From the NCBI GenBank assembly GCA_025355995.1, contig JANXYQ010000062.1:1-35951 (forward strand): a stretch of DNA of 35,951 nt, in the 5' to 3' direction. This document shows positions 1 to 35,951 of this stretch, piece after piece. The stretch's first letter is position 1, and every line of letters begins with the position of its first letter. The DNA is from Spirochaetaceae bacterium (GTDB taxonomy: Bacteria > Spirochaetota > Spirochaetia > Treponematales > Rectinemataceae). A program made the position numbers and the translations under genes. The notes below the pieces were generated by a model. It was not told where the DNA came from. It searched no databases and saw only the letters and a program-made list of their open reading frames with translations.

Positions 1-170
1 CCCTGGAAGATGAAGGCGGGGAAGATGCGCGTGGCGTCCGCCTTCTCGGGCGGCAGGTAGAAGTAGTTGAGCAGGTTCGACACGCCGAAGGAGGCGAGGG
101 ACCAGCCGAACTGGCCCAGGGCGAAGAGGACGAGCTTGCCCCTGGGGAGCCTCTCCGGCACGCGATCCAT
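1..170 (-). CDS. GPH-family sugar:cation symporter, N-terminal fragment
   Basis: This is the first 56 codons of a membrane transporter that runs off the left edge. The ATG at 170 has a GGAGAG ribosome-binding site, which overlaps the end of the GH31 gene 11 bp upstream. The peptide begins MDRVPERLPRGKLVLF and continues with a hydrophobic segment and the phrase NLLNYFYLPPE. The same layout (helix 1, then a TYFYVPPE-like phrase) opens the complete GPH transporter at 3872-5263, so the two are probably paralogues. GPH/MelB-type carriers import glycosides or oligosaccharides with H+ or Na+. This is the last visible gene of the glycoside operon, so the locus may have two sugar importers. The family call rests on a short stretch and on similarity to its neighbour. 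Confidence 0.7.
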   Translation of the reverse strand, partial: MDRVPERLPRGKLVLFALGQFGWSLASFGVSNLLNYFYLPPEKADATRIFPAFIFQ

Positions 171-181
171 AGTGCTCTCCT

Positions 182-2515
182 TCACCCTTCCAGGTTCTCG
201 AGCAGGACGTCCTTCAGTATCCGAGGGGCCCGCATCCTCGCTACCCGAGCGCGGAATTCCCCAGGGCTCCCGGCGCGGAGGAGGGAGAGGCAGAGGCGGT
301 TCTTGCGGAGGTTGGAGGCCTGATAGGCGGAGAGGAGCCCGACGCAGCGTTCCGGGAGCGGAGGATTCGCGAGGAATTCGAGTCCCTCAAGCCTTACGAG
401 GATGGATTCGGTCGGCTCTAATCTCTCGATCAGGACCGAGCAGCGATCCTCGCGCTCCGCGGGTACCTCGATCTTCATCCCATTGCGCTCGACCTCGATG
501 GCCCGTGCCCTCGCTATATCCTTGAATGCGATGAGATAGTTCCTCTCGCGCGGGATGCGGGCGAGGTCGCCCTGGGCGGGCTCGATGCGGAATGACAGCG
601 CGTCTTCCTCGCCCTCCCCGCCGTCGACCGCGAAGCGAGTCGTAGCGAAGCCGCCCTCCTCGTAGCTCATGTCGAGGCCCTCGTCCTCGTAGAGCGCGAA
701 AGCGCTCCTGCCGCGGTATACCAGGATTTCCATGTCGGAGGGATTCCCGGATTCGTTGCCGGATGGAATCGCCAGCGGAATGATGGCCCCTTCGCGGGCG
801 AGGACGGGCATGCCCCGGAGGTCCCTCTGGAGGCGGAGCTTTCGTCCGCCCTCGTAGACCTGCCCCGTGAAGACGTCCGTCCATCGCCCGCGGGGGAGCC
901 AGGCCTCCACCTGGGCGAGGTTCATCCGCGGGTCGATCCTCCGCGTGATGGGGCAGACTAGGAGCTCGGAGCCGAAGAGGAACTGATTCGGGACCCGGTA
1001 CGCGTTCGCCTCCCCGGGGTAGGAGTAGTACATGGGCTCCACCAGGGCGATTCCCTCCCGGTTGACGCGGCGGTTCATCGTGTAGAGATAGGGAATGAGG
1101 CGCTGCCTGAGGCGGAGCGCCTCCTTGGCCAGGCTCTCCACGTCGAAGCGGTATTTCCAGGGCTCCTTGCCGAGGATCTCGTGATTCGAGGAATGGAGGC
1201 GCAGGATGGGGCTGAAGACGCCCAGCTGGAGCCAACGCAGGTAGAGCTCGTCGTCCCGGCGGCCGAGGTGGTGGCCTCCGATATCGTGGCTCCACCAGGT
1301 GTAGCCGATGTTGCTCGCCGTCGCGGTGAAGCGGGGCTGGAAGGCGAGGGTCCTCCAGGATATCGACGTGTCGCCCGAAAAACCGAGGGGATAGCGGTGG
1401 CTGCCGGGCCCGGAGTATCGGGAAAGGATGAGGGGCCGCCTTCCGTCCCTGCCGTTGTCCAGGTAGTGGTAGTGGTTGAGGGCCCACAGGGGATCGAGCC
1501 CCTTCATCCGGCTCCTTCTGCCCTGCTGCCAGTCTATCCACCAGAAGTCGACGCCTCCCTCCTCGTAGGGGTGATGGAGGATCTTGAAGTAGGCGTCGAT
1601 GAAGCGGCGGCTCGCGAAATCGAAGGCGATGGGCTTCCGGGCCTTAGGGTCGAGCCCCAGCTCCACGGCCATCTCATCGTAGGAATCCTCGAAGGCCCTG
1701 ACCCCGTCGGCGGGATGGAGGTTGAGGGTTATCTTTAAGTTATGCTCCCCGAGCCGGCCCAGGAAGGCTCGCCAGTCGGGGAAGAGCTCCCCGTTCCAGC
1801 TGTATCCCGTCCAGCCATTGCGCTCGCGCTGGTCCGGGAATCGCGCCTCGAGATCCACCCAATGCCAGTCCATGTCGATCCCGGCCACGCTTATGGGAAT
1901 GCCCTCGTCGCTGAATCGACGCATCAGGTCCGTGTATTCGCGGGCCGAGTATGCGTGGTACCTGCTCCACCAGTTTCCCAGGGCGAAGCGCGGGATCAGC
2001 GGAACGGCGCCGCTCAGCCTGAAGAAATCCCGGATGCATTCCCTATAGCGCGAACCGTAGGCGAAGACATAGCGGTCCCTTCCTCCGCCCTTCCTGGGCT
2101 CGAGCTCCCCTCCCTCGCCGAATAGCAGCGAGTATGAATCGTCGAGGACGGCGACGCCGGACCTGGACAGGAGTCCCGGCCCGAGGCGGACCGGGCCCGA
2201 GCTCCCGTCCAGGGTGCGGCGCGTACCCCCGAGATTGCCGCGGTTCCCGCAGGCGACGCTTCGCCCGCCGCCGCTGGGGGCAATGCGGGTCACCCTCCCG
2301 AGGACCTTGTTGAAATGGAATACCGCGGTCTCGCTGCGTATTTCGAGGCTGAGCCCGCCTTCGCGGAGTTCGTAGGCGGGGTCGCCTAAATGCCGGTGGA
2401 GGACGACCTGGCTGGGCCTGTCCTCCCAGGAGCCCCTTGGGCCTGTCTCGACGCGGAGCAGGCTCGGCGTGATGAGGCTCAGCCTGAAATTCTTTCCCTC
2501 GACCCCGGGTTCCAC
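182..2515 (-). CDS. GH31 family glycosidase (alpha-glucosidase/alpha-xylosidase-like)
   Basis: 777 aa, a typical GH31 length. It has an N-terminal beta-sandwich (about 1-150), a (beta/alpha)8 barrel (about 165-530) and C-terminal beta domains. The barrel carries the nucleophile in WWIDWQQG (D328) and a probable acid/base in GFSGDTS (D382), followed by WWSHDIGGH near 407-415. GH31 enzymes are retaining alpha-glycosidases acting on glucosides, xylosides, galactosides or sulfoquinovosides, and the sequence does not show which. No signal peptide is seen, so it is cytoplasmic and acts on imported sugar. The start is a GTG 6 bp after the GH4 stop with a weak AGGG ribosome site, so translational coupling is likely. 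It is part of the TetR-controlled minus-strand operon. Its cytoplasmic position after a sugar transporter fits intracellular oligosaccharide breakdown. Confidence 0.9.
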   Translation of the reverse strand: MEPGVEGKNFRLSLITPSLLRVETGPRGSWEDRPSQVVLHRHLGDPAYELREGGLSLEIRSETAVFHFNKVLGRVTRIAPSGGGRSVACGNRGNLGGTRRTLDGSSGPVRLGPGLLSRSGVAVLDDSYSLLFGEGGELEPRKGGGRDRYVFAYGSRYRECIRDFFRLSGAVPLIPRFALGNWWSRYHAYSAREYTDLMRRFSDEGIPISVAGIDMDWHWVDLEARFPDQRERNGWTGYSWNGELFPDWRAFLGRLGEHNLKITLNLHPADGVRAFEDSYDEMAVELGLDPKARKPIAFDFASRRFIDAYFKILHHPYEEGGVDFWWIDWQQGRRSRMKGLDPLWALNHYHYLDNGRDGRRPLILSRYSGPGSHRYPLGFSGDTSISWRTLAFQPRFTATASNIGYTWWSHDIGGHHLGRRDDELYLRWLQLGVFSPILRLHSSNHEILGKEPWKYRFDVESLAKEALRLRQRLIPYLYTMNRRVNREGIALVEPMYYSYPGEANAYRVPNQFLFGSELLVCPITRRIDPRMNLAQVEAWLPRGRWTDVFTGQVYEGGRKLRLQRDLRGMPVLAREGAIIPLAIPSGNESGNPSDMEILVYRGRSAFALYEDEGLDMSYEEGGFATTRFAVDGGEGEEDALSFRIEPAQGDLARIPRERNYLIAFKDIARARAIEVERNGMKIEVPAEREDRCSVLIERLEPTESILVRLEGLEFLANPPLPERCVGLLSAYQASNLRKNRLCLSLLRAGSPGEFRARVARMRAPRILKDVLLENLEG

Positions 2516-2521
2516 GGCGCC

Positions 2522-3859
2522 CTAACCTATAGCCAGGCTCTTGAATCGGGGCAGGTACCCTCGGTTCCTCTCGAACAGCTCGGCGACCATCGTCTTGGTC
2601 TCGGCGAGGGAAAGGACGGCCGCCGTCAAGGGGTCGTGGCAGATGGCCCTGTAGATCATGGTCGCGTCGCCGTGCAAGGCCCCCTCGATCGCCATCTCCT
2701 CGATCCCGCTGGACAATTGCGTTAAGAGGGCGCACTCGGGCGGCAGGGGGCCGACGCGCCTCGGATGGATGCCGAGCGCGTCCGCGATCGCGGGTACCTC
2801 GACGCAGGCTCCCGCGGGCAGGTTGTCTACGAGGCCTTCGTTGGGGACGTTGCCGTTGAACTCGAAGCTCTCGCCGCCCGCGAGCGCGTTGACAATGCAG
2901 GCCGCGTACTCCCGGCCGCGCTCGATGTCGATCGGCGTCTCCGCGGCGATCCACTTCTCGGCTTCGTCCCTCCAGGTCAGCTCCCGCGCCTGGTACTCCC
3001 TCAGGATATAAGCGTACTCGCCGGGGTTCCAGCCGCTCTCGTCGCCGGCCGCGCAGTACTTTTCGATGAGGTCGGGGCGCTTGCGGAACCACCAGTTGTA
3101 CTCGGAGTTGTGGCCCGAGGACTCCGTGACGTACTTGCCGAGGGCGAGGAACATCTCGTTCCTGACGAGCTCGTTCTTATAAATCTCCTCGTCCTCGAGG
3201 ATGGCCCTGCGTATGGCCGGATAGGCGTCCTCCCCGTTCACCTTGAAGTCGAGGTACCAGGCCATGTGGTTGATGCCCGCGCAGGTGTAATCCACCCTGT
3301 CCTCGCTCGTCGCGCCAGCCCACCATCCGAGCATCTGCGCCGTGCCTTGGACCGAATGGCAGAGGCCCGTGGCCGCGATGGGGCTCGAGCGCTGGATGGC
3401 GCCGCAGAGCATGGCCATGGGATTGGTGTAGTTGAGGAGGGTGGCCTTCGGGCAGAGCCTCTCCATGTCCTTGACGATCTCCATCATGGGCGGCAGGGTC
3501 CGGAGGAAGCGGAAGATGCCCGAGGGGCCGCGGGTATCGCCCACGCAGGTGTCGACGCCGTATTTCTTCGGGATCTCGATGTCGTGGCGCCATACCTCCG
3601 TCCCTCCGGCGAGGATGGTCGCGACGACGACGTCGGCGCCGTCGAGCGCGGCCCTTCGATCGAGGCTCGCGGCGGCGCGGGCCGGATAGCCGCCCATTCC
3701 TATGATCTTGTTTACCGCGGCGAGGGAAAAGTCGAGGCGCTCCGCGTCGATGTCCATCAGGGCTATCTCCGCGCCGGCGAGGAGGGGAAATGTGAGGAGG
3801 TCGCGGACGAGTTCCCGGGTAAAGCCGAAGCTGCCGGCTCCGATAAAGGCGATCTTCAT
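2522..3859 (-). CDS. GH4 family NAD-dependent glycosidase (alpha-galactosidase MelA-like)
   Basis: 445 aa, full length for GH4. These enzymes use NAD+ and Mn2+ to cleave glycosides by a redox-elimination route. The NAD-binding GAGSFGFT is at 7-14, NYTNPMAM at 143-150, the metal-ligand cysteine in CHSVQGT (C167), and the metal-ligand histidine in [10 protein letters not shown] (H198). The CHSVQGT and GINHMA phrases match the alpha-galactosidase (MelA) and alpha-galacturonidase (LplD) branch rather than the 6-phospho-glycosidases, which fits uptake by a symporter rather than a PTS. The ATG at 3859 has a strong GAGGAG site that overlaps the end of the transporter gene. The family is secure; the exact substrate is inferred. 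Confidence 0.88.
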
Positions 3860-3871
3860 CTCAGCTCCTCC

Positions 3872-5263
3872 TCATTTGTATCCGTGCTCCTTGAGGGAGG
3901 CCCGCAGCTTCCTCTCGTCGTAGAAGACGCGCAGCATCACGAACGAGAGCAGCATGCAGCAGGCGCTGACGATTGCGACCAGCCTAACGCCCGCCGGATG
4001 GGCGGCGCTCTTTCCGAGGAGGAGGAGGGAGGGCGCGATGAGGCCCGGGAAGCCGCCGGGGATGGCGGTGATGAGGCCCGAGGCCGCGCCGAAGGTCGCC
4101 TCGTTGGGGTCGCCCGTGCGGACGCAGTCCTCGCGGATGATTTCGTAGTTGATCGCCCCGGGGATGATGCCCGTGATGCCGTTGGGGATGGCCGCGACCG
4201 CGACGATGAGCCAGGCAAGGACGCTTTTGGGGATGGGTATCTTGTCCGAGAACGCGAAGGCCAGCATGATGACGACCATCATGGCGAGGGCGAAGCTGAA
4301 GAGGGTCTTCTTCCCGATCCACTTCGAGGCCAAGTTCACCAGGGGATAGAGGACGAGGCTGATGCCGACCATGGTGGCGCCGAAGACCAGCATCATGGAG
4401 TCCGAGAGCCCGAAGAGGACGGTGACGAAGTAGACGAGGCCTATCTGGAAGAGGCCGTCGCCCCAGAAATATACCTGCTGGGTCAGGACGAAGAGGACGA
4501 AGATCCGGTTCGTGAAGGCCTTCTTGAGGGCGGGCAGCAGTTTTACGCTCGAGGACCTGCCCGAGCCGTAGCGCTTCTCGTCGACGACGAGGACCTGCAG
4601 GGAGGAGAGCAGGGCCGAGACGGCTATCATGCCGCCGACCGTGAGCCTGAAGGCGTCGACGGCGCTCATGCCCGACTGCATCAGCGAATCCTTCACGACG
4701 AAGACGGCCTGGGAGCCGATGATATAGCCCATCAGCCAGCCTATCGACCCGTAGGTGCTGAAGCGCATGATGATCCTGCTCGTCACGCCCAGCTCGGGAA
4801 CGAGGGCGCTCGATACGTTGTAGAAGCATCTGAAGACATTGAGGAGGACGACGATGCCGAGGAGGTAGGCCGCGTTGAGCGGACTCACTCCATCCACGGG
4901 CGGCGCGAAGACCAGGTAGGACAGGACGGCGATCGGGACGAAGGACACGAGCATGAAGCTGCGCCTCCGCCCGAGGCTCGACTTGCTGCGATCGCTCCAG
5001 GAGGCGACCAGGGGGCCGAGGAAGACCGTGAGGAGGCTCCCGACATAGCCGATGAGCCCGATGAAGGTGAGGCCTAGGAAGGTGGTGGAGCTCAGATAGA
5101 CGGGGAAGGCGGCCTGGCTAGTCTCCGGTGGTACGTAAAAATATGTTATCAGGCCCGTGAGCGAGCCGATCACCGTCGTCCCGATGCTCCCGAGCGAGTA
5201 CAGGATGATGCGCCAGGTTGGGAAGGCTTCCTTTCCCGGGGCGAGGGCCTGAGGGCTTTCCAT
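3872..5263 (-). CDS. GPH-family (MelB-like) sugar:cation symporter
   Basis: 463 aa inner-membrane carrier of the major facilitator superfamily with about 12 hydrophobic segments. The cytoplasmic loop between helices 2 and 3 has the typical motif WSDRSKSSLGRRRSF (about 90-104), as in melibiose and xyloside carriers of the glycoside-pentoside-hexuronide family. It probably imports the oligosaccharide or glycoside that the neighbouring GH38, GH4, GH31 and GH2 enzymes degrade. The ATG at 5263 lies 8 bp after the stop of the 120-aa gene with a modest AAGG ribosome site, so it is co-transcribed and probably coupled. The coupling ion and sugar cannot be read from sequence. Confidence 0.88.
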   Translation of the reverse strand: MESPQALAPGKEAFPTWRIILYSLGSIGTTVIGSLTGLITYFYVPPETSQAAFPVYLSSTTFLGLTFIGLIGYVGSLLTVFLGPLVASWSDRSKSSLGRRRSFMLVSFVPIAVLSYLVFAPPVDGVSPLNAAYLLGIVVLLNVFRCFYNVSSALVPELGVTSRIIMRFSTYGSIGWLMGYIIGSQAVFVVKDSLMQSGMSAVDAFRLTVGGMIAVSALLSSLQVLVVDEKRYGSGRSSSVKLLPALKKAFTNRIFVLFVLTQQVYFWGDGLFQIGLVYFVTVLFGLSDSMMLVFGATMVGISLVLYPLVNLASKWIGKKTLFSFALAMMVVIMLAFAFSDKIPIPKSVLAWLIVAVAAIPNGITGIIPGAINYEIIREDCVRTGDPNEATFGAASGLITAIPGGFPGLIAPSLLLLGKSAAHPAGVRLVAIVSACCMLLSFVMLRVFYDERKLRASLKEHGYK

Positions 5264-5271
5264 CGCGGCCT

Positions 5272-5634
5272 TCAGCCTATCGTGTCGCTCAGGTCGAACT
5301 TGAAGGCGCCTATGTCCGTGCTAGTCGCCGCCACGCTCACCTTGCGCGCCCCGGGAGCGAGCTTTTCGCCCCTGACCAGTATCCGGAAGGGGACGTTGAC
5401 CGGCACCGGAGCGGCGTTGAGCGCGGAGAGCTCGGCGCCCGCCCAGGACCTGTCCTTGACGACGAGGCTGATGCTCTCCGCTCCGTAGGATTTCCCGTCG
5501 ACGCCGATGGGGCCGATGCCGCTGAGGCTGGTCGAGTCGATGATGTTCTTGAGGGAGAATTCGAAGCCCTCGTCGGTGTTCTTGAGGGTCCCCTTGGAGT
5601 AGAGCTTGGCTAGAAGGAAGGATGGGATGGTCAT
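5272..5634 (-). CDS. Conserved-looking small protein of unknown function in the glycoside operon
   Basis: 120 aa, soluble, with no signal peptide, membrane segment or cysteine. I do not recognise a function. It opens MTIPSFLLAKLYSKGTLKN, then alternates short hydrophobic and polar stretches consistent with an all-beta fold, with TLKNTDEGFEFSLKN near 16-30 and ISLVVKDRSWAGAELSA near 55-71. A good AGGAG ribosome site precedes the ATG at 5634. It sits between the GH38 and transporter genes with 10 bp and 8 bp gaps, so it must be made with them. It may be an accessory or carbohydrate-binding-like factor; that is only inference from position. Confidence 0.75.
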   Translation of the reverse strand: MTIPSFLLAKLYSKGTLKNTDEGFEFSLKNIIDSTSLSGIGPIGVDGKSYGAESISLVVKDRSWAGAELSALNAAPVPVNVPFRILVRGEKLAPGARKVSVAATSTDIGAFKFDLSDTIG

Positions 5635-5644
5635 GGCTGTCTCC

Positions 5645-8323
5645 TCATTGCAAAACGGAGGTAATTAGGCGCAGCGTGGCGCGCCGGTATGAGTGAAGGC
5701 TGAACGAGACGCCGCCGTCCTCGAGGGCGAGCTCCCTCGCCTCGCCGCCCTCGAGGAGCTCGGCCCTCGCGATGCGAAGCAGCCCCCCGGAGACTCGCGG
5801 CGCCCGGGTTTCCTCGCTCGAGTTGAAGAGAGTGAGGAGGATGCCGCCCCGTTCGGCGTCCGCGACGATAGCGAGGGTTTGCACCGGGGCTTCCGGGAGC
5901 TCGAGGAGGCAGCCCGACGGAGGCAGCGTCCTCCCCGAAGAGGGCTCTCCGAGGGGCTGCAGCATGGGCCGCGAGTGCGCTGTCTCGGAGGCGAAACGAT
6001 GCGAGCGGGCCTGGTCGAAGGCTCCCTCGTAGGGGAGGATGTGGTATCGGCCCGTCACGACGCCGCTCTGGCGGCCGGGGAAGTTGGTCTCCCAGTAGTT
6101 GTTCGTCACCCAGCCGAGGAAGAGGGCCCGCTCGAGTTCGAAGGTCCGGCGGTCGTGGCCGAAGTGGAATCCTCCGAGCTGGACTAAGGGGTTCTCGGGC
6201 GCGGCGATCGTGACGCCACGCTCGCCGTCGTTGAAGTCTACCCAGCCCTGGACGGTGAAGTAGTCGCGGTTGACTCCGGGTAGCTGGTCCAGCTCGGGGC
6301 GGACCGGGACTCCGCCCGCGTCGAAGCGCGCCTGGGCGCCGGGAAGGTCGAAGGGCAGGGCGATGTACGTGGCCTCGGGATGGGTGCCCGTACCCATGAC
6401 CCATTCCGACTGGCATTCGATATGCTCCGACCAATCGGGCAGCAGGACTCTCTGGCGGATCTCTCCGACCTTCGGATGCTCGAGGATCTGCTCGATGACG
6501 GTCGCATAGGGCAGCCGGTAGACCTTGTGGAGGAGGACCTTGGTCGGGAAGCTCCGAATGGCCTTCCAATCGGGCTTCCAGCCCCTGACCGTCTCAGGCA
6601 GGGTCGTCCAGTCCATCTCGCAGATCTGGCGCCGAGGCGACGGATCCTCGCGGTCGGCGACCTCCTCGTGGACGAAGCCGTGGAAGCTCAGGCCCGCGCC
6701 CGCGTCGATCCATTCTCTTCCCAGGTCCTTGTCGAAGAGGGAGTACAGCCCGCCGCGCTCGAGGTCGAACGTCAGTCGCCAGCGATGGTTCTGGACGATC
6801 GCGTCCTCGGATTCCTCCGCGCCGCTCATCGCGTCGAAGGAGGCCGGCGACACTATCGCGTAGCCGTAGGCCGGCGCCTCGGTCGGGCTCAGCATCCAGC
6901 CGATGTTGCCGTTGTGGCTGTCGCCGGAGCGGCCGGTCCAGAAATCGGTGGGGCGCTGGTTGCGCCCCAGGAACAGCCGGCTGGCGCTGCCGTCCTCGGA
7001 CGAGCCGCGGCGCATGACGAGGTTGTGCGGGAAGGGCCCGCAGATCTTCCGGGGCCAGGGCAGGGGATTGAAGAGAAGAAGCTCTCCTTCCTCCGTGCGC
7101 GGGAGGCGCCGGGAGAAATCGGCTAACGCGTCCCTCTCCAGGAGGAGGCTGAGGCTCCGGGCGTTCCAGGCCATGGATCGCTTGTGGCTCGCCATGGCCA
7201 GGGAATCCTCCGTGTCCGGGTCGTTCGCGGCCTCGTCGCCGCCCCAGGTGTGCTCGCAATATAGGTTGAGCTCTTTCCAGGCCCGATCGCGGTAGAGCTC
7301 GCCGCTGCGGCGAGCCCAGGACTTGGCTTCCTGGGCGGGTCCGCCGTCCCCGGCGGGGGCGATGGCGCCCAGGGCCGCGAAGACGGCGTCGGATCGATAC
7401 AGCCGGGCGCGGCTCGCCCGCGCGACCGAGGTCTCCCGCGCGGAGCTGATCGCGCCGAAGTTCCAGTAATCCGTCCAGTCGCCGCGGCGAACGGGCAGGT
7501 CGGCTCGTCTCCCCTCCACGCGCTCCCAGAACATGCGCGGCGTGGCGCAGACGAGGCGTGGGAGGTTTCCCCCCTCGTTCCAGAGCCGCGCGAAATCGGC
7601 GTAGCCCTTCCACGCGGTCCCGTTGTCGCCGAAGGGATGCATGCCCTGCAGCGCGACGAAGGGAAGGGGGTAGCCGATCCCGTCCAGGTACGCCTGCATC
7701 CTCGGCAGCCATCCCGCGAAAGCCGCCGTCGTCTCGTTCCCTATGCCGAAGTCGCTCGCCTTGGAATATTGCCAGCCGTTGAGGGTCGGCAGGACGCGGC
7801 CCGAGGGAGCCTGCCACAGGAAGACGTCGGGCCGAGGCTCCGGGGGACCGCCGAAATGGTGGTTCACGGCCATGCCGAAGCCCTCGATGCCCTCGTCCAG
7901 GAGGACGTCGGGCAGGGTCCAGTTGTGGCCGTTCACGTCGCAGTTCATCGCGAAGCGGATGTCGATGCCGTACTCGGCGCGGAGGCGCCGGACGGGGCGC
8001 AGCGATTCGGCCAGCTGTACGGCGTCGACGAGGGGCGTCAGGTTGGCGAGCATCGCGGTGACCTCGACGAGGCCCTCGCCCTCCGCCCGCATCAGCCGCT
8101 CGAGGTCGCGTTTCCCCGCCGTCTCGAGCCAGGCTTCCAGGCCGTAGGTCGACTCGACCGTCCAGCGGAAAGCCGAGTCCGGCGGGCCGCCGCGGTACGC
8201 GTCGGCCAGGTCGAGGGCGTCGTAGATGAAGCGCGCCTGCAGCTCGCGCAGGATGGGCTGGTCGGCGGTATAGCCGATATCCGTATGGCTGTGGTGGATT
8301 ACGAAGACTGTGTCGAGCTTCAT
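5645..8323 (-). CDS. GH38 family alpha-mannosidase-like glycosidase
   Basis: 892 aa from the chosen ATG at 8323, which has an AGGGGG ribosome site and starts MKLDTVFVIHHSHTD. A longer reading frame up to 8479 would run through the promoter and operator, so I reject it. GH38 enzymes are Zn-dependent retaining alpha-mannosidases. The N-terminal catalytic domain shows the metal motif HSHTDIGYT (H13, D15) and the nucleophile and metal ligand in MNCDVNGHN (D129). A later EHTWGG motif probably belongs to the active site too. The C-terminal two thirds are beta-rich, as expected. There is no signal peptide, so it is cytoplasmic. It is the first gene of the minus-strand operon, directly behind the TetR-type operator at 8376-8394. 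Confidence 0.88.
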   Translation of the reverse strand: MKLDTVFVIHHSHTDIGYTADQPILRELQARFIYDALDLADAYRGGPPDSAFRWTVESTYGLEAWLETAGKRDLERLMRAEGEGLVEVTAMLANLTPLVDAVQLAESLRPVRRLRAEYGIDIRFAMNCDVNGHNWTLPDVLLDEGIEGFGMAVNHHFGGPPEPRPDVFLWQAPSGRVLPTLNGWQYSKASDFGIGNETTAAFAGWLPRMQAYLDGIGYPLPFVALQGMHPFGDNGTAWKGYADFARLWNEGGNLPRLVCATPRMFWERVEGRRADLPVRRGDWTDYWNFGAISSARETSVARASRARLYRSDAVFAALGAIAPAGDGGPAQEAKSWARRSGELYRDRAWKELNLYCEHTWGGDEAANDPDTEDSLAMASHKRSMAWNARSLSLLLERDALADFSRRLPRTEEGELLLFNPLPWPRKICGPFPHNLVMRRGSSEDGSASRLFLGRNQRPTDFWTGRSGDSHNGNIGWMLSPTEAPAYGYAIVSPASFDAMSGAEESEDAIVQNHRWRLTFDLERGGLYSLFDKDLGREWIDAGAGLSFHGFVHEEVADREDPSPRRQICEMDWTTLPETVRGWKPDWKAIRSFPTKVLLHKVYRLPYATVIEQILEHPKVGEIRQRVLLPDWSEHIECQSEWVMGTGTHPEATYIALPFDLPGAQARFDAGGVPVRPELDQLPGVNRDYFTVQGWVDFNDGERGVTIAAPENPLVQLGGFHFGHDRRTFELERALFLGWVTNNYWETNFPGRQSGVVTGRYHILPYEGAFDQARSHRFASETAHSRPMLQPLGEPSSGRTLPPSGCLLELPEAPVQTLAIVADAERGGILLTLFNSSEETRAPRVSGGLLRIARAELLEGGEARELALEDGGVSFSLHSYRRATLRLITSVLQ

Positions 8324-8375
8324 GCTGAAAGCCCCCTGGCCCCGCGCATTCGATCGATCGGAAGCTGGTCGGTAA

Positions 8376-8394
8376 ATGTCACAAGGTGTGTCAT
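8376..8394. promoter_or_regulatory. Candidate TetR operator in front of the GH38 operon
   Basis: The inverted repeat ATGTCACA-AGG-TGTGTCAT has 8-bp arms, a 3-bp centre and one mismatched pair. It has the same core and spacing as the perfect repeat at 8505-8521. It lies between the probable -10 element of the minus-strand promoter and the GH38 start codon, where a bound repressor would block transcription. Confidence 0.7.
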
Positions 8395-8396
8395 AA

Positions 8397-8425
8397 ATAC
8401 TTGCATCGTTTTCCGGCGCTGTCAA
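8397..8425 (-). promoter_or_regulatory. Probable sigma-70-type promoter of the GH38-GH31 operon
   Basis: On the minus strand a perfect TTGACA (-35, 8420-8425) is followed at 17 bp by AAGTAT (8397-8402), a weak -10. The operator begins 3 bp further on. A strong -35, a poor -10 and an overlapping operator suit a repressed promoter. Confidence 0.55.
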
Positions 8426-8472
8426 GCGATTTGTAGCGGCCGGGTTCCGCCTCGCGGCGAAATGAGGATATA

Positions 8473-8502
8473 TTGACATCCGGCGAGAGTGGGCCGCATA
8501 AT
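8473..8502 (+). promoter_or_regulatory. Promoter of the tetR-GH2 operon
   Basis: TTGACA at 8473-8478, an 18-bp spacer, then CATAAT at 8497-8502 (five of six consensus bases). The perfect operator at 8505-8521 starts 2 bp downstream and would cover the transcription start near 8509, so the regulator probably represses itself and the GH2 gene. Confidence 0.75.
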
Positions 8503-8504
8503 GA

Positions 8505-8521
8505 TGTCACACTATGTGACA
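8505..8521. promoter_or_regulatory. Candidate TetR operator, perfect inverted repeat
   Basis: TGTCACA-CTA-TGTGACA is a perfect palindrome with 7-bp arms and a 3-bp centre. It sits between the -10 element and the start codon of the tetR gene. A near copy lies at 8376-8394, before the divergent GH38 operon. Confidence 0.8.
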
Positions 8522-8540
8522 AGAGAGGCATGATAACCGT

Positions 8541-9176
8541 ATGGGGAACGCTCGGGACCAATCGAGGGCGATCATCGTCGCCGGAGCCGAGAAGGCCTTC
8601 CTTGAAAAGGGCCTCTTCGATACCGCCATGGAGGACGTGGCCCGGTCCTCGGGGGTGACGAGGAGGACTCTCTACCGCTATTTCGCCAAGAAGGAGGACC
8701 TCGCATTCGAGGTCGCCTGCGAATTGCTTCAACGGTGGAATCTGCGCCAGGAGAGGATATTCGGCGCCCTCGAGGGAAGGGGGATAGATCGGCTGAGGGA
8801 TTTCCTGTCGAAGTCCGCCCGGTACCTCGCCGCGCACGACGACCTGATGAAATTCATGGGGGAATTCGATTTCTATTTCAAGGACGGCGCGGCCTTCGTC
8901 CCGGACGCGGAAATCCTCGTCCGTTACGACGCCCTCATACACGCATCCGACGCCTGGCTGCGCGGCATCATCACCGCCGGCATGGCGGACCGCAGCATGA
9001 GGAAGGATATCGACGTCAAGCTGACGGTCTTCACGATATCGAATATCCTCTGGGGCTACGGCCAGCGGATCGCCGCGAGGAAAAGGCAACTTAAGGCCGA
9101 ATTCAGGATGGAGCCCATGAAACTGATCTACCACCAGATAGAGCTATACGTCCGCGCCCTCTCGCGGGGGAAATGA
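8541..9176 (+). CDS. TetR-family transcriptional repressor of the glycoside locus
   Basis: 211 aa, usual TetR length. The N-terminal helix-turn-helix spans about residues 10-55, with the typical phrases IIVAGAEKAFLEKGLFDTA, MEDVARSSGVTRRTLYRYF and KKEDL. The rest is the helical ligand-binding and dimer domain. The ATG at 8541 follows GAGAGG about 12 bases upstream. The gene is transcribed divergently from the GH38 operon and directly upstream of the GH2 gene, separated from it by one base. Two matching palindromes in the shared control region are the likely binding sites. The effector is presumably a sugar released by the locus, but the sequence does not show it. Confidence 0.9.
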   Translation: MGNARDQSRAIIVAGAEKAFLEKGLFDTAMEDVARSSGVTRRTLYRYFAKKEDLAFEVACELLQRWNLRQERIFGALEGRGIDRLRDFLSKSARYLAAHDDLMKFMGEFDFYFKDGAAFVPDAEILVRYDALIHASDAWLRGIITAGMADRSMRKDIDVKLTVFTISNILWGYGQRIAARKRQLKAEFRMEPMKLIYHQIELYVRALSRGK

Positions 9177-9177
9177 C

Positions 9178-11592
9178 ATGAGGGATATCAGGAGCATCAA
9201 TCGGGGCTGGCGCTACACGGCCGATTTCAAGGACGAATACGCGGGCGGAACCGCCCCCATCGAGGGCTGGGAGGAAGTATGCCTCCCCCATTCCAACAGG
9301 GAGCTCCCCTACAACGGCTTCGACGAGAAGGACTACCAGTTCGTCTCTTGCTACGCCCGCGACATCGAGATTCCCCCGCTCGAGGGCGGGAAGCGAGCCT
9401 TCCTCGATTTCGAGGGCGCGATGAGCGCGGCCACGATCTGGATCGACGGGCGCGAGGCCGGCTCGCACGTCGGAGGCTTCACCCCCTTCAGCCTCGAGAT
9501 CACCGAGCTCTCGGGGGGAGGCGGAAGCCATAGGCTCGCCGTCCGCGTCGATTCGACGGAGCGTCCCGACATTCCGCCCTTCGGCCACGTCGTGGACTAT
9601 CTCTGCTACGGGGGCATCTATCGCGAGGCGCGCTTGCGCATCCAGGACCGGGCCTTCGTGCGCGGCTGCTTCGCGCGCCCCTCGGGAGCCCTCGAGGAGA
9701 GCAAGCGCCTCGAAGTGAACGCCGAAGTCGATTTCGGGGGCGAAGCGATAGGGGATTTCTCGGTCCACTGCGTCCTCTCCGAGGGCTCCCGCGTCGTCGG
9801 AAGGGCCTCCGCCACAGTCAGTGAAGACGGCGCCTCGGGCGCCGCCTCCCTCTGCCTCTCCGGCCTCGAGGGCCTGCGCAATTGGGACCTCGGCGATCCA
9901 GCCCTCTACGATCTCTCGGTATCCCTGTCGAAGGGCGACCTGATCGTCGATTCGATCGGGCTTCGAGTCGGCTTCCGCTCGGCCGAGTTCAGGAGCGAGG
10001 GCTTTTTCCTGAATGGTCGGCGCCTCCACCTCGTCGGCCTGAACCGCCACCAGTCCTTCCCCTACGTCGGCTTCGCGATGCCCGCCCGGGCCCAGGCCCG
10101 CGACGCGGAGATCCTCAAGCGGGAGCTCGGCGTCAACATCGTGCGCACCAGCCACTATCCCCAATCCAGGCACTTCCTCGACGCCTGCGACGAGCTCGGC
10201 CTCCTCGTCTTCGAGGAACTGCCCGGCTGGCAGCACATCGGCGGCGAGGCGTGGAAGGAAAACGCCTGCCTCGCCCTCGAGGAGATGATCAGGCGGGACA
10301 GGAACCGCGCCTGCGTGGTCCTCTGGGGCGTTAGGATCAACGAGTCCCAGGACGACCACGATTTCTACGTTCGCACTGACGCGATAGCGAGGCGGCTCGA
10401 TCCCACCCGGCAGACGGGGGGCGTCCGATTCCTGCAGAGGAGCGAGCTGCTCGAGGACGTCTACACCTTCAACGATTTCTCGCATTCGGGCGGAGCGGGA
10501 GTCCTCAAGAGACCCCGCGAGGTTACCGGCCTCCGGCGCGAGGTCCCCTACCTCGTGACCGAGCACAACGGGCACATGTTCCCGACCAAGCGCTTCGACA
10601 ACGAGGAGCGGCTGTCGGAGCACGCGCTGCGGCACCTCCGCGTGCTCGAGGCCGCCCGCGCCGTACCGGGGATCGCCGGGGCCATAGGCTGGTGCGCCTG
10701 GGACTACAACACGCACAAGGATTTCGGCTCCGGCGACAGGATCTGCTACCACGGCGTCATGGACATGTTCCGCATCCCGAAGTACGCGGCCGCCGCCTAC
10801 GCGAGCCAGAGGGCCCCGGCCGAGGGCATAGTCCTCGAGGCCGCCTCGATCTTCGCGAAGGGCGAGCGCGCCGCCGCCCGCCTCCTGCCGATCGTGGTCT
10901 TCACCAACTGCGACGAGGTCGTCCTGTACAGGAGCGGGGCGAGGATAGGTTCCTACGCCCCCGCCAGGGAGGAGTATCCCCATCTCGAGCATCCGCCCGT
11001 CGTGCTAAGGGACCTGGTGGGGGACCAGCTCGACGGAAGCGCCTTCTCGCCGCGCGACGGGGCGACGATCAAGCGGCTCATCGCCAAGGTGCTCGAGAAG
11101 GACCTCGAGTCCCTCTCCTGGCTCGAGCTCGCGCGCTTCGGCCTCCTTCTCCTGAGGTACAAGATGAACATGGCGGACGCCGAGGCCCTGGTGGGGAAGT
11201 ACGCCCTCGGCTGGGGGCGGGAGGAGGACAGCTTCGAGCTCGTCGGCCTCCTGGGAGGCCGCGAGGTCGCGCGCCGGACCTACGGGGGCGACGCCCGGGC
11301 CGCTCGGCTCTCGATGAGGGCGGACGACCTGGAGCTGTCCGCGGGAGACTGGGATACCACCCGCGTCGTCCTTAGGCTCGAGGACCAGTACGGCAACCTC
11401 CACCCCTTCGGGACCGAGGCGGTCGAGCTGGCCGTCTCCGGGCCCGGCAGCGTCATCGGGCCGAGCCGCGTCGCCCTGATCGGCGGATGCGTCGCTTTCT
11501 GGGTCAGGACCGAGGGCCTGCCCGGACGCATCGAGCTAGAGGCGTGGGGCACCCGCTTCGCGGCCCCGGGCATCTCGATCGACGTCCGTTGA
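9178..11592 (+). CDS. GH2 family beta-glycosidase
   Basis: 804 aa. It has an N-terminal jelly-roll sugar-binding domain (about 1-155), an immunoglobulin-like domain (about 160-270), a catalytic barrel (about 275-560) and a C-terminal extension with a further beta domain. The acid/base is E389 in WGVRINES, where most GH2 enzymes have an NE pair, and the nucleophile is E462 in YLVTEHNG. LVGLNRHQSFP near 285-295 and NIVRTSHYP near 320-328 are GH2 hallmarks. Beta-galactosidase, beta-mannosidase and beta-glucuronidase activities all occur in this layout, so the substrate is open. No signal peptide is seen. It starts one base after the tetR stop with a GGGGGA site and is therefore coupled to the repressor. 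Confidence 0.88.
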   Translation: MRDIRSINRGWRYTADFKDEYAGGTAPIEGWEEVCLPHSNRELPYNGFDEKDYQFVSCYARDIEIPPLEGGKRAFLDFEGAMSAATIWIDGREAGSHVGGFTPFSLEITELSGGGGSHRLAVRVDSTERPDIPPFGHVVDYLCYGGIYREARLRIQDRAFVRGCFARPSGALEESKRLEVNAEVDFGGEAIGDFSVHCVLSEGSRVVGRASATVSEDGASGAASLCLSGLEGLRNWDLGDPALYDLSVSLSKGDLIVDSIGLRVGFRSAEFRSEGFFLNGRRLHLVGLNRHQSFPYVGFAMPARAQARDAEILKRELGVNIVRTSHYPQSRHFLDACDELGLLVFEELPGWQHIGGEAWKENACLALEEMIRRDRNRACVVLWGVRINESQDDHDFYVRTDAIARRLDPTRQTGGVRFLQRSELLEDVYTFNDFSHSGGAGVLKRPREVTGLRREVPYLVTEHNGHMFPTKRFDNEERLSEHALRHLRVLEAARAVPGIAGAIGWCAWDYNTHKDFGSGDRICYHGVMDMFRIPKYAAAAYASQRAPAEGIVLEAASIFAKGERAAARLLPIVVFTNCDEVVLYRSGARIGSYAPAREEYPHLEHPPVVLRDLVGDQLDGSAFSPRDGATIKRLIAKVLEKDLESLSWLELARFGLLLLRYKMNMADAEALVGKYALGWGREEDSFELVGLLGGREVARRTYGGDARAARLSMRADDLELSAGDWDTTRVVLRLEDQYGNLHPFGTEAVELAVSGPGSVIGPSRVALIGGCVAFWVRTEGLPGRIELEAWGTRFAAPGISIDVR

Positions 11593-11701
11593 CCCCAGGC
11601 TTATCGCGGCGGTTTTTTGCTGTCATTTCCTGGTTTCTCGATTATTATATGGGCTTCCACGCGAAGGAATGCGCGCATTCGCAAAAATGCAGGAGGTAAA
11701 A

Positions 11702-12310
11702 ATGAGGATCATTCTCGCGGCGCTGGCTACCGCCATAGTGTTTTCCGGCTGCGCCGCCGTCCCGAAGCGCCTGGAGCCGGGATGGAAACCCGGCGTCATC
11801 GCGATCCTCCCCTTCACAAACCAGTCGGCGGACGTGGCGCTCGAGAAGTTCGCTAGGCTCGTCATGATCGAAAAAGTGAAAGCGGCTAACTTCCAGGTCA
11901 TCGATGCGGCGACGGTGGACGCACGGCTCGAGGAGCTGGGCGTGACCGAGGGCGGCCAGCTGTCGACTCTCGCGCCTCAGGAGCTCGCAGACGCTATCGG
12001 CGCCGATTCCTACCTATACGGGGATATCATCGACGCCAAGCGAGTCCTCCTCGGCGTCTACCTCCAGAAGAAAGTCCAGATAGAATTCAAGATCCTGGAT
12101 AGGGAAGGCCGGACGAAATGGGAGGACGAGCGGATATCGGCGGAGACCAAGGTAGTCCTGAGCCCCGCCGCGATGCTCGCGACCGCGGCCGCGCAGTTCG
12201 CCACCTCGATGACCGGCGACCTCGTCATGAAGTCCCTGAAAAGCCATCCCCTCATCGCGCATCTTCAGGCCGTCTGTACCTGGAGCGCGAGCACCCTGCC
12301 GCGCCCCTGA
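11702..12310 (+). CDS. DUF799 (GNA1162-like) lipoprotein
   Basis: 202 aa from the ATG at 11702, which has an AGGAGG site 5 bases upstream. An in-frame ATG at 11669 lacks one. The N-terminus is a lipoprotein signal ending FSGC, with C17 as the lipidated cysteine. The mature part reads VIAILPFTNQSADV near 29-42 and IGADSYLYGDI near 97-107, the pattern of the DUF799/GNA1162 family, which resembles the CsgG core fold. Family members sit on the periplasmic face of an outer or inner membrane next to CsgG homologues and are thought to take part in an export or envelope complex. Here too a CsgG-type lipoprotein follows 38 bp downstream. The family assignment is by motif reading and moderately sure. 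Confidence 0.7.
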   Translation: MRIILAALATAIVFSGCAAVPKRLEPGWKPGVIAILPFTNQSADVALEKFARLVMIEKVKAANFQVIDAATVDARLEELGVTEGGQLSTLAPQELADAIGADSYLYGDIIDAKRVLLGVYLQKKVQIEFKILDREGRTKWEDERISAETKVVLSPAAMLATAAAQFATSMTGDLVMKSLKSHPLIAHLQAVCTWSASTLPRP

Positions 12311-12348
12311 CGCGCGGCGAAAAGAAACTCGACCCTAAGGAGTATCCC

Positions 12349-13008
12349 ATGCGCTGCGCGAAGATCCCGCACCTCGATATGCTCCTCGGCATCGCGGCCC
12401 TGGCCCTGCTGGGCTCCTGCGCCTCGGTAAATACCAAGGTAACCGCGGTGGACAGCTACCAGCGCCTCGGGCGGCAGGTCGCCGTCGCCGTACTGGACGT
12501 AGCGAACCGCACGAAATACGGCGCGAGGAACCTCTCCGACTCGGCCGCCGAAATCCTCACCTCCGAGCTCCTCCGCTCGGGCGATTTCGTCGTCATTGAG
12601 CGCCAGAGGCTGGACGAGATACTCAAGGAGATGCAGATCCAGCTTTCGGACCTCTCCGACAGCGGCACCGCGGTGCAGGTCGGGAAGCTGCTCAATTGCA
12701 AGTACCTGCTCACCGGCACCATAAGCAATTTCGGCGTCAAGACCGAGGGCGTGGACCTGGTGGTCTCGAAGAAGAAGAAGCAGACGGTCAAGGTCGAGGT
12801 GGACATCCGTATGATCAACGTCGAGAGCGCGCAAGTCGTCTACTCCGCCTACGGCAGGGGCGAGGCCACGAAGACGGTCAGCTCCAGCCTCGGGATCGGC
12901 GGGACCGGCGGCTACGACGAGACGCTGGCGGGAGAGTGCATGAGGGGAGCGCTCGGCAATGCGGTCCAGGCGCTGATCGGATTCCTGGCCGCCAATCCCG
13001 CGAGCTGA
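12349..13008 (+). CDS. CsgG-family lipoprotein
   Basis: 219 aa from the ATG at 12349, preceded by AAGGAG at good spacing. A signal peptide ends in LLGSC (C24 lipidated). The body has the CsgG/HfaB look: VAVAVLDVANRT near 44-55, LTSELLRSGDFVVIERQRLDEIL near 68-90 and a GKLLNCKYLLTGTISNF segment near 110-126. CsgG proteins form outer-membrane secretion pores for curli-like or other extracellular proteins, but many relatives have unknown cargo. It is probably co-transcribed with the DUF799 gene just upstream. No curli subunit or CsgE/F gene is visible in the window. Confidence 0.82.
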   Translation: MRCAKIPHLDMLLGIAALALLGSCASVNTKVTAVDSYQRLGRQVAVAVLDVANRTKYGARNLSDSAAEILTSELLRSGDFVVIERQRLDEILKEMQIQLSDLSDSGTAVQVGKLLNCKYLLTGTISNFGVKTEGVDLVVSKKKKQTVKVEVDIRMINVESAQVVYSAYGRGEATKTVSSSLGIGGTGGYDETLAGECMRGALGNAVQALIGFLAANPAS

Positions 13009-13042
13009 GGGCGCGAGTCGCTTCCTCGCAATTCTCCGCCGA

Positions 13043-13699
13043 TCAAAACGAGGCTAGCTTGTAGCCGACGAGCGCCGCGAGATCGAAGGCCCACGGGGCG
13101 TCGGCCTCGAGGGTGCGTCCGATCAGCGCGAGGGGGCGAACGTAAAAAGCCCCGCCCATCGGGGAAAAATCGGCGCTGACTCCCCCCTTGATCCACAGGC
13201 GGCTCTGCCCCGCGGCCTCCTCGGGGCTCATCCCGGTTTTCAGGTCCTTGCCCGAGCTATCCTTGACGCTGATGTTGAGGTCATACACGAGGCCAGCCAG
13301 CATAGTGACGGAAAAGAGCCCCTGATACATCTCGTACTCCCCGAGGGCGGTGAGCGTGAGCCAGCTTTCTCGCCGGTCGTACGGGTTGCTGATCTCTTGG
13401 GGATCGCTTTGGTAGTTGGTTTCCGCGGCCTTCCAGTCCTGAGTCCCGCTCAGGATCGCCTTATACCCGATGCCGAGATGGAGATAGGTCGCGTCGACGT
13501 AAGCCTCGACGCCCAGATTCTGTAACGAGGTTTTTATCGTGCCCTCTCCCGGGTTACCTCCGGCGAAGGCGTCGAGCCATGTTATATCCTGCGAATAGGA
13601 GAGCGGCGAATAGGATGGACATACGCCCGCGCTGATCTCGATCCCGAAAAGCGATCCGCTCGATCCAAGAACCAATAGCAAGAGCAGGCATTTGCGCAT
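13043..13699 (-). CDS. Putative outer-membrane beta-barrel protein, exported
   Basis: 218 aa from the ATG at 13699 (MRKCLLLLLVLGSS). A second ATG directly upstream at 13702 is closer to the GAGGG site, so I prefer 13699. A clear signal peptide ends near residue 19 (SLFG). The mature chain alternates polar and hydrophobic residues, with aromatic-bounded strands such as VEAYVDATYLHLGIGYKAIL, ALGEYEMYQGLFSVTMLAGL and FYVRPLALIG, and ends in a hydrophobic residue plus Phe (LASF), as in outer-membrane barrels. No named family is recognised. It converges on the CsgG gene. Its promoter contains a run of nine cytosines, described separately. Confidence 0.72.
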   Translation of the reverse strand: MRKCLLLLLVLGSSGSLFGIEISAGVCPSYSPLSYSQDITWLDAFAGGNPGEGTIKTSLQNLGVEAYVDATYLHLGIGYKAILSGTQDWKAAETNYQSDPQEISNPYDRRESWLTLTALGEYEMYQGLFSVTMLAGLVYDLNISVKDSSGKDLKTGMSPEEAAGQSRLWIKGGVSADFSPMGGAFYVRPLALIGRTLEADAPWAFDLAALVGYKLASF

Positions 13700-13733
13700 C
13701 ATTTTCCCTCGCTCGGATTTTCGAACTGAGTTT

Positions 13734-13763
13734 CTTATAGCATCGCCCGTCGGGGGGGGGCAA
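13734..13763 (-). promoter_or_regulatory. Promoter with C9 tract in the spacer, upstream of the barrel protein
   Basis: On the minus strand TTGCCC (13758-13763) is a -35-like element, followed by an 18-bp spacer and TATAAG (13734-13739, five of six consensus). Nine consecutive cytosines (13752-13760) run from within the -35 element into the spacer. A change in tract length would alter promoter spacing. Confidence 0.5.
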
Positions 13764-13821
13764 GATGCCAATGCCTACGCCGCCCCTTCCTTTCCCGCTT
13801 CCTTCATGCCCTCGCCCAGGC

Positions 13822-13827
13822 TATAAT
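13822..13827 (+). promoter_or_regulatory. Consensus -10 element of dnaE
   Basis: A perfect TATAAT lies 10 bases before the dnaE ATG. No good -35 is seen at 16-18 bp (TTCCTT at 13799-13804 is the nearest). Transcription should start near 13834, leaving a leader of about 4 bases and no room for a Shine-Dalgarno sequence. Confidence 0.55.
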
Positions 13828-13837
13828 CCCCCCAGCC

Positions 13838-16800
13838 ATGACAGACTTCGTCCACCTCCACAACCATTCAGATTTCTCCCTCCTCGACGGCGCCGCCTCC
13901 GTGGGCTCCATGGTAGCCAAGGCCAAGGCCCTGGGCATGCCCGCCCTCGCTTTGACCGACCACGGATCCATGTTCGGCGCGGTCAAATTCTACGACGCCT
14001 GCAAGGACGCCGGCATCAAGCCCATCGTCGGGGTCGAGTTCTACGTGGCGGGAGCTTCGCGATTCGAGAGGACGGGCACCGAGAACGGGAACAAGTACTG
14101 GCACCTCGTCCTGCTCGCCATGAACGAGAGGGGCTACAAGAACCTCCTAAAACTCAGCTCCGCGGCCTATACCGAGGGCTTCTATTACAAGCCCAGGATC
14201 GACTTCGAGCTCCTCTCCTCCCACGCCGAGGGCCTCGTCGCGAGCACGGCCTGCATAGCGGGAGAGATCCCCAGCCTCCTCCTCATGGGAAAGGAGGCCG
14301 AGGCCGAGCGCGTGGCCCTGCGTTATGCGGAACTGTTCGGCAAGGAGCGCTTCTACCTCGAGCTGCAGGACCACGGCATCCCCGAGCAGAAGGTCGCCAA
14401 CAGGGGCCTCGTCGCGATGGCGAGGCGCACGGGCCTACCCCTCATCGCGACGAACGACATGCATTACCTCGAGCGCGCGGACGCCGAGGCGCACGACGTG
14501 ATGCTGTGCATCGGCACGAACCGCAAGCGCGACGAGCCGGGCCGGATGCGCTTCCACGGTCCGGAATTCTACATGAAGACCCGGGACGAGATGGCCGCCC
14601 TCTTCGCCGACGTCCCCGAGGCCCTGTCCAACACGATGCGCATCGCGGAGATGTGCGAGCTGAAGATCAAGTACCCGGGACCCATGCTCCCCGATTACGA
14701 GTACCCGGCGGAGTACTCGAGCCCCGAGGAGTATATGCGCCACCTCACCTTCGAGGGACTCAAGAGGCGTTATCCCAATATAACCGACGAGATACGGCAG
14801 CGCGCCGACTACGAGCTCGACGTGGTCATCAAGATGAAGTTCACGGGCTACTTCCTCATCGTGTGGGATTTCATCGACTGGTCCAAGCGCAACGGCATCG
14901 CGGTAGGCCCGGGGCGAGGCTCCGGCGCGGGGTCGATCGTCGCCTACGCCCTGCGCATCACCGACATCGACCCGCTCAAGTACAACCTCCTCTTCGAGCG
15001 CTTCCTCAATCCCGAGCGCATCTCGATGCCGGACTTCGACATCGACTTCTGCTTCGAGCGCCGGGGCGAGGTCATCGAGTACGTCATGCGCAAGTACGGG
15101 GCGGACCGCACCGGGCAGATCATCACCTTCGGCACGCTGAAGGCCAAGGCGGTCATCAAGGACGTGGCGCGCGCCCTCGACATACCCTTCGAGGATGCCA
15201 ACGCCATCGCTAAGCTCGTGCCCGAGGACCCGAAGATGACCCTGGCCAAGGCCCTCGAGGACGAGCCCAAGCTGAAGGCCATGGCCGCCCAGGAGCGCTA
15301 TAGGGACCTCTTCGAGGTCGCGAGGAAGCTCGAGCACAAGAACCGGCACGCGAGCCTCCACGCCGCGGGCATCGTGATCGGAAAGACCGCGCTCACCGAT
15401 TTCGTGCCCCTCTTCAAGGACCCCAAGACCGGGATCGTCGCCACGCAATACACGATGGACTACCTCGAGAAGTGCGGGCTCGTGAAGATGGACTTCCTCG
15501 GCCTCAAGACCCTGACGCTGATCCAGCACGCCATCGAGCTGATCCGGAAGCGTGGGATCGAGATAGCGGAGGACCGGATCCCCGAGGACGACAAGCGGAC
15601 CTTCGAGATGCTCGGGGAGGGGAAGTCGACCTCGGTCTTCCAGTTCGAGTCGAGCGGGATGCAGGCGATCCTCAAGCAGGCCAAGCCCTCCTGCATGGAG
15701 GACCTGATAGCGCTCAACGCGCTCTACCGCCCTGGGCCCATGGCCTACATCCCCCAGTTCATCGACTCGAAGTGGGGGCGCACTCCGATCACCTATCCCG
15801 ACCCCTGCCTCGAGCCCATCCTCAAGGAGACCTACGGCGTAATCGTCTACCAGGAGCAGGTCATGCAGGTGGCCCAGAGGATCGGCGGCTACAGCCTGGG
15901 GCAAGCCGACCTCCTGCGGCGCGCCATGGGGAAGAAGAAGCACGAGGTCATGGTCAAGGAGAAGGAAAAATTCGTCGAGAGCTCGGTCAAGAACGGCTTC
16001 AAGGCCGAGGACGCCGACCGTATATTCGAGATCCTGATACCCTTCGCCGGATACGGCTTCAACAAGTCGCACGCCGCGGCCTACAGCGTCGTGGCCTACC
16101 GCACGGCCTACCTCAAGGCCAATTTCCCGGCCGAGTACATGGCGGCTAACCTCACGAACGAGATCGCCAACACCGACAAGCTCACCGAGTATATCGGCGA
16201 GGCGCGCAGCATGGGGATCGAGCTCACGCCGCCCGACGTGAACCGCTCCGAGGCCAGCTTCTCGGTCTCGGAGGGGAAGATCGTCTACGGCCTCCTCGGC
16301 ATCAAGGGCGTCGGCGAGGCGCTCGCGCGCGCCATCGTCGCGGAGAGGGAGAAAAGCGGGCCCTTCGCGTCCTTCATAGAATTCGTCGAGCGCCTCGGTA
16401 CCCAGGCGATGAACAAGAAGACGCTCGAGTGCCTTGCGAGCGCGGGCTGCTTCGAGGCGGTCGGCCGCACGGCCGACGGGGGCTACACGCGCAGGGAGCT
16501 CGTCCTCGACATCGAGCGGGCGGTGGAGTACGCCCAGGCCAAGGAGGCCGCCGGCAAATACGGGCAGGCCAGCCTCTTCGAGGGCTCCGGCGAGGAGGAA
16601 TACCCGCCCTTCGCCGTGATCAAGCAGGAGGAGTACCCCCGGTCCGAGATACTGCGCCTGGAGAAGGAGCTCCTCGGCTTCTACTTCTCGGGCCACCCGA
16701 TGGACGAGTGGAGCAAGATCTGGGAGCGCTGCTCCGACGCCGACCTCTCCCACACCGAGAGGGCGAGCTCGGAGAGGACCTACACGGTAATCGCGATGCT

Positions 16801-17299
16801 CAAGGAATTCCGCGAGATATTCACCAAGACGGGCAAGAAAATGGCCTTCGGCGCCATCGAGGATCCGCGGGGCTCGCTCGAGATCGTGGTCTTCGCGGAC
16901 GCCCTCGAGCGCTGGCGCGACAAATTCGTCGTGGACGCCGTGCTCTGCCTAAAGGGGAAGATAGACCTGACGAGGGGCAACCCGAGCCTCAAGGTGGATG
17001 AATTCGTGGATCCCTCGACCCTGAAGGAGAAATCCTGGAAGGAGGTCCACCTGCGCCTGGGCATCCTCCCCCAGCACGAGGAGGACCTCTACGCGTTGCG
17101 CGACGCCCTCTTCGACGAGCCGGGCGGTTGCAACGTGTACTTCCACCTGCCGCCGGAGCCCGGCGACGCGATCAATGCCGTGGTAAACCACGGCGAAGCC
17201 GTGGTTAAGGCTCATGTCCAGATAACCTGCTCGGCCTCCGAGGAAACCCTCGAGAGGCTGCGCGCGGTGAGCCCAGTAGTCGAAGCCTGGCGGGATTAG
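13838..17299 (+). CDS. dnaE: DNA polymerase III alpha subunit
   Basis: 1153 aa, the replicative polymerase, normal DnaE length. The N-terminal PHP domain opens MTDFVHLHNHSDFSLLDGA and has TDHG at 40-43. The polymerase core has the catalytic PDFDIDF motif (D401 and D403, the same numbering as the E. coli residues) and the third aspartate in VKMDFLGLKTL (D552). GPGRGSGAGS lies upstream of these. A helix-hairpin-helix region and an OB-fold (about 980-1060) complete it. The start is fixed because the PHP motif always begins at the N-terminus. There is no Shine-Dalgarno sequence and a -10 box sits 10 bases upstream, so the mRNA is probably near leaderless. Confidence 0.97.
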   Translation: MTDFVHLHNHSDFSLLDGAASVGSMVAKAKALGMPALALTDHGSMFGAVKFYDACKDAGIKPIVGVEFYVAGASRFERTGTENGNKYWHLVLLAMNERGYKNLLKLSSAAYTEGFYYKPRIDFELLSSHAEGLVASTACIAGEIPSLLLMGKEAEAERVALRYAELFGKERFYLELQDHGIPEQKVANRGLVAMARRTGLPLIATNDMHYLERADAEAHDVMLCIGTNRKRDEPGRMRFHGPEFYMKTRDEMAALFADVPEALSNTMRIAEMCELKIKYPGPMLPDYEYPAEYSSPEEYMRHLTFEGLKRRYPNITDEIRQRADYELDVVIKMKFTGYFLIVWDFIDWSKRNGIAVGPGRGSGAGSIVAYALRITDIDPLKYNLLFERFLNPERISMPDFDIDFCFERRGEVIEYVMRKYGADRTGQIITFGTLKAKAVIKDVARALDIPFEDANAIAKLVPEDPKMTLAKALEDEPKLKAMAAQERYRDLFEVARKLEHKNRHASLHAAGIVIGKTALTDFVPLFKDPKTGIVATQYTMDYLEKCGLVKMDFLGLKTLTLIQHAIELIRKRGIEIAEDRIPEDDKRTFEMLGEGKSTSVFQFESSGMQAILKQAKPSCMEDLIALNALYRPGPMAYIPQFIDSKWGRTPITYPDPCLEPILKETYGVIVYQEQVMQVAQRIGGYSLGQADLLRRAMGKKKHEVMVKEKEKFVESSVKNGFKAEDADRIFEILIPFAGYGFNKSHAAAYSVVAYRTAYLKANFPAEYMAANLTNEIANTDKLTEYIGEARSMGIELTPPDVNRSEASFSVSEGKIVYGLLGIKGVGEALARAIVAEREKSGPFASFIEFVERLGTQAMNKKTLECLASAGCFEAVGRTADGGYTRRELVLDIERAVEYAQAKEAAGKYGQASLFEGSGEEEYPPFAVIKQEEYPRSEILRLEKELLGFYFSGHPMDEWSKIWERCSDADLSHTERASSERTYTVIAMLKEFREIFTKTGKKMAFGAIEDPRGSLEIVVFADALERWRDKFVVDAVLCLKGKIDLTRGNPSLKVDEFVDPSTLKEKSWKEVHLRLGILPQHEEDLYALRDALFDEPGGCNVYFHLPPEPGDAINAVVNHGEAVVKAHVQITCSASEETLERLRAVSPVVEAWRD

Positions 17300-17306
17300 G
17301 AGCTCT

Positions 17307-17325
17307 CGCGAAACGCAGTTTCGCG
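17307..17325. repeat. Perfect hairpin between dnaE and the isochorismatase-like gene
   Basis: CGCGAAAC-GCA-GTTTCGCG forms a perfect 8-bp stem with a 3-base loop, 7 bases after the dnaE stop and just before the next ribosome site. No T-run follows, so it is not an ordinary intrinsic terminator. It could slow transcription or shape mRNA processing. Confidence 0.6.
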
Positions 17326-17343
17326 TGGCATGGAGGGATTAGC

Positions 17344-17838
17344 ATGAAGATGGCATTGTTGGTGATCGACCTTCAGAAGGCCTACTATGCCGGCGCGGAC
17401 GCCGCCTCGATGGACGCGGCGGCGCAGTATATCAACGCGGTTCTTCCGGCCTTCAGGGCCAAGGGCCTCCCGGTCGCCTGGATACAGCATATCGACGAGG
17501 GAGACGGCGCCGTCGAGGGCGCGCCCGGCTTCGAGTTCATCGACAGCCTGAAGCCCCTGCCCGGGGAGCTCAGGGTCTCGAAGCGCTACAACAACGCCTT
17601 CAACAAGACGCCGCTCGCCTCCCGGCTCACCGAGGCCGGGGTCGATACGGTCGTCATCGTCGGGTACTGCGCCGAGCACTGCATCCTCTCCACCTTCAGG
17701 GGAGCCAAGGACCTGGACCTGACGCCGGTGCTGCTCCGCGGCGCGATCGCCAGCGGCAGCGCCGAGAACCTGGCCTTCGTGGAGAGGATCAGCGACGTGG
17801 TGCCCTACGGCTTCCTGATGAAGGCGCTCGCGCCCTGA
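17344..17838 (+). CDS. Isochorismatase-family cysteine hydrolase
   Basis: 164 aa, short but complete for the family. The expected catalytic triad is present: D9 in LLVIDLQ, K80 in LRVSKRYNNAF and C113 in VGYCAEHCILST. These enzymes hydrolyse amides or vinyl ethers (nicotinamide, N-carbamoyl compounds, isochorismate); the substrate is not visible here. The ATG at 17344 has a GGAGGG site. It follows dnaE by 44 bp, with a hairpin in between. Its last 34 bp overlap the end of the HAD gene on the other strand. Confidence 0.85.
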   Translation: MKMALLVIDLQKAYYAGADAASMDAAAQYINAVLPAFRAKGLPVAWIQHIDEGDGAVEGAPGFEFIDSLKPLPGELRVSKRYNNAFNKTPLASRLTEAGVDTVVIVGYCAEHCILSTFRGAKDLDLTPVLLRGAIASGSAENLAFVERISDVVPYGFLMKALAP

Positions 17839-18515
17839 TCGCGCGTCGCGAAGGCGACCAGCTTCCGCCAATCGAGGAAGGAGAGGTCCGCCCCCGGGAC
17901 CCTTCGCGGCGAGACGATCGCGGCCGACATGCCCGCGCGCCTCGCGCCCGCGACGTCGATCCGCGGCGAGTTTCCCACGTAGAGGATGCGGTCGGCGGGC
18001 AGGGCGAGCCTCGAGGCGAGCATCGCGAAGGGTTCGCCCGCGGGCTTGAGGAAGCCGGAATCCTCCGAGCAGAGGGCGCACTCGAAGCGGCCGGCCAGGC
18101 CCATGAGCTCGAGCTTGCGCGCGGGCGGGAGGTCGGACAGGAGGGCGAGGCGAAGCCCCGCCCTCTCGAGCGAGTCGAGGGCCGAAGCGAGGCCTCCGAA
18201 GGGCCTTAGCCTCGAGAAGAGCTCCTCGACGCCGCGGTAGAAGTCGCGGTCGATCATCGCCCTCGCTCCGTTCTTTTCGATGCCCAGGTCCGTCGCGACC
18301 ATCCCGGCCACTCGCTCGCGGAAAGCCTCGCCGTCGGAAGGAGCCGAGCCGCGGTATCCGGGCTCGAGGCCGAGGGCCCTAATGCGCCTCCTGGCCAGGT
18401 TGAAGGCCTCGAGCCTCCTCGCCTTGGGCAGCATGTACGGCCAGGCGAGGAGGAAGAGGCGGTATGCGGGATAGAGCGTCCCGTCGAGGTCGAAGGCTAC
18501 GGCGTCGAAGCGCAT
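17805..18515 (-). CDS. HAD-superfamily phosphatase-like hydrolase
   Basis: 236 aa. Motif I is FDLDGTL (nucleophile D9, acid/base D11), motif II LLSDLPP (S in place of T/S), motif III the K in SGFLKPAG, and motif IV YVGNSPRIDV, which has Asn where many relatives have Asp. A helical cap lies between motifs I and II. The family includes phosphoglycolate-type phosphatases and pyrimidine nucleotidases; no substrate can be assigned. It begins 36 bp after the hydA stop on the same strand. A TAGACA/TATACA promoter in that gap, 6 bases from the ATG, suggests independent, leaderless expression. The 3' end overlaps the convergent hydrolase gene by 34 bp. Confidence 0.82.
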   Translation of the reverse strand: MRFDAVAFDLDGTLYPAYRLFLLAWPYMLPKARRLEAFNLARRRIRALGLEPGYRGSAPSDGEAFRERVAGMVATDLGIEKNGARAMIDRDFYRGVEELFSRLRPFGGLASALDSLERAGLRLALLSDLPPARKLELMGLAGRFECALCSEDSGFLKPAGEPFAMLASRLALPADRILYVGNSPRIDVAGARRAGMSAAIVSPRRVPGADLSFLDWRKLVAFATRDQGASAFIRKP

Positions 18516-18521
18516 TATCCG

Positions 18522-18551
18522 TGTATAGCCGGAAAGGCGTCGAGTTGTCTA
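18522..18551 (-). promoter_or_regulatory. Probable promoter of the HAD gene (leaderless)
   Basis: On the minus strand TAGACA (18546-18551, five of six consensus) abuts the hydA stop codon, followed by an 18-bp spacer and TATACA (18522-18527). The ATG at 18515 begins 6 bases after the -10 element. No ribosome site is present. Confidence 0.5.
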
Positions 18552-20324
18552 TCAGTCGGTCCTCCTGGCGTAGGTCGTATGCAGGAGCTCGTGGGAGAGG
18601 TGCCCCAGGGGCTCGCCCAGGAATTCCGCGTACAGGGCCTTCACGCTCGGGTTCTCGTGGGACCTGCGCAGGCCCAGCCTCCTGTCCTCCGCGTACATCG
18701 CGGCGTTGCGGGCGAGGCGCTTCGCCTGGTCGACCCGCACGGGCTGCCCTCCTCCGCCGACGCAGCCGCCGGGACAGGTCATCACCTCGATGAAGTGATA
18801 GGGGCTCGTGCCCGCCGCGATCTCGTCGAGGAGGACGCGGGCGTTCTTGAGCGTATGCGCGACCGCCACGCGGACCTTCGTGCCGGCGAGGTCCACCTCG
18901 GCGCTCTTGATGCCCACGAGGCCACGCACAGCCTCGAAATCGAGGGTGGGCAGGGGGGATCCGGTGACGATCTCGTAGACCGTCCGCAGGGCGGCTTCCA
19001 TGACTCCGCCCGTGGTGCCGAAGATGGTCGCGGCGCCCGTCGAGGCCCCGAGCGGATCGTCGAATTCCTCCTCCGGCAGCCTGGCGATGTCTATCCCCGC
19101 CCTGGTGATCATCCGCGCGAGCTCTCGCGTGGTCAGCGCCCAGTCGACGTCGTAATATGCGGCGGTATCGGGCGATGCCCCAGCTTTTGCGCTCCAGTAT
19201 TCCCAGGCGCCGCGCATCTCGGGGCGCTTGGCCTCGTGCTTCTTGGCGGTGCAGGGCATGATCGAGGCAAGGCGCATGGCCGCCGGGTCGAGGCCCGCCT
19301 TCTCGGCGTAGTAGGTCTTGGCCAGCGCGCCGAACATCTGCTGCGGCGACTTGCAGGTGGAGAGGTGGGGCAGGAGGGAGGGGTAGAAGTACTCGATGAA
19401 GTTGATCCAGCCCGGGGAGCAGCTCGTTATCATCGGCAGCTTCCCGCCCTTGGTCAGGCGCTGGATGAGCTCGCTGCCCTCCTCCATTATCGTGAGGTCG
19501 GCGGTGAATTGGGTGTCGAACACCTTGTCGAAGCCGATCCGCCGCAGGGCCGCGACCATCTTGCCCGTAACCAGGCTCCCCGGCTCCATGCCCAGGGCCT
19601 CCCCGAGCGAGGCCCTGATCGCGGGCGCGGTTTGGACGACGACGGTCCCGCCCGGCTTCGCGAGCTCGCGCCAGAGCTCCTCGGTGTCGTCGCGCTCGGT
19701 GATAGCGCCGGTCGGGCACACGACCGAGCATTGCCCGCATTGGACGCAGGGACTCGCCGCCAGGCCCCGGTCCATGAAGGTCGCGACGCGGGTCCTGATG
19801 CCCCGTCCCGCGAGGCTTATGGCCGATACGCCCTGGATCTCGGAGCATACCGCCACGCAGCGGCCGCAGAGTATGCACTTGTCGTTGTCCCGCACGAGGC
19901 CGTCGGTCGAGACGTCGAGCTTGGGGGCAGCGCGGGTCCGCGGGAAGCGGACCTGCCTGATGCCGAGCGTGAGCGCCGCGTCCTGGAGCTCGCAGCTGCC
20001 CGATCGCGCGCAGGTGAGGCAGTCGGCCGGATGGTTGGCGAGGAGGAGCTCCACCGCGTTGCGGCGGGCCCGCATGACTCGCGGACTCGAGGTCGCGACC
20101 TTCATTCCCTCGCCGACCGAGCCGACGCAGGCGCGGACCAGGGACTTGGCGCCCTCGACCTCCACGACGCAGAGGCCGCAGGACGCGTTGGACGAAACAT
20201 CCTTGAGATGGCAGAGGGTCGGGACCTTGGCTCCCGCCGCCGCGCAGGCCTCGAGAAGGCTCGAGCCCGCCTCGACGAGGGCCGACGCGCCATCCACCGT
20301 GATAGAGACCATCTTGCCGCTCAT
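18552..20324 (-). CDS. hydA: [FeFe]-hydrogenase catalytic subunit HydA (multimeric NAD-linked type)
   Basis: 590 aa. It makes or oxidises H2 at the H-cluster. The N-terminal [2Fe-2S] ligands are C38, C49, C52 and C66. A His-ligated [4Fe-4S] site is H98, C102, C105, C111. Two more [4Fe-4S] clusters use C150/153/156/160 and C193/196/199/203. The H-domain has L1 TSCSPGW (C302), L2 MPCTAKKHE (C357) and L3 EVMTCPGGCVGGGGQP (C517, C521). L1 has Ser where the classic motif TSCCPxW has the second Cys. This modular form belongs to the HydABC bifurcating or NAD(P)-linked enzymes. The ATG at 20324 overlaps the hydB stop (ATGA) and has a GGAGG site. Maturation genes hydEFG are not in the window. Confidence 0.95.
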   Translation of the reverse strand: MSGKMVSITVDGASALVEAGSSLLEACAAAGAKVPTLCHLKDVSSNASCGLCVVEVEGAKSLVRACVGSVGEGMKVATSSPRVMRARRNAVELLLANHPADCLTCARSGSCELQDAALTLGIRQVRFPRTRAAPKLDVSTDGLVRDNDKCILCGRCVAVCSEIQGVSAISLAGRGIRTRVATFMDRGLAASPCVQCGQCSVVCPTGAITERDDTEELWRELAKPGGTVVVQTAPAIRASLGEALGMEPGSLVTGKMVAALRRIGFDKVFDTQFTADLTIMEEGSELIQRLTKGGKLPMITSCSPGWINFIEYFYPSLLPHLSTCKSPQQMFGALAKTYYAEKAGLDPAAMRLASIMPCTAKKHEAKRPEMRGAWEYWSAKAGASPDTAAYYDVDWALTTRELARMITRAGIDIARLPEEEFDDPLGASTGAATIFGTTGGVMEAALRTVYEIVTGSPLPTLDFEAVRGLVGIKSAEVDLAGTKVRVAVAHTLKNARVLLDEIAAGTSPYHFIEVMTCPGGCVGGGGQPVRVDQAKRLARNAAMYAEDRRLGLRRSHENPSVKALYAEFLGEPLGHLSHELLHTTYARRTD

Positions 20325-23300
20325 GATTTCCTCCCCGTCCGGGCGGGTTCCTTACTCGCCGCGTCGCCCCTCGCCCCGAGGGGGGGACGCGCGTGCTCCC
20401 GGACGTCGCAGCGCAGGCAGCGCTCCGCCTCGTAGCGGGCCTGCTCGCCCGTGAAGCCCTGGGATATCTCCACGAAATTGCCCCGCCTCTCCGCGGGCGG
20501 GAGCTGCCGCGCGCGGTTCATCTTGGCCTTCGCCGGCGCGAGGGGAACCTCCATCGCGTACTCGAATTTACGGAACAGGCCCTCGAAGCGCGCCTCGGCG
20601 GCGGCGGGCACGAGGGCCTCGTCGATCGCGGCGGCCGCGACCTTGGCCTGGCCCATCGCCTCGGCGGCGGTGGCCGGGCCGGTGACGGCGTCGCCGGCGG
20701 CGTAGAATCTCGGGTTGGCGGTCCTGAAGCTGAAAGGGTCCGCGCCTACGCGGCCGTCCTTGCCCACCGCGGCCCCGACGGACTCGACGCCGGAGGGATC
20801 GACCCGCTCGCCCACGGCGATGACGAGGGTATCGCAGGGGATCTCGTAGCTCTCGCCCGTCGGCATGGGGCTGGGCCTGCCGCTCGCGTCGACGGTTCCG
20901 GCCTTCATGCGCATGACCTCGAGGGCGCGGACCTCCCCCGACTCCCCGGCCAGGGCCGCGACCGGCTGCGCCATGCAGACGAGGGCCACTCCCTCCTCGA
21001 GGGCGCCTTCCAGCTCCTCGGCGTTGGCGGGCATGTCGCCCCGCGCGCGGCGGTAGACGACGGTCACTCTGGCGCCCGAGCGCAGGGCGGAGCGGGCGAC
21101 GTCGATCGCCGAGTTGCCGCCTCCCACGACGACGACCTCCGAGCCTATGGCCGCCTTCTTCCCGGCATTGATGCCCTCGAGCACGCCGTAGCCGGGAACC
21201 ACTCCCTTCAGATCCTCTCCCGGAATCCCGAGGCGCAGGTCCTGGAGGGCTCCCACGCAGACCAGGACGGCGTCGCTCATCTCTCCCAGGCGCTCCCAGG
21301 AGATGTCGCGGCCGACGCGCGTGTTGAACACGAAGCGCACGCCCAGCTTGCGTATGAGGCCGACCTCCTTGCGCAGGACCTCCTTGGGCAGCCTGTAGGC
21401 CGGGATGCCCCAGCGCGGGATGCCGCCGGCCTCCTCGCGCTCGTCGTAGACGGCCACGTCGTGGCCGAGCCGCGCCAGGTAGAAGGCCGCCGTGAGGCCC
21501 GCGGGCCCCGCGCCGACGATCGACACCTTCTTGCCGGTAGGCGGCAGCTTCTCCTTGATCAGCTTGTTGTAGACCGCGCGCTCGCGGCCCATCTTGTACA
21601 TCGTGTCGGCGAGGTAGCGGTGTATCTCGCCCTGGGACACCGGCTCGTCGAGCTGGTCCCGTCTGCAGCGCATGCGGCAGTGGAAGTGGCAGATGCGGCC
21701 CACGGTTCCCGGCAGCGGGTTCTCCCGCAGGGTGAGCTCGAAGGCCTCCTCGATGCGGTTCTCCTTCAGGAGCTGCAGGTAGCCGGGGATGTTCATGTGC
21801 ATCGGGCAGGAGTTCTCGCAGAGCGCGAGGTAGAGGTTCTCGCAGACACCCGCCTCGCAGCGCCGCTCGCGGATGTGCCGCTCGTACTCGTCGCGGAAGT
21901 ACTTCAGCGTGGTGAGCACCGGGTTTCCCGAGCCTTGGCCCAGGGCGCAGAGCGCCGAGTCCTTCACCGACATCGCGAGCTCCTCGAGTAGCTCGAGATC
22001 GCTTTCCTTCGCCTCGCCCCGCGAGACGCTCTCGATTATGCGGAGCATCTGGTTGGTGCCCTCGCGGCAGGCGGTGCACTTTCCGCAGGACTCGCCCGAG
22101 GTGAAGCCCACGAAGTAGCGGGCGACGTCGACCATGCAGTTGTCCTGGTCCATCGCCACCATGCCGCCCGAGCCCATGATGGCCCCGAGCTTCGCCAGCT
22201 CCTCGTAGTCGATCCTCGTCTTGAAGAGGCTCGCCGGGATGCAGCCGCCGGAGGGCCCGCCGGACTGGATCGCCTTGATCCGCTTGCGCGGTCCCGCGCC
22301 CTCGCCCATCCCGTAGACCATCGCGTCGAGGGGAGTGCCGAGCGGAAGCTCGACGAGGCCGGTGTTGCGGACCTTGCCGACGAGGGAGAAGACCTTCGTG
22401 CCCGAGCTCCGCTCGGTGCCGAAGCCGGCGTACCAGTCGCCGCCGCGTGCGACGATGACGGGGACGTTGCACCAGGTCTCGACGTTGTTGATGTTCGTGG
22501 GCGCGCCCAGGTACCCGCGCTGGGCGGGGAAGGGCGGCCTGGGCATGGGCCTGCCGGCCTTGCCCTCGGCGCTCGCGATCAGGGCCGTCTCCTCGCCGCA
22601 GACGAAGGCACCCGCGCCCATGATCACCTCGATGTCGAAGGAGAGGCGGCTTCCGAGGATGTCGCTCCCCAGTAGGCCCGCGTTCCGGGCGTCGTCGATG
22701 GCTTTGCGCAAGCGCTGGATCGCGAGGGGATACTCGGCGCGCACGTAGACCATGCCGCGCGAGGCTCCCATGGCATAGGCCCCTATGACCATGCCCTCTA
22801 CGAGCATGTGGGGGTCGGACTCGATCTCGTTGCGGTTCATATAGGCGCCGGGGTCGCCCTCATCGGCGTTGCAGATCACTATCTTGCCCTCTCCCGGAGC
22901 GGCAGCCATGATCTCCCACTTCTTGTACGTGGGGAAGCCGGCGCCGCCGCGGCCACGCAGCTTGGACTTGCGCAGCTCCTCGATCACCGACTCGCTCTTC
23001 ATCGAGGAGAGCGCCTTGATGAGGCCGGAATAGCCGCCCGCGCCGAGGTACTCCTCGATGCTCTCGGGGTCGATGAGGCCGGCGTCCCGCAAGACGATCT
23101 TCTCCTGCCCCTTGAAGAAGGGCAGCTCGTTCCAGGAGGGGAGGAAGGCAAAGTCCGAGCCGAAGTCAATAGTGGACGTGCGGAAATCCCAGGCCTCCAT
23201 CTTCGCCGTCGCCGTCTTGGCGAGCCGGCCGAAAGCCTCGTCGTCGGCGACGCCGGCGACCAGCTTTGCGGCCCTCGAGGCCTTGGCCTCGGTGAAGAGG

Positions 23301-23557
23301 AGGACCGGCTTGCCGGGCCTCCACGCCATCACTAGGGGCTCGGCCGCGCAGAAGCCGAAGCACCCGACGCGCCGTACCGCCGGGGCGCCGGCCCCCGGCT
23401 TGGCCGCGGCCGAGAGCGCCTCGAATAGCTCGTCGGCGCCGTTCCCGATGCCGCAGGTGCCCATCCCCACCGACAGGAAGGGGCGATCGGGCTTGATCCT
23501 CTCCAGGCCGGCCTTTCGGAGCGCGCCGAGATCCGGCGTCGCGTTGGCCGGGCTCAT
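20321..23557 (-). CDS. HydB/NuoF-like diaphorase fused to a GltD/NfnB-like NADPH flavoprotein
   Basis: 1078 aa from the ATG at 23557, in an ATGA overlap with the hydC stop. Upstream in-frame sequence to 24160 is only the shadow of hydC. Residues 1-100 are a thioredoxin-like [2Fe-2S] domain (C35, C66, C70). About 145-560 is the NuoF core: FMN/NADH motif GRGGAGFP (202-209), NADEGDPGAY (230-239), CGEET (320-324) and a [4Fe-4S] site C491/494/497/C537. Instead of the usual C-terminal 2[4Fe-4S] ferredoxin domain of HydB, the chain continues as a GltD-type module: cluster cysteines C567, C572, C580, C584, C623, C627 and C631, FAD motif GAGPAGL (682-688), nucleotide motif GGGNSA (812-817) with VVYRR (833-837) typical of NADPH, and a terminal RCLRCD. 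This suggests both NAD(H) and NADP(H) sites in the hydrogenase complex. Confidence 0.92.
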   Translation of the reverse strand: MSPANATPDLGALRKAGLERIKPDRPFLSVGMGTCGIGNGADELFEALSAAAKPGAGAPAVRRVGCFGFCAAEPLVMAWRPGKPVLLFTEAKASRAAKLVAGVADDEAFGRLAKTATAKMEAWDFRTSTIDFGSDFAFLPSWNELPFFKGQEKIVLRDAGLIDPESIEEYLGAGGYSGLIKALSSMKSESVIEELRKSKLRGRGGAGFPTYKKWEIMAAAPGEGKIVICNADEGDPGAYMNRNEIESDPHMLVEGMVIGAYAMGASRGMVYVRAEYPLAIQRLRKAIDDARNAGLLGSDILGSRLSFDIEVIMGAGAFVCGEETALIASAEGKAGRPMPRPPFPAQRGYLGAPTNINNVETWCNVPVIVARGGDWYAGFGTERSSGTKVFSLVGKVRNTGLVELPLGTPLDAMVYGMGEGAGPRKRIKAIQSGGPSGGCIPASLFKTRIDYEELAKLGAIMGSGGMVAMDQDNCMVDVARYFVGFTSGESCGKCTACREGTNQMLRIIESVSRGEAKESDLELLEELAMSVKDSALCALGQGSGNPVLTTLKYFRDEYERHIRERRCEAGVCENLYLALCENSCPMHMNIPGYLQLLKENRIEEAFELTLRENPLPGTVGRICHFHCRMRCRRDQLDEPVSQGEIHRYLADTMYKMGRERAVYNKLIKEKLPPTGKKVSIVGAGPAGLTAAFYLARLGHDVAVYDEREEAGGIPRWGIPAYRLPKEVLRKEVGLIRKLGVRFVFNTRVGRDISWERLGEMSDAVLVCVGALQDLRLGIPGEDLKGVVPGYGVLEGINAGKKAAIGSEVVVVGGGNSAIDVARSALRSGARVTVVYRRARGDMPANAEELEGALEEGVALVCMAQPVAALAGESGEVRALEVMRMKAGTVDASGRPSPMPTGESYEIPCDTLVIAVGERVDPSGVESVGAAVGKDGRVGADPFSFRTANPRFYAAGDAVTGPATAAEAMGQAKVAAAAIDEALVPAAAEARFEGLFRKFEYAMEVPLAPAKAKMNRARQLPPAERRGNFVEISQGFTGEQARYEAERCLRCDVREHARPPLGARGDAASKEPARTGRKS

Positions 23558-24090
23558 TTGGATTTCGGCGCCTCCGGCGCCGGTACCTTGCGAAGCTTCT
23601 CGATCGCCGCGACCAGCTTGCCGACGGTCATCCTCGAATGGATGGTGCCGTCCACCTGGACTACCGGCGCGAGCGCGCACTGGCCGAAGCAGGCGACCGT
23701 CCGGATCGAGGCGAAGCCGTCGGGAGTGGTGACCGAGTTCGACTCGTCCTCGCGGAAGCCTTCGATCCCCAGGCGCGCGAGGGCTGTCTCGAGGAGCTCG
23801 AGGGAGCCCCTCGTGTGGCAGGCGGTTCCCCTGCAGACGACCAAGGAATGCAGGCCCTGGGGTTCGAGGTTGAAGAAGGAGTAGAAGGTCGCAACGGAGT
23901 AGACTTGGGAGAGGGGCAGGGCCATGCCCTCGGCGATTCGCCGGAGGGTCGGCTCGCTTAAGTAGCGGAACTTCTCGAGTTCCTGGGCATTCTCGAGGAG
24001 TCCGAGTAGGGCTCCTGGCTTTCCCTTGTGACGTTCGATGAGCTCGTCGAGCGTCGGGGCCTTGCGCTGGGTCGTAGTGGTCGATGGCAT
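23554..24090 (-). CDS. hydC: HydC/NuoE-like [2Fe-2S] subunit
   Basis: 178 aa thioredoxin-fold protein of the 24-kDa NuoE family. The cluster ligands are C86, C91, C134 and C138 in VCRGTACHTRG and ACFGQCALAP. A helical N-terminal part holds the usual GALLGLLENAQ and SQVYSVATFYSFF phrases. In trimeric hydrogenases it passes electrons next to the HydB flavin. It is the first gene of the hyd operon. The ATG at 24090 has an AAGGAGG site, and a TTGACA promoter lies about 60-90 bp upstream. Its stop overlaps the start of the hydB fusion gene by 4 bases. Confidence 0.95.
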   Translation of the reverse strand: MPSTTTTQRKAPTLDELIERHKGKPGALLGLLENAQELEKFRYLSEPTLRRIAEGMALPLSQVYSVATFYSFFNLEPQGLHSLVVCRGTACHTRGSLELLETALARLGIEGFREDESNSVTTPDGFASIRTVACFGQCALAPVVQVDGTIHSRMTVGKLVAAIEKLRKVPAPEAPKSK

Positions 24091-24152
24091 GGGTTTCCTC
24101 CTTGCCTATCGAACCGGTGCTGCGCATGCTGCCAAACGGTGGTTCTCCGCTC

Positions 24153-24180
24153 AGTATCATTCACTTTACGGAGTTGTCAA
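24153..24180 (-). promoter_or_regulatory. Promoter of the hydCBA operon
   Basis: On the minus strand a perfect TTGACA (24175-24180), a 16-bp spacer and GATACT (24153-24158, four of six). A very A/T-rich stretch directly upstream (24181-24274) could act as an UP element. The leader of roughly 55 bases carries a strong ribosome site. No Rex- or FNR-type box was recognised. Confidence 0.65.
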
Positions 24181-24274
24181 GAAAAATTTATCGATACAAT
24201 AAGTATTTTGGGGAGTATGAAAAGAAGTTCTGGTTTTAGAAACTATATAGGTAAAAAAGTATTTATAAAATATT
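24181..24274. other. A/T-rich non-coding island
   Basis: This stretch is far richer in A and T than the rest of the window, with runs such as GAAAAATTT, a TATCGATA palindrome, two AAGTATTT copies and AAAAAAG. It lies between the hyd promoter and the terminator-like hairpin of the upstream operon. Short frames inside it look random. It may be an UP element, bent DNA or a protein-binding site. Confidence 0.5.
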
Positions 24275-24319
24275 CATTTCTCGCCCGCGTGGAAGCAAGA
24301 GCCTCGCGAGCGAGAAATG
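24275..24319 (-). terminator. Terminator-like hairpin after the RsbW-like operon
   Basis: CATTTCTCGC (24275-24284) and GCGAGAAATG (24310-24319) are perfect inverted arms. After one mismatch the stem extends by four more G-C pairs (24286-24289 with 24305-24308). For minus-strand transcripts the hairpin begins about 41 bases after the 67-aa gene and is followed by an A/U-rich tail with a T6 run about 20 bases on. The tail is not immediate, so efficiency is uncertain. Confidence 0.5.
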
Positions 24320-24360
24320 ACCCATTCCATCGACCGGCGACGGCGCGTCCGCGACGGGCT

Positions 24361-24564
24361 TCAGCGAAGGTTCTCGAAGCTCGACCCGACAGTCTCCTCG
24401 CGGGAGATCGAGGATCGGACTAGGGAGGCGTAGATGGGGGTGCCCAGGACTTCGGCCACGCTCGATGCGGCCTTGATGCGCTCGAGCCTATGTTCCGCGA
24501 TGCTTTCCCTGCGCTGCCTCTCCTCGGCCTGGGTCATACGCTCTTCGCCATTGGGCTTGTACAT
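24361..24564 (-). CDS. Small charged protein coupled to the RsbW-like gene, unknown function
   Basis: 67 aa. The ATG at 24564 lies inside the 3' end of the RsbW-like gene and has a strong AGGGAGG site at good spacing, which makes it a believable real gene despite the 31-bp overlap. Residues 8-35 are rich in E, R, Q and A and look like an amphipathic or coiled-coil helix. The second half is more hydrophobic (VAEVLGTPIYASLV) and then serine-rich. There is no cysteine, signal peptide or membrane segment. I recognise no family. Because it is co-translated with a predicted anti-sigma-type ATPase, it could be a binding partner or antagonist; that is inference from position. Confidence 0.65.
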   Translation of the reverse strand: MYKPNGEERMTQAEERQRRESIAEHRLERIKAASSVAEVLGTPIYASLVRSSISREETVGSSFENLR

Positions 24565-25040
24565 GATTCCTCCCTGCTGCTTTTATCTCCCGCGAAGCCG
24601 AACCGGCCGCGGTACGATTCCGGGCGCCGTCCGCCCGGATTCACCATTGCCCTGACGCGGCTGCCGCCGCGCTCGAAAGTAAGTTCATCGGACAGCTCGT
24701 TGACGAGCACCAGGCCGCGATTGACCAGGGAGTGAGGGTCCTCGGGCAGTCCGAGCACGAGGGACTCGTAATCGAAGCCCTCGCCCTCGTCGTCGACCTG
24801 GACCTCGTACGTCACTCCACTACGCGCGACACGAATCAGGGCCATTCGCGAGTGGTTCGATCCGTTGCCGTGGACAATCGCGTTCATGAGCAGTTCGCGA
24901 ACGACGAGCAGAAGCCCATCCGTGTCCCAAACTCCTTGCCGCCTCGCGAACTGAGCCACCCGTTCCAGTATTACCGGGACTCGCTCAGTTTCGGAGACGA
25001 CACTGAGGTAAAGGGAATCTTCGGACTCACTCTCATCCAT
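24534..25040 (-). CDS. RsbW-like ATP-binding protein (HATPase_c_2, anti-sigma/serine kinase type)
   Basis: 168 aa. It is a stand-alone GHKL ATPase domain: N-box VRELLMNAIVHGN (47-59, N53) and G1 box DDEGEGFD (83-90), with an NRGLVLVNEL segment (107-116) as the lid. This is the RsbW/SpoIIAB class, which binds and inhibits a sigma factor or phosphorylates an STAS-domain antagonist. No sigma factor or STAS protein is in the window. The ATG at 25040 lies about 11 bases after the -12 element of a near-consensus sigma-54 promoter. AGAGG is only one base from the ATG, so translation may be leaderless. It lies downstream of the NtrB/NtrC-like pair on the same strand. Confidence 0.82.
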   Translation of the reverse strand: MDESESEDSLYLSVVSETERVPVILERVAQFARRQGVWDTDGLLLVVRELLMNAIVHGNGSNHSRMALIRVARSGVTYEVQVDDEGEGFDYESLVLGLPEDPHSLVNRGLVLVNELSDELTFERGGSRVRAMVNPGGRRPESYRGRFGFAGDKSSREESCTSPMAKSV

Positions 25041-25050
25041 GCCTCTATAT

Positions 25051-25068
25051 AAGCAAGAAGCCTGCCAA
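25051..25068 (-). promoter_or_regulatory. Sigma-54 (-24/-12) promoter of the RsbW-like gene
   Basis: On the minus strand the sequence reads TTGGCAGG-CTTC-TTGCTT. The invariant GG and GC are exactly 10 bases apart, and the match to TGGCACG-N4-TTGCW fails only at the sixth base (G for C). The start of transcription would be close to 25041. The NtrC-class activator is encoded directly upstream, and two palindromes sit 84 and 124 bp upstream. Confidence 0.78.
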
Positions 25069-25141
25069 AAAAAAAGAAATCGTTATGTTGCAGTGGGGTA
25101 AGTAATTACTTTTCTTGATCGTGCCAACTAACTTTACGGTA

Positions 25142-25157
25142 TTCAACCTAAGTTGAA
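25142..25157. promoter_or_regulatory. Upstream activator site 1 (palindrome)
   Basis: TTCAAC-CTAA-GTTGAA has 6-bp perfect arms. It shares the core CAAC-N4-GTTG with the second site; the two centres are exactly 40 bp apart. Its distance from the sigma-54 -24 element, about 84 bp, is usual for an enhancer-binding protein. Confidence 0.65.
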
Positions 25158-25183
25158 AGGGCTGGCATTTCTGGTTGCGGATT

Positions 25184-25195
25184 CAACTTAAGTTG
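25184..25195. promoter_or_regulatory. Upstream activator site 2 (perfect palindrome)
   Basis: CAACTTAAGTTG is a perfect 12-bp palindrome preceded by TT, as in site 1. It overlaps the last codons and the TAA stop of the NtrC-like gene, so the coding end and the control site share bases. It lies about 124 bp upstream of the sigma-54 -24 element. Confidence 0.65.
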
Positions 25196-26606
25196 CGTCG
25201 TTCATCTTGCGGGATTTGAGCCGCTTGCTGACCGCCTGGGGCGAGACTCCGAGGAGCCTGGCGGCGACGCTCTGGCTTCCTCCCGCCCTTTTCAAGGCCT
25301 CGTCGAACAGGAGCTCGGTCAGCTCGCTCGCCGAGGGCAGGGGGTTGGGAAACACGAGGGCGGGGCCTGGAGACTGGCCGGAGGCGGGATTCTTCCCTCC
25401 GGAGGCGGCGTCTCCTATCGCTTCGATGAAGGTCGAGAGCGGCAGGGAGCCCGAGCGTTCGGCGTTTACCGCCTCGAAGACCATCGCCTGCAGCTCGCGG
25501 ACGTTGCCCGGGAAGCCGTAGGCCCTGAGCAGGGGGTAGAGCTCGCTCGGGGCGGTCGGGGGCCTCTTGCCCAGCTCGGCGGCCGCGGCCGCGATGAAGC
25601 GCTCCACGAGCAGGGGAAGGTCGCCGAGGCGCTCGCGCAGCGGGGGAATGCGGATCCTATGGCCTCGCAGGCGGTAGTAGAGGTCCCGGCGGAAGTGCGA
25701 GGCGCCTACGACGGCGTCGAGGTCGCGGTTGGTCGCGACGATGAATCGGGCCCGTCCGCGGCGCATGAGGTCGGAGCCGAGGGGGAAGTACTCGCCAGTT
25801 TCGATGACCCGCAGGAGCTTGAGCTGGGAGGCCGGGCTCAGGTCCCCGATCTCGTCGAGGAAGAGCGTCCCGTCCCTCGCCTTGTCTATGAGCCCCTCGA
25901 GGTCCGAGTCGGCGCTCGTGTAGGCGCCCTTGCGGTGGCCGAAGAGTAGGTCGGCGAAGAGGGCGTCGTCGAGGCCCGCGGCGTTGACCGCGATGAGCTC
26001 TCCCTTCCGGCCGGAGAGGTCGTGGACCGCCCTCGAGAAGAGCTCCTTGCCGACCCCCGTCTCGCCGGTGACCAGGACCGGGTGGGAGCTCTTCGCGATG
26101 GCCTCGGCGTAGGCCATGACCTGGAGCATCCGCGGGTCGGCGGTCGCGATGGACGCGAAGGCGGGGTTCCTCGGCGCCTGGCCCGAGAGGAGCCGCTCCT
26201 TGATCGCCTCGTTCTCGCGCAGGAGTTCCTGGTGCTCGATGATCCGTCGGGCGGTGGCGACGAGGCGCTCGCGCTCGACCGGCTTGACGAGATAGTCCGC
26301 GGCGCCCGCGCGCATGCACTCGACCGCCTTCTCGACGTCGCGGTTGCCGGTGATCACGACGACCGAGGCGCCGGGCTGCTCCTCGCGGATGCGCGCGAGC
26401 AGCTCCTCCCCCGACATCCCCGGCATGGTGAGGTCGAGGAGGACGAGGCCGACGTCGTGCGTGGCGAGCTGCTCCATGGCCTCTATGGGCTCGGCGGCCG
26501 TCGCGACGTTCGCGATGCCCGCGGATTTCAGGGCGGCGACGACGCTCTCCCGCACGTAGTCCTCGTCGTCGACGATGAGGACGCAGAAGCCCGGGGCCGC
26601 GCTCAC
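25188..26606 (-). CDS. NtrC-family sigma-54-dependent response regulator
   Basis: 472 aa. It starts at the GTG at 26606, which overlaps the kinase stop (GTGA) and has a GAGGG site. The receiver domain (about 5-120) has the phospho-acceptor D58 in LVLLDLTMPG and K108. The AAA+ domain (about 150-385) has Walker A GETGVGKE (181-188), Walker B TLFLDEIG (247-254) and a GAFTGA loop written GAYTSA (227-232). A Fis-type helix-turn-helix ends the protein (AGGSQSVAARLLGVSPQAVSKRLKSRK). It should contact sigma-54 polymerase from a distance. Its likely target is the sigma-54 promoter at 25051-25068 just downstream, through the two CAAC-N4-GTTG palindromes. Confidence 0.93.
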   Translation of the reverse strand: MSAAPGFCVLIVDDEDYVRESVVAALKSAGIANVATAAEPIEAMEQLATHDVGLVLLDLTMPGMSGEELLARIREEQPGASVVVITGNRDVEKAVECMRAGAADYLVKPVERERLVATARRIIEHQELLRENEAIKERLLSGQAPRNPAFASIATADPRMLQVMAYAEAIAKSSHPVLVTGETGVGKELFSRAVHDLSGRKGELIAVNAAGLDDALFADLLFGHRKGAYTSADSDLEGLIDKARDGTLFLDEIGDLSPASQLKLLRVIETGEYFPLGSDLMRRGRARFIVATNRDLDAVVGASHFRRDLYYRLRGHRIRIPPLRERLGDLPLLVERFIAAAAAELGKRPPTAPSELYPLLRAYGFPGNVRELQAMVFEAVNAERSGSLPLSTFIEAIGDAASGGKNPASGQSPGPALVFPNPLPSASELTELLFDEALKRAGGSQSVAARLLGVSPQAVSKRLKSRKMNDAT

Positions 26607-28201
26607 GGGACCCTCGCGCCGGTAGGCGCGGCGCCAGTAGGCGCGGCGCCGGCGAGCCCGGCGCGCGAGCTCGGGGCGCGCGTGTTCAGCGTCACGGAGG
26701 CGATCGTGCCCGCGCCGGGCTCCGAGGAATAGTCCAGGCGGCCGCCGTACTCCGCTACTATGGACTCGGAGATGGATACACCGAGGCCGACGCCGCCGAT
26801 ATCGTGCTTGGTGGTGAAGAAGGGATCCTTGATCCGCTCGAGGAGCTCGCTCGTCATCCCGCGCCCGCCGTCGGCGACGACGAGGCGGACTATCCCCGCC
26901 TCGAAGTCGTAGGAGGTCGATATCCGGATGGACTGTTCGGGATCGGTCAGGGCCTGGCAGGCGTTCTGGATGAGGTTGACCGTCACCTGCTCGAGGCGCT
27001 GGAAATGCGCGTGGACCGGCGGCATGCCCTCCTCCAGGTCGATGACGATGTGGCGGGTCGCCTTCTTTATGTAGTTCGAGAGCAGGGTGAGGGCGGCCTT
27101 GACGACGAGGTTGATCGAGACCTCTTCGGTCTCGGGCCGCGACTCGCCGCGGGCGTAGTCCTTGAGGCCGCGCACGATGCTGTCGATGTCCCTGGACGCG
27201 GCGGCGATGCCCGAGAGCAGCCGGGGCGCCTCCGCCCTGGCTTCCTGCCATTCCATCCCTCCGATCAGGTCGCCTTCCCTGCCCTCGAGGACGCGGTCGA
27301 GCAGGGGCGTGACGGAGGCCCAGGCCTCGGCGAGGATGTCGGCGTTGAGCGCTATCGAATGGTTCGGGTTGTTGATCTCGTGGGCGACCCCCGCGACGAG
27401 CTCGCCGAGGGACGCGAGCTTCTCGGTCTGGATGAGCTTGGCCCGCTGGGAGCGCTCCCTCTCCTCGGCCAGGACCCTGTCCGTGACGTCGAGGAAGGTG
27501 GCCATTATCATGTCGCCCGAGGCGGCGCCGACTTCCTTGCCGAAGGCCTCGAAATAGCTGCCCTCGCCCCCGCCCATGCGGAAGGGGCCGGCCCGGCTCG
27601 AGTCGCCGCGGAGCAGGGGTCCGAGCACGGGCGCCGCCTCCGGGGGAAGGGCGCGGAGCCATTCGTCCAGCATCATCCCCTGCGAGAGCCGGGGCGGGAC
27701 GCCGAAGAGGGAGCCCGCGGTGGCGTTGCAATAGACGATCGAGTCCTCGCGGGCGATGACGATGCCGAGCGGGGACTCCTCGGCGAGCGCGCTGAATTTC
27801 TCCGCGTTCTCGCGCCGGGCTCGCTCCGCGCGGCGCCTCGCGGTGAGGTCCACCGCGGTCCGGAGGATGGCGCCGCGGCCGTCGGGGAGCCGCCCGAGCG
27901 ACGCGGAGCTGAAGTCCCAGGTCAGGACGCTGCCGTCCCTCGTGCGGACCAGCCTCTCGCCCTCGCTCGACAGGGAGAGCTCCGGGGCCCCGAAGGCCCG
28001 GCGCTCCCACTCGGCGAGGGTGGGTATCGAGTCCAGCGAGTAGCCCGTAAGCCGGGCCCACTCGCGGTTGACGAGATCGACCCTGCCCTCGTCGTCGTGG
28101 ATCATGATGGGATAGGGCAGGAGGTCCAGTATCGCGCGGAGGCGCTCCTCGCTCGCAACTAGGCTCGCGCGCGGCTGTTCCTCGGCCCCCTCGTGATGCA
28201 T
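26603..28201 (-). CDS. Soluble two-PAS sensor histidine kinase (NtrB-like)
   Basis: 532 aa with no membrane segment, so it senses a cytoplasmic signal. There are two PAS domains (about 18-125 and 133-245), then a HisKA dimerisation helix with the phospho-acceptor H274 in GVAHEINNPNHS, and an HATPase_c domain (N-box NLIQNACQAL, G1 ADGGRGM, FFTTK, G2 GGVGLGVS). The C-terminus ends in a low-complexity APTGA repeat. It phosphorylates the NtrC-like regulator, whose GTG overlaps its stop. The ATG at 28201 has no Shine-Dalgarno sequence. An extended -10 element (TGATACAAT) ends 6 bases upstream, which points to a leaderless mRNA. It is divergent from the nadD-like gene. Confidence 0.92.
   Translation of the reverse strand: MHHEGAEEQPRASLVASEERLRAILDLLPYPIMIHDDEGRVDLVNREWARLTGYSLDSIPTLAEWERRAFGAPELSLSSEGERLVRTRDGSVLTWDFSSASLGRLPDGRGAILRTAVDLTARRRAERARRENAEKFSALAEESPLGIVIAREDSIVYCNATAGSLFGVPPRLSQGMMLDEWLRALPPEAAPVLGPLLRGDSSRAGPFRMGGGEGSYFEAFGKEVGAASGDMIMATFLDVTDRVLAEERERSQRAKLIQTEKLASLGELVAGVAHEINNPNHSIALNADILAEAWASVTPLLDRVLEGREGDLIGGMEWQEARAEAPRLLSGIAAASRDIDSIVRGLKDYARGESRPETEEVSINLVVKAALTLLSNYIKKATRHIVIDLEEGMPPVHAHFQRLEQVTVNLIQNACQALTDPEQSIRISTSYDFEAGIVRLVVADGGRGMTSELLERIKDPFFTTKHDIGGVGLGVSISESIVAEYGGRLDYSSEPGAGTIASVTLNTRAPSSRAGLAGAAPTGAAPTGARVP
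26616..26656. repeat. 15-bp tandem repeat in the kinase 3' end
   Basis: GCGCCGGTAGGCGCG and GCGCCAGTAGGCGCG follow one another (26616-26645), then a partial third copy. In the kinase frame it encodes repeated Ala-Pro-Thr-Gly-Ala. The unit is a multiple of three, so changes in copy number would keep the frame. Confidence 0.7.
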
Positions 28202-28207
28202 TGGGAT

Positions 28208-28216
28208 ATTGTATCA
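28208..28216 (-). promoter_or_regulatory. Extended -10 promoter of the histidine kinase gene
   Basis: On the minus strand TGA-TACAAT is an extended -10 element (TG, one base, then a five-of-six hexamer). The gap to the ATG is exactly 6 bases and no ribosome site fits. The -35 region (TATTCC) is poor, as is normal for extended -10 promoters. Confidence 0.55.
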
Positions 28217-28240
28217 GAGGCGGGCCGGGCGGAATACTCC

Positions 28241-28268
28241 TTGCCCGATCGCGCTTAAGGTCTATACT
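28241..28268 (+). promoter_or_regulatory. Promoter of the nadD-like gene (leaderless)
   Basis: TTGCCC (28241-28246), a 16-bp spacer and TATACT (28263-28268, five of six), then 6 bases and the ATG at 28275. It is back to back with the kinase promoter inside a 73-bp divergent gap. Confidence 0.6.
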
Positions 28269-28274
28269 GGGCCG

Positions 28275-29234
28275 ATGGGCGCCGTCTTCCCAGAAGGGCA
28301 AAGTCTCGCCTCCCCTGCGGTCCGCAAAGTAGCCCGCCGCCTGGGCCGCGTCTTCGACTCCCTGGGAAGCCTGCCCTACCTGGGCGAGGGGGACCTTCGG
28401 GACTTCTACTACTTCCGCTCCCTCTTCGAGCACAGCCTTGCGCGCATCGACCGGAAGGTCCAGGGCGGGCGCCTCTCCCCCCTCGACCTCCGCGGCTTCC
28501 CCCAGGAGCTCCGCTATCCCGGCCTCTCCGCCCGCGTGGGCGTCTTCATCGGCTCCTTCGATCCCTTCCAGATGACCCACCTGGCCATGGCCCTGCGCTT
28601 CCTGGCCTCGGACGCGAGCGAGGCCGACGCCCTCTTCGTCGTGCCCGAGGGCTCGCTCGACCGCAGGAAGCCGCTCAAGACCGACTACCGCTTCCGCTAC
28701 GAGATACTCAAGCGCCAGGTGTCGGGCGTGCTCGATCCCCTCGTCATGCCGCTGGACATAGGCGATGGCGCGGACACCATCGAGATAGTCAGGCGGCTCA
28801 TAGGGCTCCACCCGGGGGCGTCCCTGCGCCTCACCCACCTCATCGGATCCGACGTCCTGCCGATGGCGGCGGCCTTGCTGCCCGACGACCTGGAGGCTTG
28901 GGGCGAGGCCGCGAGGGCTCATCGCGTCGACCTCGACTTCTCGATCCACGTCGCGAGGCGCGATAGGCGGAGCCTCCTGCGGCCCCTGGCCCAGGCGGTG
29001 AGGGGGCTGGGGGTCAGGATGGTCATGGACAGATCGGTGATCGGCACGCCTTCGAGCTCGGCCTTCCGCTCGGACGGCGCGATCACTCTCGTGCTCCCCA
29101 CCGAGGCCGTGCTCTCGCGGCTCGAGCTCCTCTTCCGCTACGGCATGTACCGGGCCTGGAGCCGCGCCGAGGGCGGAGCCCCCGCGCCCGAGCCCCTAGC
29201 CGGTTTCCTCGATAGGCCGGAATACGAGATCTAG
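28275..29234 (+). CDS. NadD-like nucleotidyltransferase
   Basis: 319 aa. Residues 86-270 form an HxGH-superfamily nucleotidyltransferase domain: IGSFDPFQMTHL (92-103), VVPEGS (122-127), LIGSD (189-193) and SSSAFRS (260-266), which matches the ISSTxxR phosphate-binding motif. This suggests nicotinate- or nicotinamide-mononucleotide adenylyltransferase. The first histidine of HxGH is glutamine and the glycine is threonine (QMTH), so activity or substrate may differ. A helical region of about 85 residues precedes the domain and a 50-residue tail follows; both are extra compared with a plain NadD. I chose ATG 28275 over in-frame sequence back to 28209 because the promoter covers that part. Confidence 0.75.
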   Translation: MGAVFPEGQSLASPAVRKVARRLGRVFDSLGSLPYLGEGDLRDFYYFRSLFEHSLARIDRKVQGGRLSPLDLRGFPQELRYPGLSARVGVFIGSFDPFQMTHLAMALRFLASDASEADALFVVPEGSLDRRKPLKTDYRFRYEILKRQVSGVLDPLVMPLDIGDGADTIEIVRRLIGLHPGASLRLTHLIGSDVLPMAAALLPDDLEAWGEAARAHRVDLDFSIHVARRDRRSLLRPLAQAVRGLGVRMVMDRSVIGTPSSSAFRSDGAITLVLPTEAVLSRLELLFRYGMYRAWSRAEGGAPAPEPLAGFLDRPEYEI

Positions 29235-29243
29235 GCGGGCAGG

Positions 29244-29272
29244 TTTACCAATTCCGGCCCATGGGTTATGGT
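29244..29272 (+). promoter_or_regulatory. Promoter of adk
   Basis: TTTACC (29244-29249), a 17-bp spacer and TATGGT (29267-29272). Transcription should start near 29279, leaving a short leader that still holds the AGGAG ribosome site before the ATG at 29292. Confidence 0.55.
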
Positions 29273-29291
29273 AGGGGCAGGAGACCCAAGC

Positions 29292-29921
29292 ATGAAACTT
29301 ATGTTTTTAGGACCCCCCGGCGCCGGCAAGGGCACTATCGCCGACCTCGCCGTAGAGAAGCTCGGACTGCCCCATATCTCCACCGGCGACCTGTTTCGCG
29401 CGGCCGTCAAGAACGGCACGCCCCTCGGCCTCAAGGTCAAGGACATCATGGCCTCGGGCGGCCTTGTGCCCGACGAGCTCACTATCGCCCTCGTCGAGGA
29501 GCGCCTGGCCCAGAAGGACGTCTCCAAGGGCTGGATCCTCGACGGCTTCCCCCGCACCATCCCCCAGGCCGAGGCCCTCGAGAAGATCGCGCCGGTCGAC
29601 TCGGTGGTGAATTTCGAGGTCGCCGACGAAATCGTCGTGGGCCGCCTCTCGGGCCGCCGGGTCTGCAGGACCTGCGGCAAGATCTACCACGAGAAGAACA
29701 TGCCCCCCAAGAAGGCGGGCGTCTGCGACGTCGACGGCGGCGAGCTCTATACCCGCGACGACGACAAGGAAGCCGCGATCAAGGTGAGGCTCGAGACTTA
29801 CCGGAAATCGACCGAGCCCCTCATCGCCTGGTACGGCAAGAAGGGCAAGCTCCTCACGATCGACGGCGTGGGAGCCCCCGCCGACGTCCTCGTCCGCTTC
29901 GAGAAGGCGATCAAGAAATAA
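29292..29921 (+). CDS. adk: Adenylate kinase
   Basis: 209 aa, normal for the long, zinc-type bacterial enzyme that interconverts 2 ADP and ATP plus AMP. The P-loop is GPPGAGKG (7-14), the AMP site includes STGDLFR (30-36) and DGFPRT (84-89), and the LID domain has a zinc site C125, C128, C145 and D148 (Cys3-Asp form). The start at 29292 has AGGAG upstream; the in-frame ATG at 29268 lies inside the -10 element and is rejected. It follows the nadD-like gene by 57 bp with its own promoter. Confidence 0.97.
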   Translation: MKLMFLGPPGAGKGTIADLAVEKLGLPHISTGDLFRAAVKNGTPLGLKVKDIMASGGLVPDELTIALVEERLAQKDVSKGWILDGFPRTIPQAEALEKIAPVDSVVNFEVADEIVVGRLSGRRVCRTCGKIYHEKNMPPKKAGVCDVDGGELYTRDDDKEAAIKVRLETYRKSTEPLIAWYGKKGKLLTIDGVGAPADVLVRFEKAIKK

Positions 29922-29953
29922 TAGCCGCGTCGAAACTTGTCGGTGAACGGGCC

Positions 29954-29977
29954 TCCTGAAAGCGTAAACTTCCAGGA
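29954..29977. terminator. Hairpin between adk and the convergent small-gene operon
   Basis: TCCTGAAAG (29954-29962) and CTTCCAGGA (29969-29977) pair with one mismatch around a 6-base loop. The hairpin sits between two convergent genes (stops at 29921 and 29985) and could end transcription from both sides, but neither side has a clear T-run. Confidence 0.35.
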
Positions 29978-29984
29978 AGTCTGT

Positions 29985-30164
29985 TCATTTCGACAGTCGC
30001 CGTTTTCGTCCCCGTCGTCGCGGCGCTTCGGTCCAGGCTCCACCCATGGGCCACACGGGAATGGAGCGGGGGAAGTCGCCGGGTATCGCGTAGGGAAGGA
30101 AGGCGAAGGCAGCCGTCAGCTTCTCGTCCCGATCGCGGCCCTCGAAATCTTCGCCGCGGCTCAT
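29985..30164 (-). CDS. Small ORF, 59 aa, third in the DUF3795 operon
   Basis: The ATG at 30164 overlaps the stop of the 48-aa gene (ATGA), and an AGGGGA site lies 6 bases upstream, so it is set up for coupled translation. The peptide starts MSRGEDFEGRDRDEK, has a central stretch FAFLPYAIPGDFPRSIPVWPMGG and ends in an Arg/Lys-rich tail. No family is recognised and there is no cysteine. The ordered arrangement argues that it is real, but 59 codons in GC-rich DNA can stay open by chance. Confidence 0.45.
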   Translation of the reverse strand: MSRGEDFEGRDRDEKLTAAFAFLPYAIPGDFPRSIPVWPMGGAWTEAPRRRGRKRRLSK

Positions 30165-30307
30165 CGCTTCCCCTCTCGTCGCACCGCGGCCTCGGCCTTC
30201 GGATCCCGCCTCGATGGCCTCTCGTCGGGAGCGGCTTTCGTTTTCCCTTTGCTATCCCGCGCCTTCCGCATCCTCTCGTTCAGCTCCGCGATCGAGTAGC
30301 TCTTCAT
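30161..30307 (-). CDS. Small highly charged protein, 48 aa, second in the DUF3795 operon
   Basis: The ATG at 30307 overlaps the DUF3795 stop (ATGA) and has a strong GAGGAGG ribosome site. The peptide begins MKSYSIAELNERMRKARDS and is otherwise rich in K, R, E, D and P, so it is probably disordered after a short helix. No family is recognised. The overlap and ribosome site make it a likely real gene that simple ORF length filters would miss. Confidence 0.6.
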   Translation of the reverse strand: MKSYSIAELNERMRKARDSKGKTKAAPDERPSRRDPKAEAAVRREGKR

Positions 30308-30645
30308 CGCCGAGCCTCCTCGAGGTTCTTCTTCGCCTCGGGGGCGTGGACGAGGAAGGCCGCGAGCTGCTCGCAGTTGCCGTACTCCGGACAGGCGGCG
30401 CAATTCACTTCGCCCTTGCTCATCGCGCAGAGCCTGATGCCGCATTCGGCGCAATGGCCGATCTGGACGCCGTCCTTCGCGAAGCAGCCGTGGCAGTTGA
30501 TCATATCGCTCGTGCCGACGAAGCCGAAGGCCTTGGACCATTCTCCGAGCGTTTTGACGCGGAGGGCCCCGTCATCGGTCTTGGCGGCGACATAGGCGGG
30601 GCATTTCTCGCAATCCAAGCCGCAGGCAGCAATTAGCTCGACCAT
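30304..30645 (-). CDS. DUF3795 cysteine-rich protein
   Basis: 113 aa with about ten cysteines in DUF3795-type spacing: AACGLDCEKCPAY near 7-19, INCHGCF near 49-55, HCAECGIRLCA near 64-74 and NCAACPEYGNCEQL near 80-93. The pattern suggests zinc or Fe-S binding; the function of the family is unknown. The ATG at 30645 has a GGAGG site. It is followed by two tiny ORFs, each overlapping the previous stop by 4 bases. Confidence 0.85.
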   Translation of the reverse strand: MVELIAACGLDCEKCPAYVAAKTDDGALRVKTLGEWSKAFGFVGTSDMINCHGCFAKDGVQIGHCAECGIRLCAMSKGEVNCAACPEYGNCEQLAAFLVHAPEAKKNLEEARR

Positions 30646-30726
30646 AGTTAGCCTCCATTCATGGTTGGTTGGGACTCGTTCTCGAATCCATGGAGGCAGG
30701 GTACATCCGTATAGTGTCAGAACACG

Positions 30727-31752
30727 TCAGGGTTGGGCCGCCAGCAACACGATTTTTCCCTCTATCCCGCCCGCCTCGAGCATCGCGATCCCGCGGCTCG
30801 CCTCGAGCAGGGGGAGGCGGGCAGCTATCCTCGGCCTGATCTCGCCGCGGGCGAGCAGGGCGAATAGCTTGGCCAGGTCCTCGCGGAAGGGGCGGGGGTC
30901 CATTTTATAGAGCCCCGTGATCCCATAGAAAACCCCGCGGCGGCCCCTGAGGGCGGCGCCCGCGAGGACGGACCAGAGGGTCAGTATGCTCAGGGCCGCG
31001 CTGATCTTCCCGTCCGCGGCGGTGCCCATCCATCCGTAGCCCACGACTGTCCCGCCGCGCCGCGTCGCGCGGACGCATTGGGCTGAGCACGCGCCGCCTA
31101 TCGCGTCGAAGGCCGCGTCGACTCCTCCGGGCGCGATCTCCCTCGCGAGGAGGTCGAGGGGAGCCCTCCGAGACGGTATCCAGGTAGCGTCATAGGATTC
31201 TACGAACCCTCGCCTGGAGGCGGAGGCGGCGGCGATGACGCGGACGCCGCGCAGGCGCAGGAGCTCGAGTAGGGCGGTCCCAACGCCGCCGTTCGCCCCA
31301 GTCACGAGGGCCAGCTGCCCGGCCTCGATCTTCGCGACCCGCTCGATCATCTGGTACGCGGTCGCGTAGTTTAGGACGAGGGCGACAGCCTCGGCGTCCT
31401 CGAGGCCCGCGGGCACGGGGACGAGCTCCTCGGCACGCCTGACCAGTACCTCGCCGAAGCCCCCGTAGATCGAAAGGAGGGCGACTCGCCCGCCTACGAG
31501 GGAGGGGTCGACGCCGCCGCCGACTGCCTCGACCTCGCCGATCACGTCGTAGCCCGGCACGAAGGGGGGCCTCGGCGCGAAGGGATAGGAGCCGCGGCGC
31601 ATCGTGCCGACCTCGGTCGACCCCAGGCCGCAGGCGCGCACCCGGACGCGAGCCTCGCCCCTGCCCGGCTCCGGCAGGGGGAAATCCCTCGTCTCCAGCC
31701 TTTCGATGCCGCCCTTTCCCGTCAAGACCGTCGCGCGGAATGTCTTTTCCAT
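30727..31752 (-). CDS. MDR-superfamily (zinc-independent) NAD(P)H oxidoreductase
   Basis: 341 aa. It has the N-terminal GroES-like fold (LPEPGRGEARVRVRACGLGSTEVG near 26-49, PGYDVIGEVEAVG near 66-78) and a Rossmann domain (LVTGANGGVGTALLELLRLRG near 148-168). The catalytic and structural zinc cysteines of classical alcohol dehydrogenases are missing, so it belongs with the quinone oxidoreductase or enoyl-reductase-like members. The substrate is unknown. The ATG at 31752 has a strong GGAGG site. It is divergent from an AraC-type gene that probably regulates it. Confidence 0.85.
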   Translation of the reverse strand: MEKTFRATVLTGKGGIERLETRDFPLPEPGRGEARVRVRACGLGSTEVGTMRRGSYPFAPRPPFVPGYDVIGEVEAVGGGVDPSLVGGRVALLSIYGGFGEVLVRRAEELVPVPAGLEDAEAVALVLNYATAYQMIERVAKIEAGQLALVTGANGGVGTALLELLRLRGVRVIAAASASRRGFVESYDATWIPSRRAPLDLLAREIAPGGVDAAFDAIGGACSAQCVRATRRGGTVVGYGWMGTAADGKISAALSILTLWSVLAGAALRGRRGVFYGITGLYKMDPRPFREDLAKLFALLARGEIRPRIAARLPLLEASRGIAMLEAGGIEGKIVLLAAQP

Positions 31753-31805
31753 GATCGCCTCCTTTTCTAGCGTGAGGCAAAAATAGCCGCGCGCCGCGAT
31801 GCGGG

Positions 31806-31858
31806 GCTATGATCTTTCCCGCGGACTTAATGACTTATGGCGCGAATATGCTATGATC
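31806..31858. promoter_or_regulatory. Direct repeat GCTATGATC and -10 element before the AraC-type gene
   Basis: GCTATGATC occurs exactly at 31806-31814 and again at 31850-31858, 44 bp apart. The second copy contains TATGAT (31852-31857), a -10 element that ends 6 bases before the ATG at 31864. Between them GACTTA is repeated (31824-31829, 31832-31837). Such direct repeats are usual for AraC-type binding sites; the assignment is inferred. Confidence 0.45.
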
Positions 31859-31863
31859 GCCAC

Positions 31864-32928
31864 ATGCGAGCGCGAACGGGGAATCCTACGATCGACGTAT
31901 CGTCGTCGGTACTCGGCCAGATGTTCAGCTACCTGAGATCCCTGGCTATCGATACCGAGGCCCTCCTCTCCTCCTTGGGCCTGAGCGGAGCCGAGCTCAT
32001 GGCGCCGGACTCCCGCCTCCCGATCGAGCGATACGCCAGGATCGAGGAGGCGGCGGCTCGGGCCGCGGGCGATCCGTATTTCGGCCTCCATATGGGGGAA
32101 TTCGCCGAGGCCGGCTCCTGGTCCATCCTCGGGTATATGATGATGAACTGCAGGAGCGTCGCCGAGGCCATCGAAAAGTCGACGAGGTACTGCCGCGTCA
32201 TCGGCAACTTCATCGTGAGCGAGCCCTCCTTCGAGGACGGAAGGATCCGGGTGCTCGTATCGACGGCGCCCGGGGCGCCCGGGCTGGGGCGGCACTGCAT
32301 CGAGTGCAGCCTCTCGAGCACGGTCACGATGCTCAGGCGACTCTCCGGGCTCGAGATCTCGCCCCTCGAAGTCAGGCTGGCCTACCCCGAGCCCGAATCG
32401 AGGCGGGAATACGAGAGGGTCTTCCGCTGTCCCCTGCATTTCGGCCAGAGCGAGAGCTCCATCGTCCTGGACCCCGCCATCGGCGCCCTCCCCGTCGTCT
32501 ACGCCAATCCGGGCCTGCTCGAAAGGATCGAGGGCTACGCCGTGGAATTCCTCTCCGGCATCGACGAGGGGGCGGCCGCTTCCCGGGCCGTCACGAGGCT
32601 CATCCTCTCCGGCCTGGCCGACGAGTCGCTCTCGCTCGCGACGGTGGCCCGCGGGCTTTCTATGAGCGTCAGGACCCTCCAGCAGAGGCTCGCGAAAGAG
32701 GGCAACAGCTTCGGGGCGCTCCTCGACGACTCGCGCTCGAGGCTGGCGAAGCGGTATCTTCGCGAGGGCCGCTCAGTCGAGGAGGTAACCTGCCTGCTCG
32801 GCTTCTCCGACCCCAGCGTCCTCAGGAGGGCCTTCAAGAAATGGACGGGCCTCACCCCCGGCGAATTCCGGGCGACGCGGGCATCACGAGTTCCGGCGGA
32901 GCAGGTCCGAGATCCGGGCGGCGACTAG
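31864..32928 (+). CDS. AraC-family regulator with Arabinose_bd-type N-terminal domain
   Basis: 354 aa. The N-terminal domain (about 20-205) resembles the Arabinose_bd/OruR type ligand domain, with RYARIEEAAARAAGDPYFGLHMGE near 57-80. The C-terminal part (about 240-345) has two helix-turn-helix units: LATVARGLSMSVRTLQQRLAKEG and VEEVTCLLGFSDPSVLRRAFKKWTG. The ATG at 31864 lies 6 bases after TATGAT and lacks a ribosome site; the in-frame ATG at 31837 also lacks one. It is divergent from the MDR oxidoreductase. The 3' end overlaps the convergent WYL regulator gene by 45 bp. Confidence 0.85.
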   Translation: MRARTGNPTIDVSSSVLGQMFSYLRSLAIDTEALLSSLGLSGAELMAPDSRLPIERYARIEEAAARAAGDPYFGLHMGEFAEAGSWSILGYMMMNCRSVAEAIEKSTRYCRVIGNFIVSEPSFEDGRIRVLVSTAPGAPGLGRHCIECSLSSTVTMLRRLSGLEISPLEVRLAYPEPESRREYERVFRCPLHFGQSESSIVLDPAIGALPVVYANPGLLERIEGYAVEFLSGIDEGAAASRAVTRLILSGLADESLSLATVARGLSMSVRTLQQRLAKEGNSFGALLDDSRSRLAKRYLREGRSVEEVTCLLGFSDPSVLRRAFKKWTGLTPGEFRATRASRVPAEQVRDPGGD

Positions 32929-33813
32929 CAGCCGCAGGCTCTCGGGCTCGATCACCTCGAAGGGGATACCGAGGCCGAGGAGATGGCTGACCGCCCATTC
33001 GTCCGCGGGCAAGTCCGTCCTCACAAGGGCCGAGCCGTCGCTCTCGACGCTGATGGCGTCCTGCCCGTAGTGCTCCGCGATCCGGGCGGAATCGGAGAAC
33101 CTGAGGAGGGCGGGCAGGAAGGGCGAGGACTCCGCCCAGGCCTGGTTCCAGGGCTTGGAATCGAGGTCTACCGGGCGGGGCGAGAAGCGTTCCGGCAGCA
33201 GCTCGAGCTCAGCGATGCGGGCGATCTTGAATAGCCTGAAGGCCTCGCGGGTCCTGCAGAAGGCATACAGGTACCAGGCCTGCCAGGTGAAGACGAGGGC
33301 CGAGGGCTCGACCCGACGGCTGTTGCTCCTGCCCTCGGAGTCGACGTAGCCGAAGCTAAGGAGTCGGCGCTCCTCGATGGCCCGCCTCAGGGCGCCGATC
33401 TTCTCCCGCACGCGCGAGGCGGGCGCGAGCTCGATGAAGAGGTAGTTCTCGGGCGCGAGGACGCCCCCCTCCGGCCTGGAGCGGGAGCCGGCCCTGAGGG
33501 CCTTGAGCCGGTCTATGGTCTGGTTTATCCGGGCGTCGCCCACCGCCGCCGAGATGCTGCCCAGCGCGGCGGTTATCTGGTCGATTTCCCCCGGCTTGAC
33601 GATGCTCCGGTCTATCTTAAATTCTCCCATGATCCCGTAGCCCCCTCCGGCGCCCGGGTAGGCGACGATGGGTATGCCGGCCTCGCAGAGCGACTCGATG
33701 TCCCTGTAGATGCTGCGCACCGATACCTCGAAGCGTCGGGCCAGCTCGGGGGCCGAGATGCAGTCGCGGTTGAGGAGGAGCATCGTGATGGCGAGAAGGC
33801 GTTGGGCTTTCAT
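32884..33813 (-). CDS. YafY-type HTH/WYL-domain transcriptional regulator
   Basis: 309 aa from the ATG at 33813 (MKAQRLLAITMLLLNRD). The N-terminal winged helix covers about 1-60 (ISAPELARRFEVSVRSIYRDIESL), followed by the AYPGAGGGYGI hinge typical of the family. The WYL domain (about 135-210) reads LSFGYVDSEGRSNSRRVEPSALVFTWQAWYLYAFC, with WQAWYLYAF as the WYL signature. These proteins often respond to nucleic-acid-like or other small ligands. Longer in-frame sequence to 34104 overlaps the divergent promoter and is rejected. No ribosome site is seen, and the -10 element is only 9 bases from the ATG. Confidence 0.9.
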   Translation of the reverse strand: MKAQRLLAITMLLLNRDCISAPELARRFEVSVRSIYRDIESLCEAGIPIVAYPGAGGGYGIMGEFKIDRSIVKPGEIDQITAALGSISAAVGDARINQTIDRLKALRAGSRSRPEGGVLAPENYLFIELAPASRVREKIGALRRAIEERRLLSFGYVDSEGRSNSRRVEPSALVFTWQAWYLYAFCRTREAFRLFKIARIAELELLPERFSPRPVDLDSKPWNQAWAESSPFLPALLRFSDSARIAEHYGQDAISVESDGSALVRTDLPADEWAVSHLLGLGIPFEVIEPESLRLLVAARISDLLRRNS

Positions 33814-33822
33814 GGACGGATC

Positions 33823-33851
33823 AACGTAGTCCCCCCGCGGCCGCGCGTCAA
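33823..33851 (-). promoter_or_regulatory. Probable promoter of the WYL regulator
   Basis: On the minus strand TTGACG (33846-33851, five of six), a 17-bp spacer and TACGTT (33823-33828, three of six). The ATG begins 9 bases later, so the leader would be only about 2-3 bases. Confidence 0.45.
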
Positions 33852-33870
33852 GGAAGGAATCTCGCCAGCC

Positions 33871-33899
33871 TTGATGAGAGGACCTCCCCGGGGTATGGT
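33871..33899 (+). promoter_or_regulatory. Promoter of the alpha-2-macroglobulin gene
   Basis: TTGATG (33871-33876), a 17-bp spacer and TATGGT (33894-33899). This leaves a leader of about 25 bases containing GGAGG before the ATG at 33931. Confidence 0.5.
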
Positions 33900-33930
33900 A
33901 CAGGAAGCTGAATTCGCCCCGGAGGTCTCG

Positions 33931-35951
33931 ATGCGCTTCAAACTCATGGCGGTATCCCTCGCCGCCCTGCTCGCCCTTTCCCTCGGTTCCTGCGCCGGCC
34001 GCGCGCATTCGCGCGCGCCCAAAGCGCCCGACGCCGCCAGGGTCGAGGCGCACTCGGCGGGCCTCGTCCCCTCCGGGGCGGCGATAAAGGTGGTCTTGAC
34101 GCATTCCTCCGGAGTCGCTGGCGCCGAGGCTCCCTCCGCGGCCTTCCGCTTCGACCCGCCCCTCGCCGGCAAGGCGCGCTGGGAGGACGAGCGCACGATC
34201 AGCTTCTCTCCCGCCAAGGGACTCGCCCAGGGTCGGAATTACCGGGTCGAGTTCGACCTAGGGCTGATCGAGGGCGCCGCCGCCGGGGGCCCCGATTACT
34301 TCAGCTTCGACCTTCGCGCGGCCCGGCAGCGCGTGGCGGTGGAGACCCTGCCGCCGCGGGTCGCGCGGGACGGCAGCATCCTCGTCGAGGGCCGCCTCGA
34401 GCTCGCAGACGGCGTGTCCGACGCGGCGGCCGAGAAGTCCCTCTCGTCCTCGGCCGGGATCCTGACCTGGAACCACCGGGACGAGCGCCTCCACCTCTTC
34501 ACGGTCTCCGGAATCGCGGCGAACGGCCGCTCTCGCTCCCTCGCCCTGCGCTGGAGCGGCGCTCCCCTGGGCGCCAAGGGCGTCGGCTCCGCGGAGGTCA
34601 AGCTTCCCTCCTCCTCCTCCTTCGAGCTCATCGCCGCGCGGGCCCTGGGCGGGGAGTCCCTCTCCAGGGGAGTCGAGCTCGCCTTCTCGCGGCCCGTGGA
34701 CAGGGCCCAGGACCTCCGGGGCATCGTGTCCGTCGAGGGAGTGCAGGAACTCAGGTACACCGTCGCCGGCTCCACCGTCTCCCTCTACGCCGAAACCTGG
34801 CCCGCGTCCGCGAAGGTCCGCGTCGAGAAGGGGCTCAAGGACTCGTCCGGCGGCTTCCTCGCCGTGCCGGCCGCCGCGACGGTCGCCTTCGACTGGGAGA
34901 AGCCCGCCGTCCGCTTCCTCACGAAGGGCAACATCCTACCGACGAGCCAGGGCCTCGTCCTTCCCATCGAGACCATGAACCTCTCCGGTGTCATAGTTGA
35001 GGCCCTGCGCGTCTACGGCGACAATATGCTCCAGTTCCTCCAGGTCAACGACCTCGACTCCTCCCGCGAGCTCAAGCGCGTCGGCGAGGTCGTGTGGCGC
35101 AAGGACTTCGACCTCTCATGGAAGGACGACTGGAAGAACCGTTGGGCCCGCCAGGGCCTCGACCTGGGCCCCCTCCTCGCCGCCCAGAAGGAGGGCATGT
35201 TCCAGATTCGCATAACCTTCCGCAAGGCCGACATCCGCTACGTTTGCCCGATCAACCACGACTTCAAGGACCTGCGCTTCCCGGACGACAAGGTCATCGA
35301 CAGCGACGACGGGGAATACAGCTTCTGGAACTACGTCGAGGAGTGGGCCAACGGCTACGACGATTTCTACAAGTACAAGGACGACCCCTGCCATCCCGCC
35401 TACTACCTGCCCTCCTACGACCACGACATCACTATACGGCGCAACGTCGTCGTGTCGGACATAGGGGCGGCCTTCAAGCGCGAGTCCGACGGCGCCTGGC
35501 ACGCGGCCGCCAGCGACCTGCGCAGCGCCAAGCCCCTCGCCGGTGCGACCGTGACGCTCTACAGCTTCCAGCGCAGGAGCCTCGCCAGCGGCCAGACGGG
35601 AAGCTCGGGCCTCGTCGTCCTCAGGCCCGCGTCGGACCCGTATTTCGCCACCGTGCAGTCGGGAACCCAGACGAGCTGGCTGAAGATAGACGAGGGCTCC
35701 AGCCTCGCCGTCGGCCACTTCGACATCGGCGGCGAGAAGGCCGACTCGGGGCTCAAGGGCTTCCTCTACGGAGAGCGCGGCGTCTGGCGGCCGGGCGACG
35801 ACATGCACCTCGGCTTCATCCTCTACGACCGCTCGGGCAAGCTGCCCGCCAAGTATCCGGTCTCCTTCGAGCTCGAGGATCCGCTCGGGCGCGTCGTGCG
35901 CACCGGCACCTACACCGACTCGGTCAACGGCTTCTACTCGATCGAGACGGG
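33931..35951 (+). CDS. Bacterial alpha-2-macroglobulin lipoprotein, N-terminal part
   Basis: The first 673 codons of a large protein that runs off the right edge; the frame is open throughout. The start has a GGAGG site. A lipoprotein signal (MRFKLMAVSLAALLALSLGSC, C21) anchors it to a membrane. The following Ig-like macroglobulin domains include PPRVARDGSILVEGRLELADGV near 132-153, and a later YGERGVWRPGDDMHLGFILYDRSGK segment (about 613-637) is the classic MG3-like signature of bacterial A2M. These giant periplasmic proteins (usually 1500-1900 aa) trap proteases and often pair with penicillin-binding protein 1C; the thioester site, if present, lies beyond the window. Confidence 0.88.
   Translation, partial: MRFKLMAVSLAALLALSLGSCAGRAHSRAPKAPDAARVEAHSAGLVPSGAAIKVVLTHSSGVAGAEAPSAAFRFDPPLAGKARWEDERTISFSPAKGLAQGRNYRVEFDLGLIEGAAAGGPDYFSFDLRAARQRVAVETLPPRVARDGSILVEGRLELADGVSDAAAEKSLSSSAGILTWNHRDERLHLFTVSGIAANGRSRSLALRWSGAPLGAKGVGSAEVKLPSSSSFELIAARALGGESLSRGVELAFSRPVDRAQDLRGIVSVEGVQELRYTVAGSTVSLYAETWPASAKVRVEKGLKDSSGGFLAVPAAATVAFDWEKPAVRFLTKGNILPTSQGLVLPIETMNLSGVIVEALRVYGDNMLQFLQVNDLDSSRELKRVGEVVWRKDFDLSWKDDWKNRWARQGLDLGPLLAAQKEGMFQIRITFRKADIRYVCPINHDFKDLRFPDDKVIDSDDGEYSFWNYVEEWANGYDDFYKYKDDPCHPAYYLPSYDHDITIRRNVVVSDIGAAFKRESDGAWHAAASDLRSAKPLAGATVTLYSFQRRSLASGQTGSSGLVVLRPASDPYFATVQSGTQTSWLKIDEGSSLAVGHFDIGGEKADSGLKGFLYGERGVWRPGDDMHLGFILYDRSGKLPAKYPVSFELEDPLGRVVRTGTYTDSVNGFYSIET

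Follow-up and report, generated by a model that had tools for sequence, protein, structure and literature searches.

The nearest precedents for the locus described here are the SypG/SypE/SypA proteins of Vibrio fischeri (PMC4517449) and the LvrB/LvrC proteins of Leptospira (PMC13269768). In the SypF/SypG pathway of V. fischeri, a sigma-54-dependent regulator acts from a defined enhancer and turns on the syp locus, including its partner-switch proteins (PMC4517449). SypA is a STAS protein, and SypE, which carries an RsbW-like kinase domain, illustrates that an RsbW fold does not imply a sigma-factor target (PMC12826045). In the spirochaete two-component system LvrB/LvrC (PMC13269768; 9qih), the last component is an RsbW-fold protein. 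LvrC itself contains a Rec domain, with phosphorylation as the switch, and its sigma factor is still unknown in Leptospira (PMC13269768).

The window (the 35,951-nucleotide stretch of Spirochaetaceae bacterium contig JANXYQ010000062.1 that was analyzed) comes from a free-living spirochaete, and every element of its locus, from a sensor kinase gene to a gene for a 67-aa protein, is read from the minus strand. As in V. fischeri, which belongs to a different phylum, a sigma-54 response regulator would act from an enhancer on a partner-switch gene; however, the Syp output is a STAS protein and a polysaccharide locus, whereas the output here consists of a single-domain RsbW-like protein and the 67-aa protein, with no STAS gene. 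As in Leptospira, a two-component system ends in an RsbW-fold protein, but this one, unlike LvrC, lacks a Rec domain (none was found by Pfam in its 168 aa) and appears to be controlled at transcription via sigma-54. Bacillus RsbW and SpoIIAB are similar in fold (Z 14-15) and in N-box and G1 residues, but the window's protein has no adjoining RsbV/SpoIIAA or sigma gene and scores below the curated cut-offs.

Regulator, operator and promoter

The kinase gene (28201-26603, minus strand) encodes a 532-aa PAS-PAS-HisKA-HATPase_c protein (Pfam PAS_8, HisKA and HATPase_c). It is followed by a sigma-54 activator response regulator gene with a GTG start (26606-25188, minus strand), whose product combines Response_reg (3e-30), Sigma54_activat (6e-51) and a Fis-type HTH, HTH_8 (4.3e-6), in one protein, as indicated by Pfam and an alignment of seven orthologues. 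The original prediction treated the pair as NtrB/NtrC, and this assignment fails for NtrC proper: the regulator scores 279.1 bits against a cut-off of 558.6 for the NR(I) equivalog TIGR01818. Dependence on sigma-54 is consistent with the presence of rpoN in the organism's own genome (PF04552, E 4.5e-55), the absence of which had been named as evidence against the prediction. The sigma-54 contact loop (GAFTGA type) reads GAYTSA in the window's activator and G(A/S)(Y/F)TG(A/S) in six orthologues. At the position of this serine, the same-genus relative carries the usual glycine (GAYTGA), and a literature search for the term GAFTSA found no paper containing it.

Two putative enhancer palindromes of the form CAAC-N4-GTTG lie downstream of the kinase. 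The distal one, TTCAACTTAAGTTGCG on the plus strand (25182-25197), encloses the last codons and the stop codon of the activator gene, and the proximal one is TTCAACCTAAGTTGAA on the plus strand (25142-25157). Their centers are 123.5 and 83.5 bp, respectively, upstream of the -24 GG of a predicted, perfect sigma-54 -24/-12 promoter, TTGGCAGGCTTCTTGCTT (25068-25051, minus strand), which is kept in the same-genus relative and across three families. Three structural claims of the original prediction thus hold at the base level: a 4-base overlap of kinase stop and activator start (GTGA; ATGA in the same-genus relative), a GG-to-GC spacing of 10, and palindrome centers 40 bp apart. A CGCAACC half-site between the palindromes (25173-25179, minus strand), shared with the same-genus relative, is a possible third contact.

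Conservation in relatives, also proposed earlier as a check, was found in the same genus and in another family. In Spirochaetaceae bacterium UBA1306 (L007, genome G025), a metagenome-assembled genome (MAG) of the same genus with the locus on a 4.7-kb contig, the kinase, activator, both palindromes, sigma-54 element (TTGGCAAGGTCCTTGCTT), RsbW-like gene and a 66-aa gene are kept in the same order, and the palindromes are 41 bp apart, with centers 82.5 and 123.5 bp from the GG. Synonymous divergence between the two loci is about one change per site (dS 0.84 to 1.24), and the motifs that are kept are therefore under selection. In G030, from another family, the regulator, palindromes, sigma-54 element and RsbW-like gene are kept.

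An orthologous activator occurs in seven of 394 genomes of the order, the window's own included (G000, G025, G001, G030, G009, G011 and G040). The six others are 53 to 86% identical to the window's activator, and all remaining activators are at most 48% identical. The recognition helix (S/T)PQA(V/I)SKR is kept in all seven orthologues, and so is a downstream sigma-54 element, although it is weaker in G030 (ATGGCTTGATTCTTGCT). An exact palindrome lies close downstream in five of the seven, with one-mismatch copies in G009 and G011; the palindrome-to-sigma-54 arrangement is found at the orthologous locus in G000, G025, G001 and G030. Sister activators of the order (helix SRTALNRRLK; L051-L065 among them) are likewise followed by a sigma-54 element, 205 to 290 bp downstream. 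Unlike the window's activator, they lack CAAC-N4-GTTG in all 23 loci examined, although 12 of the 23 have the sigma-54 element; the palindrome therefore goes with this activator and is not a general layout. Several sister loci have a TGTGCA...TGCACA-type site just past the stop codon, and in at least seven the next gene or target, read by eye, encodes a Hly-III-like membrane protein.

The operator is defined well enough to find regulon members by sequence-pattern searches of a genome. A CheA of one subfamily is present in G040, beside the activator, and in G011, unlinked to the activator; both copies lie behind a palindrome and a sigma-54 element, and the unlinked G011 gene, with CAACCTTGGTTG and TTGGCACGAAGCCTGCT upstream, was picked out by the operator. 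On pattern evidence, the pair is an independent test of the operator. None of the other five orthologue genomes yields a match to this CheA at the threshold applied to those two, and as far as tested it therefore lies outside the window's regulon.

Counting from the -12 C, transcription is predicted to start at 25041, 1 nt before the ATG of the RsbW-like gene. The predicted distance from start to start codon is 1 nt in the window, G030 and G011, 2 nt in G025 and 4 nt in G040, and none of these five short-leader starts has a usable Shine-Dalgarno sequence; G001 and G009, where methyl-accepting chemotaxis protein (MCP) genes are driven, have an ordinary leader with a GGAGG-type site. The promoter geometry thus predicts a leader of 1 to 2 nt, i.e., a leaderless mRNA, for the RsbW-like genes. 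The start of the RsbW-like protein itself is supported by synonymous changes within a fully identical N terminus, MDESESEDSLYL, between the window and its same-genus relative, and the region upstream of the gene showed no sigma-70-like site. At three other perfect sigma-54 cores in the organism's own genome (contigs C103, C132 and C133), the likely gene starts are 40 to 74 nt past the -12 C; with such ordinary leaders, the leaderless layout is therefore not general for sigma-54 here.

The RsbW-like protein and its possible partners

The RsbW/SpoIIAB-like GHKL ATPase (168 aa; 25040-24534, minus strand) matches Pfam HATPase_c_2 (E 8.4e-14) and belongs to a family of small proteins that bind and let go of other regulators. 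Its fold model (mean pLDDT 76; weak at residues 95-106 and from 143 on) matches the SpoIIAB/RsbW-type Bergerat fold, with Z 13 to 15.5 against SpoIIAB, RsbW, UsfX and LvrC (9qih among the best matches), in contrast to Z < 8 against histidine kinases; the top match has a Foldseek value of 3.6e-7 and Z 15.5 over 125 residues (rmsd 2.6). The N-box (E49xxxN53) and G1 box (DEGxGF) are kept, and E49, N53, D84, G86 and G88 are invariant among the RsbW-like proteins of four genomes. Scores against curated anti-sigma models are below cut-off (TIGR01925, 21.5 bits against 135; NF041045, 33.3 against 210), and no PDB chain was matched by sequence alone. RsbW profile matches outside the order (L008-L033; 25 to 41% identical) were set aside, and partial matches on G001 contig C248 (37%) and G002 contig C24 (33%) were left out.

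The gene for the charged 67-aa protein (24564-24361, minus strand) overlaps the RsbW-like gene and has its own GGGAGG Shine-Dalgarno sequence. It is conserved in the same-genus relative under weaker constraint, as judged from sequence divergence: identity to the 66-aa homologue is 48% with a dN/dS of 0.43, versus 72% and 0.14 for the RsbW-like gene. The 67-aa protein has no family match in Pfam or NCBIfam.

The wiring from regulator through enhancer and sigma-54 to the RsbW-like gene is strongly supported by these comparisons. The original prediction went further, proposing that the regulator switches on an anti-sigma-type protein and thereby a second sigma circuit. Its first step agrees with the presence of rpoN and the conserved operator, promoter and gene order, but the link to a sigma factor does not have the same standing: neither a STAS nor a sigma gene is part of the unit, which consists of the RsbW-like and 67-aa genes, and in other genomes the orthologous regulators control genes for MCPs, CheA and kinases. 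With no such partner encoded alongside, the second sigma circuit is plausible but unproved. Similarly, "self-contained" describes the promoter logic of the locus well but does not hold beyond it.

An alternative with the same promoter logic is that the RsbW-like protein does not serve as an anti-sigma factor; like SypE and SiaB, it would be a switch kinase whose partner is a STAS, chemosensory or second-messenger protein. SiaB is a further case in which an RsbW-type fold does not necessarily act on a sigma factor, and the model also matches SiaB (6kko) with Z 12.6. The orthologous outputs point the same way. G000 and G025 have an RsbW-like gene as the output, and so does G030, of a second family, where a hemerythrin gene comes first; the adjacent output is an MCP in G001 and G009 and a receiver-kinase, CheA and MCP in G040, so that control of RsbW is not constant. 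In G011, the regulator drives a histidine kinase, B12-binding (corrinoid) and URO-D proteins and another kinase, with an RsbW-like gene farther along. The organism's own genome holds 10 STAS matches elsewhere. Nevertheless, genuine anti-sigma factors (SpoIIAB, RsbW and UsfX) are the closest in fold, and sigma targets exist because the genome contains 14 matches to sigma-70 region 2. On this balance, a partner other than a sigma factor is a serious contender, if somewhat doubtful.

Two other loci of the same genome contain related genes. A SpoIIE-like phosphatase, STAS (RsbV) and HATPase (RsbW) set is located on contig C39. On contig C95 (L143), a small sigma-70-like gene comes after a large gene that has the same orientation and encodes a C-terminal HATPase_c_2 domain (1578-2126 and 2183-4675).

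Boundaries of the unit and chance

The RsbW-like and 67-aa genes are probably the only genes behind the sigma-54 promoter. A strong hairpin with an AT-rich tail (within 24255-24330, minus strand; -35.8 kcal/mol, z -7.75) lies 3' of the 67-aa gene and is the probable transcription end. An [FeFe]-hydrogenase operon, absent from the original prediction, follows on the same strand from 24090; HndA-like, NuoF-like and [FeFe]-hydrogenase genes occupy 18552-24090 (minus strand).

This proximity raises the possibility that the RsbW-like gene serves control of the adjoining electron-bifurcating hydrogenase operon, being either co-transcribed with it or dedicated to it, and in G011 the hydrogenase genes lie behind another RsbW-like gene, with the neighbors adk and nadD shared. 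However, the hairpin and a separate sigma-70-like TTGACA-16-GATACT site intervene, and both TTGACAACTCC and ATACTG are found again ahead of the G011 hydrogenase genes (L034). Moreover, the position holds a HAD-type gene in the same-genus relative and a ParA-like gene in G030. With a hairpin and a promoter of its own in between, the hydrogenase operon looks separate from the RsbW-like unit, and a role in hydrogenase control is improbable. A literature search found no paper combining RsbW, NtrC, hydrogenase and anti-sigma.

In dinucleotide shuffles of the 160-nt upstream region, the two palindromes appeared in 0 of 20,000 and the sigma-54 core in 14 of 20,000. Searching the organism's own 4.5-Mb genome and the same-genus genome for the tandem palindrome gave a single occurrence in each, in both cases at this locus, and no match to its reversed control. 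It is scarcely credible that the promoter or enhancers match by chance, with the RsbW-like gene expressed by another route, even with single motifs this short and a variant loop in the activator, because the shuffles and the single occurrence at the locus in two genomes, together with conservation across families, exclude chance.

Proposed cascade and significance

The reading that accounts best for the locus, and that is considered probable, is that a two-component system carries its own sigma-54 output, followed by RsbW-type partner switching. The PAS kinase would phosphorylate the activator, which would bind the pair of CAAC-N4-GTTG palindromes located where its own gene ends and remodel sigma-54 polymerase at the -24/-12 element. 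The resulting mRNA, bicistronic and near-leaderless, would encode an RsbW-type switch kinase and the 67-aa protein. The RsbW-like protein would most likely act by partner switching, phosphorylating a STAS protein and/or holding a sigma factor or other signaling protein encoded elsewhere.

A bolder version, tentative and rather unlikely as a whole, is a spirochaete cascade in which the two-component sigma-54 activator acts through a near-leaderless mRNA on an orphan anti-sigma kinase. One sigma factor would then set the level of free antagonist for another, and the regulator would keep its operator while the output gene is exchanged between lineages.

A leaderless mRNA would be unusual as the output of sigma-54 control. 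In Leptospira, a high number of leaderless mRNAs have been mapped (PMC5243855), and the predicted leaderless sigma-54 mRNA, kept across three families, fits this picture. In spirochaetes, the partners of RsbW-type proteins are largely unknown, and this locus offers a clean, testable case in which sigma-54 control leads into an RsbW-type switch.
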